Shown: in pieces, positions 1 to 64,000 of the stretch
How positions within the stretch are numbered: position 1 is the stretch's first letter
Layout: every line of letters starts with the position of its first letter
Origin: Deltaproteobacteria bacterium
GTDB lineage: Bacteria > Desulfobacterota > Desulfomonilia > UBA1062
Reading direction: 5' to 3'
Assembly: GCA_029547185.1 (NCBI GenBank)
Contig: JAKPPU010000046.1
Span: 124,001 to 188,000, forward strand
DNA: 64,000 nt
Notes under the pieces: generated by a model
Told to the model about the DNA's origin: nothing
The model's database searches: none
What the model saw: only the letters and a program-made list of their open reading frames with translations
Translations under genes and position numbers: made by a program

Positions 1-299
1 CAGAGGTTCTTGATGGGGAGCATGCTGTTGTTCTTGTTGGCGACATTGAACCCGACGGCGCAGACATCGTTGTTTTCCATCTCGGAGAGATGCCGCGCCT
101 CGTTCATGAGCTCCCTGAAGAACTGGTTCGTCATCTCCTTCGAGTTGAATATGGGCAGCACCATGGCTGACTTGTACTGGCCCGCAGGGCAGCTGTACTC
201 ATAACTGAGCCAGAATTCGCCATATTCGCTGTCGATCCTTTCCACCTCGACGGAGATCAGCTCAATAAGTCCTCTGGGTTGTTCCAGTTTGCCGCGCAT
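1..299 (-). CDS. Hypothetical protein, N-terminal part only (runs off the left edge)
   Basis: An open frame on the minus strand starts with ATG at 299-297 and stays open for 99 codons to the window edge, so the stop lies outside. The visible protein begins MRGKLEQPRGLIELISVEVE and contains a tract with several aromatic residues (YGEFWLSYEY) near residue 40. There is no signal peptide, membrane segment or motif I recognise. Codon usage looks coding: G/C-rich third positions, like the neighbours. It diverges from the DUF1573 gene at 421, so 300-420 should hold the promoters of both. No function can be assigned. Confidence 0.6.
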   Translation of the reverse strand, partial: MRGKLEQPRGLIELISVEVERIDSEYGEFWLSYEYSCPAGQYKSAMVLPIFNSKEMTNQFFRELMNEARHLSEMENNDVCAVGFNVANKNNSMLPIKNL

Positions 300-420
300 A
301 GTATTTAGAGATCTATTCTGTGGCCGTCAAAAAGTCAACAGAAGGAACGATGCACGGCATAAATACGAGTGGAATCGTGCCCGGAATTATGATAGCTCAC
401 GTTTTCTAGGAGGTGAGGTG

Positions 421-1137
421 ATGAAGAGATTCCCCTGTTTGTTCATGATCTTCCTGATTTCCATTCTCCTCATATGCCCCCGGATTTCTTATTGCGCCCC
501 CAGGGCGTTTATTCAGAACACCGTCTATGATGCGGGAGACGTTCCCCAGGGTAAGGAAATATCTAACGAGTTCACCCTGAAGAACACCGGGGACCAGCCG
601 CTGACATTCAAAGTGAGGCCGTGCTGAGGCGTGGAGATATCTGCCCCGGGCGGGCAGACCATAGCTCCCGGCGATGCGGGGAAGATCATCGTGAAAATGT
701 CCACCGGTCCGTTCACGAACGATCTCTTTAAAGAGGTGAAGGTCGAAACGAACGACCCGAAGGCGGACCTGATTGTCCTGACCATGAAGGCAAAGGTCAC
801 CGAGATGCTCAAGATCAGTCCCAGGCTGGTCAACTTCGGCAGGATGATGAAAGGCCAGACCGCGAGCAGGGAGATCTCGGTGGAGAACGTGAGCGAAAGC
901 TCCATCAGGATAACCAGGCTGGAAGCCACGCCCGAGAACCTGCTTGCCGTCCAGCCCTCCGAGCCCTTCACCCTGAAGCCGGGACAGTCGAAGAAGCTCA
1001 CCGTAAAGATATCGACCGGATCGTCAGGCGGGTTTGTCGGCGGGTATGTCAACCTGGAAACCAATCTGGAGTATCTCCCGAAAAAAACCGTCCACGTGCG
1101 TGTCGAGGTGAAAGAAAAACAGGAATCGGCACGATGA
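421..1137 (+). CDS. Secreted DUF1573 protein, candidate selenoprotein (Sec69 encoded by UGA 625-627)
   Basis: Starts at ATG 421 behind a strong AGGAGGTGA site. Residues 1-25 form a hydrophobic Sec signal peptide. The frame is open to 1137 except for one TGA at 625-627, and protein similarity continues in the same frame on both sides. Residues about 35-130 form a DUF1573 domain (GDVPQGKEISNEFTLKNTGD, then TIAPGDAGKI); about 140-235 form a second such Ig-like domain. The UGA falls where DUF1573 proteins normally have the first Cys of a CGC motif: here the local sequence is VRPC-U-GVEI. A GC-rich hairpin follows 13 nt after the UGA. With Sec inserted the protein has 238 residues. The alternatives are a nonsense mutation (pseudogene) or a restart at GTG 631, which would remove the signal peptide. 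The DUF1573 assignment is confident; selenocysteine is inferred from motif position and the hairpin. Confidence 0.72.
628..660 (+). promoter_or_regulatory. Candidate bacterial SECIS hairpin
   Basis: Directly after the in-frame UGA (625-627) the mRNA can form a 6-bp stem, CTGCCC (641-646) with GGGCAG (652-657), closing a 5-nt loop CGGGC (647-651). The distance from UGA to the apical loop is 19 nt, and a G occupies the second loop position. As I recall the published bacterial SECIS consensus (loop 3-14 nt, stem of at least 4 bp, 16-37 nt spacing, G in one of the first two loop positions), this fits. It is a short element in GC-rich coding DNA, so chance remains possible. Confidence 0.55.
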
Positions 1138-1165
1138 GGATGGAGCCCTTCCGTACGGCAGCCGG

Positions 1166-2692
1166 ATGAAGAGAAGCGCGCGGAGAAATATCATCGCGGT
1201 CGGAGGACTCACCGGCATCAGCCGTATTCTGGGCTTCGTCCGCGATATGGTCATGGCGTGGATTCTGGGGGCCGGGGTCCTCACAGACGCCTTCATCGTC
1301 GCCTTCAGAATACCCAATCTCCTGCGCCGGTTCATGGCGGAAGGAACGGTCAGCGTAGCCTTCATCCCGGTGTTCTCGGAGGCGAAGGAGAAGGAAGGCA
1401 TCGCGAAGGCATTCGAGCTCACCCGGGATATGCTCACCTTCATGTTCTATGCCCTCACCGCCGTCGTGATCATTGGCGAGATCATTGCTCCCGCCATGGT
1501 GGGCGCCCTGGCGCCGGGGTTTCTGGGCGACCCGGTGTTTGACGTCGCGGTGCGCCTCACCCGGATCATGTTCCCTTTCATCCTGCTCATCGGGATCGCT
1601 GCACTGCTCATGGGCATCCTCAATTCCCTGGGGCACTTCACGGCCCCCGCGGGCGCCCCGGTTCTCCTCAATGTGTTCATGATCGGCGTCCCTGTCGCAG
1701 GCTATGTGATGTATCCGATATTCGACAGGCCCGAAGATGCCTTCGCCTGGGGCGTCATCCTGGGAGGCATCGCGCAGATCATCCTTCAGATGATCCCTCT
1801 CAGGATCATGAAGGTCCCCTTGAGATTCACGGCCCACTTCTACCATCCGAGGCTCAGGCAAGTCCTGAAGCTCATGGGCGTCGCCGCCATCGGGGCGTCG
1901 GTCTATCAGCTCAACGTGTTCATCGGAACGCTGCTCGCATCGCTCCTTCCGACAGGCAGCGTCTCCTACCTCTACTACGCCAGCCGCATCCTCGAGCTTC
2001 CCCTGGGGCTGTTCGCCTTCTCCGTGAGCAACGTGATGCTCCCGGCGCTGAGCACGGCATTTGCCCGGTCCGATCGCGAGAAGGTAGCGAGCCTCACGGG
2101 CGACTCGATGATCGCCGTGCTCATCTTCACCATCCCGGCCACGATCGGGATGCTCGTCCTTGCAGAGCCGATCTTCGCTGTGCTCTTCATGCGGGGGAAA
2201 TTCGCGATGGCGGATGTTCACGCCTCGGCCTTTGCCCTGCAGATGTACGCCTTGGGCTTGAGCGCCGTGGGCGCTTCGAGAATCCTGACGCAGACGCTCT
2301 ATGCCATGCAGCAGCCCAAGGAGGTGGTCAAGACCGCCTGGATCAGCCTGATCATCAATGCCCTGTGCAGCGTCGCCCTCATGCCCTTCATGGGCCACGG
2401 CGGCATTGCCCTGGCAAGCAGCATCTCGATTGCGGTTCAGATGGTCATCATGTACCGGATCATCTCGAGGCAGGGGATCACCCTTCCGCGGGAGATCTGG
2501 ATCAAGACGGCGCGGATGATCGGTGCTTCCCTGGTCATGGGAGGGGTCCTCCTCCTCTTCCTGCATACGAAGTTCTGGATGAACGGACTGTCGATTGTAA
2601 GCGTCTCGATCCTCCTGTGCGCCGTTGCCGTCGGAGGCGGGCTGTACTTCGCCATGCTGTGGTTCATGGGGATGAGATATTCCATCCGGTGA
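1166..2692 (+). CDS. murJ: Lipid II flippase MurJ (MviN)
   Basis: Integral membrane protein that flips the peptidoglycan precursor lipid II across the inner membrane. The 508-residue length and about 14 hydrophobic segments match the MATE-like MurJ family. The N-terminus is diagnostic: ISRILGFVRDMVMAWILGAG followed by DAFIVAFRIPNLLRRFMAEG, including the conserved arginines of the first helices and the PNLLRRF motif. It starts at ATG 1166, 28 bp after the DUF1573 gene, with only a weak ribosome site, so translation may be coupled to that gene. A long antisense frame covers the whole gene but has no recognisable protein features. No truncation or missing segment was seen. Confidence 0.95.
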   Translation: MKRSARRNIIAVGGLTGISRILGFVRDMVMAWILGAGVLTDAFIVAFRIPNLLRRFMAEGTVSVAFIPVFSEAKEKEGIAKAFELTRDMLTFMFYALTAVVIIGEIIAPAMVGALAPGFLGDPVFDVAVRLTRIMFPFILLIGIAALLMGILNSLGHFTAPAGAPVLLNVFMIGVPVAGYVMYPIFDRPEDAFAWGVILGGIAQIILQMIPLRIMKVPLRFTAHFYHPRLRQVLKLMGVAAIGASVYQLNVFIGTLLASLLPTGSVSYLYYASRILELPLGLFAFSVSNVMLPALSTAFARSDREKVASLTGDSMIAVLIFTIPATIGMLVLAEPIFAVLFMRGKFAMADVHASAFALQMYALGLSAVGASRILTQTLYAMQQPKEVVKTAWISLIINALCSVALMPFMGHGGIALASSISIAVQMVIMYRIISRQGITLPREIWIKTARMIGASLVMGGVLLLFLHTKFWMNGLSIVSVSILLCAVAVGGGLYFAMLWFMGMRYSIR

Positions 2693-2754
2693 GCAGCTTT
2701 TTTTCAGGCGATGCATTCGGGAAAGATCGCCCGAAGAAGTATGAAATTTCTTTC

Positions 2755-2860
2755 TTATAAAAAGTAACAAAATTTCTTTTTTTCTGGTATATTCAAAAAG
2801 AACGAATGTTATATAATTTATAACTTGATGTAATATCATTGCATTTTATGGGATTTCTCA
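2755..2860 (+). promoter_or_regulatory. AT-rich promoter region (tentative)
   Basis: Sharply AT-rich against the GC-rich background. It contains a perfect -10 hexamer TATAAT at 2812-2817 and a second possible pair TTGATG (2825-2830) and TATGGG (2847-2852) with a 16-nt spacer. It precedes the small ORF at 2918 and the signalling gene at 3095. No -35 clearly matches the TATAAT. Confidence 0.35.
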
Positions 2861-2917
2861 ATGGCATCCCGTGGCATCATGTTTGCACCCTCGAAAGAAA
2901 AATATTTTGAGGAAAAA

Positions 2918-3046
2918 ATGAGGCTCACTCGAAGAGAAATTCTTGAGCAGCTCGAAAGGCTTGGGGTGAGGGGAATCTCCAGTCTGAAGCGGGCGTGCAG
3001 GGAGTTCGAGGCCCACTGGAATAAAATGCTATTAGGGATTGAATGA
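2918..3046 (+). CDS. Small basic/acidic helical protein, 42 residues
   Basis: ATG 2918 lies 5 nt after GAGG, and the frame reads MRLTRREILEQLERLGVRGI and onwards to a stop at 3046. The same frame extends upstream to ATG 2861, but that start has no ribosome site, so 2918 is preferred. The peptide is predicted to be two charged helices (TRREILEQLERLG; SLKRACREFEAHW). It lies in its own transcription unit or leads the gene at 3095. I recall similar small ORFs in deltaproteobacterial genomes but cannot name a family. Function unknown. Confidence 0.5.
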   Translation: MRLTRREILEQLERLGVRGISSLKRACREFEAHWNKMLLGIE

Positions 3047-3094
3047 ACCGCAGCTGTTGACAACTCGACGATATGGAGGTGCTCTCGGGGCATC

Positions 3095-4951
3095 ATGTGT
3101 AATGATAAATTGGAAAATTTTGTTATTGACCAGACGCTGGAGCTCACTCCCGACTTCGTAAAACAGAACGCTCCGGTAATACCGCTCCTCTTCCAGGTGT
3201 CCCTGCTCACGGGCTTGAATGTCCGCGTGGAAAAGATCTCCGATCTCTTCCTTAATTTCGTGGAACACATCACCTGCTTCGACACCGCTCTCGTCTACGT
3301 CTGGGCTCCGCAGAATGCATGGTTCTGCAGGGGAATGCACGGAGAGATCCCCGACAGGATAGAGAAGGGAAACATCTTTACGAACGCCATCAGGGATTCG
3401 GCAAAGCCGATCCTGATCAAGGATATTAGCGAGACCGGCATCAACACCCATGAGCTGCCGGTTGAATTCCAGTCGATGATAGCGCTGCCCATCTACAAGG
3501 ACACGAAGATCATCGGTTGTCTCGAGCTCTACCGCAAGAGCGGTCCGAGCTTTGACGTCAATGACCTCGTCCTCATAAAGCACCTGCTCCTGGGCTCAGA
3601 GAATATCATTCAGCAGGTGATCTCCCGGGAAGCGGATTATGACGAAGCCCTCGACATCCGTACGGACATCCCTCAAAGGCACGTGATCCTCGACATCCTC
3701 CACCAGTATGAAGAGCTCTCGAAGCGGCTGTCTTTTCCTTTGAGCATCGCGATTCTCGAGATCGAAGACCGGGACAAGTTCGGGCTCTACCAGCATATTT
3801 CCGAAGGCGTGAGGACCTTGAAAACCCTCGCCAAGAGAATACAGGACGGCCTGAGGCGCTACGACAAGGTCATCCGGTACGAAGAGCTGAGCTTCTTCGT
3901 AATCCTTCCGGGATGCTCCTCCCAGGATTCGATCACGGCCCTCCACAATGCAACGCTCAACCTCGGAGCAGACCTCGCGAACAACATGACCATGGGCATA
4001 GCCACGATGCCCGACGAGGCCCAGGACGCAAAGGGCCTCATCAATATCGCCCATCAGGCCCTGTCCCACGCAAAGAAGAAGGGCATCCACATGGCGCGGT
4101 ACTCCCAGACAGGGGCCATGAAGCAGACCAACCTTTCCCTTGAGCTGAGGATGAAGAGAGTCCTCAATTCCGGACCGCACATCGGGATGCTCAACGAACT
4201 GCTCGATCTTTTGCGGGTGCAGTGCCAGGCAGATGAGATCTCCGTACGCTACGAGCCTCCCGGCTCTCTCGTGAGCTGGCAGGGGAACGACCTGGGATAC
4301 CTCGTTCATCACGGGCTGCCGGAAGACGTCTACGAATGGGTCGTCACCTATATCACCCCTGCCTGGGCGGTTGCTCTGGGCCTCGACCCGGATATCCGCA
4401 ACTGGTATCTCGGGATCATCACCACGGCATCCATCTTGAGCGACCTCAGGGCAGGCTACCCCATGGGCTACTCCATCAAGGTCGCCGATCAGATGTTCAC
4501 CCTGGCAAAGGAGATGGGGATGGGCGAGGCGCAGGCAGCTCAATGGGCCAACTCTGCCCTGGCCGCAAATATCGGCTACCTGGGAATCCCGGCATCCATC
4601 TTCACCAAGGGGGAGATAACTCCCTTCGACAAGAAGAAGATCAATTCCCACACCTTTGTCAGCTCGAAGCTGCTTAAGGATCTCGCGGTCCTCAACCTCG
4701 ACGACGACATTCTCATGTACCACCACGAGAACATGGACGGCAGCGGATACCCCAGGGGCCTCAAAGGCGATGACATACCGCTCGGTGCGCGGGCGCTGCG
4801 GGTGGTCGATACCTTCAATGCCATTACGACGCCCAGGATCTACCGCTTCCAGCTGAATCAGGATCAGGCCCTGCGGGAGCTGTGCTCGATGGCGGGGAAG
4901 TCGCTGGATCCGGATGTGACCTCCCTGTTCCTTGACGTTATCGGTTTTTGA
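3095..4951 (+). CDS. GAF - degenerate GGDEF - degenerate HD-GYP signalling protein
   Basis: A soluble 618-residue protein. Residues about 30-180 look like a GAF sensor domain (ALPIYKDTKIIGCLELYRKS). Residues about 195-340 have the fold signature of a GGDEF domain, but the active-site GGDEF is replaced by RYEEL at 261-265, so cyclase activity is unlikely. Residues about 440-600 match an HD-GYP domain: the HHE...GYP element is intact (HHENMDGSGYP, 543-553), but the metal-binding HD of the usual HDIGK is ANIGY at 491-495. It is therefore probably a regulatory or binding protein rather than a synthase or hydrolase. Its 3' end overlaps the opposing sigma-54 regulator by 14 bp. Domain assignments are confident; the role is inferred. 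Confidence 0.82.
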   Translation: MCNDKLENFVIDQTLELTPDFVKQNAPVIPLLFQVSLLTGLNVRVEKISDLFLNFVEHITCFDTALVYVWAPQNAWFCRGMHGEIPDRIEKGNIFTNAIRDSAKPILIKDISETGINTHELPVEFQSMIALPIYKDTKIIGCLELYRKSGPSFDVNDLVLIKHLLLGSENIIQQVISREADYDEALDIRTDIPQRHVILDILHQYEELSKRLSFPLSIAILEIEDRDKFGLYQHISEGVRTLKTLAKRIQDGLRRYDKVIRYEELSFFVILPGCSSQDSITALHNATLNLGADLANNMTMGIATMPDEAQDAKGLINIAHQALSHAKKKGIHMARYSQTGAMKQTNLSLELRMKRVLNSGPHIGMLNELLDLLRVQCQADEISVRYEPPGSLVSWQGNDLGYLVHHGLPEDVYEWVVTYITPAWAVALGLDPDIRNWYLGIITTASILSDLRAGYPMGYSIKVADQMFTLAKEMGMGEAQAAQWANSALAANIGYLGIPASIFTKGEITPFDKKKINSHTFVSSKLLKDLAVLNLDDDILMYHHENMDGSGYPRGLKGDDIPLGARALRVVDTFNAITTPRIYRFQLNQDQALRELCSMAGKSLDPDVTSLFLDVIGF

Positions 4952-6356
4952 TCCACCGCGGGTGGGTGATTCCGTATTTTTTGATCTTGTAGTGGATCAC
5001 GCGTTTGCTGATCCCTAAAGAATCGGCGGCATTCTTCTGGATCCAGTCGTTCTTTCTCAGGGCATCGAGGATGCTTTCCTTCTCGTTCACGGCCAGAGAG
5101 GAGAGCCTGACGGTTTCCTCCGCCGGCTCCTTATCCTTCGTCATTTCGTCCTGGATCGTTATATCGTGCTGATGGATGACATTCCCTTCGGCGAGCAGGA
5201 TCGCACGCTCGATGGAGTTGCGTATCTCCCGGACATTTCCCGGCCAGTCATAGGATATGAGGGTTGAAAGGGCGGCCTCATCGATCTCGATGTCCGGTTT
5301 CTTGAACTCTTTGGAGTATTTTTTCATGAAGTACCGGACCAGGGGCTCGATGTCTTCCTTGCGATGCCGGATGGGGGGTATGTCGATGTTCACGACATTG
5401 ATGCGGTAGTAGAGGTCTTCGCGGAACCTGCCCGCAAGGACCAGACTGCGGATATCCTGGTTCGTAGCTGCAATGACCCGCACATCGACCTTGATGGTAC
5501 GCTCGCCGCCCAGCCGCTCGAATTCGCGCTCTTCGAGCACCCGCAGGACCTTTGCCTGGAGCGAAGGGTCCATGTCCCCGATTTCATCGAGGAAGATGGT
5601 TCCCATATTGGCCTGCTCGAATCTCCCGGTTCTCGTTTTCACCGCACCGGTGAACGCGCCTTTCTCATGGCCGAAGAGCTCGCTCTCGAGGATATTCTGG
5701 GGCAGGGCCGCGCAGTTCACCTGGACGAAGTTGTTGTCGCTCCGATGGGAATTGTGATGGATGGCCCCGGCAATCAGGCCTTTGCCGACGCCTGTCTCGC
5801 CGGTGATGAGAACGGTGGAATCGGCCTTTGCCACCTTCTCCACCATCTTGAGTACCTTTTTCATGGAAGGGCTGTCTCCCATGATGTCGCCGGTATGATA
5901 GATGATATCCTCCTGGGTGTGCCGGAGGTAGTCGATCTCGTTCCTCATGCGCTTGATGGCCAGCGCATCGTCCACCTTCTGGACGATCTCCTGGAGGCCG
6001 AAGGGCTTCTGGATGAAATCCTGGGCCCCGTTCTTCATGGCCACCACGGCGGTGTCCACGGAGGCGTACCCGGTCATGACGATCACGATGGTGCTCAGGC
6101 TCAGGCCCTTGACCTTCTTGAGGAGCTCTATCCCGTCCATTCCCGGAAGCTTGAGGTCGGTGAGCATGAGGTCGTAGATATACTTGTTCATCCGCCCGAA
6201 GGCCGCTTCACCGTTTTCTACGAGCTCGACATCGTGGTTATGCCTTTTCAGCTCCTGGAAAAGGATCTGCCCCAAGTTGATGTCGTCTTCGACAATGAGT
6301 ATATGTGCCATCTGTTTGCTGTCATCGGATTTTTTAAGGGAAAACTTTATGCTCAT
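4938..6356 (-). CDS. Sigma-54-dependent response regulator (NtrC family)
   Basis: Three-domain transcription activator. A receiver domain (about 17-130) has phospho-acceptor Asp67 in [13 protein letters not shown] and the acidic pair EDD. The AAA+ domain (about 155-390) has Walker A GETGVGKG near 186-193 and an intact GAFTGA loop at 233-238, the sigma-54 contact. The C-terminal Fis-type helix-turn-helix (about 430-465) reads [20 protein letters not shown]. It acts on promoters of the -24/-12 class after phosphorylation. No cognate kinase is adjacent. The start at 6356 is behind GGGAGG; an internal ATG at 6311 ([10 protein letters not shown]) would also give a complete receiver but has no ribosome site. 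It overlaps the GAF/GGDEF-like gene tail to tail. Confidence 0.93.
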
Positions 6357-6412
6357 CGATCGAAGGCCCTCCCGGAAAGGGAGGAAAGAATCACGCGCCC
6401 GCCCGGGGATGT

Positions 6413-6441
6413 TTGTTGACCAATCCCTTCCGGTATACTAT
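6413..6441 (+). promoter_or_regulatory. Sigma-70-type promoter for the operon beginning at 6507
   Basis: TTGTTG (6413-6418), a 17-nt spacer and TACTAT (6436-6441) lie in the divergent gap upstream of the metallo-hydrolase. An overlapping TTGACC and TATACT give an alternative register with poor spacing. Confidence 0.45.
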
Positions 6442-6506
6442 TCTGTATTCATGAAAATATTATGGTTGTTCACGGGGCGGGGTTTTACGATCGCAAGGGG
6501 GAGCAT

Positions 6507-7130
6507 ATGCTGCTGAGAACGGTAGTGGTGACCGAGTTCATGACCAATTGCTTTATCGTAGCCGACGAAACCACGAAGGATGCGATTATCATCGACCCGG
6601 GAGGTGAAAGCCGGAAGATCATGCGTGAAGTGGAACAGATGGGTGTGAATGTCTCCGCGGCGGTGTGCACCCATGCCCATGTGGACCACATCGGCGCTCT
6701 GAAGGACATCAAGGATGCATTCTCGCCGGCAATCATGCTTCACCAGGCAGAGCTTCCCGTATTGAAGACAGCCTCGAAGATGGGAAGGCTCTTCGGCGTC
6801 AGCATCGACGACCCGCCGGAGCCGGACCGCTTTCTCGCCGAGGGCGACCAGATATCTTTCGGTTCTCATTCCCTGACCGTCATCGAGACCCCGGGCCATT
6901 CTCCGGGCGGCATCTCGCTGATTACTTCGGACGGCAAATTCTGTTTCGCCGGAGACGCCCTGTTCGCAGGCTCTATCGGGAGAACCGACCTTCCCGGCGG
7001 CGACTACAATACCCTCATCGATTCCATAAAGACAAAATTGATTCCTTTGGGTGATGATGTTAAGGTTTTCACTGGACATGGACCTGCAACGACCATAGGG
7101 GTCGAGCGCAGATACAATCCGTTCCTGTAA
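6507..7130 (+). CDS. Metallo-beta-lactamase-fold hydrolase (glyoxalase II-like)
   Basis: A 207-residue cytoplasmic hydrolase of the short glyoxalase II type, likely acting on thioesters such as S-lactoylglutathione or related thiols. The zinc motif THAHVDH is at residues 55-61. Further ligands are in ETPGHSPGG, in the GDALF segment and in the final TGHGP. The frame is open further upstream, but ATG 6507 is preferred because AAGGGGGAG precedes it by a few bases and gives the usual N-terminus (MLLRTVVVTEFMTNCFIV). First gene of the long rightward operon. The substrate cannot be told from sequence. Confidence 0.9.
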   Translation: MLLRTVVVTEFMTNCFIVADETTKDAIIIDPGGESRKIMREVEQMGVNVSAAVCTHAHVDHIGALKDIKDAFSPAIMLHQAELPVLKTASKMGRLFGVSIDDPPEPDRFLAEGDQISFGSHSLTVIETPGHSPGGISLITSDGKFCFAGDALFAGSIGRTDLPGGDYNTLIDSIKTKLIPLGDDVKVFTGHGPATTIGVERRYNPFL

Positions 7131-7140
7131 GGGGGATTAC

Positions 7141-7578
7141 ATGATGAAGAAGCACTACGTGGGACTCGTTGTCATGGTGGCGTTCTTGATCGGTGTGGTC
7201 GTGCTGCCCGGATGCGCTGAGATGAAGGATCAGCTGACGGGTACTCCTGCTTCGAAGGCTGCCCAGTCGGCGCCCCGGTATCTCGATTTCAACGACATCC
7301 TCATCCCGGGCGATCTGACCAAGATTGCCAAGGAGAGCTACATAACCAACGGGCAAGGGCGGCTGGTCCTTTCCGGGAAGGTCTACGCCGATTCCCTCGC
7401 CCAGTACTTCCTCACCTCGATGTACTCCGAGGGGTGGACCACGCTGAACCAGTATAAGTACCAGGGATCGATAAAGCTCTTTTTCAAGAAGCCCGAGAGA
7501 TTTGCATCCATTCTCATTCAGGAGAACCCTCTCGGAACATGGGTGGAAATATGGGAAGTGCCTCAGGAGAAGATTTAG
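7141..7578 (+). CDS. Small lipoprotein of unknown function
   Basis: A 145-residue protein with an N-terminal lysine pair, a hydrophobic stretch and a lipobox VLPGC (lipidated Cys25), so it is an exported lipoprotein. Glu at +3 (CAEM) leaves inner- versus outer-membrane location open. The mature part is a small alpha/beta domain (PRYLDFNDILIPGDL ... IKLFFKKPERFASILI) seen in other deltaproteobacterial lipoproteins but without a named function that I know. It starts 10 bp after the metallo-hydrolase with a good GGGGG site, and its 3' end overlaps coaBC. Confidence 0.82.
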   Translation: MMKKHYVGLVVMVAFLIGVVVLPGCAEMKDQLTGTPASKAAQSAPRYLDFNDILIPGDLTKIAKESYITNGQGRLVLSGKVYADSLAQYFLTSMYSEGWTTLNQYKYQGSIKLFFKKPERFASILIQENPLGTWVEIWEVPQEKI

Positions 7579-8765
7579 CCGGTAGGACAGTCGTTTACGG
7601 CATCACCGGGGGCATAGCGGCCTACAAGGCCCCGTCCGTCGTACGGGGGCTCAAGGCCCTCGGGATCGACGTCCACGTCGTGATGACCGAGTCTGCCGGA
7701 CATTTCGTCACCCCGCTCACCCTCCAGACCCTGACCGGCAATGCCGTCTACCGGGAGCTCTTCCCCGAGATGCCGCCCGATGCCCACGAGGTCGAGCACA
7801 TCGCCCTGGCCGATCGGGCAGATCTCATTCTCATCGCCCCGGCAACGGCGAACTTCATGGCAAAGATGGCAGGGGGGATTGCGGACGACCTCCTCTCGTG
7901 CGTCGTCCTGGCGACCCAGGCCCCCGTCCTCCTGTGCCCTTCGATGAACGTGAACATGTACAACCACCCGGCAACAACCCAGAACATCGACACGCTGAAA
8001 AAACGGGGCATTCACATCCTCGAACCCGCCTCGGGCGAGCTTGCATGCGGGTGGGAAGGCGCAGGGCGTCTGCCGGAGCCGGACAGGATCGTGGCCGAGG
8101 CAAAGAAGCTCATCTACCAGAAAGATCTTTCCGGGATCTCGATCGTGGTCACCTGCGGGCCTACCTGCCAGGATATCGATCCGGTGCGCTTCATCACCAA
8201 CCGCTCCACCGGCAAGATGGGTGCGGCAATCGTCGAGGCCGCGTGCCTGAGGGGGGCGCAGGTAAAGGTCATCAGCGGTCCCGTCGATATCGACTACTCT
8301 CCCTGGGCTCAAGTCGTCATGGTGCGCTCCGCAGAGCAGATGCTCGAATCGGTCAAGGAAAATCTCAAAGGCGCGGACATCCTCATCATGGCGGCCGCGG
8401 TCGCCGACTATACACCGGCAAACTATCGGGCATCCAAGATCAAGAAGGGGGACAAGCTCTCTTCGATCGAGCTCAAACCCACACCCGATATCCTCTCCAC
8501 GATCAAGCCGATGAAGGGCGATGCGTTCTTCGTCGGGTTTGCAGCCGAAACCGAGAACCTCACCGGCTCGGCGCGAAGCAAGCTCTCCAGCAAAGGCCTC
8601 GATATGATCGTCGCCAACAGGGTAGGCGAAGAGGGCAGCGGCTTCGGCTCCGATACCAACAGCGGCGTGATCCTCACTCCCGAGGGCGTCCTGGACAATT
8701 TCGAGCAGCTCGAAAAAGAGGTCCTGGCGCACAAGATACTCGATTTTATAAGGGAAAGGGTGTGA
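7539..8765 (+). CDS. coaBC: CoaBC: phosphopantothenoylcysteine decarboxylase / phosphopantothenate-cysteine ligase
   Basis: Bifunctional coenzyme A biosynthesis enzyme: it joins 4'-phosphopantothenate to cysteine, then decarboxylates the product with FMN. The N-terminal flavoprotein half has GGIAAYKAP, the PSMNVNMY element and the catalytic-Cys segment GELACGWEGAGR. The C-terminal ligase half has CGPTCQDIDPVRFITNRSTG and the lysine-rich loop SKIKKGDK. At 408 residues it is a normal length. ATG 7539 and ATG 7551 are both possible; the second is preceded by GGTGG. Either start lies inside the lipoprotein gene, so translation is coupled. A second CoA gene, coaE, is at 43147. Confidence 0.95.
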   Translation: MGGNMGSASGEDLAGRTVVYGITGGIAAYKAPSVVRGLKALGIDVHVVMTESAGHFVTPLTLQTLTGNAVYRELFPEMPPDAHEVEHIALADRADLILIAPATANFMAKMAGGIADDLLSCVVLATQAPVLLCPSMNVNMYNHPATTQNIDTLKKRGIHILEPASGELACGWEGAGRLPEPDRIVAEAKKLIYQKDLSGISIVVTCGPTCQDIDPVRFITNRSTGKMGAAIVEAACLRGAQVKVISGPVDIDYSPWAQVVMVRSAEQMLESVKENLKGADILIMAAAVADYTPANYRASKIKKGDKLSSIELKPTPDILSTIKPMKGDAFFVGFAAETENLTGSARSKLSSKGLDMIVANRVGEEGSGFGSDTNSGVILTPEGVLDNFEQLEKEVLAHKILDFIRERV

Positions 8766-8823
8766 ATGATACCATCATTCAAATGCTCCGTGAGGAAGCC
8801 TTGTGGACCGGGAGATTCCTCAT

Positions 8824-8844
8824 GCTTCCTCCCAAGGAGGAAGC
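8824..8844 (+). promoter_or_regulatory. Perfect inverted repeat enclosing the ribosome binding site of udg
   Basis: GCTTCCTCC (8824-8832) and GGAGGAAGC (8836-8844) are perfectly complementary with a 3-nt CAA loop. The right arm contains the AAGGAGG Shine-Dalgarno sequence of the ATG at 8846. Folding would hide the ribosome site. No T-run follows, so it is not a normal terminator. Confidence 0.55.
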
Positions 8845-8845
8845 T

Positions 8846-9430
8846 ATGCCGAAAACCGTATCCAAGCAGGATGCCTTGGAAGCGATCCGTGAGCGTCTCC
8901 AGAAATGCGACTGCTGCTCCCTGTGCAAGACGAGCAGGAACATCGTGTTCGGAGAGGGCAGCAGCGATGCCGAGATCATGTTCATCGGAGAGGCCCCCGG
9001 CGCCGTCGAGGACAAGACGGGCAGGCCTTTCGTCGGTCCGGCGGGGAGGCTCCTCACCGATATCATAGAGAAGGGCATGGGCTTGCAAAGGCAGGACGTA
9101 TACATCGCCAACATCGCAAAGTGCAGGCCGCCCGGCAACAGGGAGCCGAGCCCGGAAGAGATCCGCGAATGCATCGGCTTCCTCGAGGAGCAGATCAAGG
9201 TCATCGAGCCCGCGGTCATCATCGCTCTGGGCAAGACCGCCGCCCAGACACTGCTGAACACGGACACTCCCATCAGCGAGCTCAGGGGCACGTTTTACGA
9301 TTATCACGGGATCAAGGTGATGCCGACGTATCACCCGAGCTATCTGCTTCATAACCCAGCCAAAAAGAGGGAAGTATGGGAAGACATAAAAAAGGTCATG
9401 CATTACCTGAACCTTCCGTTGCCCAGATAG
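8846..9430 (+). CDS. udg: Type-4 uracil-DNA glycosylase (Fe-S)
   Basis: Removes uracil from DNA in base excision repair. The 194-residue protein has the family-4 marks: clustered N-terminal cysteines (CDCCSLC, 21-27) and later AKCRPPGN for the 4Fe-4S cluster, motif GEAPG at 48-52, [10 protein letters not shown], and the C-terminal HPSYLL motif. ATG 8846 is favoured by AAGGAGG 5 nt upstream. An in-frame GTG at 8762, overlapping the coaBC stop as GTGA and preceded by AAGGGAAAGG, would add 28 residues and also read through the hairpin at 8824-8844. Its 3' end overlaps nfeD by 55 bp. Confidence 0.92.
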
Positions 9431-10737
9431 GGGTGCTGTGCATCCTCACCTGGATGATCGTGCTCCTTTTCCCGGGACAGCTCCCGGCTTCGGAGATAAC
9501 CGTTCTCGAGATTCAGGACGCCATCTCCCCCGCAACCGCCTCGTTCATTGCTGAAAACATCGACAAGGCGGCTGCGAGCAGCAGGCTCGCCGTCATCATC
9601 CAGCTCGATACGCCCGGAGGGCTCGATACGGCCATGCGCGAGATCATCCAGAAGGAGATGAACGCGCCTATCCCGGTGATCGTCTACGTATTTCCCCCCG
9701 GGGGCAGGGCCGCCTCTGCCGGGGCGATCATCACCCTGGCTGCCGATATCGCTGCCATGGCGCCGGGCACCAACATCGGCGCTGCCCATCCTGTCGGCAT
9801 CGGCGGCGGGGCCGGAGGGGAGAAGGGCGAGAGCAGCACCATGACGGAGAAGGTCACCAACGATGCCGTGGCCTATGTGCGGAGCATTGCCCGCGAGCGC
9901 GGCCGGAACGAGCAGTGGGCCCAGGACGCGGTGAAGAAAAGCATCTCGACCCCTGCTCATGAGGCCTTGAAGCTCAAGGTCATCGACATGGTCGCGACGG
10001 ACATGAACGACCTCCTCAAGCAGCTCGACGGCCGCACGATAAAGAAGAGCGGCAGGACCTTCATGCTCAGCACGAAGGGCGCCAAGGTCGTGACCGAGGA
10101 AATGGGGCTCAGGTACCGCCTGCTTGCCGTCATCTCGAATCCCAACATCGCCTACATCCTCATGCTCATAGGCCTTGCCGGGATCTTTTTCGAGCTCTCG
10201 AGCCCGGGTGCGATCCTGCCCGGCGTCATAGGCGGGATATCGCTCATCCTGGCCTTCTTCGCCTTCCAGACCCTGCCGGTCAATTACGCAGGCATCGCGC
10301 TCATCATCCTCGCCGTGATCCTCTTTATCGCAGAGGTAAAGATCCAGAGCTTCGGGCTCCTCACCGTGGGAGGGCTCATTTCCCTGGTCCTCGGCTCGAT
10401 CCTCCTCTTCAGGAACCAGGATATCTACATGCGGGTCTCGCTCGGCGTCATCCTGCCCGTTACCCTGCTTTTCGCGGCCTTCTTCGTCGCCACCCTCTAT
10501 CTGGTCGTGAAGGTGCAGCGCACGTCGTCCGTGAGCGGGGCGCAGGGAATCATCGGCGAGAGGGCCGTCGTGTACTCCTGGGGGCCCGAGGGGAAAGGCA
10601 AGGTTTTCTGCCACGGCGAGTACTGGAACGCCCGGGGACCCGCAAGCCTCGTACCGGGTGACGAGGTGGAGGTCGCGGAGCTCAAGGGGCTGGAGCTCGT
10701 CGTAAGACCCGTTCCGTCCGGAGAGCGCACCCGATGA
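9376..10737 (+). CDS. nfeD: NfeD family membrane-bound serine protease (ClpP class)
   Basis: A 453-residue long-form NfeD protein. After an N-terminal hydrophobic anchor or signal (about 18-37), residues about 40-230 form a ClpP-like protease domain with IQLDTPGGLDTAMREII and the nucleophile Ser in GGRAASAGAII. Four or five membrane segments follow (about 250-380), then a C-terminal NfeD OB-fold domain (GIIGERAVVYSW ... LVPGDEVEVAELKGLELVV). Family members act with a stomatin-type slipin protein on membrane protein quality control, but no slipin gene is adjacent here. The start at 9376 lies inside udg; it shares ATGA with the next gene. Confidence 0.92.
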   Translation: MGRHKKGHALPEPSVAQIGVLCILTWMIVLLFPGQLPASEITVLEIQDAISPATASFIAENIDKAAASSRLAVIIQLDTPGGLDTAMREIIQKEMNAPIPVIVYVFPPGGRAASAGAIITLAADIAAMAPGTNIGAAHPVGIGGGAGGEKGESSTMTEKVTNDAVAYVRSIARERGRNEQWAQDAVKKSISTPAHEALKLKVIDMVATDMNDLLKQLDGRTIKKSGRTFMLSTKGAKVVTEEMGLRYRLLAVISNPNIAYILMLIGLAGIFFELSSPGAILPGVIGGISLILAFFAFQTLPVNYAGIALIILAVILFIAEVKIQSFGLLTVGGLISLVLGSILLFRNQDIYMRVSLGVILPVTLLFAAFFVATLYLVVKVQRTSSVSGAQGIIGERAVVYSWGPEGKGKVFCHGEYWNARGPASLVPGDEVEVAELKGLELVVRPVPSGERTR

Positions 10738-11309
10738 CGGAATGTACGGCGTCATGCGGCTCACAAGCGGTTCATTCACGGTCAATCGGCATCACCACGC
10801 ACTCGAGAGGCGAGGATTCCATCGTCGTAGAGGGCACGCTTAAGGATGAGAGACTCGTCGACACCTACTCGGTAGCTACGGGCGGTAAGATGGAGCCGGG
10901 ACCGATCCATGACCTCGCGATCCGCCTCTTCATCAAAGGCCCCGGCCTTCTCATCGAGGATGTCGAAGTCGACATCAACCATGTGCCGAGGGACGAGTGT
11001 CATCGTACGAAAGAATCCTTGCGTCCCCTGATCGGAAGATCGATTGCCCCCGGCTTCACCGTCTGGGTAAAGGTCAATCTCGGGGGGCCGAGAGGCTGCA
11101 CGCATCTGAATTCCCTGCTCCTCGCTATGGCGCCTGCCGCCCTGCAGGGATTCTGGAGCTCGAGAACAAGCCGGCCGGTGGACATGAGACAGGCATCAAA
11201 GGGCCTGGCCCGGGAGTACCTCATCGATACCTGCTGGGTGTGGCGTTCGGACGGTCCTCTGGCACGGGAGCTCACGTCGAGCTTACAAAAAGACGGCAGG
11301 GGCGAATGA
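10734..11309 (+). CDS. DUF2889 domain protein
   Basis: A 191-residue cytoplasmic protein with the DUF2889 pattern: an early segment RGEDSIVVEGTLKDERLVDT, a central GPGLLIEDVEVDINHVP, and the characteristic GGPRGCTHLNSLLLAMAP with conserved Cys and His. The molecular function of the family is not known to me. It overlaps nfeD by ATGA, so it is co-translated, and is followed by a methyltransferase gene 48 bp later. No export signal. Confidence 0.85.
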   Translation: MTECTASCGSQAVHSRSIGITTHSRGEDSIVVEGTLKDERLVDTYSVATGGKMEPGPIHDLAIRLFIKGPGLLIEDVEVDINHVPRDECHRTKESLRPLIGRSIAPGFTVWVKVNLGGPRGCTHLNSLLLAMAPAALQGFWSSRTSRPVDMRQASKGLAREYLIDTCWVWRSDGPLARELTSSLQKDGRGE

Positions 11310-11357
11310 TCTTCGCCGCGGGTCCGGACATCGCTCTCGATACGTGAGTGACAGGGA

Positions 11358-11957
11358 ATGGAAATCATCCTCGGGGGAGTCATCATCGTTTCGCTGATCA
11401 TCTTTCTCGCGCTGTTCCTCTTTTCGATCGTCATATTCGCCGTACACCACAAGACGGGAGGGGCCATGTTCGTGCCCACGCCCAAGGTCATGGTGAAGAT
11501 GATCATCGATTCGGTGGATTTTTCCCGTTTCGAGGACATCCGCGAGCTCGGGTCGGGAGACGGGAGATTCATGGCTGCTGTCGAGAAAAGGTACGGGCGG
11601 AAAGTGAGAGGCTATGAGGTCAACCCGATCGCCTATCTCGTCTGCCGATGCAAGATCGTTCTGTTCCGTCTGGGCTCGAGCGTGGTATACCGGAGCTTCT
11701 GGACCGAAGACCTGCGTGATGCAGACTGTACCTTCTGCTACCTCTTCCCCGACATCATGCCGAGGCTGGGTATGAAGCTCGGCCGAGAGCTCAAGGAGGG
11801 CGCGCTCGTCATCAGCGCGAATTTCCCTGTTCCCGGATGGAGGCCTGCCGAGGTGTTGAGGTGCACTCATTCGATCTTCAACGACCCGGTGTATCTCTAC
11901 CGGATCGGGAGCCATCTCGGTGAACCGGCTATGACCGGTGAAAAATACAAAGAATAA
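11358..11957 (+). CDS. Membrane-anchored class I SAM-dependent methyltransferase-like protein
   Basis: The first 30 residues form one strong membrane segment (VSLIIFLALFLFSIVIFAV). The cytoplasmic part starts FVPTPKVMVKMIIDSV and holds a Rossmann SAM-binding motif RELGSGDGRF at about 62-71, followed by an acidic residue after the next strand (GYEVNP). The protein (199 residues) is shorter than most methyltransferases and ends soon after a PDIMPRL segment. A similar layout is seen in uncharacterised methyltransferases of membrane-lipid or translation contexts; the substrate is unknown. Positioned mid-operon. Confidence 0.8.
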   Translation: MEIILGGVIIVSLIIFLALFLFSIVIFAVHHKTGGAMFVPTPKVMVKMIIDSVDFSRFEDIRELGSGDGRFMAAVEKRYGRKVRGYEVNPIAYLVCRCKIVLFRLGSSVVYRSFWTEDLRDADCTFCYLFPDIMPRLGMKLGRELKEGALVISANFPVPGWRPAEVLRCTHSIFNDPVYLYRIGSHLGEPAMTGEKYKE

Positions 11958-12031
11958 AAGTGAAGGGTCCTTGATATTCTCCGGAGAGGATGTATAGAGG
12001 AGATCATGCAGGGGCAGGGAGGAGGGATAAT

Positions 12032-12784
12032 GTGACCGGAAAAGGCGCAGTCATCGGCGGGAGGGCCCATACCATCGAGCAGATTCGGGAGGTGTGCGCC
12101 CTGGGATACCCTTTTGCCGAGATCTCCTTAAGCGACCCGGAGACGGTGCGGCGTGATCTCGACGAGCTCCTGTCCATTAAGGAGCAGTTCGGGATATCGT
12201 ATCTCGCCCACTATCCGAACGAGGACAACCCCTTCGATGCCGGAGTGCTCAAAGAGAGGTTCGTGCCCAGGATCAAGAGCCTTGTCGACCTCTCGAGGGA
12301 GCTTGATATCCCGAAAGCAACCATCCACTTCTGGATGGATACGAGGTGGGCGGAGGCCGGCCTCATTCCCAAAAAGATCGATCTTCTTCGCGAGATGGCA
12401 TCCTATGCGCAGGGTCAGGGGGTCGTGCTGTGCATCGAGAACCTGAGCGAACGCTGTGAGAGCTTTCTGGCCGCCTTCGATGCCGCACCCGAGCTCCGCA
12501 TGACCCTCGATATCGGCCATGCCCAGCTCCTCTCGGCAGAGAACACCTCCTGGGGGTTCATCACCCATGCCTTCGAGAGGATCTTCCATATTCACGTCCA
12601 CGACAACCATGGGGGAAAGAGCGTCAAGGACGACCAGCATCTTCCGATCGGCCAGGGCATCATCGACTATCCCGGCATCCTTTCCGAATTGAAAAAGAGG
12701 GGGTACGGCTCGACGATAACCATGGAATTGAAGCCGTTCGAGATGCCCGGCACGAAAAAGCTGCTCGAGGAGTATCTGTCGTAG
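12032..12784 (+). CDS. Sugar phosphate isomerase/epimerase-type TIM-barrel protein
   Basis: A xylose-isomerase-like / AP endonuclease 2 family TIM barrel of about 250 residues. Metal-ligand style motifs include IENLSE, TLDIGHAQ (Asp and His), IHVHDNHG and the terminal ITMELKP. These proteins need divalent metal and act on sugars or, in some members, abasic DNA; substrate unknown. The frame is open back to ATG 11990, but GTG 12032 is preceded by GGAGGG 7 nt upstream and gives the expected start just before the first beta strand (VIGGRAHTIEQIREV). It lies between the methyltransferase and recJ. Confidence 0.85.
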   Translation: MTGKGAVIGGRAHTIEQIREVCALGYPFAEISLSDPETVRRDLDELLSIKEQFGISYLAHYPNEDNPFDAGVLKERFVPRIKSLVDLSRELDIPKATIHFWMDTRWAEAGLIPKKIDLLREMASYAQGQGVVLCIENLSERCESFLAAFDAAPELRMTLDIGHAQLLSAENTSWGFITHAFERIFHIHVHDNHGGKSVKDDQHLPIGQGIIDYPGILSELKKRGYGSTITMELKPFEMPGTKKLLEEYLS

Positions 12785-12849
12785 GAACCTCATGAGCAGC
12801 CGGCCGCTGCTGCTTGACTAATTGTGGCTCCGGGGCTAAGAAGGGCCGT

Positions 12850-14568
12850 ATGGTTTGCCTTCCTCGCGAGTGGATCATTAAAGGGCGTGTAGACAAGAGC
12901 GCGCTGCCGGACTTGAAGTTCACCCCGGCCTTCAGATCACTGATGAAGATCCGCGGCCTGGATACATCGGGTGACGTGCTGAATTTCCTGTGCCCCAATC
13001 TCGGACAGCTGAGAGATCCCCGCGCGATGAAGAACATGGAGAAGGCCTGCGGGCGGATTCTGCTTGCCATCGAGAAAAAGGAGAAGATCGGGCTCTTCAC
13101 CGACTACGATGTAGACGGCGTCTGCAGCGCAGTCCTGATCCAGAGATTTCTCATCAATGTAGGCTGCGAGCCGCCGGCGGTTTTCATCCCCGACCGCGCC
13201 GGCGACGGCTATGGCCTCAATGTGCGGGGGATAGACGAGCTTCACAGAAAGGGCGTGAGCCTCCTGATCACTGCGGACTGCGGAATCACCGCAGTCGAAG
13301 AGGTCGGCCATGCCCGGTCTCTCGGCATGGACGTCATCGTCACCGACCACCACGAGCCGGGGGCGGTCACACCCGATGCCTACTGCATCCTCAATCCGAA
13401 GCAGGCCGACTGTCCCTTTTTCGGAGAGGACCTCTGCGGCGCAGGGGTCGTCTTCCATCTCATCGTTGCACTGAGGTCGCGCTTGAGGGACAAGGGCATC
13501 GACTGTCTGCCCAATCTCAAGGAAGAGCTGGACCTCGTAGCCATGGCAACCATTGCGGATGCCGTATCGCTTTCTGGCATCAACCGGATCCTGGTGAAAG
13601 AAGGTCTCACCATCCTGAACGCATCCGGAAGGGTCGGGCTTGCAGCCCTTGCCAGGGTCTCCGGCATCAATAGAGAGCTCTTCACCCGCGACATCGGATA
13701 TATCCTCGGACCTCGGATCAATGCGGCAGGGAGGCTCTCCGATGCGAGGAAGGCCTTCGATCTGCTCATCACGGAGGATGAAGCAAAGGCCCTGGCCCTG
13801 GCCCGCGAGCTCAACGAGCTCAACAGGTGCCGGCAGATGGAAGAGCAGCAGGTCTTGAGCGAAGCCCTTGGTCAGCTGGAGAGCGCTCCCCCGCTTGAAA
13901 ATGTCGTTGTCGTGCAGGGAGCGAACTGGCATACGGGGGTGATAGGAATCGTGGCCTCGAGGCTTTCGGCGATCTTCTCCCGCCCGGCCATCGTCATCTC
14001 GGTCTCGGACGGCATAGGCATCGGATCGGGGAGATCCGTTTCAGGCGTGGACCTCTATGGGGCGGTATCGAAGATCTCCGATCACCTGAACGATTTCGGC
14101 GGGCACAAGATGGCCATAGGGCTCAATATCAATGAAGACAGGATCTCGGCCCTCGCACGGGATCTCGACAGTGTGCTCGCGGTCCCGCTCGGACTGACGA
14201 AGAGCTTCGAGATCGACCTGAAGATCTCTCCCCTCGACATCACACCCACCCTCATGGAAGAGCTCGATATGCTTGCACCGTTCGGAGAGGGAAACCCGGA
14301 GCCGGTCTTTCTGATACCTTCCATGGAGGTGGTGGCGACGAAGAAGTATGCACGGGGACAGTACAAGCTCCTCCTCAAGCACTCCAACAGGGTATTCCAC
14401 ACCTTGCGGTGCACGATCGATGAGGCTTCACAGGAGCTGGCGCGCTATGTCGATGTCGCCTTTACTCCCGTGAAGATGAGGACGAACGGACATCAATACC
14501 TGTACCTAGCGTTGAAAGCGATATCCCCTGCCGGGCAAAGCCAAGAGCAGTTTCCTTCTGGCTCCTGA
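12850..14568 (+). CDS. recJ: Single-stranded-DNA-specific exonuclease RecJ
   Basis: A DHH-superfamily 5'-3' exonuclease for recombination and mismatch/base excision repair. The 572-residue length is typical. Manganese-binding motifs are all present: FTDYDVDGVCSA (about 84-95), ITADCGITAVEE, VTDHHEPG, then in the DHHA1 part GANWHTGVIGIVASR and FGGHKMAIGL, followed by the C-terminal OB domain (FGEGNPEPVF). Start ATG 12850 with AAGAAGGG upstream; a TTG at 12814 is the alternative. The last 107 bp overlap the 3' end of the opposing DUF4388 gene, a long tail-to-tail overlap. Last gene of the rightward operon. Confidence 0.95.
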   Translation: MVCLPREWIIKGRVDKSALPDLKFTPAFRSLMKIRGLDTSGDVLNFLCPNLGQLRDPRAMKNMEKACGRILLAIEKKEKIGLFTDYDVDGVCSAVLIQRFLINVGCEPPAVFIPDRAGDGYGLNVRGIDELHRKGVSLLITADCGITAVEEVGHARSLGMDVIVTDHHEPGAVTPDAYCILNPKQADCPFFGEDLCGAGVVFHLIVALRSRLRDKGIDCLPNLKEELDLVAMATIADAVSLSGINRILVKEGLTILNASGRVGLAALARVSGINRELFTRDIGYILGPRINAAGRLSDARKAFDLLITEDEAKALALARELNELNRCRQMEEQQVLSEALGQLESAPPLENVVVVQGANWHTGVIGIVASRLSAIFSRPAIVISVSDGIGIGSGRSVSGVDLYGAVSKISDHLNDFGGHKMAIGLNINEDRISALARDLDSVLAVPLGLTKSFEIDLKISPLDITPTLMEELDMLAPFGEGNPEPVFLIPSMEVVATKKYARGQYKLLLKHSNRVFHTLRCTIDEASQELARYVDVAFTPVKMRTNGHQYLYLALKAISPAGQSQEQFPSGS

Positions 14569-15454
14569 TGCAGGAGGCGATCTCGTCCGGGACGAGGCCT
14601 CCGGGCTTAAGGAATCTCGGGTCCCCTGCCAGGAAGAGGGCGGCTATGGTAACCGCCAGCAATGCGAATGCGGATACCTTTTTCAGCCTCAGCAGGAAGA
14701 CCCTCTTCGCGATGGAAGAGTCACGGGCCTCGAGGGTTCCCTGGGGAAATACCTCCACCAGTCCGCAGTCGATGAGCCTCACGATCGAGCTCAATGCCTC
14801 GAAGGACGGCTCGAGGGACTGGCGGACGATGCTCTCGACGGTCCTCTTTTCATCGATGAGATCGAAGATGTGCATATCGACGGCGCCGAGACGGTACTTC
14901 TTGACGATCTCCTCGGTGAGCGGCATGATCGTGACCGGACAGTAGTCTACCGGCGGGATCTTCTGCTTGACCATGGGCCACTCGTCGATGACGCGCAGCG
15001 TATCCAGGATGATGCCTTCGGTCGGAACATGGCAGGAGAGCATGCCGTCCGTGTCTACCTCCCAGTCTTCGAACCGGTAGTTGCCCTCCTTCCACTGGAA
15101 GACCTCCAGCAGAATGGTCCTGATAACCACATTCGATGCCCTTTCGAGGAATATCTTCTTGAGCTTGCCCTGGTTGATGAGAATGTCGGACCAGGCATTG
15201 GCTTTCTTTTTCCCGTTCTCCAAGGCGCTTCTGCAGTCCTTTTCAAAGACGAATCCGCCCTTGATGAGCAGCTCCGCACGGGGGTCTATCTCCCACGCGT
15301 CCGACTTGATCCCCTCGATGGCTCCATTGTTGAATGCAAGCGAGATCGTTGCATTGGGCGACGAGAGGATGAGGGTCCCTGTCTTCATCTGCTGGGATAT
15401 GAGCTGGAAGATCTCGGTTACCCCGAAGCCTTTTAATGTCCCGAGAAGTGGCAT
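14462..15454 (-). CDS. DUF4388 (PATAN-like) domain protein with C-terminal membrane segment
   Basis: A 330-residue protein. Residues 1-110 match DUF4388 (LGTLKGFGVTEIFQLISQQM, then TGTLILSS and FNNGAIEGIKS), a domain found with receivers and GTPase-controlled polarity systems. Residues about 195-245 look like a small winged-helix unit (LIDEKRTVESIVRQSLEP). A single hydrophobic segment lies near 270-285 (AFALLAVTIAALFLAGD), and the last 45 residues are low in features and are the part that overlaps recJ. It is the last gene of the leftward TPR-mglA cluster, 3 bp after the preceding stop, so it probably works with the MglA GTPase. Confidence 0.85.
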   Translation of the reverse strand: MPLLGTLKGFGVTEIFQLISQQMKTGTLILSSPNATISLAFNNGAIEGIKSDAWEIDPRAELLIKGGFVFEKDCRSALENGKKKANAWSDILINQGKLKKIFLERASNVVIRTILLEVFQWKEGNYRFEDWEVDTDGMLSCHVPTEGIILDTLRVIDEWPMVKQKIPPVDYCPVTIMPLTEEIVKKYRLGAVDMHIFDLIDEKRTVESIVRQSLEPSFEALSSIVRLIDCGLVEVFPQGTLEARDSSIAKRVFLLRLKKVSAFALLAVTIAALFLAGDPRFLKPGGLVPDEIASCIRSQKETALGFARQGISLSTLGTGIDVRSSSSSRE

Positions 15455-15457
15455 GGC

Positions 15458-16954
15458 TTATACCCCGTATTTCAGTGGAGGCGATTTGTAGACTCTCCAG
15501 TAGAGGAGGCCTAAAAGTATTATCCCGGTGATCCTCACGAACTCGGTATATTCGATGCCCGATGGAATAAAGGAATAGAGGAAACGGCCTCCGGTGATTA
15601 TGAGGATGAGCGAGGCACAGAAGATGGTCAGCCTCAGGAGGGCCTTCCCATGCTTGTTCACGATGAAAGAGCCGAGGCCGGGAAGGATGAAATCATGCTT
15701 CCACGCAAAGGAGGAGCTTATGGCCCGGTATTCCTTGATTTCTTCGGCCTTGATCGTGAGGAACGAATTCATCTGTTTTTTCGGCTTGGTTTCTATCCAG
15801 TGGCACTGGAGGCACATGGGATAGCCTAATTTTGAGGTCGTCCCTGCATAATAGAGATTTCCACAGCGGTTGCATCGCTTGGTGAACTTTTCTTCGGGAA
15901 TATGCCTCAGGAGGAAGACGATCAGGAGTGCCCCGAGGCCCATGTAAAGAGCCCTGTTTCTCCCGAAGATCCCGAAGCCGAGATACCAGAGCGAGTCAGC
16001 CGTTTTTACGAGATCCTCTGAAGGCTTCATCTGGCGGGCAAGCTGCTCCCAGACGGGAACGTGCTCGAAGATGTACCTCTTTCCCTTGTTTCCGGTTTCA
16101 TCATCGAGGAGGGCCCGGACCTTTTCCGGATCGATGGTGCTCGCTTTCCGGATGGAGCGTTCGGCCTGGGAATAGTTGTAGGTGGCCTGATAGATCCTGC
16201 TCAAGTTATAGTGATAGATGACATTATCCGGATCTATGGTGGCGGCATTCTGAAAGGCCTTGATGGCCTCGCTGTTCTTCCCGATGCCCGCAAGGGCGAT
16301 GCCGAGATGATTGTAATAGCGGCTGCTGTTGGGTTCGAGGCTCAGGCTTCTGGAGAGAAGGCTCACCGCTGCCTGGTTGTTCTTGTTTTCTATTTCCATG
16401 ACGGCCCGGGTGTTCAAGGGCTCTGCATCGGCCTTGTTGTTCTGTATCCAGGCAGAAATGGCAAGCACGTCCTTGGGTGATCCCATATTGTGATCTATGG
16501 AGAAGATCTCTTTGTTCACATTGGTCTGCGAATAGGTGAGGAAGCCGGCACCGACGTGGGCGATCCAGCTCGACATGAGCACGAGGGAGATAAATACGTA
16601 GGCGATGCGCCTTTCCGTGGAAGTAAGGTATCCCCACAGCACGAAGAACCACCAGAGAACGAACCACAAAGGCCCGGCATCAAAAAAGACCGGAAAGGCC
16701 AGAAGCAGAATGATCCAGAGCTTGAGGGCCAGGCCCGGCATCTCGTTGTTCGAGGTGGTCTTCAGGTCGTTGAGCATGTTTGGGGCATATTTGACAATGA
16801 GGCACACCCCGATCAGGATAAAGGTTAAAACCGTTGTTGCGATGACAAAAAGGTAACTGTTGCCGATGAAGGCCGCTGCAAAAGGCCAGTATGTGTAAAG
16901 CGCCTCGAGAGTAGAGATGGACATCAAGTTTCCAAGCGTCAGCGATCCGAACAC
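15458..16954 (-). CDS. Polytopic membrane protein with TPR domain and zinc-ribbon-like cysteines
   Basis: A 498-residue protein. Residues about 20-150 contain four to five membrane segments; about 170-290 contain three TPR repeats (PNSSRYYNHLGIALAGIGKN; DPDNVIYHYNLSRIYQATYN). Another membrane segment near 335-350 is followed by a four-Cys ribbon (CNRCGNLYYAG ... CLQC, about 361-382) and two further C-terminal membrane segments. It starts at GTG 16954 with GAGGGA upstream; an internal ATG at 16924 is possible. Sandwiched between mglA and the DUF4388 gene with gaps of 3-4 bp, it is likely their membrane partner. I do not know a named family. Confidence 0.8.
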   Translation of the reverse strand: MFGSLTLGNLMSISTLEALYTYWPFAAAFIGNSYLFVIATTVLTFILIGVCLIVKYAPNMLNDLKTTSNNEMPGLALKLWIILLLAFPVFFDAGPLWFVLWWFFVLWGYLTSTERRIAYVFISLVLMSSWIAHVGAGFLTYSQTNVNKEIFSIDHNMGSPKDVLAISAWIQNNKADAEPLNTRAVMEIENKNNQAAVSLLSRSLSLEPNSSRYYNHLGIALAGIGKNSEAIKAFQNAATIDPDNVIYHYNLSRIYQATYNYSQAERSIRKASTIDPEKVRALLDDETGNKGKRYIFEHVPVWEQLARQMKPSEDLVKTADSLWYLGFGIFGRNRALYMGLGALLIVFLLRHIPEEKFTKRCNRCGNLYYAGTTSKLGYPMCLQCHWIETKPKKQMNSFLTIKAEEIKEYRAISSSFAWKHDFILPGLGSFIVNKHGKALLRLTIFCASLILIITGGRFLYSFIPSGIEYTEFVRITGIILLGLLYWRVYKSPPLKYGV

Positions 16955-16958
16955 ATTC

Positions 16959-17882
16959 TTATCCCTCAGGCACTATCCTGTCGATCTTTACTGCCACATC
17001 CATCATGAACGTCCTTGAGTCCCCTTCTATCTTCAAGCGTAAAGGGATGCTGATCGCATTCACCGAAATGATTTTAGCATTTTCCGTGCCTACTATCTGG
17101 ATGCGGCCTCCCATGAAGTCAGGCGATCCGGTCATGTCCATTTCAGGCTGCCTTGCCGCCGTTCTCTCTTTGAGAGGAGGCTCGCTCTTCTCGGCTGCAC
17201 CGGGCGGGATGGACGGGCTTACGTTCTGATGCGCCGTCTGCTCGATGGATATCCTTTCGGGGGCAGGCTCAAGCTTACGCTGCTGGCTCTTGCCGCTCGT
17301 ACCCATCTCGATGTGCTTGAGGACCATTTTCGTAATCTTGGTCAGTGTCGGAAGAACGCCCTCTCCCGTGGGAGCGACCGCCTCGAAGTACGGGTACTTG
17401 TCGGGATTGAGGATCTGCTCCATCTCGCTGACCGGGGTGACGTCCGGGAGATCGCGTTTGTTGTACTGCATCACCAGGGGAAGGGTCTTGATGCTCTTGC
17501 CGTAGTAGTTGAGGTTCTCCTCCAGGTTGGCCAGACTCTCGACATTCTCCTCCATCTTGTCCCGCTGGGAGTCGGCTACGAACACCAGGCCGTCGACCCC
17601 GGTGAGAACGGCCCTCCGGGTCGAGTTGTAGTACACCTGTCCGGGGACGGTGTAGAAGTGGAGCCTTGTCTTGAAGCCGCGAATGTTCTCGATCTCAATG
17701 GGGAGAAAATCGAAAAAGAGCGTCCGGTCGGCCTCGGTGGCCAGGGATACGAGCTTGCCCTTCTGTTCCGGCTTTATGCTGGCGTAGATGGACTGGATAT
17801 TCGTGGTTTTTCCACAGAGAGAAGGTCCATAGTATACTATCTTTGCTGAGATTTCTTTTTTGGAATAGTTAATGACCGCCAT
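16959..17882 (-). CDS. mglA: MglA-like small Ras-family GTPase with C-terminal extension
   Basis: The N-terminal 195 residues are an MglA-type GTPase: P-loop GPSLCGKTT at 19-27, LPIEIENIRGFKTRLHFYTVPGQ (switch region; G3 motif TVPGQ rather than DTAGQ, as in MglA), and MQYNKRDLP as the NKxD motif. MglA GTPases set cell polarity and control gliding or type IV pilus motility. Unlike the ~195-residue canonical form, this one has about 110 extra residues: a charged Pro/Glu-rich linker and a final small beta domain (GRIQIVGTENAKIISVNAIS). Start ATG 17882 overlaps the upstream TPR gene by 14 bp. No mglB-like roadblock GAP gene is adjacent. Confidence 0.9.
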   Translation of the reverse strand: MAVINYSKKEISAKIVYYGPSLCGKTTNIQSIYASIKPEQKGKLVSLATEADRTLFFDFLPIEIENIRGFKTRLHFYTVPGQVYYNSTRRAVLTGVDGLVFVADSQRDKMEENVESLANLEENLNYYGKSIKTLPLVMQYNKRDLPDVTPVSEMEQILNPDKYPYFEAVAPTGEGVLPTLTKITKMVLKHIEMGTSGKSQQRKLEPAPERISIEQTAHQNVSPSIPPGAAEKSEPPLKERTAARQPEMDMTGSPDFMGGRIQIVGTENAKIISVNAISIPLRLKIEGDSRTFMMDVAVKIDRIVPEG

Positions 17883-18906
17883 ATCGTCCTCCGCCAGCCA
17901 GTCTCACGATTTCTATCTCTACGTCTTTGAAGTTCTTGTGTTCCTTTTGAATTTCTCTGAACACGGCAAGGGCATTGGTATTGTCGCCCATTGCCTTGTA
18001 GGTCTGGGCTATTTCATAGAAGATGCCGACCTTCATGTCCTTTGAGGCCTCTTCCAGGCAGGAGCCTTCTCTCAGGGATTGCAGGGATTCTTCGAACAGT
18101 CCCTTCTCCCGGTAGGTTATACCGAGCATGGCATAGGCATCGAAGAGCTTCTCACCCATGGCAATGACCTTGCTGAAGGATTCGATCGCCTCATCGAGCA
18201 GCCCGGTCTCGCGGTAGGCAAGCCCCATGTTGTAGAGGAAAAGAGGGTCGTCCTTGCCCTCTGCCGATGCATTTTCTTCAATGGCCCTAAAAACGCTTTC
18301 GACCCCTGTCTCATCGACGAGATTCTCGGAGGAGGCATCTATCTCGAGATCTCCCATCTCCTTGTCCAGCTCATTGTTGAGGTCGTAGAAATCCGTCTCT
18401 TTCACCTGGAGATGGGATGAATTTTTCGGGAGAGGGTCCATCATGCCCTTTTCACGGACATCGAAGGACCGGGCCTTCTTGTTCACGGTCCTGTGGGCCG
18501 GATCGAGTTCTGCCGCCTTCTGCATATACAGGGTAGCGGCCTCATTCTCTCCGTTTCCCTGAAGTATCTCGGAGAGCTTTACGTACTGGGTGGCTGCTTC
18601 CCGGGAAAACCCCTGTATCTCATAGAGCTCTGCCAGCTTCTCATAGGGCTTCCCCCAGGAGGGATTTATCTTGAGCGCCTGTTTGTACAGGGCTACGGCC
18701 TTCGGATAGAACCCCTTGCTGTTGTACGTATCCCCCAGGCGGACGTAGATATCCGAGGCTTCTTCGTTCTTGTTTGCCTTGAGGTACAGATCACCGAGTT
18801 TTTTCAGAAGCACCTGATCATCAGGCCGTTTCTCCAAGGCAGATTCGCAGGCACGTATTTCCTTTGACCCCTTGTTTCTTCCGAAGAGGGTGTCGAACAG
18901 GCTCAT
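17869..18906 (-). CDS. TPR-repeat protein of the MglA cluster
   Basis: A soluble 345-residue protein. The first 145 residues are TPR repeats (KKLGDLYLKANKNEEASDIY; PKAVALYKQALKINPSWGKP). A central charged linker (about 145-205) precedes a second TPR block (DPLFLYNMGLAYRETGLLDE; YAMLGITYREKGLFEESLQS). A similar N-terminal TPR domain occurs in proteins that scaffold polarity GTPases. It is the first gene of the leftward cluster and its 3' end overlaps the mglA start. Role as MglA scaffold is inferred from position. Confidence 0.85.
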   Translation of the reverse strand: MSLFDTLFGRNKGSKEIRACESALEKRPDDQVLLKKLGDLYLKANKNEEASDIYVRLGDTYNSKGFYPKAVALYKQALKINPSWGKPYEKLAELYEIQGFSREAATQYVKLSEILQGNGENEAATLYMQKAAELDPAHRTVNKKARSFDVREKGMMDPLPKNSSHLQVKETDFYDLNNELDKEMGDLEIDASSENLVDETGVESVFRAIEENASAEGKDDPLFLYNMGLAYRETGLLDEAIESFSKVIAMGEKLFDAYAMLGITYREKGLFEESLQSLREGSCLEEASKDMKVGIFYEIAQTYKAMGDNTNALAVFREIQKEHKNFKDVEIEIVRLAGGGRYGGH

Positions 18907-19058
18907 ACTCCGATACCTTTCATGCCAGGATGTGTCCCCCTTTAGCTCCCCGTCGTCTTTTCAATACATGGTTCATCGGTGTACCGATATACAAACTTTA
19001 AGACTTTAGCCGTATACCTAAATTATATATGGCTCGGGATTGGTGCATTTTTCATACC

Positions 19059-19102
19059 TTGACAATCGGAGTTTGACTCAAGCATGCTTGAGGGATGATA
19101 AA
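19059..19102 (+). promoter_or_regulatory. Promoter with 16-bp palindromic operator
   Basis: A 16-bp perfect palindrome CTCAAGCATGCTTGAG occupies 19077-19092. It overlaps the end of a possible -35 TTGACT (19073-19078) and fills the spacer before TGATAA (19097-19102, spacing 18). An upstream TTGACA is at 19059-19064. A dimeric repressor or MerR-like regulator could act here on the gene at 19120. Confidence 0.5.
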
Positions 19103-19119
19103 CAGGGGGTGGGAGAAAC

Positions 19120-19476
19120 ATGGATTTCATTCATCCTCTCCTGAATGAGGAGATCGATGCAATCGCAGGGCACTACACTATCACGAAGGAAGAGATCCTT
19201 CCTCACGAGAGGGGGCCGATACTCTATCTCGTAGGCTTTGCCTGCATGGACACCTCGTGCTGCGGTTACAAGGGATGCAGCTATGCCATCGTTGCAGGAC
19301 ATATCGAAGAGCTCCGCTGCGGCAGGTCAGAGGACGGCAGGATCGTGTCCAGAGTGGACCCCATTGCAGAGGATCTCCATGATGAGATTACCGGAAGGAT
19401 CTGCCTGAAAGAGGGCACCAGCCAGGTGCATATCACACTCGCATCAGGAGAGAAAAAGATCATGTACCAGGTGTGA
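19120..19476 (+). CDS. Cysteine-rich small protein, function unknown
   Basis: A 118-residue cytoplasmic protein starting at ATG 19120 behind GGGGGTGGGAG. The centre carries four of its six cysteines close together (FACMDTSCCGYKGCSYAIVA, about 41-60), which could bind metal or an Fe-S cluster or undergo thiol chemistry; further cysteines are near 67 and 95. The rest is a compact alpha/beta fold (HITLASGEKKIMYQV at the end). No signal peptide. It has its own palindrome-containing promoter and is isolated between the TPR-mglA cluster and the oppDF pair. I do not recognise the family. Confidence 0.78.
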   Translation: MDFIHPLLNEEIDAIAGHYTITKEEILPHERGPILYLVGFACMDTSCCGYKGCSYAIVAGHIEELRCGRSEDGRIVSRVDPIAEDLHDEITGRICLKEGTSQVHITLASGEKKIMYQV

Positions 19477-19542
19477 ACGGAGCTGCCTTAAAACCGGAGC
19501 GGCGCGAGCTTCCCGCGGGGAGCGGATACCCTGTAATAATGC

Positions 19543-19570
19543 TTGCCATGCTGACTCAGCATGGTATCAT
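19543..19570 (+). promoter_or_regulatory. Promoter with 19-bp palindrome in the spacer, upstream of oppD
   Basis: TTGCCA (19543-19548) and TATCAT (19565-19570) are 16 nt apart. A perfect palindrome CCATGCTGA-C-TCAGCATGG (19546-19564) lies across the spacer and the end of the -35. No T-run follows, so it looks like an operator rather than a terminator of the preceding gene. Confidence 0.5.
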
Positions 19571-19704
19571 GCATCGAAAATCTCGGAACCGACAGTGGCC
19601 GGATACTGCAGCTGACCGGAACGGCAGAGAGAATACAGGACATGCGCCGGCAGAAAGGCTGATAAACCGGCTGATCCGGGCGGAAGGCAGAAGACAGCAC
19701 GGAC

Positions 19705-20742
19705 ATGAATCACAAGGACGTTGAAAAGAAAAACAAGGGGGATACCCGGTCCGAAGGCAGGGAATACCTCCTCGAGATACAGGACCTGCATACCTATTTC
19801 CATACTCCCGAAGGCACGGTCAAGGCATTGAACGGCGTGGACCTTGTTCTGAAAAGAGGACATACCTTGAGCATCGTAGGCGAATCCGGATGCGGGAAGA
19901 CCGTGCTGGCCATGACGATCCTGAGGCTCATCCCCCAGCCCCCGGGAAGGATAGAGCGGGGCAGGATCCTCTTCGAGGGGACCGATCTGCTCTCCCTCGA
20001 CGACGAGGGGATTCGCGCTATCCGGGGGAACAAGATATCGATGATTTTCCAGGAGCCCATGACCTCGCTCAATCCCGTGTTCACCATCGGCTCCCAGATC
20101 GAAGAGGTGATCGCCCTCCACCAGCCCGAGGCAGCATCGACCAGGAAGCAGGCCAGGGAAACAGCGGTCGAGATGCTCGATATGGTGGGCATTCCCTTTG
20201 CCGAAAAGCGGATCGACGACTATCCCCACCAGCTGAGCGGAGGCATGTGCCAGCGGGTCATGATCGCCATGGCCCTTGCCTGCAAGCCGTCCCTCATGAT
20301 CGCGGACGAGCCCACGACAGCGCTCGACGTGACGACGCAGGCCCAGATCCTCTCTCTCATGGCCGACCTCAAGGAAGAGACGGGCACGTCCATCATCCTC
20401 GTGACCCATGACCTCGGCGTGGTCGCCCAGTCGTGCGAGGAGGTCGCCGTCATGTACACCGGCAATGTCGTCGAATATGCCGGCGTCGAGGATATCTTCG
20501 CCCTGCCGCTTCACCCCTATACGAAAGGACTGATGAGGTCCGTCCCCACGATAGACGCCAGGCAGAAGGGTGAGAGCCTCCATGCGATCCCGGGGAACGT
20601 CCCCATGCTCAAGGACATGCCCGGGGGATGCACCTTCCACAACCGCTGCGAAGAGGTCATGGAGATCTGCCGCAAAGAGTTTCCGCCGGTGTTCGTCCTC
20701 CATTCAGGGCACTGTGTAAGATGCTGGAGGTATGCGAATTGA
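19705..20742 (+). CDS. oppD: Peptide/nickel-type ABC transporter ATP-binding protein (OppD/DppD family)
   Basis: A 345-residue ATPase of the oligopeptide/dipeptide importer class. Walker A GESGCGKT (about 67-74), signature LSGGM, Walker B LMIADEP and the H-loop THDLG are intact. The family-specific C-terminal extension with conserved cysteines is present ([16 protein letters not shown]). Membrane permease and binding-protein genes are not next to it, so it must serve permeases encoded elsewhere. ATG 19705 has a weak ribosome site. It overlaps oppF. Confidence 0.93.
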
Positions 20743-21707
20743 CGGGCCCTCTTCTTCAAATCCGCGGGGTAAGGAAGGTCTATCCCCTCTCGTCCGGGGT
20801 TTTCCGCAAGTCGGCGGGCAGCATAACGGCAGTCGACGGCGTCACTCTCGATATCTACCCGAACGAGACCCTCGGGCTCGTGGGAGAGTCGGGGTGCGGC
20901 AAGACGACCCTCTCGAAGCTCGTCCTCGCGCTCGAGGAGCCCAGCGATGGGTGCATCCTCTTCGATGATGTCGATGTCGGGCACGCAAAAGGGGATTCGC
21001 TCGAGAAGCTCAGAAAGGGAGTCCAGGTGGTGTTCCAGGATCCCTTCGGATCGCTCAATCCCAGGAGGAGGGTGCGGTCCATCATCGAAGAGCCCATGAT
21101 CATCCATCGTGAAGGAACGAAGGCGCAGCGCATGGAGAGAGTCCATGAGCTCCTCAGGATGGTAGGGCTCCACGAGGACATGCTGAACAGGTATCCCCAC
21201 GAGTTTTCCGGCGGCCAGCGTCAGAGGATATGCATAGCCCGGGCCCTGGCAGTGCACCCGAAGCTCCTCATCTGCGACGAGCCCGTGTCCGCCCTCGATG
21301 TCTCAATCCAGGCCCAGGTGATCAACCTCCTGGTGGACCTCCAGAAGGAGCTCGAGCTCTCTTACCTGTTTATCTCCCACAATCTCTCCGTGGTGGGCTA
21401 CATATCTCACCGCATCGCCGTGATGTACAAAGGGCGGATCGTGGAGCTCGCCGGGAGCGATTCCCTGTTCGAAGGCCCGCTCCATCCCTATACCAAGTGC
21501 CTCATGGCCGCAGTCCCCGAGCCCAAGCCGGGGCAAAGCCGGCGGTTCAAGTATGTACGGCGCAATGATATCCCGGCTGCCGGATCTCAGTCGGCCTGCG
21601 CATGCAGCACCTGGTGCCCCGATGCGGCAGGGGAGTGCGGCAGGGAGACCCCCGGCCTCCGGGAGGCGCGGCCGGGACATTTCGTCGCGTGCCATCTGGC
21701 AGACTGA
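20721..21707 (+). CDS. oppF: Peptide-type ABC transporter ATP-binding protein (OppF/DppF family)
   Basis: The partner ATPase of the preceding gene, 328 residues from ATG 20721. Walker [10 protein letters not shown], signature FSGGQRQR, Walker B LLICDEP and SHNLSVV are intact; it has the DPFGSLNPRRR segment typical of OppF. A TTG at 20739, overlapping the oppD stop and preceded 8 nt earlier by GGAGGT, is an alternative start. The C-terminus again has cysteines (CACSTWC), as expected for the family. Two hairpins lie downstream. Confidence 0.93.
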   Translation: MLEVCELTGPLLQIRGVRKVYPLSSGVFRKSAGSITAVDGVTLDIYPNETLGLVGESGCGKTTLSKLVLALEEPSDGCILFDDVDVGHAKGDSLEKLRKGVQVVFQDPFGSLNPRRRVRSIIEEPMIIHREGTKAQRMERVHELLRMVGLHEDMLNRYPHEFSGGQRQRICIARALAVHPKLLICDEPVSALDVSIQAQVINLLVDLQKELELSYLFISHNLSVVGYISHRIAVMYKGRIVELAGSDSLFEGPLHPYTKCLMAAVPEPKPGQSRRFKYVRRNDIPAAGSQSACACSTWCPDAAGECGRETPGLREARPGHFVACHLAD

Positions 21708-21794
21708 TTCTCCTCTCTTGAAGAGGTATCGTTCGGAAACCGTCATGCGATCGCCGGGAACGCAGGCTCTGGCGACCGGATACCCGAGGGGAAG

Positions 21795-21816
21795 ACCGCC
21801 GGAGGCGGTTTGTCTT
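21795..21816 (+). terminator. Rho-independent terminator-like hairpin downstream of oppF
   Basis: ACCGCC (21795-21800), loop GGA, GGCGGT (21804-21809), followed by TTGTCTTAT. The stem is short but GC-rich, with a partial T-run. Confidence 0.5.
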
Positions 21817-21845
21817 ATAGAGGGAAGCGTTTCTTCGTGTTCATG

Positions 21846-21869
21846 AGGCGGCCTTCACGGCCGCCTTTC
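21846..21869 (+). terminator. Second hairpin terminator between oppF and the opposing gene
   Basis: GGCGGCC (21847-21853) and GGCCGCC (21859-21865) pair perfectly around a 5-nt TTCAC loop, followed by TTTC. It lies between convergent genes and may serve both directions. Confidence 0.6.
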
Positions 21870-21896
21870 AGTGTTCTTCGATCTCTGGATGTATGA

Positions 21897-23594
21897 TCAG
21901 ATCATGATTCCGACCAGACCGCCGACCGCTGCCGCGATCCCTGAAACCAGTGCTGCACCGAAGACCCACCAGGCTGCAGATGCGGCGACCTTTCGTGCCT
22001 GGTCGGCATAATGGATGGTTTCCTCCTCGGTGCGCTGAATCTTTGCCGCTGCCTCCATGCGCATCCTGTCGGCCTGGTTGACGAGGCTGTCCCGGGCCTG
22101 CTCGATCCTTCCGATCACCTGGTCCATGTCTTCCCTGCTGATACCCAGCCCGCTGTTCTCGACCATCTGCTCCATATCGTGCTTGCTGATGGATTTGAGC
22201 CTGTTGATCATGGACTCACCGCCGGAGATGGGATTGTGGAGCATTTCTTCGAAATCCGCCTTGAGGGCGCTGTAGTGGAGCTCGGGATTGTCGAGCGAAT
22301 CGAAGTACCCTCTCATTTTGGATTCGAGCCTTCCCTCCTCCTGCTCTGCGGAAGTGCCTGCAGTTCCTTTGATCCTCCGGTACCCGGATTTCAGGGTGCT
22401 GACCGTGCCGGTGACCATACCCGCAATACGATCGGCCCTTTCCCTGCTCATACCCTCGCGCTGGGCCAGAATCGATGTTATGGTCGAGCGGTCGAACTCG
22501 CTGAGCCGAGACATGATGCCTTCGAGACCGGCCTTCGTGTTTCCCGACACGAGCTCGTCGATGTCGCGCTTGATGCCTTCCGGATTCAATTCGGGTTTTC
22601 CGGTGCCTGCAAGGTACTGCTCGACCTTGTGCCGGTACTGCTCTGCCTCCCGGCGGGACATGCCGGCCATCTCCATGAGCGTATCGGCGATCTTATCGGC
22701 GATGACCTTGTCTGACCTGGCCTCCTGGCTCACCGTTTTCGCAGCTCCCTTGACGGCGCTCACTGCTTCCTCGGCCTTGCCCTTCATCTCAGAGGGGGAC
22801 GGGGCCGCAGTCCCGGTGTGGATGCGTGCGGAGGCCATACCCTCGGCAGCCGATGCCTTGATGTCGATCTCTGCGTCGTCGAGAACCGAGTTGATCTCCT
22901 TTCTGAGCTGATCGTAATCGGGTCTGAGTGAATCGACGTAGTTCTGTATCGTCTTTCTCACATTGATATCACCGATGAGCTCACTGCGGACCGCATTGGC
23001 AATTTCCCGGGCAGTATCCGCTGCCTTCTGCTCATCCGATTTGCGGAGCATCCCTGATGTGGCGCCGGAAAAGGTCCTGAATCCCGATCGTACGAGGTCC
23101 ATGAGCAAGCCGACCATGGACGAGACCGCGGTCATCTCGAGCACTGCCGTAACGATGTAGAAAAGGCCCCAGATTGCGAGCCCGAGCGTGATGCCGGCAA
23201 AGATGTTCAGCGGCGTGCTGATCTTTACTGCGAGCCATGCGGCAAAGAACAGGGAAATGCTGGCGGTGATGATCGCCCAGATTCCGAATGCCGCGTTCAC
23301 CTCTCGGGCTGTCTTGGAGATCGAGCCGGATGGGTCCTTGCTTTCTCTTTTTTCTGTGCTGCCGGACCGTATTTTCTTCTCGACCTTCTCCGCACCCATA
23401 TGCAGTGCGCTCAAACCCACGGCGGCCGATAGGTTGGTGAGGATGAGCTGGAAGCCGAACGCCATGATGATCCCAGCGATCAGCGCGGTGAAAAATCCCG
23501 GACTCGGTATCACCGCCAATGCCGGTATCGATCCCTGCGCCAGGAGCGCGAGAGGAACCAGCGTTATGAGAAACGTAAAGGCAAGTTTTTTCAT
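21897..23594 (-). CDS. Large helical membrane protein with repeated G-[ML]-S-R motifs
   Basis: A 565-residue protein. Start ATG 23594 follows AAGGAG; a longer frame upstream has no ribosome site. It has a hydrophobic N-terminus (LAFTFLITLVPLALLA) and further membrane segments near 30-60, 110-135 and 145-180. A long, mostly helical, charged region (about 190-540) contains related units such as GMSRREAEQYRHKVEQYLAG, GMSRERADRIAGMVTG and GISREDMDQVIGRIEQARDS, each an Asp/Glu-rich helix pair. A final membrane segment with glycines ends the protein (VFGAALVSGIAAAVGGLVGI). It looks like a membrane scaffold or sensor; I know no named family and assign no function. Confidence 0.8.
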   Translation of the reverse strand: MKKLAFTFLITLVPLALLAQGSIPALAVIPSPGFFTALIAGIIMAFGFQLILTNLSAAVGLSALHMGAEKVEKKIRSGSTEKRESKDPSGSISKTAREVNAAFGIWAIITASISLFFAAWLAVKISTPLNIFAGITLGLAIWGLFYIVTAVLEMTAVSSMVGLLMDLVRSGFRTFSGATSGMLRKSDEQKAADTAREIANAVRSELIGDINVRKTIQNYVDSLRPDYDQLRKEINSVLDDAEIDIKASAAEGMASARIHTGTAAPSPSEMKGKAEEAVSAVKGAAKTVSQEARSDKVIADKIADTLMEMAGMSRREAEQYRHKVEQYLAGTGKPELNPEGIKRDIDELVSGNTKAGLEGIMSRLSEFDRSTITSILAQREGMSRERADRIAGMVTGTVSTLKSGYRRIKGTAGTSAEQEEGRLESKMRGYFDSLDNPELHYSALKADFEEMLHNPISGGESMINRLKSISKHDMEQMVENSGLGISREDMDQVIGRIEQARDSLVNQADRMRMEAAAKIQRTEEETIHYADQARKVAASAAWWVFGAALVSGIAAAVGGLVGIMI

Positions 23595-23792
23595 ACGTCT
23601 TCTCCTTTCCCCTCCTGCTTTTTTCCGGATGATGACCCGGATTGTGCTTTGGAGGTCAGCTGATGCCCTCCTCCTCTTTCTGAAAGTATATTGATACATG
23701 ATAGACAATCATATCGAAGCGGCAACTGTCATGAAGGGAAAGGAAATCGGGGCAGGCGGGCAAAAAGGTATGCGTGAAGGCAGATAAATGAC

Positions 23793-23821
23793 TTGACATA
23801 TGGAGGAAGCATAGCTATTAA
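23793..23821 (+). promoter_or_regulatory. Sigma-70 promoter of rpsT
   Basis: Perfect -35 TTGACA (23793-23798), 17-nt spacer, -10 TATTAA (23816-23821). Transcription would start near 23828, giving a leader of about 40 nt. Confidence 0.7.
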
Positions 23822-23867
23822 GAATCACCTCGGATTTTTTTCGATAACGAAGGAGGAATTGTAAGGA

Positions 23868-24134
23868 ATGGCAAATCATGCCTCAGCCCTCAAGAGGGTG
23901 AAACAGACCAGGAATAGAAGGCTCAGGAACAAGAGCTATAAATCTGCCATAAGCACGACGGTGAAGAAGGTATTCTCGTCCATCGAGGAAAAGAATGCCG
24001 ATGCCGCCAAGTCAAGCTACAAGCAGGCAATCGCCCGTCTGGACAGTGCGGCAAACAAGGGGATCCTGCACAGGAAAACCGCCTCGAGGAAGATATCCAG
24101 GCTAACCAAGAAGCTGAGCCAGCTGTCTGCCTGA
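23868..24134 (+). CDS. rpsT: 30S ribosomal protein S20
   Basis: An 88-residue, very basic protein with the S20 N-terminus MANHASALKRVKQTRNRR and the C-terminal KGILHRKTASRKISRLTKKL. It binds 16S rRNA early in small-subunit assembly. It stands alone behind a strong promoter, as in many bacteria. Start ATG 23868; a GGAGGAATTGTAAGGA stretch lies upstream. The 3' end faces holA with a large hairpin between them. Confidence 0.97.
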   Translation: MANHASALKRVKQTRNRRLRNKSYKSAISTTVKKVFSSIEEKNADAAKSSYKQAIARLDSAANKGILHRKTASRKISRLTKKLSQLSA

Positions 24135-24143
24135 TCACCCGCC

Positions 24144-24191
24144 GTTCCCGGCAGCGATCACCGTCAAAGGGTGTTTGATCAGGCCGGGAAC
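24144..24191. terminator. Inverted repeat between convergent rpsT and holA
   Basis: GTTCCCGGC (24144-24152) and GCCGGGAAC (24183-24191) pair perfectly; inside them GATCA (24156-24160) pairs with TGATC (24176-24180). The structure reaches into the last codons of holA, and no long T-run follows on either strand. Probable bidirectional transcription end. Confidence 0.5.
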
Positions 24192-25147
24192 ACGACTCCC
24201 ATTATCGCCTCATGCACCGCCGCATACGGATGGAGGCATCTTCCGGACTTGATGCCGTGCTCCACCTTGCGGATCTCTCCGAGCAGGGATATGAGCTGAT
24301 CTGCGCTCCATAACGATCTGCGGGAAGCGATCCTTTTCTCGACATACGGATTGATGCCTGGGACGCTGCTCTGTTTCTCGACTATGACCTGATAGTGCTG
24401 GGCAGCCAGCTTCTCGATGCGCGACAAAAGCTCCAACTCCTGGAGACCTGCGGTTTCGAGCTCGTAGAGCTTGAAGCCGACATCTTTTTTTTTGTCGAAA
24501 AGGGAGTCCAGAAAGGAGAAGACCGAGGGCTCCAGAGAGCGCATGACGAGGTACTCGACGTCCTTGATCGTGATCACCGGGCGGTTTCCGACATAGAGGC
24601 CGAGTTTTTCGATCTCGGAGGCGATGAACCAGATGCTGCCTCCGGTTGCGTCCGAGAGCAGGTACGCCGCGTCCTTGTCCATATTTTTCCCATACATCCT
24701 TGCCCGACTCAGGATCCAGTCGATAAGATCCCTTCCCTTGAGCGGATCGAAGCGCAGTATCTCCACCGAAGGCGGGAGCTTCTTCCCGAAGTCTTTCCCC
24801 TTTTTCTCCCTTCTGTCCGGTGTCCCTTCGATGGTCAGGATCAGGGTGGTCGCTTCACACGGGCTCTTGAGATAGGAGACGAGGGTATCCTGGTCTTTGG
24901 GGGACAGCTTGTCGGCGTTTCGGATGACGACGAGCCTCCGGTCGGACAGAAACGGCCAGGTGTTGCACAAGGCCACGACCTCTTCGATATGGTGGATCTC
25001 CTGTGCGGAATAGCAGGCATAATTCATCGACCCTCCCTCTCCCATGAGCGTGCGTGCCGAGGAAAGCTGCTCTTCGATGAGGAAGGTCTCCTCCCCGGTG
25101 AGGAGGTAGGAATCTTTAAGCGGCGGGCTTATTTGCGGGGATTTCAT
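24179..25147 (-). CDS. holA: DNA polymerase III delta subunit
   Basis: A 322-residue clamp-loader subunit that opens the beta clamp. It has the HolA layout: N-terminal YLLTGEETFLIEEQLSSAR, a RRLVVIRNADKL strand, the SLEPSVFSFLDSLFDKKK segment and the C-terminal helical domain ending ASRRSLWSADQLISLLGEIR. The P-loop is degenerate, as is normal for delta. It follows lptE with a 4-bp ATGA overlap; the leuS-lptE-holA order is common in this group. It converges on rpsT. Confidence 0.9.
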   Translation of the reverse strand: MKSPQISPPLKDSYLLTGEETFLIEEQLSSARTLMGEGGSMNYACYSAQEIHHIEEVVALCNTWPFLSDRRLVVIRNADKLSPKDQDTLVSYLKSPCEATTLILTIEGTPDRREKKGKDFGKKLPPSVEILRFDPLKGRDLIDWILSRARMYGKNMDKDAAYLLSDATGGSIWFIASEIEKLGLYVGNRPVITIKDVEYLVMRSLEPSVFSFLDSLFDKKKDVGFKLYELETAGLQELELLSRIEKLAAQHYQVIVEKQSSVPGINPYVEKRIASRRSLWSADQLISLLGEIRKVEHGIKSGRCLHPYAAVHEAIMGVVFPA

Positions 25148-25617
25148 AGGGTGACGGAAACCAGCGTCCGGGCGATCTGCTGGGATACCCTGTCGAAAGC
25201 CTCGGGGAGGGCGTCTTCGGCCCTGCCTCCCTGGCTGAACGTTCCCGTATCGGAGAAATTCATCTGCCAGAGCTCTTTTCCCTTTTCATCCGTGACGCGC
25301 ACGTTTACCGAGACAATCAGGCGGTACCGGTCACTGGATGAAAGGGAAGGGGACGTTACGGTTTGAACCGTGTACGAGGAGATCGTGCTCTTGAGGGTAT
25401 GGATGCTCCCTTTAGGGTCGACCATGCCCATGGACGTGAACGTCCTCTCGAGACTGGCGTCGAGGATCGCTCCTGCATCGATGAGCGTCGTTCCGTTCCT
25501 GCTCGGCGCCAGGGCGTACTTCTCCATGCTCCTCTTCCCGTCGAGGACGAACGAGTAAGAGCACGAGAGAATGCTAGCGCAAAGCAGCGATAATGTTAAT
25601 AATCTTGTTCGGGACAT
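25144..25617 (-). CDS. lptE: LPS assembly lipoprotein LptE
   Basis: An outer-membrane lipoprotein that plugs the LptD barrel in lipopolysaccharide export. From ATG 25617 (GAGG 7 nt upstream) it has a signal peptide and lipobox SILSC; a longer frame to 25644 is less likely. The mature protein has the LptE features: beta strands with alternating polarity, a region analogous to [20 protein letters not shown], and [20 protein letters not shown]. Its start lies inside the end of leuS and its end overlaps holA. The identification rests on context as much as on sequence. Confidence 0.8.
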
Positions 25618-28060
25618 AAATGATCCTCTTGATCTGCGCCCCATCGAGGAAACGTTTCACATTCGCTTCGGACATGGCCCTGGCTTCCACCTCTGACTGG
25701 TCGGTATCCTTGGGCACGGTGATCGTTGCCCGGAGCTTGCCGTTCACCTGGACGGCAATGGTCGCTTCCTGCTCCTCGGCCCACTCCGGATTATAGAGCG
25801 GCCAGGCGATCCGATAGAGGCTCTCCGTGTTCCCCATGGCTTCCCACAGTTCCTGCGTGATGTGGGGCACAAAGGGAGAGAGCATGATCAGCAGCTTTTC
25901 TATCGCCTCCCGTATCACGGAGAACTCCTCGGGCGAAGAGGCCGACTCCCTTGCCCGGTAGAGATCGTTCACGAGCTCCATCATGGCTGCAATGGCCGTA
26001 TTGAACCTGAAGCGCCGATCGATGTCCTCGGTGACCTTCCTGATGGTCTGGTGGAGCTTTCTTAAGAGGGGTTCCATGGATCGGGGCGGCCGGCCGCTCC
26101 CGATCTCCGATGTGAGGATCCGGTCTCTGGTTTCCATCACGAGCCTCCAGAGGCGGGAGAGGAACCTGAAGCTTCCCTCGATCCCCTTGTCGCTCCAGTC
26201 CATATCCTTTTCCGGAGGAGCGGCGAAGAGGCAGAACAGCCTCGTGGCGTCGGCGCCGTGGCTGGCGATGAGCTCTTCCGGGTCCACCACATTGCCCTTC
26301 GACTTGGACATCTTTGCCCCGTCCTTGATCACCATTCCCTGGGTGAGGAGGCGCTCGAAGGGCTCATCGAAGCGCACATAGCCGAGGTCTCTGAGCACCT
26401 TGGTATAGAACCTCGCATAGAGCAGGTGGAGGATCGCATGCTCTATTCCGCCGATATACTGGTCGACGGGCATCCAGTAGTGGACCTCTTTCTTGTCGAA
26501 GGGTCTGTCCGTGGTATGGGGGCTGCAGTAGCGGATGAAGTACCACGAGGACTCCACGAAGGTGTCCATGGTGTCCGTTTCCCTGCGCGCCCTGCCTCCG
26601 CACTCAGGGCAGCGTGTCTCCACGAAGGATTTGTTCTGGGCGATGGGAGAGACCCCTGTGCCGGAGAACTCGACATTCTCCGGGAGCAGGACGGGAAGGT
26701 CTTCGACCCTGACGGGGACCGTGCCGCATTTCTCGCAGTGGACCATGGGGATGGGGGCCCCCCAGTAGCGCTGCCTCGATATCCCCCAGTCCCTGAGGCG
26801 GAAGTTCACCGTAGCGGATCCCCTGTCGATGCTTTCGAGGTGTTTGGTGACTTCGCGCATGGCGTCCGTATTCTTCATGCCGTTGAAGGGACCGGAGTTC
26901 ACGAGCACGCCCTGGCCTTCATAGGCGCACTCCATGGTGTCGGCACGGAGCTCTTCGCCCTCGGGCTGGATCACCACGATGATGGGGAGGTCGTACTTCT
27001 TCGCGAACTCGAAGTCCCTCTGGTCGTGCGAAGGAACGGCCATGACCGCGCCGGTCCCGTAATCGTACAGGACGAAATTGGCTATGAAGATGGGCATCTT
27101 GAAGCCCGTGACAGGGTTGATGCAGTACCTGCCGGTGAAGACGCCCTCCTTCTCGTAGAGATCGGATGTGCGGGTATACGTATCCACGAGCAGGGTCTTG
27201 TCCACGAAGGCCTTTACGGCTTCCTCCTGGCCCGTGCCTTCAGGGAGGATCTTCGCGAGGGGGTTCTCCGGGGCGATGCTCATGAACGTGGCGCCGTAGA
27301 GCGTATCGGGCCTGGTGGTGAAGACCTCGATATCCTCCTGCGTTCCCTCGATCCGGAAGCGGATGAGCGTGCCTGTGCTCCTTCCGATCCAGTTGCGCTG
27401 CATACTGAGGACCCTCTCGGGCCAGCCCTCTTTGAGGTCCTCTATCTTGTCGAGGAGCTCCTGGGCATAGGCGGTGATCCGGAAGAACCACTGGTCGTGC
27501 TCCTTGAGGAAGACCTGGGAGCCGCACCGCCAGCACTGGCCGTTCTCGACCTGCTCGTTCGCCAGGACCGTCTTGCACGTGTCGCACCAGTTGAGGAAGG
27601 CCCTCGACTGGTAGACGAGGCCGCGCTCGTACATCTGGATGAAAAAGAGCTGCTCCCACTTGTAGTATTCCGGGGCGCAGGTGGCGATTTCACGGTCCCA
27701 GTCATAGCTGAACCCCATGCGTTTGAGCTGGGCCCGCATATAGTCGATATTCTCATACGTCCACTTTTTCGGGTGGATTTTGCTTGCGATGGCCGCATTC
27801 TCCGCGGGCAGGCCGAAGGCATCCCATCCCATGGGATGAAGCACGTTGAATCCCTGCATGGTCTTGTACCGCGCGACCACGTCGCCGATGGTGTAGTTCC
27901 GCACGTGCCCCATATGGATGCGTCCGGAAGGGTAGGGGAACATCTCGAGCAGATAGTACTTGGGTTTGCCGGTCTCTTCGCTCACCTTGAAGAGGTCGGT
28001 TTCCTGCCAGAGCTTCTGCCATTTCAGTTCCACTGCCTGCGGATTGTAATCCGTGTTCAT
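25574..28060 (-). CDS. leuS: Leucyl-tRNA synthetase
   Basis: Charges tRNA-Leu. The 828-residue class I synthetase is full length: HIGH-type motif HMGH in [18 protein letters not shown], the CP1 editing domain with its threonine-rich and aspartate elements ([13 protein letters not shown]), the leucine-specific region, KMSKSKGN, and the anticodon-binding and C-terminal domains ([15 protein letters not shown]). Metal-type cysteine pairs are present (CDTC, CWRC; CEKC, CPEC). The upstream 228 bp to the divergent PBP gene show no T-box sequence or leucine-rich leader. It is the first gene of the holA/lptE block. Confidence 0.97.
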
Positions 28061-28289
28061 CGTTCCCTCCCAGTTGATGTTGGTTGATTCATTAACATAT
28101 CAGGTGAACATTCGTCCAGTGCAGTATTCAAGCCCTGCCGGGCCCTGAGAGAGAAGGGACGGCAGCCGCCCTGAAGGGATTGGAGGAGGCCGTGGAAAGA
28201 GGAAGAAAAGCGGCTCATTTTGGTGGCTGTCGGTAGTTTCCGTATTTTTCCTTGCAATTCACCTGTATATTGATATGTAAGGGGGAGCT

Positions 28290-30710
28290 ATGAAGTGGGT
28301 GAAGGTCTTCATCGGGATTTTGGCAGGAATCATGGCCTGTCTCATCATCCTTGCCGGGGCGTGGATGTATTGGTTCGTCTATCGCGACCTGCCTTCGATC
28401 CATGATCTCAAAAATATGGAGCCTACAAAGGTCAGCACAGTCGTATCCGCCGAGGGAAAGACCATCGGGTATTTTCCTCCGGACGGCATGATCGTCCTCA
28501 ACGGGAAGAACGTCCCCTTAAAGCTCAAGCTGGCCTTCATCGCTGCCGAGGATTCCGGATTCTACAAGCATGCCGGCCTCGACCCCAAGAGAATCATAGT
28601 CGCTCTCATCGCCGATATCCGTGCAACTTCATACGTCCAGGGCGCGTCCACTATTACCCAGCAGGTCGTGCGCTCGTACTTGCTCTCCAGGGAAAAGACC
28701 ATTACCCGCAAGCTCAAGGAGATCGTGCTGGCGCTTAGAATCGAGCGTGCCCTCTCGAAAGACGAGATACTCGATCTCTACCTTGACCGTATCTACCTCG
28801 GAAGCGGCGCCTACGGGATCGGGGCAGCCTCGCTGAGATACTTCGGCAAGGAGTGCAAAGACCTCTCCCTGGCCGAGATGGCCATGATCGCAGGAGTGGC
28901 TCCGGCGCCGACGAGGTATTCTCCCTTGAACGATTTCCTTGCCGCCAAGAGACGGCAGAACTATGTCCTCACCAGGATGATCGAAGAGGGTTACATCACC
29001 GAAGCAGAGGCGGCAGCTGCGTTCAAGGAGCCTCTCAAGATAAAGGGTGAGGCAGTAGCCCAGTTTACCGACTATCCCTATGTAACCGATTATGTGAGGT
29101 CTCTCATAACCGAGCGGTATGGAGAAGAGATCCTGGCAAAGGGCATAACCATCCAGACGACCATTTCCTCCCGGCTTCAGGATGCCGCGATGCTGGCCGT
29201 CCGCAGGGGCGTCATCGACCTCGAGATGAAAATGGGAAAATACCAGGGGCCCCACGAAGGAATGAGCGAGGACCAGAAGGAGAGCGTTCTTGCATTCCAG
29301 CACAATCAGCTTCTCTGGCAGGGACCGAAGCTCTATCAGCTCTATTGGGCAGAGGTTCAGTCCCTTTCCCCGCTGACCGTGAATATCGGCCGCAGGAACA
29401 TCGAGCTCGGGCCGGAGAGCTACTCGTGGATCAATCCCAGGGGGAAGTGGCGACCGGCGGACGTTCTCAAGCCGGGCAACATGGTGCGCCTCTGCTCGAC
29501 TCCAGACGGGTTCATCCTGTTCCAGGACCCCAAGATTCAGGCCGCGCTCGTGGCCTTTGACCTCGAGACGTCAGGGGTCACGGCCATCGTGGGCGGGGTG
29601 GACTATTCCCAGAGCCAGTTCAACCGGGCCATGTATGCACGGAGGCAGAGCGGGTCGGCCATCAAGCCGTTCATCTACGCCGCTGCCATCGATAAAGGAT
29701 TCACCCCCTCCACCATCATTTTCGACGCACCGATCGCCTTCCAGTCCGAGGACGGCGAGGACGTGTGGAAGCCGAAGAATTACGAGAACGAATTCTACGG
29801 CGCAACCACGCTGCGCACCGGGCTCGTTCTCTCGAGAAACGTGGTCACGGTGAAGATCCTCAAAGATATCGGCATCGACTATGCCCTTACCTACTTGAGA
29901 TCGTTCGACATGGGGACTTCTTTCCCGAGGAATCTCTCGCTGGCGCTGGGCACCGGGGTAATCATCCCGTACAACCTCTTCAAGGGATACGCAACGTTCG
30001 CGACCTACGGGCTCAAGTTCGACCCTGTCCTGATAAAGCGCATCGACCAGATCGGCGTGGGAACGATCTTCACGGCAGAGGCGAACCCGACTCCTGCCGT
30101 TCCGGAGGCCCTTCCGGTCCTGTCCGAGGATGACAGCGTTTCCATTGAAGGCGCTCCGGCCGAAAGCTCTCTGGCCGAGAACGCCACAACTTCAGGCATT
30201 CCGGCTGAAAATGCTCCCGTTGAAGGCATCCCGATCGAAAACCGCGTTCTTTCGGAGCAGACCGCGTATATCATCACCAACATCCTCTGCGACGCTGTGC
30301 AGAACGGGACCGGCTGGCGTGCCAAGGAGCTCGGGAGGCCCGTTGCCGGGAAAACCGGCACGAGCGACGAGGACCGGGATGCATGGTTTGTCGGTTATAC
30401 CCCGGATGCTCTCTGCGGGGTATGGGTGGGGTATGACGACAATATGATATCACTCGGAAAATCCGCTACCGGCGGAACAGCTGCCTGCCCCATTTTTACG
30501 GACTTCATGCAGACGGCGCTCAGTGGACGGCCCATAAAGGGATTCCGCGTTCCCAATGGGATCGTGTTCACCAGGATCGACTCGAAGACGGGCAAGCTCG
30601 CAACGAATGATTCGGCAAATGTCCGGTTCGAGTGCTACAAGGCCGACACGATGCCCCAGCAACAGGAGCAGCCAACCAATGACGAACTTCTGCTCAAGGA
30701 GATCTATTAA
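28290..30710 (+). CDS. mrcA: Class A penicillin-binding protein 1A
   Basis: A bifunctional peptidoglycan glycosyltransferase/transpeptidase of 806 residues. One N-terminal membrane anchor (about 5-29). The GT51 domain has EDSGFYKHAG and GASTITQQVVRSYLLSREKT. The OB-like insertion of PBP1A follows. The transpeptidase has the SxxK motif in SGSAIKPFIYA, SxN in SRNVVTVKIL and KTGTS near the end. Just before the KTG region is an Ala/Glu/Pro-rich insert (residues about 600-650) with imperfect repeats of AENA/PVEG type. Start ATG 28290 behind AAGGGGGAG. The next gene, a LysM protein, begins 1 bp after its stop. Confidence 0.95.
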   Translation: MKWVKVFIGILAGIMACLIILAGAWMYWFVYRDLPSIHDLKNMEPTKVSTVVSAEGKTIGYFPPDGMIVLNGKNVPLKLKLAFIAAEDSGFYKHAGLDPKRIIVALIADIRATSYVQGASTITQQVVRSYLLSREKTITRKLKEIVLALRIERALSKDEILDLYLDRIYLGSGAYGIGAASLRYFGKECKDLSLAEMAMIAGVAPAPTRYSPLNDFLAAKRRQNYVLTRMIEEGYITEAEAAAAFKEPLKIKGEAVAQFTDYPYVTDYVRSLITERYGEEILAKGITIQTTISSRLQDAAMLAVRRGVIDLEMKMGKYQGPHEGMSEDQKESVLAFQHNQLLWQGPKLYQLYWAEVQSLSPLTVNIGRRNIELGPESYSWINPRGKWRPADVLKPGNMVRLCSTPDGFILFQDPKIQAALVAFDLETSGVTAIVGGVDYSQSQFNRAMYARRQSGSAIKPFIYAAAIDKGFTPSTIIFDAPIAFQSEDGEDVWKPKNYENEFYGATTLRTGLVLSRNVVTVKILKDIGIDYALTYLRSFDMGTSFPRNLSLALGTGVIIPYNLFKGYATFATYGLKFDPVLIKRIDQIGVGTIFTAEANPTPAVPEALPVLSEDDSVSIEGAPAESSLAENATTSGIPAENAPVEGIPIENRVLSEQTAYIITNILCDAVQNGTGWRAKELGRPVAGKTGTSDEDRDAWFVGYTPDALCGVWVGYDDNMISLGKSATGGTAACPIFTDFMQTALSGRPIKGFRVPNGIVFTRIDSKTGKLATNDSANVRFECYKADTMPQQQEQPTNDELLLKEIY

Positions 30711-30711
30711 G

Positions 30712-32547
30712 ATGAACAGGACGGGGGCCCTGCTGATCATGCTCATCGTGGTTCCCGTTCTCGCACTCTCTGAAGACATAACCCTGATCAAGCGTGCCTC
30801 CAGGAAAGGATCACCCCCCGGCGAGTCGACACGGTACGTCGTGAAGCCCGGCGACACCTTGCAGAAGATCTTCCTGAAAGACTTCGGAGCGAAGCCCGGT
30901 GATCTGTCCTCTCTCTACAGGGAGTTCAGGCGGATCAATCCGAACGTGACCAATCTCGACCGGCTCAGGACAAACAGCTCGATCGCCATTCCAAAGGTTC
31001 AAAGGAAGGTCGGCAGGGTTCAGACTCCCATGAAGGACGCTTCGGGAGACTACATCGTTATCAGGCAGGGGCAGCATCTGGCCAAGGTGCTCCGGGAGGT
31101 CTACGGCCTCTCGGATGATGCGATATTCAAAAGGTATATAAAAAAGATCCGGGAGCTCAACCCCCATATCAAAAATCTCAATCTCGTGATGGCAGGCCAG
31201 AAGATCCGCCTCCCCGAGATGAGATCCGCGCGGCTAAAAGCCGCAGTCCAGACAGCACAGGCGGGAACCCCTCCTGAGGCAGGAAAAACCCCGGCGCAGC
31301 GAACGCCATTGAAGGTGAGGATCGAGGAGATCGACGAAGAGGAGAATCCGGGGGGTTCCGCTCAGAAGCAGGATGCCGGGCAGCAGCCTGCCGCGAGTGT
31401 CGCCCAGGCCGGCCGGGAAAGCGAGCAGGCCCTCCAGAAGGCCTCTGACCGGAAAGAATCCTCCGGCGCGGCAGGGGAAGAAGGGAATGCGGGGTCGACT
31501 CTGCAGGACGTCGTAGCTGAGGTGAAGGACGGCAGCAGCAGGACGGCCTCGGGAGAAGGCGCATACGCCGAAAGCCCGAAGGAGAAAGCCGCTCTCGCGT
31601 TCGTGAAGGAAAAGGTGTTTCCCTCGCTCAAGGATATGGGGGTGAGGCTGAGCGACAAGGGAACGTATTTCATGCCCCTGGCGGACGGCAAGAGCATCGC
31701 CATCGACACGAGCGGCATCCCGGTCATCGATTTCGATACGGGGATGCGGATCATTCTCGACGTGAACAACAGGATTTCCCCGGAAACCAAGGACCGCCTC
31801 GAAAAGGCATACCCGAACACGAAGGTCGTATCCGGCCCCTCCGAAGGAATCGAGCCTCTCATGGAGAAGATCCTGAACACCTGCGGCTACTTCTCCGTGA
31901 ACAAGGATGCAGGTCCCGTCCTGGTCGGCGGAGAGGAGAAGCTCCGTTTCTTCGGGAAGTGGATCGTTTACAAGGATGTGTCGAGGAGAAAGGTCATCGT
32001 GATCAACATCCTCTCTGACAAGGATTTCAAGACCCCGGAGATGATCAGGAGCTACGCCTCCCGCTTCGGCATCAATCTCGTCGAGATGGGGGGGAGGCAG
32101 TACCTGCCCCGCAAGGAAGCCTTAAGCACGCTGGCCAGCTTCAACCATTCCTATGAAAAGCTTTTCGACGGGCTCGGCGTAGAGTATGAAAAGCAGAAGG
32201 AGCTCGAGCTCGTGTCCCAGGACGACCTGAAGATAACCTACACGGCGCCGTTCATGATCGGCAAGACGGCGCTTACCGATGAGCTGCCCGACAAGACCAT
32301 GCTCGATCTTCTGAAGAAGAAAGGCTATACGGTGGTCCATACCGGAACTCAGGACCTCAAGAGCGTCATCACCGCCCTCGGACTCAAGAAGGAAGGTCCG
32401 CCCATCAGGGTGATCGTGTCGAGGAACCGCACCGAGCTGGACCTTCCCGCGATCCACATCGGCAAGATCATCGTTCTGGAGCGGCAGGTCGATCCGGACG
32501 TGACGCGCTACCTCTCGTCCTGCGGACTGACGTTCGCTGTCTGGTAG
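30712..32547 (+). CDS. Secreted LysM-domain protein
   Basis: A 611-residue exported protein. Signal peptide 1-20 (GALLIMLIVVPVLALSED). Two LysM-like domains: about 40-105 (YVVKPGDTLQKIFLKDFGAK) and about 115-175 (YIVIRQGQHLAKVLREVYGL), each larger than a canonical LysM. A 120-residue low-complexity linker rich in Ala, Glu and Gln follows, then a 300-residue folded C-terminal region (about 305-610) which I do not recognise. It starts 1 bp after the PBP1A stop, with AAGGAG 12 nt upstream, so the two likely act together on peptidoglycan. Confidence 0.85.
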   Translation: MNRTGALLIMLIVVPVLALSEDITLIKRASRKGSPPGESTRYVVKPGDTLQKIFLKDFGAKPGDLSSLYREFRRINPNVTNLDRLRTNSSIAIPKVQRKVGRVQTPMKDASGDYIVIRQGQHLAKVLREVYGLSDDAIFKRYIKKIRELNPHIKNLNLVMAGQKIRLPEMRSARLKAAVQTAQAGTPPEAGKTPAQRTPLKVRIEEIDEEENPGGSAQKQDAGQQPAASVAQAGRESEQALQKASDRKESSGAAGEEGNAGSTLQDVVAEVKDGSSRTASGEGAYAESPKEKAALAFVKEKVFPSLKDMGVRLSDKGTYFMPLADGKSIAIDTSGIPVIDFDTGMRIILDVNNRISPETKDRLEKAYPNTKVVSGPSEGIEPLMEKILNTCGYFSVNKDAGPVLVGGEEKLRFFGKWIVYKDVSRRKVIVINILSDKDFKTPEMIRSYASRFGINLVEMGGRQYLPRKEALSTLASFNHSYEKLFDGLGVEYEKQKELELVSQDDLKITYTAPFMIGKTALTDELPDKTMLDLLKKKGYTVVHTGTQDLKSVITALGLKKEGPPIRVIVSRNRTELDLPAIHIGKIIVLERQVDPDVTRYLSSCGLTFAVW

Positions 32548-32627
32548 GTTTAACCGTCGTTCCTTCCCTGTCCCGACGATCGGTGAAGAGCCTCCGGTTC
32601 CAGGCTGCTTCACGGCACAGGAGAGGG

Positions 32628-34004
32628 TTACCGTGCCGGATGAGACACTGCGATGAAGCAGCCTCCGCTGTCGTCGTCCGATTCCGGGTCGCTCCAGATC
32701 GTGAATGTCCACGAATAATCGGCACCGAGGGGAACACCGAGGCTGTCCTTTACACCGGTGATGCCTTTCTCAGCATCCGGGGCTTTGAGCGTGGCGTGGT
32801 AGGTCACCGCTTCCGTGAGGTTGCTCGAAGGGGTGAAGGTGACGGTGCTGTTGCTGTACGTCACGGTGCCCTCGACCCGATGCGCTTCCTGGCCCTCGTA
32901 ATATATGAGGGTAAAGGTCTCGGAGGTGATGGTGGTCGGATCCATCACGGCATTGAAGGTGGCGGAGGGTTTCGCGGTTACCGGGACCACATCATAAATC
33001 CCCGGCTGTGACGAGCATACGACGGGCCCTGTCGCGTCTTCCGGGTCGAAGCTCACTATATATCCGTTTTCCCCCACAGTGAAGATGTCTCTTATGGAGG
33101 CCCCGTGGACGGCATTGAGGGTATAATCCGAGCTTCCGTCATCCTGTCTCGTCCAGCTGCTCCCGTCATAGTGGTAGATGACGGCAGCTCCTCCCGATTC
33201 TCCCACTGCGTAGATGCTGCAGGGCGAGGTGCCCCAGATGCCGTTCAGGGTTATCGAGGCGCCGAGCGACTGGCCTGACCACGCCGTACCGTTGTAATGA
33301 AGGACCGTCCCGTGGTCTCCAACGGCATAGACATTGTCCGATGAAATCCCCCATACGGCGTTGAGGCTGTATGAAGTTCCGCTGGTTTGTGCGGTCCAGG
33401 CGGTTCCGCTGTTCGAGGTGTGCAGGATCGTGCCGTAGTCGCCGACGGCAAAGACATCGGTCGCGGAGCTTCCCCAAATGCCGTTGATGTTGTATGCGGT
33501 ACTGCTGGTTTGCACAACCCAGTCGGTGCCGTTTATGGAATGCACGATCGTACCGTAATTGCCGACGGCGAAGATATCGGTGGTTGAGCTTCCCCATATG
33601 GCATTGAGGCTGTTTGATGTGTTGCTCGTCCGGGTGGTCCAGGTGGTTCCCTCGTTCGAGGAATGCAGGATCGTGCCGTAGTCGCCGACGGCGAAGATAT
33701 TGGTGGCGGAACTTCCCCATACGGCATTGAGATTGTTTGGCGTGTTGCTGGTTTGTGCAGTCCAGTCGGTTCCGTTCTCGGAATATATGATCGTACCGCC
33801 GTTGCCCACGGTATATATCTTGAGAGTCGGAAGCATCGGGTCGTTGGTGTTCTTCACAGCCGAAACCCAGACACCGTTCAGGTCTTCGTCGGTATTGGAT
33901 TGGGTTTTCTGCACCCATTTCTGTGCCAGGACTGTCGTGAAAACGAGCAGGGAGAGGATAATAAGGCCCAGGATCCAGCGGTGCTTCCTGATATGTTTGC
34001 TCAT
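32628..34004 (-). CDS. Secreted seven-repeat beta-propeller protein with Ig-like C-terminal domain
   Basis: A 458-residue exported protein. A signal/anchor at about 10-27 (ILGLIILSLLVFTTVLA) is followed by seven ~40-residue blades with consensus LNAVWGSS.TDIFAVGDYGT (about 42-325), enough for one seven-bladed propeller. Residues about 330-435 form an SbsA/Big_5-type Ig domain (AVMDPTTITSETFTLIYYEG; TYHATLKA). The tail GGCFIAVSHPAR resembles the start of a CFIATAAYGS C-terminal sorting region but stops at once, so that tail is truncated. It has its own strong promoter. Function unknown; adhesion or surface display is possible. Confidence 0.85.
   Translation of the reverse strand: MSKHIRKHRWILGLIILSLLVFTTVLAQKWVQKTQSNTDEDLNGVWVSAVKNTNDPMLPTLKIYTVGNGGTIIYSENGTDWTAQTSNTPNNLNAVWGSSATNIFAVGDYGTILHSSNEGTTWTTRTSNTSNSLNAIWGSSTTDIFAVGNYGTIVHSINGTDWVVQTSSTAYNINGIWGSSATDVFAVGDYGTILHTSNSGTAWTAQTSGTSYSLNAVWGISSDNVYAVGDHGTVLHYNGTAWSGQSLGASITLNGIWGTSPCSIYAVGESGGAAVIYHYDGSSWTRQDDGSSDYTLNAVHGASIRDIFTVGENGYIVSFDPEDATGPVVCSSQPGIYDVVPVTAKPSATFNAVMDPTTITSETFTLIYYEGQEAHRVEGTVTYSNSTVTFTPSSNLTEAVTYHATLKAPDAEKGITGVKDSLGVPLGADYSWTFTIWSDPESDDDSGGCFIAVSHPAR
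33366..33731 (-). repeat. Three near-identical ~120-bp repeats encoding propeller blades 2-4
   Basis: Blades 2, 3 and 4 keep high DNA-level similarity with a 120-123 bp period (for example the GCCGACGGCGAAGAT-type core recurs near 33436, 33556 and 33676). Blades 1 and 5-7 are more diverged, which points to recent duplication of the central blades. Confidence 0.75.
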
Positions 34005-34069
34005 TGTGTTCGCTCCTCTTTAATCATCTCTATGGCATGATATTCGAAGACAGTAACTATATGCGAGGG

Positions 34070-34097
34070 ATTATACTCCCCATTGCTTTGGTTTCAA
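34070..34097 (-). promoter_or_regulatory. Sigma-70 promoter of the beta-propeller gene
   Basis: On the minus strand: TTGAAA (34097-34092), a 16-nt spacer, and a perfect TATAAT (34075-34070). The leader is about 60 nt and ends with an AGAGGAG site before ATG 34004. Confidence 0.7.
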
Positions 34098-34168
34098 ACG
34101 AAATTTTGGGTGCAGGACTGCCGGCTGCCAGAATTTCCCCAGACCGCCTCTCTCGCTGCCCTCGAAGA

Positions 34169-35977
34169 TCACTTGCGGATCGTGAGCTCGTCGCCGGGAT
34201 GAATTCCCGTATCCGACTCGAGATTGTTCCACTTCACGATGTCGTGCGGGTCGACCTCGAACCGCCGTGCAATACTCCACATGGTGTCCCCCTTCTTCAC
34301 CGTGTACTGAATCTTTTTCGGGGATGGCTTGTCGGCCGATCTCGCGGGTATGTTGAGGACCATCTTGGGATGGATGTCTTTGGCATTCTTGAGGTCGTTC
34401 GCCTTGATGATGTCCTCAATGCTTACGCCGTACTTGCGGGAGATATCCCTTAAGGTGTCCCCCCTGGCTACGGTGTGCGTTCGCTTCTTCGGAGACGCTT
34501 CCTCTTTTTTCTCTCCCTCTTTCTTTTCCTTGGAAGCCTCTTCAGGAATGGTGAGCACCTGTCCCGGGGTTATTTTTTCGCTGTCTTCCAGCCCGTTGGC
34601 CTCCATGATATCCCGGATGCTCACACTATATTCGCGGGAGATGCCTTTGAGGGTATCGCCTTTTGCCACCTTATGCGTACGCTTTTTCTCGGACGCCTTC
34701 TCCTTTTTGCTTTCCTTTGGAGCTTTTCCCGGAATGGTGAGCACCTGCCCGATGGTTATGTCTTCGTCCTCTTTAAGCGCGTTCGCCGCTCTGAGTTCGC
34801 TTACGGACAGTGAGTTGTTTTTTGCTATCCTGTAGAGGGTGTCGCCCTTCTTCACCGTATAGGTCGCAGCGGAGTCGGTGCCGGTACGGTCTTCTTCATC
34901 CGGTTCGCTGTCCGGAACCGGCTTGCTTTGCTTGCGATTCTTGATGCTCTCGACGTACTCCGCCACCTTCTCGGCAGTACCTTTGGGCACCTTGAGGTCA
35001 TGTCCGTTTCCGGAAGGAGGCGTGACCTGCTTGACGAGGTCTGCATTGAGCAGGGCGATCTGCTTGTTCGGGACCCCGAGGAGATCGGCGATGTCGTTCA
35101 AGTAGGTCTTGTTCGGCACCCGGACGGTTTCGTAGGCAAGGGAGCTGTTCTTCTCGTTGTTCGATTCGTTGAGCCCGTAGTATGCCCTGTTCTTTGCAAG
35201 CACGATCGTGGCTATGAGCTTCGGAATGTAGTCAAGGGTTTCGCGCTTGATGGGCATATGGTAGGAGATGTCCCAGAAGGTGTCTATCTCGGGATAGGCC
35301 TTCATGACCCTGTAGATGTTCCCCTCGCCGGCGTTATAGGCGGCGCCTGCCAGGAGCCAGTCGTTGAAGATGGCGTAGAGGTTCTTGAGGTATCGCGCGG
35401 CGGCGTTGGTGGACTTCACGAGGTCCCTGCGCTCGTCCACCCAGTTGTTTACCGTGAGCTTGTAGTTCTTTGCAGTATCTGCCGTGAACTGCCAGTAGCC
35501 CGTAGCCCCGCTCCGAGATACGGCATTGGGCCTTCCGCCGCTTTCCACCATGCAGAGGTATGTCAGGTCCTTGGGGATGCCGTTTTTCTCAAAGATCTTT
35601 TCAATGACAGGCCGGATAGTGTCGAAACTGGCAAGGGTCTGCCGGAAGTACTTCCTGTCCGGGCCGGTATAGCGCTTGATCCACCACTGGATCCGGCTGT
35701 TCATCTCGAAGTCGATGTCATGCTTCCGGTTCTTGTCGAGCGGTGACCCCTGAGCATCCGCAGACTCTTCCTCTGGGGTTTCTATTTCAACTGCCTCGGT
35801 TCTTATTATCTTTGGGTTTTCGTAACTTAGATATATGGCTGGTTCGACAGGGTTAAAGGTTGCCGTGTTGCTCGTGTCTGATGAATAACATAAGGGAGGA
35901 GGGATTTCCTTTTGGGTATGTGTGCAGCCGATGACGAGGCCTAGTATGATAAGCGAAAAATATAGCCTTAATTTCAT
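34169..35977 (-). CDS. mltD: Membrane-bound lytic murein transglycosylase D-like lipoprotein with LysM repeats
   Basis: A 602-residue lipoprotein. From ATG 35977, with AAGGG upstream, the signal ends in a lipobox VIGC. A transglycosylase SLT domain (about 115-270) has the catalytic Glu in LCMVESGGRPNAVSRSGATG, then YWQFTADTA and AAYNAGEGNIYRV. Four LysM domains follow in the C-terminal 260 residues (YTVKKGDTLYRIAKNNSLSV; HKVAKGDTLKGISREYSVSI; HTVARGDTLRDISRKYGVSI; YTVKKGDTMWSIARRFEVDP), separated by Lys/Glu-rich linkers. It cleaves peptidoglycan glycan strands. A frame extension upstream to 36040 lacks a ribosome site and a plausible signal. Confidence 0.93.
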   Translation of the reverse strand: MKLRLYFSLIILGLVIGCTHTQKEIPPPLCYSSDTSNTATFNPVEPAIYLSYENPKIIRTEAVEIETPEEESADAQGSPLDKNRKHDIDFEMNSRIQWWIKRYTGPDRKYFRQTLASFDTIRPVIEKIFEKNGIPKDLTYLCMVESGGRPNAVSRSGATGYWQFTADTAKNYKLTVNNWVDERRDLVKSTNAAARYLKNLYAIFNDWLLAGAAYNAGEGNIYRVMKAYPEIDTFWDISYHMPIKRETLDYIPKLIATIVLAKNRAYYGLNESNNEKNSSLAYETVRVPNKTYLNDIADLLGVPNKQIALLNADLVKQVTPPSGNGHDLKVPKGTAEKVAEYVESIKNRKQSKPVPDSEPDEEDRTGTDSAATYTVKKGDTLYRIAKNNSLSVSELRAANALKEDEDITIGQVLTIPGKAPKESKKEKASEKKRTHKVAKGDTLKGISREYSVSIRDIMEANGLEDSEKITPGQVLTIPEEASKEKKEGEKKEEASPKKRTHTVARGDTLRDISRKYGVSIEDIIKANDLKNAKDIHPKMVLNIPARSADKPSPKKIQYTVKKGDTMWSIARRFEVDPHDIVKWNNLESDTGIHPGDELTIRK

Positions 35978-36011
35978 GCCCTTATAATAACCCCAGCCCG
36001 GATAAACATCA

Positions 36012-36040
36012 ATATTACTCGGAAAGATTGAACCCTTCAA
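36012..36040 (-). promoter_or_regulatory. Sigma-70 promoter of the mltD-like gene
   Basis: On the minus strand: TTGAAG (36040-36035), a 17-nt spacer, TAATAT (36017-36012), about 35 bp before ATG 35977. It supports the 35977 start, because the longer frame would begin inside the promoter. Confidence 0.65.
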
Positions 36041-36121
36041 CCATTTTTTTCATCTAAAATATCGAGTTAATTAGACCGATACTTGACGAGGATGGATTGA
36101 GAGAGATAAAGGAGATGAACT

Positions 36122-36976
36122 ATGAATCTTCCAGTTGTTCAACACCATAACGTGTCGGAGCTGATCAGCCGTTTCGAGACATTCCCTGTCTTGAGCAAGG
36201 AGGAAGAGTACGACCTCGCGGTCAGGCTGAAGGATTATAATGATATCGATGCCGCCCACCGGCTCGTCACCTCGAACTTGCGCAACGTGGTCCGCATAGC
36301 CATGGATTATATAGGCTACGGACTGCCGTTGGAGGATATTGTTCAGGAAGGCACCATCGGCTTGATGGTCGCGGTGAAAAAGTTTGATCCCCGCAAGGGA
36401 AACCGGCTCATGACTTACGCCATCTGGTGGATCAAGGCCATGATTCATGACTACATCCTGAGATTCTTCTCCCAGGTCAAGCTCGGTACGACCAAGCTCC
36501 AGAAGAGGCTGTTCTACGGCCTCAACAAGCTCTCCGCCGAAGAAGAAGTGGTGGACGGAAACCTCAATGAACGATCGAAGGCCATCTCTGCACGCCTCGA
36601 TGCCGACCCTCAGCAGGTGGAGGAAATCATTACGAGGCTGACATACCGCGACCAGTCCCTCGATACCCCTCTGGCAGAAGACAGCGATGCGAGCTTTATG
36701 GACCTCCTGGCCGATGGAGGCTCCAACCCCGAAGACCGGGTCATGGAAAACGAGAGGGAAAAGTACGTAAAGGGCCAGATAGAACAGGCATTGTCGAACC
36801 TGTCGGACAGAGAGCAGGAGATCGCCAGGCAGAGGCTCATGGCGGAGCATCCCCAGACCCTGGAAGACCTCGGCAGGCAGTACAACATCTCCAAAGAGCG
36901 CATCCGGCAGATTGAGAACAACGTGAAAACCAAGCTCAGGAAGGCCCTCGAGGGCGAGATGGACGCAGTAATCTGA
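36122..36976 (+). CDS. rpoH: RNA polymerase sigma-32 (heat-shock) factor
   Basis: A 284-residue group-3-like sigma factor of the RpoH family. Region 2 reads LVTSNLRNVVRIAMDYIGYG, EDIVQEGTIGLMVAVKKFDP and the -10-binding LMTYAIWWIKAMIHDYI. The RpoH box is present in the form QKRLFYGLNKL. Region 4 has SNLSDREQEIARQRLMAEHP and the helix-turn-helix TLEDLGRQYNISKERIRQIE. Start ATG 36122 behind AAGGAG. A small heat-shock protein gene follows after 16 bp, so the two form a heat-shock operon. Confidence 0.95.
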   Translation: MNLPVVQHHNVSELISRFETFPVLSKEEEYDLAVRLKDYNDIDAAHRLVTSNLRNVVRIAMDYIGYGLPLEDIVQEGTIGLMVAVKKFDPRKGNRLMTYAIWWIKAMIHDYILRFFSQVKLGTTKLQKRLFYGLNKLSAEEEVVDGNLNERSKAISARLDADPQQVEEIITRLTYRDQSLDTPLAEDSDASFMDLLADGGSNPEDRVMENEREKYVKGQIEQALSNLSDREQEIARQRLMAEHPQTLEDLGRQYNISKERIRQIENNVKTKLRKALEGEMDAVI

Positions 36977-36992
36977 TTCAATGCGGGGATAG

Positions 36993-37436
36993 ATGATGAC
37001 CCGTCAGAGGAGACACCTGTTACGAGACATCTTCGACCTGCAGGACAGGATGAACAGGGTATTTGAAGAGAGCTTGCGTGATACGGGGCTTTCGAGGATG
37101 CCCGGCCACTGCAACCCGCCGATCGACGTGTTCGAGGACGATGACGCGCTGTACATACGGGCCGAGCTTCCCGGGGTGAGACGTGAGGATATCGTTCTCG
37201 ATTTCTCCGAAGGCGTGGTCACGATCAGCGGGAAAAAACCCTACACTCACGATAATCAGAACGAGAGCTATCACATGATCGAACGGCAGTACGGGTCTTT
37301 CAGGAGATCGTTGAGCGTCTCTCACCTGGTGGACAGCAAGGCCGTCCGTGCCAGGATGGAGGCCGGGGTGCTCGAGATCGTTCTCCCCAAGCTCCATGAC
37401 GGCAGGGTCCGCAGGGTTCCCATCATCGAGAAGTGA
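36993..37436 (+). CDS. Small heat-shock protein, Hsp20/alpha-crystallin family
   Basis: A 147-residue holdase chaperone. The alpha-crystallin domain (about 42-135) shows PPIDVFEDDDALYIRAELPG, DIVLDFSEGVVTISG and the late element ARMEAGVLEIVLPK (A-x-x-x-n-G-V-L motif). The N-terminal arm is RQRRHLLRDIFDLQDRMNRV. The C-terminal end has a short VPIIEK, a version of the I-x-I tail. It lies 16 bp downstream of rpoH; its 3' end overlaps rsmG by 14 bp on the other strand. Confidence 0.93.
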   Translation: MMTRQRRHLLRDIFDLQDRMNRVFEESLRDTGLSRMPGHCNPPIDVFEDDDALYIRAELPGVRREDIVLDFSEGVVTISGKKPYTHDNQNESYHMIERQYGSFRRSLSVSHLVDSKAVRARMEAGVLEIVLPKLHDGRVRRVPIIEK

Positions 37437-37971
37437 TCCTATAGACATCCAGGCTGAGGCGTCCGCTCCCCTGACCCTTCGAGAAGTGTTCCTGCCTCTC
37501 GAATCCCGGATGGACGATCGGCTCGGGAGTTCCTGCCTCGAAATAATATAAGCATCCGGGCGTGGATACGACCCTCATGACCGCCTCCGCCAGCGTCTCC
37601 TTTGGAGAGAATGCCCGTGACATCACTGCAGGGAACGGCTGCACGGATTCTTTGAGCGGGTCCGCCTCGATCACCCTGATGCCCTGAAGCTTGAGCGCAT
37701 CGATGACGTGCCTCAGAAAGTCGCATTTCTTCCGGCTTCGCTCTATCAGAGCCACTTCGAAGGAGGGATTCATGACCTTGTAGGGGATCGAGAGGAGCCC
37801 CGATCCTGCCCCCAGGTCTGCTATCTGCGGCTCCGGGATGTGCTCGAGGAGGCTCATGGTTTGTCTCACTCCGGCCTCGAGATCCTTTTCCAGGGCGCTG
37901 CTCACAAGGTGGAGCCTCCTGTTGTACCTCTTCACCTCGAGGACCCATGCGCCGATCTTGTCGTCCATCAT
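37423..37971 (-). CDS. rsmG: 16S rRNA (guanine527-N7)-methyltransferase RsmG
   Basis: Methylates G527 of 16S rRNA. The core motifs are present: IADLGAGSGLLSIPYKVMNP (SAM motif I), LIERSRKKCDFLRHV, and MSRAFSPKETLAE. From ATG 37971, overlapping the mnmE stop as ATGA, the protein has 182 residues, somewhat shorter than the usual 205-215 at the N-terminus; an upstream in-frame ATG at 38049 would lie inside mnmE. Last gene of the rpmH-rnpA-yidD-yidC-jag-mnmE-rsmG run. It converges on hsp20. Confidence 0.92.
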   Translation of the reverse strand: MMDDKIGAWVLEVKRYNRRLHLVSSALEKDLEAGVRQTMSLLEHIPEPQIADLGAGSGLLSIPYKVMNPSFEVALIERSRKKCDFLRHVIDALKLQGIRVIEADPLKESVQPFPAVMSRAFSPKETLAEAVMRVVSTPGCLYYFEAGTPEPIVHPGFERQEHFSKGQGSGRLSLDVYRITSR

Positions 37972-39281
37972 TTCCCCACGCAGAACTTCGAGAAGATATC
38001 GTCGAGCATATCCTGCGATATCCCTTCTCCGCTCATCTCCCGGATGCATTGAAGCGCGCCCGTGAGATCGATGGCCAGGGCGTCCGGCGTCATATTGTCG
38101 CCGGCTGCCTGCCGGCAGTTGAGGAGGTGCTCCCGCGCCTTTTCGAGAAGGTGGACATGCCTCTCAAGGAACACGTGGGGAGAGCCCCCGGAATAGAGGC
38201 TTGCCATCCTGTCCATGAGGTCCCCTATCCCTTCTTTGTACTTGGCCGAAACCCATACGGCATCACCATCCGTGCCCCTGGGGACGTCTCCGGTAATGAG
38301 GTCGGCCTTGTTCATGACCACGATCGTCCGTTCCCCCAGGCTCAGCCACTGCTCTTCTTCAGGGGTCAGTCCTTTCACGGCATCCACGACATAAATCACG
38401 AGATGTGAGCTTTTGAGGGCCTCGACGGTCTTCTCGACGCCGAGCCTCTCGGGGCCTGACGAGGTCTCGCGGACGCCAGCCGTATCATGGAAAATGAAGT
38501 CCATTCCCGAGATGGTTATCTGCTCCCGAAGAATGTCCCTGGTCGTACCGCTTTCCTGATGGACGATCGCCCGGTCGCACCCGAGGATGGCGTTGAAGAG
38601 CGACGATTTCCCGGCATTGGGAAGCCCTGCTATGGTGGTGATAATTCCGGAATAAAGATGCGACGCCATCTGTGCGCCCTCAAGGAGGGCATCGAACCGG
38701 CAGATCAGGGGCTCAAGGGCATCGGCGACAGACACGTTTTCAACCTCGACCTCTTCGATGATGAACGATGCCTCGATCTCGGAGAGGATTCCGACGAGCT
38801 CCTGCTCGATCTCCCTGACCTGGCGGGACAGGTCACCGGCAAGCACCCTGCTCGCCATCTCGATGCCCGCGGTGCTTTTTGCGCCCACGAGCGCGCCTAC
38901 GGCCTCTGCCTGGGCAAGATCCATCTTGCCGTTGATGTAGGCCCTTTTCGTGAACTCGCCCCGCTCAGCGATGCGTGCGAGGCCGGTGTGATGGATGGCT
39001 GCGAGGACCTCGTTCACGAGCAGGGGATTTCCGTGGCAGCTTATCTCTGCCACGTCTTCGCCGGTGTACGACCGGGGTGCAGGGTGGAACACCACCATGG
39101 CCCTCTCGATGATCCGGCCTTCTCTGTCCCGGATCGGGGAAGGCTTCTGGACATGGGCAGGCCAGGTTTTCTGCGGGGTGATCAGCCCGAGAATATCGAG
39201 CGTCTCACCGCCGCTGATCCTTATGACGCTGATGCCTCCATGCCCTCTGGGCGTGGATTCGGCATAGATGGTGTCCGTTAC
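37968..39281 (-). CDS. mnmE: tRNA modification GTPase MnmE, with no canonical start codon
   Basis: With MnmG it makes the cmnm5-type modification at U34 of certain tRNAs. The frame encodes the complete family sequence: N-terminal TDTIYAESTPRGHGGISVIR, then APRSYTGEDVAEISCHGNPL, the G domain with GLPNAGKSSLFNAIL, DTAGVRET and NKAD, and the obligatory C-terminal FCVGK. The ATG at 39098 would delete about 60 conserved residues. Yet between jag and that point the frame has no ATG, GTG or TTG. At the expected position is GTA (39281-39279), overlapping the jag stop as GTAA; a GAGGAAGG site lies about 10 nt upstream. An ATC codon lies 3 nt earlier. I placed the start at the GTA. A sequencing change, a lost GTG, or non-canonical initiation are the options. 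Confidence 0.9.
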   Translation of the reverse strand, partial: VTDTIYAESTPRGHGGISVIRISGGETLDILGLITPQKTWPAHVQKPSPIRDREGRIIERAMVVFHPAPRSYTGEDVAEISCHGNPLLVNEVLAAIHHTGLARIAERGEFTKRAYINGKMDLAQAEAVGALVGAKSTAGIEMASRVLAGDLSRQVREIEQELVGILSEIEASFIIEEVEVENVSVADALEPLICRFDALLEGAQMASHLYSGIITTIAGLPNAGKSSLFNAILGCDRAIVHQESGTTRDILREQITISGMDFIFHDTAGVRETSSGPERLGVEKTVEALKSSHLVIYVVDAVKGLTPEEEQWLSLGERTIVVMNKADLITGDVPRGTDGDAVWVSAKYKEGIGDLMDRMASLYSGGSPHVFLERHVHLLEKAREHLLNCRQAAGDNMTPDALAIDLTGALQCIREMSGEGISQDMLDDIFSKFCVGK

Positions 39282-40021
39282 GATTTCGATGCCTTCCTCG
39301 GGAGGATGACGACCTTCTTGTAAACACCCTCTCCAATGCTCTTGGTATTGACCCGGGAATCGTTTTTCAGGGTGAGGTGGATGATGCGTCTGTCATAGGG
39401 ATTCATCTTCTCGAGAGAAACGGATTGACCTGTCCGTTTGACCTTTTGCCCGATCTTGATCGCCATGGACCGCAGGTGGCTTACATGCCTCTCCCTGTAT
39501 CCTTCGGTGTCGATGGTGACATAGAGGGGCTCCTCCCGGTTCTTGTTCAGGATGCGGTTGGTGATGAACTGCAGAGAATCGATGGTCTGCCCGCGCTTGC
39601 CGATGAGCAGCCCTGATCCGTCACCTGCCACCTCAATGAAATCATCGTCCCGGATTCTAACCTCCGAGGGCATGTTCATGAGGGCGAGGATTTCGGAGAC
39701 GATCTTCCGTGCCTCTTCGAGGGACTCCCGGGGGATGCGCTGCTGCCTCGGGGGAGCCTCCTGGGCCTCTGCGGGAGGCTGCGGCGCGGGGGCCTTTTCT
39801 TCCTGAATCTTCTCATTCTGCTGAAGGGGTTCCCTGCTCTTGACGGCCGGACGTGCAAGTATTTTTGCAGCCTTTGAGCCTACGAGGCCGAACAGGCCTT
39901 TGGACCCTTCCGAGACAACCTTAATATCGAGACTTTCGAAATCCGATCGGAATGCTCTCATTGCCGCGACGATCGCTTCGTCGACGGTCTTTGCTTCAAA
40001 TTCCCTGTAATCCTCTTCCAT
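39278..40021 (-). CDS. jag: KhpB/Jag RNA-binding protein (SpoIIIJ-associated)
   Basis: A 247-residue RNA-binding protein. Jag-N domain 1-55 (EFEAKTVDEAIVAAMRAFRS; GLFGLVGSKAAKI), an Ala/Pro/Glu-rich linker to about 100, a KH domain with GLLIGKRGQTIDSLQFITNR (about 136-155), and a C-terminal R3H domain (MNPYDRRIIHLTLKND). In many bacteria it sits next to yidC and affects cell division and envelope gene expression. It follows yidC by 13 bp; its TAA stop overlaps the mnmE beginning. Confidence 0.94.
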   Translation of the reverse strand: MEEDYREFEAKTVDEAIVAAMRAFRSDFESLDIKVVSEGSKGLFGLVGSKAAKILARPAVKSREPLQQNEKIQEEKAPAPQPPAEAQEAPPRQQRIPRESLEEARKIVSEILALMNMPSEVRIRDDDFIEVAGDGSGLLIGKRGQTIDSLQFITNRILNKNREEPLYVTIDTEGYRERHVSHLRSMAIKIGQKVKRTGQSVSLEKMNPYDRRIIHLTLKNDSRVNTKSIGEGVYKKVVILPRKASKS

Positions 40022-40034
40022 GTCTTTGCGTCTC

Positions 40035-41624
40035 CTATGTGTGTTTCCTATTGATATACGCTTGCTGAATGATCGAGAGAATGTTGCTCACGAGCCAGTA
40101 GATAACGAGGCCGGAGGGGAAATTCAAAAAGAGGAAGGTAAAGAAAACCGGCATGATGAGCATGATCTTCTGCTGGGTGGCGTCCCCGGGTGCGGGTGAC
40201 ATCTTCTGCAGGACGAACTGGCTGGCACCCATGAGGACCGGCGTGATGTAGTACGGGTCCGGTGCGGAGAGGTCGGGCAGCCAGGTGCCGACGATGTGGA
40301 ACGGCGTATGGCGGAGCTCGATGGCGGCATAGAATACCTTGTAGAGCGCAAACAGGATCGGTATCTGGAGAAGCATGGGCAGGCATCCGCCCATGGGGTT
40401 GATCTTGTGCTCGGAGTAGAGCTTCATCATCTCCTGGTTGAGCTTCTGCTTATCATCCTTGTACTTTGACTGAATCTCCTTCATGAGGGGCTGGATCTTC
40501 TGGAGCTCCTTCATGGACTTGAAGCTCTTGAGCGTCAGGGGATAGAGGATGATCTTGATGATGATGGTCAGGACGATGATGGTCAGGCCGTAGCTTTTTA
40601 TGTATTTGTACAGCCAGTCCATCGCCGCGAGGAGCGGCTTGGCGATGATGTCGAAGAACCCGAAATTGAGGGCCTTGTTCAGGTTGTAATCCGCAGCCTT
40701 CAGGATTTTCAGCTCCTTCGGGCCCATGAACAGGAGATAATCCTTTTCCATGCTCCTTCCGGGCTCGACGCGCATCGTACCGACGTTGTACACCAGCCTG
40801 ACGATCTTCCCGTCGACGCGCCTGATGGTGAGTGTGGTCTGCGGAGCGGCTTTGGGAATCACTGTCCTGATGAAGTATTTATCCTCAGTGCCGAACCACT
40901 GGATTTTTCCCGGAAAATCCCGATAGACGCCGACCTTGTCCACCTTGGATATCTTGAACTCTTCCAGATGCTTGTCCTCGAGGAGCACGGGCCCCTCGAA
41001 GGCGTAGCCTTTTGTCTTTTCTCCCAGAGGATATATGCCATCCATGTAGAGGTGCATGCCGGCCGACAGAGGGCTGGCCGTCCTGTTCTCCACCACGACC
41101 TTGTATCCCAGGATATACGTCTGCGGGTCGATGCTGTAGATCTTTCTGAGGACGATGCCCTCACCGAGCTGCGCGGAAAAGACGACCTGCCGGGGAATGT
41201 TGTCCGGGCCCGTCTGCTCGGTCCCTGACATCTCATAGATGAAGGATGCATCACCAAACGTGTTGCTGAGGTCCACGAGCGGCATTGGGGTGTGGATGAC
41301 ATCGACCATCTTCGAGTTCGGGTCCATGGTTTCCTTGTAGCGCTTCAGCTGGAGGGAGGTCAGTGCCCCGCCGGCAGAGCTCCAGGTCGCCCGGTAGAGG
41401 GGAGTGTCCACGGTGAAGGTTTTTATCTGGCTGGGCGTCTGCGGCACAGCCGTCTGCTTGGGGATCTGGACCGGGGGCAGCTGCTTGGGCTGCTGGACAG
41501 GCATCTGCCGCTCTACAGCAGGCTTGGGCGGCTGTTGTTTGGTGTTCGGAGATACGAAGAAGTAATCCCATATCACAAGGATGACGAGTGATATGACAAC
41601 GGCGATCAGGGTTCTTTTTTCCAT
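40035..41624 (-). CDS. yidC: Membrane protein insertase YidC
   Basis: Inserts and folds inner-membrane proteins, alone or with SecYEG. The 529-residue Gram-negative form has an N-terminal membrane helix (ISLVILVIWDYFFV), a large periplasmic beta domain (about 60-330) and the conserved five-helix core (TIIVLTIIIKIILYPLTLKS; PMGGCLPMLLQIPILFALYK; GDATQQKIMLIMPVFFTF). The positive pocket residue is in KIILYPL. The Pro/Gln-rich linker (about 30-65) is low complexity. Start ATG 41624. It lies between yidD and jag. Confidence 0.96.
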   Translation of the reverse strand: MEKRTLIAVVISLVILVIWDYFFVSPNTKQQPPKPAVERQMPVQQPKQLPPVQIPKQTAVPQTPSQIKTFTVDTPLYRATWSSAGGALTSLQLKRYKETMDPNSKMVDVIHTPMPLVDLSNTFGDASFIYEMSGTEQTGPDNIPRQVVFSAQLGEGIVLRKIYSIDPQTYILGYKVVVENRTASPLSAGMHLYMDGIYPLGEKTKGYAFEGPVLLEDKHLEEFKISKVDKVGVYRDFPGKIQWFGTEDKYFIRTVIPKAAPQTTLTIRRVDGKIVRLVYNVGTMRVEPGRSMEKDYLLFMGPKELKILKAADYNLNKALNFGFFDIIAKPLLAAMDWLYKYIKSYGLTIIVLTIIIKIILYPLTLKSFKSMKELQKIQPLMKEIQSKYKDDKQKLNQEMMKLYSEHKINPMGGCLPMLLQIPILFALYKVFYAAIELRHTPFHIVGTWLPDLSAPDPYYITPVLMGASQFVLQKMSPAPGDATQQKIMLIMPVFFTFLFLNFPSGLVIYWLVSNILSIIQQAYINRKHT

Positions 41625-41647
41625 AGAATCAGATCTCCTTGGATGAA

Positions 41648-41857
41648 CTAGACAGGGTCATAGCCGCCTGGATGAAAAGGATGGCACTTCATCACCCGCA
41701 GAGACGCCTTCAGGGTGCCTTTCACGGCTCCATACGTCTGAATCGCTTCTATGGCATAATCCGAGCAGGTCGGCCAGAATCTGCAGGAGTTGGGGAGAAA
41801 GGGAGAGATGGCCTTCTGGTAGCACCGGATCATGATCACGAGCAGCCTTGCTACCAC
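41648..41857 (-). CDS. yidD: Membrane protein insertion efficiency factor YidD
   Basis: A small peripheral membrane protein that helps YidC-dependent insertion. The motif [20 protein letters not shown] and the following [16 protein letters not shown] define the family, ending [12 protein letters not shown] 41857 gives the usual 69-residue form and overlaps the rnpA stop by 7 bp; a GTG at 41908 would make 86 residues with an atypical N-terminus. The ribosome site is weak, so coupling to rnpA is likely. Confidence 0.9.
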
Positions 41858-42198
41858 GCCCGTGAACCCAAAGCGTCGCGTATTTCCTGATACAGTATCT
41901 GGTAGCACGTATTTTGATCCTGTTTTCTCGCTATGAGGACGATGTCGTACCCAGGTGGGAAGATCTCTTTATGCCTACGATATATTTCCCGCAAGAGCCT
42001 CTTGATTCTGTTTCTTTTAACAGCGGTCCCAATCCTTTTACTCACGGTAACGCCAATACGACTGCATTGCATTGAATTGGGAGCAGCGAGGATGATCACA
42101 TGCCCGGTAACGAACCGGCGAACCTTTGTGGCCTCTACCCGCAAGAAATCGCTTCTTTTCCTCAGCCGCTCCTGCTTCGGGAATTTCTCGTCTGACAT
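41851..42198 (-). CDS. rnpA: Ribonuclease P protein component
   Basis: The protein subunit of RNase P, which matures the 5' ends of tRNAs. The 115-residue basic protein has the N-terminal [11 protein letters not shown] element and the diagnostic RNR motif ([20 protein letters not shown]). Its ATG at 42198 shares one base with the rpmH stop (TAATG). Standard gene order downstream of rpmH. Confidence 0.95.
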
Positions 42199-42332
42199 TA
42201 TACAGCCAAACGCTTACGTCCCTTGGCCCTCCTCGCATTGATAACAGCTCTGCCGCCTTTCGTGCGCATGCGGACGAGAAAACCGTGTGTACGCTTGCGC
42301 CTGGTATTATGGGGTTGAAATGTCCGCTTCAT
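42198..42332 (-). CDS. rpmH: 50S ribosomal protein L34
   Basis: A 44-residue ribosomal protein on the minus strand, ATG 42332-42330 to TAA 42200-42198. The sequence is unmistakable: [20 protein letters not shown], then [20 protein letters not shown]. It heads the rnpA-yidD-yidC-jag-mnmE-rsmG operon. A consensus -35 TTGACA lies on the minus strand at 42394-42389, but no clean -10 follows at standard spacing. dnaA, often upstream, is not found here; pgeF takes its place. Confidence 0.97.
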
Positions 42333-42508
42333 CAAATACCTCGATCTTCTAATTTAGGGGCATAGTAATGACATACCATATTCATGCTTGTCAAGCGGCA
42401 AAAGGCAAATCGCATCGGCAAGATAAGATATATATGGCTCTTTTGTCCCACCTATATTAAACTCCCTCTCTTGTCATCTGAAATGGTTTTCTGTATAAGC
42501 CTGTTGCC

Positions 42509-43177
42509 ATGAAAGGGATTTTCTGCACGCGGGAGGTGAGCGAGGGGATCGACGGGAAGGCGCACTCCGTGCTCTCGATGCTTAACTCTGCCCTGAGCGG
42601 ATGCAGCGTCTACTGCCTGGACCAGGTCCATTCGGACCGGATCGTGCTTGCCCAGGACTTATCCTTGGGCGATATCCCGGAGGCGGACGCCATCATCTCC
42701 CGCAATCCGGACGACGTGCTCTGCGTGAGGACCGCCGACTGCGTTCCCGTCCTTGCCTGGTCGGAAGAGGCCCGTCTCATCGCCGCCATACATGCAGGAT
42801 GGAGGGGACTTGCCTTGCAGATTGTGGAAAAGACCATCCGTGCCATGAAGGCCATGGGCGGAAGAGATATCCATGCGAGCATCGGGCCTGCCATCGGCAG
42901 GTGCTGCTACGAGGTCAAGACCGATGTGATCGATGCCCTCGGGGTGGAGCCCGAGACCGACGGGGAGGGATCGCTGTTCGTGGACCTTCCCAAGGTGGCG
43001 GCATCCCAGCTCGAGAAAGCAGGACTCAAGCCCCATGCAATCGACATGAAGGCGCTGTGCACCTCGTGCAATAAGGATCGCTTCTTCTCCTTTCGAAGAC
43101 AGGGAGACAAGGCGGGCAGAAATATCTCAGCCATTGGAGGAAAATCGTGGTCGTTGCCGGGCTTACAGGTGGGATAG
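42509..43177 (+). CDS. pgeF: YfiH/PgeF family polyphenol oxidase / peptidoglycan editing factor
   Basis: A 222-residue cytosolic protein of the YfiH family, active as purine nucleoside phosphorylase/laccase-type enzyme in some homologues and as a peptidoglycan editing factor in E. coli. It has the conserved HSDR, VRTADCVPVLAWS, AAIHAGWRGLALQIV and ASIGPAIGRCCYEV motifs that carry the Zn/Cu-type His and Cys ligands. Start ATG 42509. Its 3' end overlaps coaE by 31 bp, so the two are co-expressed. Confidence 0.93.
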   Translation: MKGIFCTREVSEGIDGKAHSVLSMLNSALSGCSVYCLDQVHSDRIVLAQDLSLGDIPEADAIISRNPDDVLCVRTADCVPVLAWSEEARLIAAIHAGWRGLALQIVEKTIRAMKAMGGRDIHASIGPAIGRCCYEVKTDVIDALGVEPETDGEGSLFVDLPKVAASQLEKAGLKPHAIDMKALCTSCNKDRFFSFRRQGDKAGRNISAIGGKSWSLPGLQVG

Positions 43178-43749
43178 CAACGGGGAAATCGACGGTTGCT
43201 ACGCTTCTGGAATCTTTCGGGGCCGTGGTCCTCGATGCGGACAAGATCGCCCGGGAGGTGGTGGAGAAGGGCACGCCGGCGTGGCAGAAGATACGGGAGC
43301 ATTTCGGCAGTGAGGTCTTCAATGAGGACGGGACGATCAACCGGGAGTATCTGGGCTCGATCATCTTCAGCGACCGGAAAAAGAAAGAGCTCCTCAACAG
43401 CCTCGTGCATCCGGCCGTGTTCGAGGTGATGGCGGAGCGCCTGCGTATGCTCCAGGCGAGGGGAGACGGCACCGTAGTGATCTGCGACGTGCCCTTGCTC
43501 ATAGAGACAGGGATGGAGCGTGATTTCAGCGAGGTGATCCTGGCCTATGTGCCGGAAGAGCTTCAGATAGAGCGGCTCATGTCCCGGGACAGGATATCGA
43601 GGGAGGAAGCCCTGAAAAAGATCCGCTCTCAGATGCCCATCGAAGAGAAGCGGAAATACGCGACCATCATCATCGATAACAGCGGATCGATCGAAGAAAC
43701 TTCAAAGAGGACCCTCGAGGTATACAAATACCTGAAGGGAAAGGCTTAA
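43147..43749 (+). CDS. coaE: Dephospho-CoA kinase
   Basis: Last step of coenzyme A synthesis: phosphorylates the 3'-OH of dephospho-CoA. The 200-residue protein has the P-loop GLTGGIATGKST (5-16), the DADKIAREVV motif and ICDVPLLIETG. Start GTG 43147 is preceded by GGAGG; it lies inside the end of pgeF. Complements coaBC at 7539. Confidence 0.96.
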   Translation: MVVAGLTGGIATGKSTVATLLESFGAVVLDADKIAREVVEKGTPAWQKIREHFGSEVFNEDGTINREYLGSIIFSDRKKKELLNSLVHPAVFEVMAERLRMLQARGDGTVVICDVPLLIETGMERDFSEVILAYVPEELQIERLMSRDRISREEALKKIRSQMPIEEKRKYATIIIDNSGSIEETSKRTLEVYKYLKGKA

Positions 43750-43791
43750 AGGCTGTCCAAGGTCGGAGCCCGGCTGAACGTTTCCTGCACT

Positions 43792-44700
43792 TCACCGGGG
43801 ATAAAGCTTTCTGGAGAGAAGATCATCCAGTTCGTCCTGTACGCCGCGGGGTTCCTTCTGCGCCTCGATGCGTGCAAGGACCCTGTCCACAGGGACGCGG
43901 GTCAGGGCAGGGGCGGAGCCCGGTCCGTCTTGTTTCCGCTTACTGTCCTTCATCGTATCGGGGTCGTTCTTCTCATTCATTCCGTTGCGGATGAGGGACT
44001 CGAGCTGGCTGGCCTCCAGGAAGTCCGGATTGATGCCGGCGCACTTTTGCACCCATTGCAGGGCAAATTCCCAGTCTCTCGCGTCGTAGTAGAGGCGGGC
44101 GATATTGAAATAGAGGTGTTCGTCACCGGGTGAAATCTCGAGGGCCTTCAGGTAGTTGGAAAGCGCTTCCTCGGCCATTCCCGCTTTTCGAAGCTCGATA
44201 CCGAACTCGTTGAAGATGTGCTTGTTTTCCTCTTCGAATATCGCCTTGACCTGAGAGAGCTTCCGGAACACGCTCTTTGCCTTTTCGGTCTGCCCCATCT
44301 CCATGTAGAGTGTGCCGATGCCGAAATTGGCCCTGATGCTCGCGGGGTCTATCTTGAGCGCCGAGGTGTATTCCCACTCGGCAGAGTTGAGCTCTTTGCG
44401 GGAGCGATGTCTTTCAGCCAGGGCAATGTGCTTGTCATGCTCGCGCTCTTCTTTGGTTTTTACCCTATAATTGGGTTCTAAGGTGTACTTGTTCAGGAAT
44501 TCCTCATACGGTACCTTCGTGACGATACCGATGGGCTGGCCTTCGTTCCCCAGGAAGCTCACCTCGACGGTCCCGTCGTCGAGCTGCTCGGCAAGGCAGT
44601 AATTCTTCACCATCTGCGTCCTCTGGGTATTGCCTGTGCCCAGGGTTATCATGGTTTCTTCGCAGAATACGCCGTTGAGCTTTTTGGAATAGTTACCCAT
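43792..44700 (-). CDS. TPR-repeat protein
   Basis: A 302-residue soluble protein. The first 75 residues form a small beta-rich domain (VEVSFLGNEGQPIGIVTKVP). Residues about 95-235 are TPR repeats (AEWEYTSALKIDPASIRANF; FNEFGIELRKAGMAEEALSN; HLYFNIARLYYDARDWEFAL). The charged tail (about 240-302) ends RGVQDELDDLLSRKLYPR. Divergent from proC. Function unknown; a scaffold role is the usual inference for such proteins. Confidence 0.85.
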   Translation of the reverse strand: MGNYSKKLNGVFCEETMITLGTGNTQRTQMVKNYCLAEQLDDGTVEVSFLGNEGQPIGIVTKVPYEEFLNKYTLEPNYRVKTKEEREHDKHIALAERHRSRKELNSAEWEYTSALKIDPASIRANFGIGTLYMEMGQTEKAKSVFRKLSQVKAIFEEENKHIFNEFGIELRKAGMAEEALSNYLKALEISPGDEHLYFNIARLYYDARDWEFALQWVQKCAGINPDFLEASQLESLIRNGMNEKNDPDTMKDSKRKQDGPGSAPALTRVPVDRVLARIEAQKEPRGVQDELDDLLSRKLYPR

Positions 44701-44822
44701 GAATTTTCTATCGGAAGGCGATTTTCAAAAATTTAAGCATATTTTGATAAACAAGGAATGTTGACGAAAAGCAGGCAAGTATGGCAAGCCAGATATATCG
44801 GGCTTATACGAGGAGGACTTTC

Positions 44823-45623
44823 ATGGGTGCAATCGGATTCATCGGAGCCGGGAACATGGCTGAGGCCATTATCGGCGGTATTCTCAAGAAAGGGCTGTAC
44901 GCCCCTCAGGATATCTTGATCTACGATGTCCGCCCTGAGCGCATGAAGGAATTGTCGTCATCACGCGGCGTCGGCATCGCCGGCACACCGCAGGATCTGG
45001 TCAGGGACAGCCGGGTCGTCATCCTCGCCGTCAAGCCCGATAAGGTCACGCCGGTTCTCGAAGGGGTCAAAGACGTTCTCGGGGGCAAGCTCGTCATCAG
45101 CATAGCGGCAGGCGTTCCCATCCAGTCGATCCAAGCCGTCATCGGCTCTGACTCAAAAGTCATCAGGGTCATGCCCAATACCCCGGCCCTGGTGCTCGAA
45201 GGCATGAGCGCCCTGTGTGCATCGAAGTCCTGCAGCGAAGACGACATTCAAACTGCCTGTGCGATCTTCTCGGCAATCGGGAGGTGCGCCATGGTGGAAG
45301 AGAAGATAATGAACGCAGTGACCGCTTTATCCGGGTCAGGACCGGCATACTGTTTCCTGTTCATCGAGGCCCTTGCGGACGGGGGCGTGCGGGCCGGCCT
45401 GCCCAGGGATCTCGCCATGGAGCTGGCAGCTGCAACGGTCAGGGGCGCTGCGACCATGGTGCTCGAGACGGCAAAGCATCCGGGCGTTCTCAAGGACATG
45501 GTCACCTCGCCCGGGGGAACCACTATCGAAGGAGTGAGCATACTCGAATCGAAAGGGTTCCGGTCGGCGGTCATGGATGCCGTCTTCGCGGCATATGTAA
45601 AGGCAGGGAAGCTGGCATCGTAA
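44823..45623 (+). CDS. proC: Pyrroline-5-carboxylate reductase
   Basis: Reduces pyrroline-5-carboxylate to proline with NAD(P)H. The 266-residue protein has the Rossmann motif IGFIGAGNMAEAII at the N-terminus, VMPNTPALVLEGMSAL in the middle, and the C-terminal signature ATVRGAATMVLETAKHPGVL followed by TSPGGTTIEGV. ATG 44823 has AGGAGGA 7 nt upstream; the upstream in-frame ATG at 44781 is less likely. Followed directly by the intergenic repeats. Confidence 0.95.
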   Translation: MGAIGFIGAGNMAEAIIGGILKKGLYAPQDILIYDVRPERMKELSSSRGVGIAGTPQDLVRDSRVVILAVKPDKVTPVLEGVKDVLGGKLVISIAAGVPIQSIQAVIGSDSKVIRVMPNTPALVLEGMSALCASKSCSEDDIQTACAIFSAIGRCAMVEEKIMNAVTALSGSGPAYCFLFIEALADGGVRAGLPRDLAMELAAATVRGAATMVLETAKHPGVLKDMVTSPGGTTIEGVSILESKGFRSAVMDAVFAAYVKAGKLAS

Positions 45624-45626
45624 TTG

Positions 45627-45829
45627 TTCGGAGGTAGGGGAGGCAGGGGTGCCCCTCCCTTCACTGGGATCGCCTTTTGAATGCATCCTATGGTATGTCC
45701 TTAAGGTTGGACCCGTAAACTCGTCTCATTCGTTCGGAGGAGGGGGAGGCAGGGGCGGCCCTTCCTTCACCGGGGACCGCCTTTTGATGCAGCCGAGACC
45801 TGCGTCTTAAGGCCGGACCCGTAAACTCG
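45627..45829 (+). repeat. Two direct copies of a ~97-bp intergenic repeat
   Basis: 45627-45723 and 45733-45829 share the order TTCGGAGG, GGGGAGGCAGGGG, CCTTCAC-GGG, CGCCTTTTGA, ATGCA/ATGCAG, CTTAAGG and GGACCCGTAAACTCG. They are about 70% identical by eye. Copy 1 starts 4 bp after the proC stop. The GC-rich GGCAGGGG/CCCCTCC part can fold, so the first copy may also end proC transcription. Confidence 0.7.
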
Positions 45830-45852
45830 CTTAAGCTCCGCTGCGCTCAAAC

Positions 45853-45944
45853 AGTACGGGTCCAAGAGGCCTCCGCCTTAAGGTCGGGCTGCATTGGCAA
45901 AAGGCGATCAACGGTTCATCCAGGGACACCCCTGCCTCCCCGGC
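45853..45944 (-). repeat. Third, inverted copy of the intergenic repeat
   Basis: Read on the minus strand this matches the two direct copies: GAGGCAGGGG, GATCGCCTTTTG, AATGCAG, CTTAAGG, GGACCCGTA. With copy 2 it makes an inverted repeat whose inner arms GGACCCGTA (45815-45823) and TACGGGTCC (45855-45863) are perfect, enclosing CTTAAGCTCCGCTGCGCTC-like sequence, so the whole block could be a large hairpin. Its right end runs into the coding frame at 45894. Confidence 0.65.
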
Positions 45945-46307
45945 ACGCTCATTGGCAAGTGCAAGACAGGCATCCTCCTAAACGGTGATGGGGAAAAGGA
46001 CCTGTTGGTCACGTACATAATCGGAAGCGCTTGCTTTGAAGACGGGACGTCGCCGCCGGGCACATGCGGCAACCATCATGAAGAATTCCTGGCAGTCTTT
46101 CTGGAAAAGAAAGGCACGTATAATAAGCCGGTCGTGAAGCAGGTCGGCGGCAGGAATGTAAGGGTTATCGAGGGCATATCGGCGAGAGATTCCACCATCA
46201 TCCTTGACACTCTCGAATACGATAATGAGGATCCATCGTGCTGTCCCGGCAAGCCGGGGAAATTGAGGCTCGTGCTCAAGGATGATGCATTGATCGAAAG
46301 AAAATAA
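45894..46307 (+). CDS. N-terminally truncated gene remnant (exported-protein-like), overlapping the repeat
   Basis: The frame opens at TTG 45894 inside the inverted repeat and has no ribosome site; its first ~17 residues are repeat-derived. From about residue 30 it reads like a real domain: LLNGDGEKDLLVTYIIGSAC, HHEEFLAVFLEKKG, VGGRNVRVIEGISARDSTII and DPSCCPGKPGKLRLVL, with a calcium-loop-like GDGEKD and cysteines typical of secreted proteins. Such proteins normally begin with a signal peptide, which is missing here. It is probably a gene whose 5' end was replaced by the repeat; it may not be expressed. Family not named. Confidence 0.5.
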   Translation: MAKGDQRFIQGHPCLPGTLIGKCKTGILLNGDGEKDLLVTYIIGSACFEDGTSPPGTCGNHHEEFLAVFLEKKGTYNKPVVKQVGGRNVRVIEGISARDSTIILDTLEYDNEDPSCCPGKPGKLRLVLKDDALIERK

Positions 46308-46496
46308 GCATGACACGTTTGCGGCCTCCATAGGACGCACTGCCGTGCCGACGTTTCCCTGTACGAATCATTACAAAAAGTAAACTTCTGGTATATACTA
46401 TCAGCATGGATGATAGGTATAGTTAAGATGGGCTTCTGAATTATCTTATTTCCCCATCGTTACATCATATGAGTAAACTATAAGTATAATAATTAA

Positions 46497-46525
46497 TTGA
46501 CAGCCCGGCTTGCCTTTGGTATCAA
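46497..46525 (+). promoter_or_regulatory. Strong sigma-70 promoter of the PDC-sensor gene
   Basis: TTGACA (46497-46502), 17-nt spacer, TATCAA (46520-46525), in an AT-rich stretch; the leader is about 50 nt and ends in AGGAGGGAG before ATG 46582. Confidence 0.7.
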
Positions 46526-46581
46526 TTTACCTGCTCCACCAAAGGGGATTCTTATCAAACCAAGGATAGGAGGGAGAACCT

Positions 46582-47538
46582 ATGTCTCACGATGATCCGT
46601 ACGAGGAGCTGACAGCCATCGGCAAGCATATCACGGCGGACGGCAGGCTTCTGGAGAAGAGGGCTGCAGCCCTGGCCAAATACACGGAAGAACTGGTTGC
46701 GAACCTCGAAAATGAGGTCATCTACGACGGGTGGGAGGCGAAGTACGACACCTTTACGAACCCGGACACGGGTCAGGTCGCGCATCACTCGAAGCGTGAT
46801 GCCTTCGAGAACGCAGCGATTGTGAGTGCGGGGCTCCTCCCCCTCGATGAGAGGATGAAGAAGAAGCTCATCGCATACGAAAAGCTTCTGCCCGTCTTCC
46901 GCGAGGAGTTCGAGCGGGTGCCGAATGCAGATACGGTAACCATTGTCGATGTGGAATCCGGTGTTGCCAATGTCCCGTACCTTTTCTACATGGACTGGGC
47001 GCCTCCCGGGTTCGACGTCAACCGGGCGTACGAGGTCGGCTTCTATCGCTTCGACTGGTTCGGCATGATCGGCGAGAAGAACAACCCCGAGCGGAAGCCT
47101 TTATGGTCCCCCATAACGATCAGCCTCTTCGGCAACCTCAGCCCCGCGATCCTCGCCCCTGTATATAAAAGGGACAACAAGATCCACGCCTTCTTCGAGT
47201 TCCATTGGGATCTGGTAGGACTGATGAGAGACACCATTGACCGCAGCGAGAGTCGTCTTCTGGTGATCTCGGATGATGAATCCATTCTGATTGGAATCAA
47301 TACCCCGGCAAGAGAGGCGACGGGAATCCAGGGCTTTGTCCGGGGCCAGACACGCCAGGTGGAAGAACTCATGCTCGGGCAGCGTCCTCTGGCGGAAGTG
47401 CAGGAACTGGCGAAGAGGGTCAAGGCGCGCGAAACCGGGTTCGTGCTCCGGCTCAACGGCAGAAACTACCAGGTCTGCACGCACTATGTCCCTGAAATCC
47501 TCAACGGCATGACCCTGGTGAAGCTCATCCAGCCGTAG
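46582..47538 (+). CDS. Free-standing PDC/Cache-like sensor domain protein
   Basis: A 318-residue protein resembling the ligand-binding PDC (dCache) domain of chemoreceptors and kinases: an N-terminal long helix (LLEKRAAALAKYTEELVANL), then VTIVDVESGVANVPYLFYMD, and a second lobe near DESRLL-type SRLLVISDDESILIGINTPA. Unlike receptor domains it has no signal peptide, no membrane segment and no output domain; residues about 255-318 add a helical/beta tail. It has its own strong promoter and a very good ribosome site. Domain identity is moderately sure; it may be a soluble ligand-binding or partner protein. Confidence 0.7.
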   Translation: MSHDDPYEELTAIGKHITADGRLLEKRAAALAKYTEELVANLENEVIYDGWEAKYDTFTNPDTGQVAHHSKRDAFENAAIVSAGLLPLDERMKKKLIAYEKLLPVFREEFERVPNADTVTIVDVESGVANVPYLFYMDWAPPGFDVNRAYEVGFYRFDWFGMIGEKNNPERKPLWSPITISLFGNLSPAILAPVYKRDNKIHAFFEFHWDLVGLMRDTIDRSESRLLVISDDESILIGINTPAREATGIQGFVRGQTRQVEELMLGQRPLAEVQELAKRVKARETGFVLRLNGRNYQVCTHYVPEILNGMTLVKLIQP

Positions 47539-47560
47539 CGGAATATTCAAAGATCAGGAA

Positions 47561-47587
47561 GGGCGGGTCAGGAGGCACTGCCCGCCC
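47561..47587 (+). terminator. GC-rich hairpin after the PDC-sensor gene
   Basis: GGGCGGG (47561-47567) pairs with CCCGCCC (47581-47587); inner CAG/CTG can extend the stem. No T-run follows, so termination is likely but not certain. Confidence 0.5.
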
Positions 47588-47601
47588 TCCAGGCAACACC
47601 A

Positions 47602-47640
47602 GGGCTGCATTCGCAAAAAGGCTGTAATGACCACTCCGGA
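47602..47640 (-). repeat. Degenerate partial copy of the intergenic repeat
   Basis: GGGCTGCATTCGCAAAAAGGC here matches GGGCTGCATTGGCAAAAGGC of the inverted copy at 45888-45905 almost base for base (the printed pieces differ by one base and one extra A). Similarity fades on both sides. It sits 2 kb from the main block. Confidence 0.45.
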
Positions 47641-47687
47641 CTCCCGGCCATCCAACGCCTTCCCCTCGCTTTGTCTTACGGAAGACC

Positions 47688-48341
47688 TCACACCTTGGCA
47701 TTCATGATGATCTCGACTGCGGCTTTCGGGGAGTCCACGATGGTGAAGATTGCCTGGTCTTCCGGCAGGATATTGTTCTCCTTAAGCATGGTGTTCTGAA
47801 TCCAGTCGAGGAGGCCTCTCCAGTAGTCCGAACCGATGAGGACGACCGGGAACGGCTTTATCTTGTCTGTCTGGATGAGGGTGAGCGCCTCGAAGAGCTC
47901 GTCCATAGTCCCGAATCCTCCGGGGAAGATCACGTAGCTCATGGCGTATTTCACGAACATGACCTTCCTGACGAAGAAGTAGCGGAAGTTGAGGTGGATG
48001 TTCGTATAGGGGTTCAGGCGCTGCTCGAAGGGAAGCACGATATTGAGCCCGACAGACTGTCCGCCGGCTTCTGTTGCCCCCTTGTTGGCCGCCTCCATGA
48101 TGCCCGGACCTCCGCCCGATATCACGCAGAAGCCCGCCTTCGCGAGCAGTCCTCCCAGCTCTTCGGCCATCGCATAGTACTTGTCGCCGGGCTTGGACCG
48201 GGCAGACCCGAAGATGGTGACGGCAGGGTCGAGGCTGGAAAGGGTCTCGATCCCGTCCACGAACTCTGCCATGATCCTGAAGATGCGCCACGATTCCTGG
48301 GGGTTGATCTGATCGATGAGATATCTGTCGCTTCTTTTCAT
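47688..48341 (-). CDS. LOG family protein (putative lysine decarboxylase-like phosphoribohydrolase)
   Basis: A 217-residue Rossmann-fold protein of the LOG/TIGR00730 class. It has VTIFGSARSKPGD, ISGGGPGIMEAANKGA and the hallmark PGGFGTMDELFEALT. Members hydrolyse nucleotide 5'-monophosphates (cytokinin-type N6-substituted AMP or AMP itself) to base and ribose phosphate; they are not lysine decarboxylases. ATG 48341 behind GAGGAG. Divergent from the PHP gene with a 70-bp gap. Confidence 0.9.
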   Translation of the reverse strand: MKRSDRYLIDQINPQESWRIFRIMAEFVDGIETLSSLDPAVTIFGSARSKPGDKYYAMAEELGGLLAKAGFCVISGGGPGIMEAANKGATEAGGQSVGLNIVLPFEQRLNPYTNIHLNFRYFFVRKVMFVKYAMSYVIFPGGFGTMDELFEALTLIQTDKIKPFPVVLIGSDYWRGLLDWIQNTMLKENNILPEDQAIFTIVDSPKAAVEIIMNAKV

Positions 48342-48411
48342 ACGTGCTCCTCAACGCTTCATGTCATCTTCCCTTTCCCGACCCCTTGTGGTAAGGGGAA
48401 AAGGGATCATT

Positions 48412-49278
48412 ATGATCGACCTCCACATTCATACAATACATTCCAGCGACGGGCAATATGCACCCGAAGAAATCCTGGCTCCCGCACAAAGGCTCGGGAT
48501 GAGCGCGCTGGCCTTCTGCGACCACATGGACGTAACCGCCGCACGGGAGGGTTGCGATATTTTCCCCGGAAGCGGGATCGAGTTCTTTACCGGCGTGGAG
48601 CTGTCGACTTCGTGGGAAGGCAGCGAGTACCACCTTCTCTGCTATGGATTCGACCCTGACGGCGCCGTCATCAATGACTTCGTCTTCACCCACTGTGATC
48701 GGATATGGGCAAGGATGGACGCCATTCTCGGGCATTTCCGCGGGCTGGGATTCCGGCTGCAGGCAGAGGACATCAGGGGATGGGGAAAGTCCGTCCCCAC
48801 CGGGGTTACCATGCTCAATGCGCTCGCGGCGAGCAACCCGGATGATGCGAGGATCAGGCGGTATACCCATGGCGACCGCTCGAACTCTCCCTATCTGAAC
48901 TTCTATCAGGATTTCTCCCTTACCGGCTTCGGCAGGGAGGTCTCTTCAAGGCTCCCGGACCTCATGGAGACCATTGAAATCTTCAGGGACTTGGGTGTCC
49001 CCGTTCTGGCGCACCCGGGGAATATCCAGGCGGACATCCTCCGGAAGCTGAAGGGTCACGGCCTCAAAGGTATAGAAGTGTACAGCTCGCACCACGGCAG
49101 GGAGGAAATAAGGCACCTCAAGGGGCTTGCCGAATCACTCGGACTGCTCATCAGTGCAGGGTCCGATTTTCACGGGGAGGCCATAAAGCCGGATATCGCC
49201 TTGGGCAGCGTCGAAGGCAGTCCGGATAGGTCCTTGATAGAAGCTGTCCGGTCCTCGACCGCTGCATGGAATTCATGA
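48412..49278 (+). CDS. PHP-domain metal-dependent phosphoesterase
   Basis: A 288-residue protein of the TrpH/RNase AM type. From ATG 48412 (AAGGGA upstream) it begins with the PHP motif I MIDLHIHTIHSSDG, followed by AFCDHMDVTAAREG, a metal-ligand Glu in GVELSTSWEG, PVLAHPGNIQ and the late HHGREEI and SAGSDFHGE. Homologues hydrolyse 3',5'-nucleotides or trim RNA 5' ends. The frame is open upstream to 48316, but without a proper start. Substrate not determinable. Confidence 0.9.
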   Translation: MIDLHIHTIHSSDGQYAPEEILAPAQRLGMSALAFCDHMDVTAAREGCDIFPGSGIEFFTGVELSTSWEGSEYHLLCYGFDPDGAVINDFVFTHCDRIWARMDAILGHFRGLGFRLQAEDIRGWGKSVPTGVTMLNALAASNPDDARIRRYTHGDRSNSPYLNFYQDFSLTGFGREVSSRLPDLMETIEIFRDLGVPVLAHPGNIQADILRKLKGHGLKGIEVYSSHHGREEIRHLKGLAESLGLLISAGSDFHGEAIKPDIALGSVEGSPDRSLIEAVRSSTAAWNS

Positions 49279-49302
49279 TCAGATCAAGGAGGGGGATTCG
49301 GG

Positions 49303-51423
49303 CTATCTCTTGTGCTTGATTTTATAACCCAGGCTGGTGCTCTTCATGCCGGCAAGGGTCGAAATATCCGTCTGCCGGAGATCCATTTTCCAGCTTGCAT
49401 GTTTTAGGACTCCCGCATCCAGGTCGAGAACCGGACCGAACGCCTTGGCTTCGAACAGCGGCGTCCGGGACACTCTCTCACCGCTCTTTGCATCGAGGAC
49501 CAGGAGCGTTGAGCTGCCCGAATCGATCCCTTCGCAGTCTCCGGGCGCCCAGGAGGTTATGAAAAGTTTGTTGTCCATAACGAGGGCATTCGTACAGATT
49601 CCCCCGTCGAGATCGGTCTTCCAGAGGGTTTTCAGTGGCGTGAGGCAGACTGCGCTGGTATCTGTCAGTGCGGCTATACATAGCTCTTTTCGGAGCGAGA
49701 AGGACCGTATGCTCCGGAGAGTTCCCGGCAGGCCCGGGGTGAGAATGGTCTTCAAGAGCAGGTCCTGCCCCAGGACGTAGATCAGCCCGGACTGAGATCC
49801 GGCAAGGACGCTTCCCGAGCATGGGTCGTATTCGAGGACGCAGATCTTGCTGTCTGCATTGAACTGGGTTCGGAACATGCCTCCATCGAGGGTGTAAGCG
49901 ACGATGTTGGAGCCCCTTGCGATGTACACGCTCTCCTGCGATGCGGTAAAGGTCTCGCCCTGACTCATCCACCCTATCTCCGGTCTGCTGCTCAAGACAG
50001 TGATATTTCCCTGGATATTCGGGCCGGTGATGATCATGCCGTTGCGTACCTTGATCCTGCCTCCGACTCCTCCTGCAATCCAGGAGCATGCACCTGTGGC
50101 CATGTCGAAGGAGAGAAGGTCGTCTCTCGATGTTGCACAGAGGAGCTTCGATCCCTCCATGTAGAGGGACGTTGCCGTTCCTTTGGGATTGAATTTCGGC
50201 ACAGGTCCGAGGTGGGGAGTGCCGTTGTGCATGAGGCCATTGTATGCGGTAGCATCGAACCCGGCCCACTCGGGCATGAAGGCCAGATCGATGTTCGTGA
50301 GAAACCGCTGGACCTTCCCTTGTATCGAGGGCATCTGGGCTATGAATGGTGCGGGGAGGCCGAAGTAACTCTTCGCCGGCATGTACGCTCCGCCTCCATT
50401 GCCGTAGACCCTCTTCAGGAAAGGGGTCGAGGGGCCTGCTACATGGACGTGGACCCCCTTCGAAGCGGCATATGCCGCCACATCATCGAGACAGTGCGAT
50501 CCCTCCGTCTCAATGGCGGCATCGAGGGGATTGCCGTCTCCGTCGAAATCCCGGATCGATGACGGTATATTCCCATCGTGGACGGCTATGCCGCTCGTTG
50601 CAATGATGATATGCTTCGATGTACTGCAGGTATTCGGAAACTCGCCGATGATCCGTAAAAGTGCCTCGGCCAGGCGGGATTCATGGCTCCTCGGCTGTAT
50701 ACCGTTCACAGCCGACAAGAGCGCCTTTCTGTCGTTCGTGAAAGGCTGGACGATCCCTCCGGAGACAGTGGCGACGGCGATCGAACACATGTCCATGTCT
50801 TCGATGAAATTCGTGAGGTACGCCATTATCGATGTCCAGCACTGCATAGCGCCCCCGAAATGGTACATGTCGTGAGCCTGGTACCAGACGTTTCCGTAGC
50901 CGCCTCTGAAGTAGGTGCCTTCCGGCGCAGTGAGCGTTCTGGTGACATCGTCCCTTTCCCCTGCAGGCACGATCTCGCCGCCTGTCCGCTCGAGGTAAAG
51001 CGTCCCTTCATCGTAGGAGTACCCTCCGGATGTGAGCATGCTCTTGGAGTCGTCCACAAGGATTATCACCGAGGGGGCCCAGCATGAGAGCCTCTGGTTT
51101 GCGGCGTCGATTACGGGCTGTTCGTTCATCCTGATCCGCCAGGAATACATGCTCTCGTTTCCCCATTGCCTTTCGGTTACCTCGGTTGAAAAGCACAGGT
51201 GATCCCATCCTTCAGGGGCATTGAGGAGAAAGCCCCTGGATGACGGCTTCATGCCTGCAAGAGCGGCCGTATGCTGCTGGGAAAGCAGCTCTTTGAATGT
51301 ATTCCCGGACTTTGCATTGTGTGAGATGAAGTTGCAGGTAATCAGGGCAATCCCCTGGATTATGACACAGAAAATGACGGCGTACATAAGCGCCCAGCCC
51401 TGATCATTTAAGTTCGTACGCAT
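49303..51423 (-). CDS. Pilus-associated protein: PilX-like anchor, vWA domain and beta-propeller (PilY1-like)
   Basis: A 706-residue protein from ATG 51423 (a GTG at 51444 would add 7). The N-terminus has one membrane segment with pilin-assembly style (GWALMYAVIFCVIIQGIALI). A von Willebrand A domain follows at about 120-340 with the MIDAS motif DDSKSM at 124-129 and later acidic/threonine elements. The C-terminal 320 residues (about 370-700) form a PQQ/propeller-like domain (LYMEGSKLLCATSRDDLLSF; LLVLDAKSGERVSRTPLF). The combination recalls PilX and PilY1 of type IV pili in one polypeptide. Its start overlaps the 3' end of the pilW-like gene. Confidence 0.72.
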   Translation of the reverse strand: MRTNLNDQGWALMYAVIFCVIIQGIALITCNFISHNAKSGNTFKELLSQQHTAALAGMKPSSRGFLLNAPEGWDHLCFSTEVTERQWGNESMYSWRIRMNEQPVIDAANQRLSCWAPSVIILVDDSKSMLTSGGYSYDEGTLYLERTGGEIVPAGERDDVTRTLTAPEGTYFRGGYGNVWYQAHDMYHFGGAMQCWTSIMAYLTNFIEDMDMCSIAVATVSGGIVQPFTNDRKALLSAVNGIQPRSHESRLAEALLRIIGEFPNTCSTSKHIIIATSGIAVHDGNIPSSIRDFDGDGNPLDAAIETEGSHCLDDVAAYAASKGVHVHVAGPSTPFLKRVYGNGGGAYMPAKSYFGLPAPFIAQMPSIQGKVQRFLTNIDLAFMPEWAGFDATAYNGLMHNGTPHLGPVPKFNPKGTATSLYMEGSKLLCATSRDDLLSFDMATGACSWIAGGVGGRIKVRNGMIITGPNIQGNITVLSSRPEIGWMSQGETFTASQESVYIARGSNIVAYTLDGGMFRTQFNADSKICVLEYDPCSGSVLAGSQSGLIYVLGQDLLLKTILTPGLPGTLRSIRSFSLRKELCIAALTDTSAVCLTPLKTLWKTDLDGGICTNALVMDNKLFITSWAPGDCEGIDSGSSTLLVLDAKSGERVSRTPLFEAKAFGPVLDLDAGVLKHASWKMDLRQTDISTLAGMKSTSLGYKIKHKR

Positions 51424-52090
51424 AGGATATGTGCTTCTTTTCACTATTGTGGCCGGCCGTGAGAGAGATGGTGACGATGTCTCCGGACCTGCTCACATCG
51501 AATGCCCGTATAGCCTCGGCCAACAGCTGGGAATTTCTGTACAGGCCGTCCTCTTTGAGCTCATAATGGATGGATGGTACCGACCGGTCGCCGACCTTGA
51601 TCTTGGGCAGAGAGGTAAGGGCGATCTCGGGACTGCCCCGCGAGTATCCGTGGGATATGACATAGGGTCCGCTGTCGGTAATGATCCCGAGATCGGCCCA
51701 GTAGTCGGGGACATTGTTCTGGTCGATGTCGACACTGTCGAGGATGATCCTGTTGCCCTCTAAAGAGCGTACGACGGAAAAGTATGGCGGTGACAGCTTG
51801 CCGTGAAGGGCAATGCCCGAGTAGGACGAGGTGACGGGCGCCCCTGATATGAAAAGCGAGTTCTTCATGGCAGCGACTTTCAGGTCCTGAGGCATCAGGC
51901 AGGCACATTGTCTCAGATCCGCATCGATCTGCACGAGGGCGCATCTCAGAGACTGCATGCAGTACCAGCTGTCCCTCGAATCGATGTAGCCCTTTGAAAA
52001 GAGGGAATACATGGTGTACAGCGTCAGGATGAGGATCGTGCTTATCGTGAGCGATATCATGAGCTCCACAAGACTTATACCCCTATCCAT
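51404..52090 (-). CDS. Type IV prepilin-like protein (PilW-type minor pilin)
   Basis: From ATG 52090 (AAGGG upstream) the protein has a short leader MDRG followed by ISLVELMISLTISTILILTL, the class III prepilin cleavage and methylation site (G before I, Glu at +5) and hydrophobic helix. The 228-residue body is a minor pilin fold with two cysteines near 70-80 (CMQSLRCALVQIDADLRQC). Typical of PilW. It precedes the vWA/propeller protein and they probably form a minor-pilin/adhesin set. No other pil genes are in the window. Confidence 0.85.
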   Translation of the reverse strand: MDRGISLVELMISLTISTILILTLYTMYSLFSKGYIDSRDSWYCMQSLRCALVQIDADLRQCACLMPQDLKVAAMKNSLFISGAPVTSSYSGIALHGKLSPPYFSVVRSLEGNRIILDSVDIDQNNVPDYWADLGIITDSGPYVISHGYSRGSPEIALTSLPKIKVGDRSVPSIHYELKEDGLYRNSQLLAEAIRAFDVSRSGDIVTISLTAGHNSEKKHISYAYELK

Positions 52091-52400
52091 ACGAATACCC
52101 TTGCTTGAGTCAATTGTACGAAACAGGAGGATCGAGCTTAGATGGAATACTGGCAGCATTCCCTATGGGGTAAATAATAATGAGGAAATTGGCAGGCTCA
52201 AGCCGCTTTCATCCGGTACGTTCCAAAAGAGGGGCTAGGCGGCATATTTTTCATTATCCAATAATGGCTTGAAATTACGCATCCGTGCTGTATTACCTGT
52301 TTTCAGTACGGATGATTTCATGGGATAAAAATGGCAATGGACATCCAGATTATTCCTTGATAATAACCCGGTCAAATACCAGCAAAGGCAGAGGCGGAGT
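52091..52400. other. Gene-free divergent region between the pilW-like gene and the TPR gene
   Basis: About 310 bp, AT-richer than its surroundings. I see no ORF of credible coding character. It holds an inverted repeat, CATCCGTGCTG (52280-52290) and CAGTACGGATG (52304-52314), 11 bp with one G-T pair and a 13-nt loop, which could be an operator or RNA hairpin. Promoters for both genes should lie here, but none matches the consensus well. Confidence 0.5.
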
Positions 52401-54041
52401 ATGGGGAACAAAGGGAATGTCGCTCTGATAGTTATCCTGATTGCTGTGATCGGTATCATACTCTTTCTCAGCGTGCCTCTCGGGGGAAGGCTCGGCATCT
52501 TCAGAGAAGCGGCCATTTCCTTCATATTCCGCACGCCGCCCCAGTTCATCTCCATGGAAGTCAGCATAAACGGAATTCCCCGGACCGTTCATTCCGGAGA
52601 GAGCCTCAAGGTCACGGGAAACGAGACCATCGTCATCTCAAAGCTGAGTGCGAACACCTTTTTCGATAAATACCTTACGGCAGACGTCGTGGGATTCGGG
52701 AAGACGAACGATCTCCATGAGCCAATAGACACCTCCCAGATCCGCAGGCAGCTCATAGATGCAGGCATCCGGTCGATCCCCATCGAGATATTCTACATCG
52801 AGCACACGATCGCCAAGGTGCCACTGGAGATTGATCTTGATAAGCAGGATTTCATGGAGCGCATCCGGGAGGCCAAGGACATCGACGGCAAAATAGCCCT
52901 CTTAAAGAGCGCCCACACGAGCTTCCCCAAAGACCGCCAGATCGTGGGTATGCTCGACCAGCTCCTCTCCCAAAAGGGAGATTACGAGACACTGGCCGGC
53001 ATCTACAAGGGCCTTTTGGCGTCCGATCCCGAAGACGTGTCGTCCTATGCCCAGCTTTCGAGGTGTTATACCAAGCTCGGTATGCTCAAGGAAGCCATAG
53101 ACATGGAAAGTAAGATCGTGGAGAAGGGCCGTGCGAGTGCCGCTACATACCGGCGTATGGCCTTCCTGGCAGGAGAGTCCGGGGACCTCGGGGGCCGGAT
53201 CGGCTACCTCGAGATGGCCCGCAATCTCGCGCCCGGCGACGAGTCCATCATCATCGATCTCGCCAAGACCTACGAACAGGCAGGCAAAAGCGCAAAGGCT
53301 CTCGAGATCTACAGATCTTCGTCAGGCAGGGCAAAAGACCGCGCGATCCTCATTCCGGTCATCGAGGACTCCCTGAAGAAAAAGAAATACGATGAGGCGG
53401 CATCCCTCTTGAAGCGGTACATCGTCTATTATCCCCAGGATAAGAATGCGTATGCCCAGCTGGCCATGGTCATGGGCAAGCTCGGCCAGACAGACTCCCA
53501 GACCGCCTACTACTCGAAGGCGGTGGAGCTCAACAGCAGCGATCCGGTTCTTCTCTTCAACCTGGCGGCCTCGTATGAGAAGTCCGGGAAGGACAAGAGC
53601 GCCCTCGACACCTACAAAAGGGTCCTGGCGGTCAAGCCCGGCGACAGGGATTCCCTCGTCCGGGCTGCAGCCCTTTCTGAAAAGGCAGGGGATTACAGAT
53701 CTTCATACGAATACTACCAGGCTCTCGTGAAAATCGATGATTCAGCCGTGTTCAAGAAGGGGCTCGTCAGTGCGGCAGTGGGGCTTAAGGATTCGGACAA
53801 GATCATCAGTGCCAGCAAGGAATACCTGAAAGAGTCGAAAAACTATGACGTGGCCATTACCCTTGCCTATGCATACGAGTCGAGGGCGGCATCCAGGCAG
53901 GGAAGACAGAGGCTCGAAGATCTGAGCGCTGCCCTGGATGCGTATCAGCTTGCCCTGAAGATTAATCCACGGTCAAAGAAGGCCCAGGAAAAGATACCCG
54001 AATTGAAGATCGAAACGATAAAACTCAAGAGGGGAGCCTAA
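52401..54041 (+). CDS. TPR-repeat protein with N-terminal membrane anchor
   Basis: A 546-residue protein: one membrane segment at about 7-27 (VALIVILIAVIGIILFLSVP), a small beta domain (about 45-130; SMEVSINGIPRTVHSGESLK), then TPR repeats through most of the remaining length (AQLSRCYTKLGMLKEAIDME; YAQLAMVMGKLGQTDSQTAY; LLFNLAASYEKSGKDKSALD; AALDAYQLALKINPRSKKAQ). With the N-terminus in the membrane, the TPR part is probably periplasmic. Function unknown; may assist the divergent pilus genes. Confidence 0.85.
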   Translation: MGNKGNVALIVILIAVIGIILFLSVPLGGRLGIFREAAISFIFRTPPQFISMEVSINGIPRTVHSGESLKVTGNETIVISKLSANTFFDKYLTADVVGFGKTNDLHEPIDTSQIRRQLIDAGIRSIPIEIFYIEHTIAKVPLEIDLDKQDFMERIREAKDIDGKIALLKSAHTSFPKDRQIVGMLDQLLSQKGDYETLAGIYKGLLASDPEDVSSYAQLSRCYTKLGMLKEAIDMESKIVEKGRASAATYRRMAFLAGESGDLGGRIGYLEMARNLAPGDESIIIDLAKTYEQAGKSAKALEIYRSSSGRAKDRAILIPVIEDSLKKKKYDEAASLLKRYIVYYPQDKNAYAQLAMVMGKLGQTDSQTAYYSKAVELNSSDPVLLFNLAASYEKSGKDKSALDTYKRVLAVKPGDRDSLVRAAALSEKAGDYRSSYEYYQALVKIDDSAVFKKGLVSAAVGLKDSDKIISASKEYLKESKNYDVAITLAYAYESRAASRQGRQRLEDLSAALDAYQLALKINPRSKKAQEKIPELKIETIKLKRGA

Positions 54042-54097
54042 GAGAAGAGCCCGCGCACCCTTTTAACCCGGAGTATCTTCTTTTCCTTGACAAGATC

Positions 54098-54751
54098 ATG
54101 AAGAGAACATTTGCTATCGGAGATATCCATGGCTGTCTCGACCAGCTCGAAGACCTCGTGGCCCGGATCGACCTCAAAGAGAGCGATCTGGCGATTTTTC
54201 TCGGAGACTACATCGACCGGGGTCCGGATTCCGCCGATGTGGTCGATTTCCTGATCGATCTTGCGAAAAAGGTCCCCTGTATCTTCCTGAGGGGCAATCA
54301 TGAACATATGTTTCTGGAGTTTCTCGAGTTCGGCGCGAACAAAACGATGTATTTCGCCAACGGCGGGATGAAGACCGTCGAGTCTTATCTGGGACCGGAA
54401 GAGCCCTCCCGGTCCCATGTAAAGGCAGCGCAGGCGCTGAGTGAAGAGCATCGGGACTTTTATGCCGGATTGAAGTGGTACTATGAAGATCAGCACTACA
54501 TTTATGTGCATGCAGGAATAAGGCCGGGCATCCCCATGTCCGGGCAGGAGCGTCAGGATCTCATCTGGATCCGTGACGAGTTCATCTTCTCTCCCACCGG
54601 GATGAAGAAGAAGGTGATATTCGGTCACACACCCTTTGCTCGGCCGCTCATAAAAGACGACAAGATAGGCATCGACACCGGGGCGGTTTACGGGGGAGTA
54701 CTCACCGCAGTCCGGCTTCCCGAAGAGGTCTTCATCCAGTCGCATCGATAG
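54098..54751 (+). CDS. Serine/threonine protein phosphatase-type metallophosphoesterase
   Basis: A 217-residue PPP-family enzyme. The family motifs are complete: GDIHGCLDQL (8-17), GDYIDRGPDSADVV and RGNHEHMFLEF, followed by a His ligand in VHAGIRPG and the final GHTPF. Such enzymes are dinuclear-metal phosphatases on phosphoprotein or diadenosine tetraphosphate; the target is unknown. It starts 56 bp after the TPR gene and precedes a J-domain gene. Confidence 0.92.
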   Translation: MKRTFAIGDIHGCLDQLEDLVARIDLKESDLAIFLGDYIDRGPDSADVVDFLIDLAKKVPCIFLRGNHEHMFLEFLEFGANKTMYFANGGMKTVESYLGPEEPSRSHVKAAQALSEEHRDFYAGLKWYYEDQHYIYVHAGIRPGIPMSGQERQDLIWIRDEFIFSPTGMKKKVIFGHTPFARPLIKDDKIGIDTGAVYGGVLTAVRLPEEVFIQSHR

Positions 54752-54792
54752 CGTGCTTGTTGAGGCGGTCTTCTTAAGGTTATAACGGAGCC

Positions 54793-55452
54793 ATGGTCAA
54801 GGACTACTACCAAATCCTGTGCATAACAAGGGATGCCGGGGCTGAGGAGATCAAAAAGGCCTACCGCAAGCTTGCCATGAAATTTCATCCCGACCTGAAC
54901 AGGGATGATCCCCGCTCCGTAGAATACTTCCGCGACATCACCGAGGCATACGGGGTGCTCATCGACAGCGAGAAGAGAAAGAGATATGACCGGGACATGG
55001 CTCGCGGTTTCGAGCGGGAGACGGTATTCCAGGATATCTTCAGCCGGTCCGAATTCCGGGAGGTCTTCGATGACCTTCCCATCAGGCAGGAATGGCTCGA
55101 GAAGCTCCTCATGGTGAGCAGGGTCTTCGTTTATGAGGCGCTCATTTACGGAGGAAGGCCGACGGATGTCCTGAAGCGCTCCGTCCTTCGGCTGGCAGCT
55201 GCCGGTGCAAAGAGATTTTTCCACAGCGTGATGGACATCCATGAGCCCATCCTCATCCCTGAGGAGATAGCATCCAGCGGAGGTTACATCACGATCGAAT
55301 ACCGTCCGGGATTCTCAAAGCGCAGAATCAAGGTAAGCATACCGCAGAGCATCAAGTCCGGTACGGTCTTGAGAATAGCGGGAATGGGCAGGAGAAATCC
55401 TTCGAATAAATCCGGCGATCTCTACTTGCACGTAGACATCGAATCTTCGTAG
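54793..55452 (+). CDS. DnaJ/CbpA-like J-domain protein
   Basis: A 219-residue co-chaperone. The J domain (residues 1-70) is VKDYYQILCITRDAGAEEIK and KLAMKFHPDLN with HPD, then DSEKRKRYDRDM. There is no Gly/Phe-rich or zinc region as in type A DnaJ. The C-terminal 65 residues look like one half of a substrate-binding beta domain (ITIEYRPGFSKRRIKVSIPQ; GMGRRNPSNKSGDLYLHVDI), so it is a shortened type B-like form. Overlaps the opposing diguanylate cyclase gene by 31 bp. Confidence 0.9.
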   Translation: MVKDYYQILCITRDAGAEEIKKAYRKLAMKFHPDLNRDDPRSVEYFRDITEAYGVLIDSEKRKRYDRDMARGFERETVFQDIFSRSEFREVFDDLPIRQEWLEKLLMVSRVFVYEALIYGGRPTDVLKRSVLRLAAAGAKRFFHSVMDIHEPILIPEEIASSGGYITIEYRPGFSKRRIKVSIPQSIKSGTVLRIAGMGRRNPSNKSGDLYLHVDIESS

Positions 55453-56342
55453 ATCACGATCCGGTTCTTTCCGTTTTGTTTTCCCCAATACATGGCACGG
55501 TCGGCCATCCTCAGGAGCTCATTGTGGTCAGCCGTGTGCTGGGGGAACCCTGCGAGGCCGATCGTGACGCTGACATTGAGTGTGAGAACCACGGTCTTGC
55601 AGATACGCTCGGAGACGACAACCGCCTCTTCGAGAGAGGTTTCCGGGAAGATGATGACGAACTCCTCTCCGCCGTATCGGGCAAGGATATCGCAGTTTCT
55701 CGTATTATGCCTGAAGATGTGGGCAAGGCGCGTGAGGAGCTCGTTTCCCTCCTCATGGCCCTTTGAATCGTTATAGAGCTTGAAGTCGTCGATATCGATC
55801 ATGGCAAGCGACATGACACGGTTGTAGCGGATGTGACGGACGACCTCGTTTTTCAGCATCGCGATGAGGTGGCGGAAGTTGTAGAGACCCGTAAGCTCGT
55901 CTGTCCGTGAAAGCGTCCTGTAGTATGCCGCCAGCTCCGCTTCTTCCTTGAGCCTGGTCTCCTCGAGGATCCGGTTGATGGTCATGTGGAGGTGATCCAG
56001 GAGGATGGGCTTGGTGATGAAATCCGAGGCCCCGAGCTTCATGCACTCGACGGCGTCCCGGATGGTGCCGTACCCGGTGATCACGATCACCTGGATATGG
56101 GAGCGAATTCTCTTGATGATCTTCAAGAGCTCGGATCCGGTCATCCCGGGAAGATGGAGATCAACGATCGCGATCTGGAATCCGTTCTTTTCAACCATCT
56201 CGACCGCCTGCTCTGCATTGATGCACGTAGTCAGGTCATACCCCTTGTCGCAGAGATACTCGGAGATGAGGTCAAGGGTCTCCTTCTCATCATCGACGAG
56301 AAGGATTCGGGTATTTATTGGATTCGTCATCTCGCTAGCCAT
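55422..56342 (-). CDS. Receiver-GGDEF diguanylate cyclase (PleD-like response regulator)
   Basis: A 306-residue two-domain protein. The receiver (about 10-130) has the acidic DDE pocket and phospho-acceptor Asp61 (AIVDLHLPGM), with Thr and Lys switch residues. The GGDEF domain (about 145-300) has an intact active site GGEEF at 224-228 and an RNCD inhibitory-site motif (RxxD, 215-218) five residues before it, so it should make c-di-GMP under product inhibition. Divergent from the HDOD/kinase operon at 56550. No cognate kinase is fused. Confidence 0.94.
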   Translation of the reverse strand: MASEMTNPINTRILLVDDEKETLDLISEYLCDKGYDLTTCINAEQAVEMVEKNGFQIAIVDLHLPGMTGSELLKIIKRIRSHIQVIVITGYGTIRDAVECMKLGASDFITKPILLDHLHMTINRILEETRLKEEAELAAYYRTLSRTDELTGLYNFRHLIAMLKNEVVRHIRYNRVMSLAMIDIDDFKLYNDSKGHEEGNELLTRLAHIFRHNTRNCDILARYGGEEFVIIFPETSLEEAVVVSERICKTVVLTLNVSVTIGLAGFPQHTADHNELLRMADRAMYWGKQNGKNRIVIYEDSMSTCK

Positions 56343-56439
56343 TTTCCCTCATATGTATTGTATCCCTTTTTCAGACCTCATGTGAAGCGAGATCTCCCTT
56401 GTGCTATACTAACGGAAAATCGAAGAAAATACATAAAGA

Positions 56440-56549
56440 AAAATTCAATCCCTCATTGGGGGCCGGGGTGAAAGTTCAGAACACCCGCAGGGATCCCGAG
56501 CGGAAAATCCCTTCAAGTTCTTTTCATAAGAGGCCGTTAAACCTTGGTA
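56440..56549 (+). other. Structured-looking leader upstream of the HDOD gene
   Basis: GGGTG and CACCC (around 56466-56484) can pair over an 11-nt loop, and GGGATCCC with a later TCCC offers competing pairs. I do not match it to any riboswitch class I know. It lies between a -10-like TATACT (56405-56410) and the start at 56550. Confidence 0.3.
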
Positions 56550-57356
56550 ATGGAAAAGACTTCCTGCCAATTTTGCGTTCAGATGAATGTGGACAGCATA
56601 CCTGCGCTTAAGGCAAGCAAGATAAGGCTTCTTGAGGCGCTCCAGCATGAGGATGCGGATATCGACTGTCTTAGCGACGCGATCTCAACCGATCCGGCCA
56701 TGACCGCTAAGATCATAAGGCTTGCCAATTCTCCGTTCTACCGTCATGCCCGGCAGCATTTCGGACTCCACCAGTCGCTTCTGACCATCGGCATGGATAT
56801 GGTGAAGTGCATCGCCCTTTCCATGGCCGTTATGGATTCCCTGGGATGCGAGATAAAGTATGCCAGGAGCCTCTGGTCGCACTCGTATGCAACGGCACTC
56901 ATCGCCCTGTCCTTGAGCAGCGATCATGTCGAAAAGGATCGCCTGTTCACAGGGGCTCTCCTTCACGATCTCGGGAGGATGGTTTTTCTGTCCAAGGCCC
57001 CGGAGGCCTACTCCTCCCTGTTCGAGTTCGAGGGATACTGGCCCGATATGAGCCTTGAGAACGACGTATTTGCCATTGACCATACCGTTCTCGGAGAAAC
57101 GGTCGCCAGGGCATGGCATTTCCCCGAGGAGACCATAGAGGTGATCCGGAACCATCACAAGCCCGCAAGCAGAACTTCAGCCCTTGTATACCTCATCAAC
57201 CACGTGATAAATCAGTACGAGAAAGGCGATCAGTCGGCAACCTCCCCGGGCAACAGGCTAATTCATTCCTATCTAGGGGATATGTATAAAGATCTTGTAA
57301 ACCTTATCATACAACGGTATAAGATTAACGCTGTCATAATCGAAAATCTTTTTTAG
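56550..57356 (+). CDS. HDOD domain protein
   Basis: A 268-residue HDOD protein. Residues about 20-220 hold the domain: SDAISTDPAMTAKIIRLANS, the GMDMVKCIALSMAVMD segment and, unusually for this often-degenerate family, a retained HD pair in GALLHDLGRMVF, with a later DHTVLGETVARAWHFP and HHK. HDOD proteins act in signalling, often near GGDEF, kinase or chemotaxis genes. ATG 56550 is chosen; a TTG at 56544 is nearby. It heads the signalling operon, 8 bp before the hybrid kinase. Confidence 0.88.
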   Translation: MEKTSCQFCVQMNVDSIPALKASKIRLLEALQHEDADIDCLSDAISTDPAMTAKIIRLANSPFYRHARQHFGLHQSLLTIGMDMVKCIALSMAVMDSLGCEIKYARSLWSHSYATALIALSLSSDHVEKDRLFTGALLHDLGRMVFLSKAPEAYSSLFEFEGYWPDMSLENDVFAIDHTVLGETVARAWHFPEETIEVIRNHHKPASRTSALVYLINHVINQYEKGDQSATSPGNRLIHSYLGDMYKDLVNLIIQRYKINAVIIENLF

Positions 57357-57364
57357 GGGCACTG

Positions 57365-59476
57365 GTGGCTGTGAAAAACAGTTTGTCGGGTATGAAAGCA
57401 CCCTTTGACGTTTCCCGGGACAGGGAGAGGATGCTGCTCGATCTGCTGAAAAAAGCCACTGATTTCTATGAAGATACCATCGGGGTTCTCTCGAGCATTT
57501 TCGAACTCTCCGAGCACATAGGTTCATGCTCGCCGGAAGAAGATTTTTACGCCTATGTCGTTCAGGTCCTCATCAGGGAGTCGAGGTGCGAAAACGCATC
57601 CATCTTCATCGTGAAGGAAGGGAAGGTGATCCTCAAATCGGCAGCCGGGACATACCGCCCGAGTGAGCCGACCGAGGTCTCCATGGATATCGGGGAGGGC
57701 GTGGCCGGAAGATGCGCCCTCGAGGGAAAACCCATTCTCATCTCCAATACCGGAGACTGCAGCTACTTCAAAGACATCCCGAATACCAAGGTGAGAATCG
57801 GCTCAATGCTCTGCGTCCCCATCAAGGAGGGAGACATCACCTTCGGAGTGCTCAACCTCTCACACTCACGGATCAATTTCTTTGACATGCATTCGCTCCG
57901 GGTCTTCGAGCTCCTCGGCCTGCTCGTGGGGCAGATGCTCACCCTCGTTCATCTCTCCTCGATCTTCCAGAGGAGGAATTCGGATCTGAACGACCTCCTC
58001 CGGCAGAAGGATGAGAGCCTGCGGACCATCTCCGAGAGCTACAAGGCAGTGGTCGACTCCTCCGAGGACGTAATCTTCATCCTCTCCGGGAGCGACTCGG
58101 TTACCTTCTGCAACCAGAGACTCTTCTCCCTGCTCGGGAACGTGCCTTCGAAGATGCAGGACATCTTCGACAGCGATGCGATGAGCCGCTTCCGTGAGCA
58201 TCTTTCAGAAGTGCATCCGGGACAATCCCGGGATTTCGAGATGAACGTCTCCATCGGGAGAACAACGGGCGTCATCGGCCAGTTCTTCATCAAGAGGCTC
58301 GGGACGGAGCAGACCCTGGTGGTCATGCGGGATGTGACGGCAAAGAGACGCATGGAGCAGCGGGCCATGCAGACGGAAAAGCTCACCTCCTTAGGCCTCC
58401 TCACTTCAGGCATCGCCCATGAGCTGAACAACAGGCTCACACCCATCCTGGGCTTTGCCGATCTCATCAATGCCAAGAAGCTCGGAGAAAAAGATCAGAA
58501 GAGACTCTCGGTCATCATCAACGCGGCGAATTCGGCAAAGCATATCGTTGAATCCCTCTTGAAGTTCTCGAGGAACAAGCCTCCGGAGAAGATCGTCTTC
58601 GACATGCGGGACGTCATCAAGAGAACCGTGAGCCTCTATGCCCCCACGGTAAAGAAGCGGGGCATAAAGTTCATCTGTGAGGATTACCCCGAACCTCTCT
58701 TTGTCCGGGCCGACATGAACTGCATGGAGCAGGTGCTCGTGAATTTCATCAACAACGCCATTGACGCCATAGACGATCAGCCCGGAAGCATCTGCCTCAC
58801 GGCCTATATGAAGGACCGTCACGTCCATGTCTCCATCCAGGATTCGGGACCCGGAATCCCCGAAGAGATCATGACGAAGATATTCGACCCCTTCTTTACG
58901 ACAAAGCCCAAGGACAAAGGCACCGGCCTGGGATTGAGCATCTGCTACGGCATCATTTCCGACCACAAGGGGGAGATTTCCCTCGAGAACACGGGGCAGG
59001 GCGCTCTCGCACGTATAAAGATTCCCGCCATGTCGGCCGATGGACATGGTGAGCCGACGGAAGCCAAAGAAGAGGCTTCCCCCGGTATAAAGGTGCAGGA
59101 ACCTGGAAAGCGCTCGGTGATCATGGTGGTGGAAGATGAGGAAGACCTCCTGGATCTCATGGTGGACACCTTGAGCCCCTTCTACGAGGTAATGCCGTTC
59201 AGCAACGGGCAGAATGCCTTCGATCACCTGGATGAACGCCAGTGGGAACTCATCATATCTGACTTGAGGATGCCGGTGATGGACGGGATGGAACTCTATC
59301 GGACCGTGGTGCAGAAGCACCCGTGGCTGAAGAAGCGGTTCATGTTCATAACCGGCGATACCTACGACTACCAGATAAAGGAGTTTCTCGAAACCACGGG
59401 GGCGACGTTCCTTCGTAAGCCCTTCAGGATCAAGGACTTGAGAGAGATCGTCTATAAACAGCTGGAATGTGCATAA
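57365..59476 (+). CDS. Hybrid sensor histidine kinase (GAF-PAS-HisKA-HATPase-REC)
   Basis: A soluble 703-residue kinase with no membrane segment. Residues about 35-195 form a GAF domain (SMLCVPIKEGDITFGVLNLS), about 205-225 a short coiled coil, about 222-330 a PAS domain (YKAVVDSSEDVIFILSGSDS). The kinase core has His352 in TSGIAHELNN, the N box NNAIDAID (about 463-470), G boxes DSGPGIP and GTGLGL. A C-terminal receiver (about 585-703) has Asp633 in IISDLRMPVMDG. It senses a cytoplasmic signal and passes phosphate to its own receiver or to the next two genes. Start GTG 57365, an AGGGG site upstream. Confidence 0.95.
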   Translation: MAVKNSLSGMKAPFDVSRDRERMLLDLLKKATDFYEDTIGVLSSIFELSEHIGSCSPEEDFYAYVVQVLIRESRCENASIFIVKEGKVILKSAAGTYRPSEPTEVSMDIGEGVAGRCALEGKPILISNTGDCSYFKDIPNTKVRIGSMLCVPIKEGDITFGVLNLSHSRINFFDMHSLRVFELLGLLVGQMLTLVHLSSIFQRRNSDLNDLLRQKDESLRTISESYKAVVDSSEDVIFILSGSDSVTFCNQRLFSLLGNVPSKMQDIFDSDAMSRFREHLSEVHPGQSRDFEMNVSIGRTTGVIGQFFIKRLGTEQTLVVMRDVTAKRRMEQRAMQTEKLTSLGLLTSGIAHELNNRLTPILGFADLINAKKLGEKDQKRLSVIINAANSAKHIVESLLKFSRNKPPEKIVFDMRDVIKRTVSLYAPTVKKRGIKFICEDYPEPLFVRADMNCMEQVLVNFINNAIDAIDDQPGSICLTAYMKDRHVHVSIQDSGPGIPEEIMTKIFDPFFTTKPKDKGTGLGLSICYGIISDHKGEISLENTGQGALARIKIPAMSADGHGEPTEAKEEASPGIKVQEPGKRSVIMVVEDEEDLLDLMVDTLSPFYEVMPFSNGQNAFDHLDERQWELIISDLRMPVMDGMELYRTVVQKHPWLKKRFMFITGDTYDYQIKEFLETTGATFLRKPFRIKDLREIVYKQLECA

Positions 59477-59487
59477 GGCAGCAGATA

Positions 59488-60162
59488 ATGGAAAAGAAAC
59501 AGATTCTCGTTGTAGATGATGAAGAGATCGTACGGTACTCCCTGGTAAATATTCTCAGGCACCACGGCTATGAAGTGGACGACGTACCTTCCGCGGAAAA
59601 GGCACTGGAAGTCTTCAGGGAGAAGAAATACCACCTCGTGCTCACCGACCTCGTCCTCGAAGGCATGGGAGGCCTCGATCTCCTGGAAAACATAAAGGTG
59701 ATATCTCCGAAGACCCTGGTAATCGTGATCACGGGGTACGGCTCCATCAAGACAGCCGTTTCGGCACTCAGGCTCGGGGTGTACGACTATCTCCTCAAGC
59801 CCTGCGATGAGGATGAATTGATCATCCGCATCCGGAGGGCCCTCGAGATGCAGAATTACGGTCAGGAACAGAAGCGCATCCAGGAGGTGAGCACCATCAC
59901 CAAGACGACGGTGACGCTGTCCGACAGGATAAACACCCCCCTGAACATCATCCTGGGAAATATCGAGATGCTGCAGATATCCTCCGAGCTCGAAGGCAAG
60001 GACAAGGTGCACAAGACGCTCAAGATCATGGAAGAGCAGATCTTCAAGATCAAGGACGTCATGGACAAACTCGCGCGGCTCACGACGGCTGAAACCAGAA
60101 AATACACCGCGCTCAGGGATTACGAGATCATCGATTTGACGACACAAAAAAGCAATGGATAA
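59488..60162 (+). CDS. Response regulator with a DHp-like tail lacking the phospho-histidine
   Basis: A 224-residue protein. The receiver (about 1-122) is normal: DDEE pocket, Asp54 in LVLTDLVLEGMGG, Thr and Lys switch residues. The rest (about 125-224) is two helices resembling a histidine-kinase dimerisation domain: TLSDRINTPLNIILGNIEML at about 143-162. In kinases this segment reads S-H-E-x-R-T-P-L-N, so the His is replaced by Asp here. No ATPase domain follows. It overlaps the next receiver gene by 8 bp. ATG 59488 is preferred over an ATG at 59467 inside the kinase gene. Confidence 0.88.
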   Translation: MEKKQILVVDDEEIVRYSLVNILRHHGYEVDDVPSAEKALEVFREKKYHLVLTDLVLEGMGGLDLLENIKVISPKTLVIVITGYGSIKTAVSALRLGVYDYLLKPCDEDELIIRIRRALEMQNYGQEQKRIQEVSTITKTTVTLSDRINTPLNIILGNIEMLQISSELEGKDKVHKTLKIMEEQIFKIKDVMDKLARLTTAETRKYTALRDYEIIDLTTQKSNG

Positions 60163-60523
60163 CTCCAAGAACATACTCATAGTAGATGATTCGGATGAGC
60201 TGACGAACGTCATTTCCGACTTCTTAAGCATGTTCGGATACTGCGTGCATACGGCGAAAGACGGGATCGATGCCCTCAAGCGCCTCGAGGGGCAGTCCAT
60301 GGACATCGTGGTCAGCGACATTCACATGCCGAGAATGGATGGATACACTCTGATGACCGAGATCAAGGCCCGGTATCCCCGGACCCCCATCATTCTCATT
60401 ACCGGATTCGGTGTGAGCGAGGCAAAGAAGATGGCCTTTGAAAAGGGTGCGGACGCCTTCGTGGCAAAGCCGTTCCATTTGAAAGATCTGAAGGGCGTGA
60501 TAGATTCCGTCATCAGCCATTGA
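60155..60523 (+). CDS. Single-domain response regulator (CheY-like)
   Basis: A 122-residue receiver with acidic pocket DDSD, Asp55 in IVVSDIHMPRMDG, Thr in LITGFG and the switch Lys in AKPFHLKD. No output domain. It overlaps the preceding gene by 8 bp. Likely phosphorelay partner of the hybrid kinase. Confidence 0.94.
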   Translation: MDNSKNILIVDDSDELTNVISDFLSMFGYCVHTAKDGIDALKRLEGQSMDIVVSDIHMPRMDGYTLMTEIKARYPRTPIILITGFGVSEAKKMAFEKGADAFVAKPFHLKDLKGVIDSVISH

Positions 60524-60557
60524 AATACCAATACAGACAGCGAGAGGGGGAAAGACA

Positions 60558-61019
60558 ATGAACACGAAGAACATGCTGAAGAAACCGAGGAAAGTACTCT
60601 GCTACGTCGCTCTGAGCAAAAACAGCCCGTACCTTGTAAAATACGCTTATGAGCTCAGCAACCTGATCGATGCCGAGCTCTTCGTCCTTCATACCGTCAC
60701 CGATATCAAAGGACTGGCCGGCTTCTACGTTCCCCACATCAACATGGACAAGCTCGAAGAGGAAGTGATCCAGGCTGCCAGAGACAAGTTATATGCCATC
60801 TGCCACCAGGCCGTGGGCGACAGCATCGACATGGCTCACAGGATCGTCAGGCACGGCGGCCTCCTCGATACCGTGGATGAGATCATCAAGGAGAAGCAGA
60901 TCGAGCTCATCGTCCTGCCTCAGGAGCTGGGAAAAGGGAACCTTTCCCTGTTCAGGGGCGATTACGCCGAGCGCTTCATGAAGAATGCGGCGATCCCGTT
61001 CCTGGTCCTGCCTATGTAG
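60558..61019 (+). CDS. Universal stress protein (UspA family)
   Basis: A 153-residue Usp fold. It begins KVLCYVALSKNSPYLVKYAY and has the segment IELIVLPQELGKGN where ATP-binding members carry G-x2-G-x9-G-S/T; here the motif is not clearly complete, so nucleotide binding is uncertain. It ends MKNAAIPFLVLP, the typical C-terminal strand. Last gene of the rightward signalling operon. ATG 60558 behind GAGGGGG. Confidence 0.88.
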   Translation: MNTKNMLKKPRKVLCYVALSKNSPYLVKYAYELSNLIDAELFVLHTVTDIKGLAGFYVPHINMDKLEEEVIQAARDKLYAICHQAVGDSIDMAHRIVRHGGLLDTVDEIIKEKQIELIVLPQELGKGNLSLFRGDYAERFMKNAAIPFLVLPM

Positions 61020-61070
61020 CGATCCAATTCCGTCGGAGCTGCCCCGGGAGAATGGCTTTTCCGTCGTTCC

Positions 61071-61340
61071 CTAAAACCATTTCGGGTTGATGGGTTCGTT
61101 GGTAATGTACGGCCGTTCGCTCTCTGAGGGGCCGCTTCGCGGATGATCCTGCTCTTTGCCTTCATATCTCGGGAATATCTTCTCGGGGATCTCGAGCGTC
61201 CGCGGCCTCGGGGCATCCTCACCGTCTCTTTGGGCATCCTTCGTGCTCATGGTGTATTTTCCGAGGAATTTCAGCACGGACGGGATCACGAAGAAGAGGA
61301 TGAGGAGAAGGATCAGACTGGTAAAAGATTGATTTTCCAT
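61071..61340 (-). CDS. Small membrane protein, unknown function
   Basis: An 89-residue protein: one N-terminal membrane segment (FTSLILLLILFFVIPSVLKF) and a hydrophilic, Pro/Arg/Glu-rich tail likely in the cytoplasm. No clear ribosome site before ATG 61340. Not recognised. Confidence 0.6.
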   Translation of the reverse strand: MENQSFTSLILLLILFFVIPSVLKFLGKYTMSTKDAQRDGEDAPRPRTLEIPEKIFPRYEGKEQDHPRSGPSESERPYITNEPINPKWF

Positions 61341-61419
61341 AATAGCAAAATAATAACACGGATGCGCTCATCCAAACCAGATGTTTTTTCCGGGGAGACT
61401 CTGCAGGGAACGAAACGTA

Positions 61420-62106
61420 TCAGGGCCAGGTCTCGAGAGGGCAGGCGCTGCAGCGTGGCTCTCTCGGCCGGCAATGGTCCTTGCCGATGAAGACCAGATA
61501 GGCGTGAAGGTCTTTGTAGACGGCGATGTCGCAGGGAAGGCTTTCTTCAAAAAGCCTCTGGATCTCGTCGTAGCCGGCGTCCGCATCGATTATTCCGTGA
61601 TTCAGGAGGATCCTCTTCGTGTAGGCATCAACGACAAAGGTTGTTTTGCCTCCCGCATAGCAGCAGATGCTGTCCGCGGTCTCTTTCCCGATGCCGTTCA
61701 CGCCGAGGAGTGCATCCCTGAGGCTCGCCCTGTCTTTGCCGAGAAATGCATCGATGTCCCCGGATGAGGTCTCCATGATTACCCTGATGAGATTCTTCAG
61801 CCGCTTTGCCTTGAGGTTGTAGTAGCCCGACGGCCGGATCAGGGATGCGAGCTCGGAGTGGTCCGCCTCGTGAATCCGGACCATGTCGAGCATCCCATGG
61901 ATTTTCAGATTTTCGATTGCCTTTTCGACATTGACCCAGGAAGTGTTCTGCGTGAGCACCGCCCCTACCGCCACCTCGAGAGGGCTTTCTCCCGGCCACC
62001 ATCCCGATGGCCCGAAGTGCAGCTTCAGGACCTCGAAAAGGGCGAGGGGATCGAACCGGCTACGAGCAGGCCGCTTTGTCGGATGGATCTTTGAGCAGGA
62101 TGACAT
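61420..62106 (-). CDS. Endonuclease III-related HhH-GPD protein
   Basis: A 228-residue base-excision DNA repair glycosylase/AP lyase homologue of the COG2231 type. It has AVGAVLTQNTSWVNVEKAIE, the helix-hairpin-helix LLGVNGIGKETADSICCYAG with the following catalytic Asp in FVVDAYTKRIL. The Fe-S loop has Cys at C-x6-C-x2-C (CRPREPRCSAC), but the fourth cluster Cys (x5 later) is absent: the protein ends PLETWP. Start ATG 62106 lies inside the last 47 bp of the enoyl-CoA hydratase gene, so coupling is likely. Confidence 0.88.
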   Translation of the reverse strand: MSSCSKIHPTKRPARSRFDPLALFEVLKLHFGPSGWWPGESPLEVAVGAVLTQNTSWVNVEKAIENLKIHGMLDMVRIHEADHSELASLIRPSGYYNLKAKRLKNLIRVIMETSSGDIDAFLGKDRASLRDALLGVNGIGKETADSICCYAGGKTTFVVDAYTKRILLNHGIIDADAGYDEIQRLFEESLPCDIAVYKDLHAYLVFIGKDHCRPREPRCSACPLETWP

Positions 62107-62842
62107 CTCTCATCTTTTCCCGGATGTCTCCCCGGATATTGAAGAGCATGGCCGTCATCTCGAGTTCGTATTCGAGGGCTGCCTTTGCATCGAGGCGGCT
62201 GACCACGTCGAAGGACCGCTTGAGTGCGCGGACCACTTCGGGAGGTCTGTTGACAAGCTGATTCGCCCAGGTCATGATCTCTTCCCTGAACTGTTCCGGA
62301 GCGACGACGCGGTTTACCAGACCGATGGCGTGGGCCTCCTGGGCGCCGATGGGCTCTCCCCTTAAGGTGAGCTCTTTGCTCCGCGCCATCCCGATGCGGG
62401 CGATGAGGGGGGTCAGCAGGGGATTGAACCCGTACTTGATCTCCGGGTGCCCGAATATGGCGCTCTCCGAGGCGATGATGATATCGCCCATGAGGGCGAG
62501 GTTGAATCCTCCTCCGAAGGCGATGCCGCTCACGGCAGTGATCAGGATCTTGTCATAGTCGATGAGCATCGAGTAGATGCCGACCGCCATGTTGAAGTAT
62601 CGTGCCGCTTCTTCCGAGGTGAAATTCGGCGCTTCCTTGAGATCGATCCCGGCGGAAAAGCACTGGTCTCCTCCGGTCAGGATCGCGAGCCTGACATTGT
62701 TCCCTTCCTTGATGAACGAGGTGAAGGCATGGTTGATTTCTGAGAGCATACCGGATGACAGGGCGTTGAGCTCATGTTTGCGGTCCATCTCCACCCATGC
62801 GATTTCCCCGGTAACCTCCAGCTTGATAAATTTGTACTCCAT
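62060..62842 (-). CDS. Enoyl-CoA hydratase/isomerase family protein
   Basis: A 260-residue crotonase-fold enzyme. It has CFSAGIDLKE (oxyanion-hole strand), GIAFGGGFNLALMGDIIIAS, and FGHPEIKYGFNPLLTP with the Glu of the HPE segment in the position of an active-site acid. Length and motifs suit a single-domain crotonase; whether it hydrates, isomerises or hydrolyses acyl-CoA cannot be told. The typical second Glu of true hydratases is not obvious. It overlaps the endonuclease III-like gene. Confidence 0.92.
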   Translation of the reverse strand: MEYKFIKLEVTGEIAWVEMDRKHELNALSSGMLSEINHAFTSFIKEGNNVRLAILTGGDQCFSAGIDLKEAPNFTSEEAARYFNMAVGIYSMLIDYDKILITAVSGIAFGGGFNLALMGDIIIASESAIFGHPEIKYGFNPLLTPLIARIGMARSKELTLRGEPIGAQEAHAIGLVNRVVAPEQFREEIMTWANQLVNRPPEVVRALKRSFDVVSRLDAKAALEYELEMTAMLFNIRGDIREKMRDVILLKDPSDKAACS

Positions 62843-63055
62843 CGGATGCTCCCAAACTGTGCTGGTATCACTACTACAATGGACACATTCTTGCTGTCAA
62901 TGCAGGAGTCTGTATCCGTCGAAGAGTTTCTCGTCCGCCAGATACGCGACGATGCCCTCTGCCTTGTAAGCCCTCTTGCCGCAAAACCTGCTTGATGCCC
63001 CTTTCGATAGCTCACTTGTTCTGTTCGGTTCTTTCTGATATGGGCTTTAAGACAA

Positions 63056-64000
63056 ATGGCATGCTTGAGCGTTAGTCAATTAAATGAACTGGCCAGGGAA
63101 TCGCTCCAGACCTGCTTCGATCCGGAGGTGTGGGTAAAGGGGGAGATCCACGGCTTTAAAGTTCATGCCAAATCGGGACACCTGTACTTCGACCTCGTGG
63201 AAAAGGCACCGGCGGGAATGGACGGCTATATTGCAAAGATCAGCTGTGCATTCTTCCGCGGCCCGTATGTCAAATGGCGTTCGAGCCTGGCGTCTTTCGG
63301 GATACGCGGGTTCGATCTCAACTCAGGCATTGAGATCAAGCTCAAGGGCAGGATCGACCTTTTCGTGAAGGAGGGCCGCTACCAGCTCATCGTCTCGGAT
63401 ATCGATCCCGCCTACACGCTGGGCGCCATTGCGAAAAAGAGGGAGCAGACCATAGCGCACCTGCATCGTTTGAGCCTCATGGACAGGAACAAGATGCAGG
63501 CCTTTCCCGAGCTTCCCTTAAACATCGGGCTGATCACCTCGGAAGGCTCGGCAGCGTTTTCCGACTTCATGCGGATCATCACGGACAGCGGCTACAGCTT
63601 TTCCATCACCCTCTTCGATGCGCACATGCAGGGCGAGAACACCGTACCCGAGGTGCTCAAGGGGATCCGTGTCCTTCAAAACCACCCCGGAGTCGATGTC
63701 ATCGCCATCATCAGGGGGGGCGGATCGAAGACAGACCTGTTCTCCTTCGATGACATCGAGGTCTGCAAGGCGATCGCCCTGTGCGAAAAGCCGGTGATCA
63801 CCGGGATCGGCCACGAGATCGACGTGAGCGTGGCAGACCTCGTGGCGCATACCTACTGCGTCACCCCGACTGACGTGGCGAGGTTCTTCGTCGGGAGGGC
63901 GGACGAGGTCTGGGGTTTCCTGAGCCATGCAGGCCGGGAAATGTCCTTCCGGAGCCGCGAGGTGCTCAGACAGTCCGGCGAGCGCCTTCATCTGACTGCA
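63056..64000 (+). CDS. xseA: Exodeoxyribonuclease VII large subunit, 5' part (runs off the right edge)
   Basis: An open frame from ATG 63056 continues through 315 codons to the window end without a stop. It matches XseA: N-terminal OB domain (VWVKGEIHGFKVHAKSGHLY; GRIDLFVKEGRYQLIV), then the nuclease domain with NIGLITSEGSAAFSDFMRII, VIAIIRGGGSKTDLFSFDD and the conserved VITGIGHEIDVSVADLVA ... CVTPTDVA. ExoVII digests single-stranded DNA in repair. The ribosome site is weak. The small subunit would be expected downstream, outside the window. Confidence 0.95.
   Translation, partial: MACLSVSQLNELARESLQTCFDPEVWVKGEIHGFKVHAKSGHLYFDLVEKAPAGMDGYIAKISCAFFRGPYVKWRSSLASFGIRGFDLNSGIEIKLKGRIDLFVKEGRYQLIVSDIDPAYTLGAIAKKREQTIAHLHRLSLMDRNKMQAFPELPLNIGLITSEGSAAFSDFMRIITDSGYSFSITLFDAHMQGENTVPEVLKGIRVLQNHPGVDVIAIIRGGGSKTDLFSFDDIEVCKAIALCEKPVITGIGHEIDVSVADLVAHTYCVTPTDVARFFVGRADEVWGFLSHAGREMSFRSREVLRQSGERLHLTA

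Follow-up and report, generated by a model that had tools for sequence, protein, structure and literature searches.

DUF1573 (pfam07610) is listed as a selenoprotein with the motif UGC in the relevant passages of PMC9312934, where the entry is credited to a 2007 publication about the symbiont of Olavius algarvensis, and in those of PMC13188914, while the GOS paper, in its part on these proteins, lists OS_HP2, pfam07610, with a UxC motif (PMC2398784). NCBIfam has a model, NF041425, named 'OS_HP2 family (seleno)protein', with a cut-off of 100 bits. The preliminary description of the locus analysed here had stated that no DUF1573 selenoprotein was described; this was wrong, OS_HP2 being listed both in reviews and in NCBIfam. 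What is new is the CUG layout, the DUF1573 selenoprotein family being already known. This CUG form is absent from the main-text passages on DUF1573, OS_HP2 and choice-of-anchor selenoproteins that the literature search covered.

A DUF1573 gene with a probable Cys-Sec motif

The window, i.e. the whole stretch of 64,000 nucleotides that was analysed, carries at 421-1137 of its plus strand a DUF1573 gene interrupted by a single UGA, whose coordinates, frame and motif were confirmed in the sequence. With the UGA read through, it codes for 238 residues followed by a stop, Sec being residue 69. The Cys codon TGC (622-624) and the lone in-frame TGA (625-627), in the context R-P-C-TGA-G-V, form the vicinal Cys68-Sec69 pair (622-627, plus strand) that had been announced. 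Downstream coding also remains in frame, with 169 sense codons after the TGA and a TGA stop at 1135-1137. In the same read-through translation, Pfam DUF1573 (PF07610) scores 68.7 bits, above its gathering cut-off of 26.1, and the HYDIN/VesB-like Ig domain 70 bits. This seemingly stop-broken gene, from a group of anaerobic bacteria, is almost certainly intact.

On the same strand, an AGGAGG at 408-413, ending 7 nt 5' of the ATG at 421, is a likely ribosome-binding site. Residues 1-25 (421-495) probably form a signal peptide with a putative cleavage site at ISYC/APRA, and the AlphaFold2 model has a helix at residues 4-18. Domain 1, the DUF1573/HYDIN-VesB-like Ig domain identified by Pfam and AlphaFold2 (residues 32-126; 514-798), bears the Cys-Sec turn and is followed by a second Ig-like domain (residues 130-212; 808-1056), supported by the model and by NCBIfam choice_anch_D above its cut-off. 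The strands of the model (mean pLDDT 90.4, pTM 0.71) fit two Ig-like domains; the product is predicted to be exported and to fold in this way. The PDB fold matches of this predicted structure are mostly axonemal and other Ig arrays, 2qsv included, and carry no information on the activity of the protein.

A profile alignment placed the Sec, as had been proposed, at the cysteine of the family's CGC motif, more precisely in its first Cys column. When profiles were compared, the match to the UGC type (9 sequences) had a probability of 99.9%, with Sec on Sec, Cys68 aligning with T or G/S/A of the UGC type and V71 with its second Cys. The comparison was extended to 25 CUG/TUG genes, comprising 23 distinct UGA contexts among the matches listed and two genes added later from genomes G015 and G023. 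Cys is found at position -1 of Sec in 23 of the 25 and V or A at the second motif Cys column in all of them, with no other Cys common to the whole set. By a script, 14 of the 25 genes have the motif Cys as their sole Cys past the presumed signal peptide; the script misplaced the end of that peptide in L011 and L013, and correcting L011 by hand gives 15. In the AlphaFold2 model of the window protein, residues 66-70 make a turn between strands 61-65 and 71-74; in the UGC-type model (mean pLDDT 83.6, pTM 0.59), the equivalent turn, at 81-83, contains the Sec. Cys68-Sec69 is predicted to lie in the turn of domain 1 where relatives bear CGC or UGC.

As a whole, the window protein resembles OS_HP2 in its DUF1573 domain and in the column of its Sec, but it reads C-U-G-V (C-U-G-V/A in its taxonomic family) where the known motif of OS_HP2 is U-G-C. 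It is an OS_HP2/DUF1573 variant whose second motif Cys is shifted from +2 of Sec to -1. Its score on NF041425 is 72.3 bits, under the cut-off, while the UGC proteins L134 (109.8 bits) and L108 (130.7 bits) both pass; the 23 aligned family members (21 Sec, 2 Cys) all match this model at 1e-5 and none at 1e-28, the best value being 1.6e-23. Mammalian thioredoxin reductase has a C-terminal GCUG and flavin/NADPH domains. The window protein shares with it a vicinal Cys-Sec pair followed by Gly, and one copy in genome G008 reads GCUGV, but only Ig-type Pfam domains are present and the motif lies at residues 68-69 of 238 instead of at the C-terminus; the resemblance is an analogy only.

Recurrence of the UGA and Sec/Cys alternation

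A query from the portion 3' of the UGA matched 41 of 60 relatives. In a profile search of the class (42 genomes), all 24 genomes belonging to the taxonomic family contained one match or more in which the sole internal stop was a TGA. The motif at this UGA is C-U-G-V or C-U-G-A in 22 of the 24 and T-U-G-V in two (G011 and G017), which form a single genus. The 11 named loci in the genome-contig search come from Syntrophaceae bacterium UBA6087, UBA1062 and Deltaproteobacteria MAGs, UBA6087 being classed by NCBI in Thermodesulfobacteriota.

Judged from these sequences, the recurrence of the UGA in 24 out of 24 family genomes excludes chance. It also bears on the reading in which the UGA is a genuine termination codon, or arose by a pseudogene mutation, and translation yields just an exported fragment of 68 residues. 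The standard code does end the frame at 625, but the presence of a UGA copy in all 24 genomes, the conservation of the protein downstream (63 to 32% identity to the window protein among aligned family Sec members), the covariation of the hairpin and the presence of selenocysteine genes (see below) make that reading very improbable.

Several family loci depart from the common pattern. The TUGV loci L027 and L030 (G011 and G017, respectively) have Sec without an adjacent Cys, and the presumed mature part of L027 is devoid of Cys. G008 (L148, G008:C96) carries tandem CUG genes, with PCUGV and GCUGV, and has no murJ within the 5 kb stretch. In G015 and G023, a Cys paralogue has the best score, ahead of the UGA copy in second place; these Cys paralogues and two further ones in G012 carry C-x(1-2)-C.

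At the phylum level, 139 of 395 genomes matched at 1e-15. The rows analysed consisted of 30 loci and 60 regions among the matches listed, plus the loci from the search of the 60 relatives. For the resulting 122 rows, the motif column holds U in 88 and C in 34, with no other residue, although the search profile favours Cys at this column and hence biases which homologues turn up; the expected alternation of UGA and Cys was borne out. These rows correspond to 109 distinct proteins, of which 75 have U and 34 have C. Outside the family of the window, the Sec forms among the matches listed are U-G-C and one U-A-C, the latter in L131 (G353), which is also the longest end branch of the tree described below. 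The source genome itself has, on a different contig, a second UGA-bearing DUF1573 gene, with PTUGC, at 106-921 of locus L134 (G000:C85:84000-85000), and UGC copies are also present in G001, G004 and G018 (L108, L112 and L132). With at least 48 distinct UGA contexts of the UGC type among the matches listed, the single U-A-C included, the UGC form is, on sequence evidence, common in the phylum Desulfobacterota.

A tree of the 109 rows, with the motif columns omitted, was built by a quick method with SH-aLRT support only; in it, all 25 CUG/TUG rows share a single branch with four Cys paralogues (SH-aLRT 96). The minimum number of changes that the supported branches force over the whole tree is 5 (UGC), 6 (Cys) and 2 (CUG). 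The family Cys paralogues were considered as outgroups and rejected, since they are nested inside the CUG clade. Their position there (L075, L076, L029 and L032, all with C-x(1-2)-C) represents an exchange between Sec and Cys in one bacterial family.

Concerning the neighbourhood, the lipid II flippase gene murJ (1166-2692, plus strand; family match) starts 28 nt 3' of the DUF1573 gene and adjoins the UGA gene in all family genomes but G008 (23 of 24). In G015 and G023, the stretches examined around the Cys paralogues contain no murJ. The stretch upstream of the gene also matches in 18 of 24 family genomes, as far as a rough out-of-frame query can tell, and the linkage with murJ may be ordinary local synteny. 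A scan of 300-1300 for promoters and terminators gave nothing above chance. A more elaborate reading would see here a separate subfamily, its U-G-C/C-x-C rebuilt to a vicinal C-U (Sec alone in one genus), in which selenium-dependent UGA decoding immediately 5' of murJ would also tune murJ translation by coupling; it is considered improbable. Elsewhere in the window, a scan for further TGA-split genes, of which the top 14 were judged by eye, gave none that was convincing. At 60324, on the minus strand, a TGA separates two open stretches and has a 7-bp stem at a distance of 37 nt; it is probably a mere gene start, because the surrounding translation reads G-M-U-M.

The candidate SECIS hairpin and the probable decoding of the UGA

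A candidate SECIS hairpin lies at 640-658 (plus strand), where 640-646 pairs with 652-658 around the loop CGGGC (647-651), 19 nt after the UGA. Loop and spacing are those of the preliminary description, which had given a stem of 6 bp; the stem is in fact one of 7 bp. According to the pertinent passages of PMC13188914, a bacterial SECIS is a hairpin 16-37 nt after the UGA, with a loop of 3-9 nt, a G in the first two loop positions, a stem of at least 4 bp and an MFE of at most -7.5. The window hairpin fits these rules, as had been recognised, by its spacing, its loop and its stem, and the MFE limit of -7.5 kcal/mol is reached by 23 of the 25 CUG/TUG hairpins and missed by two. A search of Rfam gave no SECIS family match at the hairpin.

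The longest rule-allowed stem averages 6.36 bp over the 25 CUG/TUG genes and is at least 6 bp in 21 of them, vs. 3.96 (sd 0.24) after synonymous recoding, the maximum of 200 draws being 4.60. The 48 UGC-type genes have a mean stem of 5.02 vs. 3.92 (sd 0.18) for their null. By contrast, the 33 Cys homologues used as a control show no excess (3.45 vs. 3.77): Cys-type DUF1573 genes (CGC) share the domain with the window gene and have their Cys at its Sec column, but lack its excess of SECIS-like stems. All but one of the 25 CUG/TUG genes have a spacing of 19 or 20 nt, the exception being L026 with its longest rule stem at 30 nt, and three of the 25 hairpins have only 4 contiguous bp by the stem rule.

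For the fixed seven-pair stem, 153 of 175 cells are paired vs. 146.2 (sd 1.5) in shuffles, none of 5000 being as high, under a null in which codons are shuffled per column among rows sharing the amino acid and which does not preserve the relatedness of the rows; an earlier count on 23 genes, before those of G015 and G023 were included, had 15 of 2000 shuffles as high. Two-sided changes of pairs include T-A to C-G and G-C, C-G to A-T and C-G to T-A. Conservation is poor for the outermost pair (window positions 640 and 658), which is a standard pair in 10 of 25. A plain 60-nt fold of the window region is unremarkable (z -0.65, 44 of 200 shuffles as good) and the whole-region synonymous z-scores are modest (means of -1.04 for CUG, -1.11 for UGC and -0.20 for Cys); the rule-based stem count gave a clear signal where both of these were weak.

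The source genome, a 4.19-Mb draft, consists of 215 contigs; its completeness is 96.03% and its contamination 5.31%. All the components of the selenocysteine machinery that were to be sought were found in it. Matches were counted only above curated cut-offs, because looser control searches matched many ordinary genomes. The tRNA-Sec scores 71.6 bits (Rfam cut-off 47) and was identified by ARAGORN as tRNA-SeC with the anticodon tca (UCA). The selA gene scores 531.6 bits and selD, which itself has one in-frame TGA, 383.9 bits. At 270.5 bits, selB is over its cut-off with its first 50 positions missing at a contig end; a fragment matching selB positions 1-94 lies at one extremity of a different contig (C129:1-285), and the two may be one gene.

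TGA also terminates 17 of 37 chosen long ORFs in the window. Since TGA is an ordinary stop elsewhere in the genome, there is no genome-wide change of code. Reading of the UGA as Cys, Trp or Gly, through a variant code or plain readthrough, has no supporting point in the data, while the normal TGA stops, the tRNA-Sec with its UCA anticodon, the hairpin and the alternation with Cys at this column speak against it, and its probability is close to nil. Pseudogene, stop and variant code were all rejected, given the conservation of the UGA, the covariation, the sel genes and the normal TGA stops. From the conserved UGA, the UGA/Cys column, the SECIS and the sel genes taken together, we infer that the gene codes for a selenoprotein: with very little doubt, the UGA at 625-627 would be decoded as Sec by SelA, SelB, SelD and tRNA-Sec, under the direction of the hairpin that lies 19 nt 3' of it.

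Possible role of the Cys-Sec pair

The likeliest function of Cys68-Sec69 is that of a redox centre. With moderate confidence, it may act as a periplasmic thiol/selenol centre through a vicinal Se-S ring. The reduced selenolate of Sec69 would attack an oxidised substrate (disulfide, peroxide or polysulfide), Cys68 would then close a vicinal selenenylsulfide ring with Sec69, and an external reductant would later reopen it. As the TUGV genes have no Cys before Sec, the vicinal ring would not be essential everywhere.

In the main rival reading the protein is a selenoprotein as well, but its Cys-Sec pair would serve to bind a soft metal (Hg, Ni, Cu or Fe), with no redox turnover. In its favour, CU-motif selenoproteins named in passages of a 2026 review are linked to metals by their names (MerB-like SaoL, HgcA, MbdU; PMC13188914), the predicted fold is Ig-like and not thioredoxin-like, and the TUGV members retain a single Se ligand. 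However, the invariant columns near the motif hold no conserved His, Met or second Cys, and none of the 10 Pfam-scanned window neighbours belongs to a metal transport or resistance family (5364-6419 had no match), although this evidence is weak. Metal binding is rather unlikely, although less so than the other alternatives. The account as a whole, i.e. Sec decoding, an exported product with two Ig-like domains, a redox Cys-Sec pair and a variant of OS_HP2, is regarded as quite probable.

DUF1573 selenoproteins have a second active-site layout, situated under the cut-off of the curated model. As the CUG genes fall below the NF041425 cut-off, standard annotation likely truncates them. With UGC, CUG, TUG and CGC forming a natural series in one fold, the role of a Cys beside Sec becomes directly testable.
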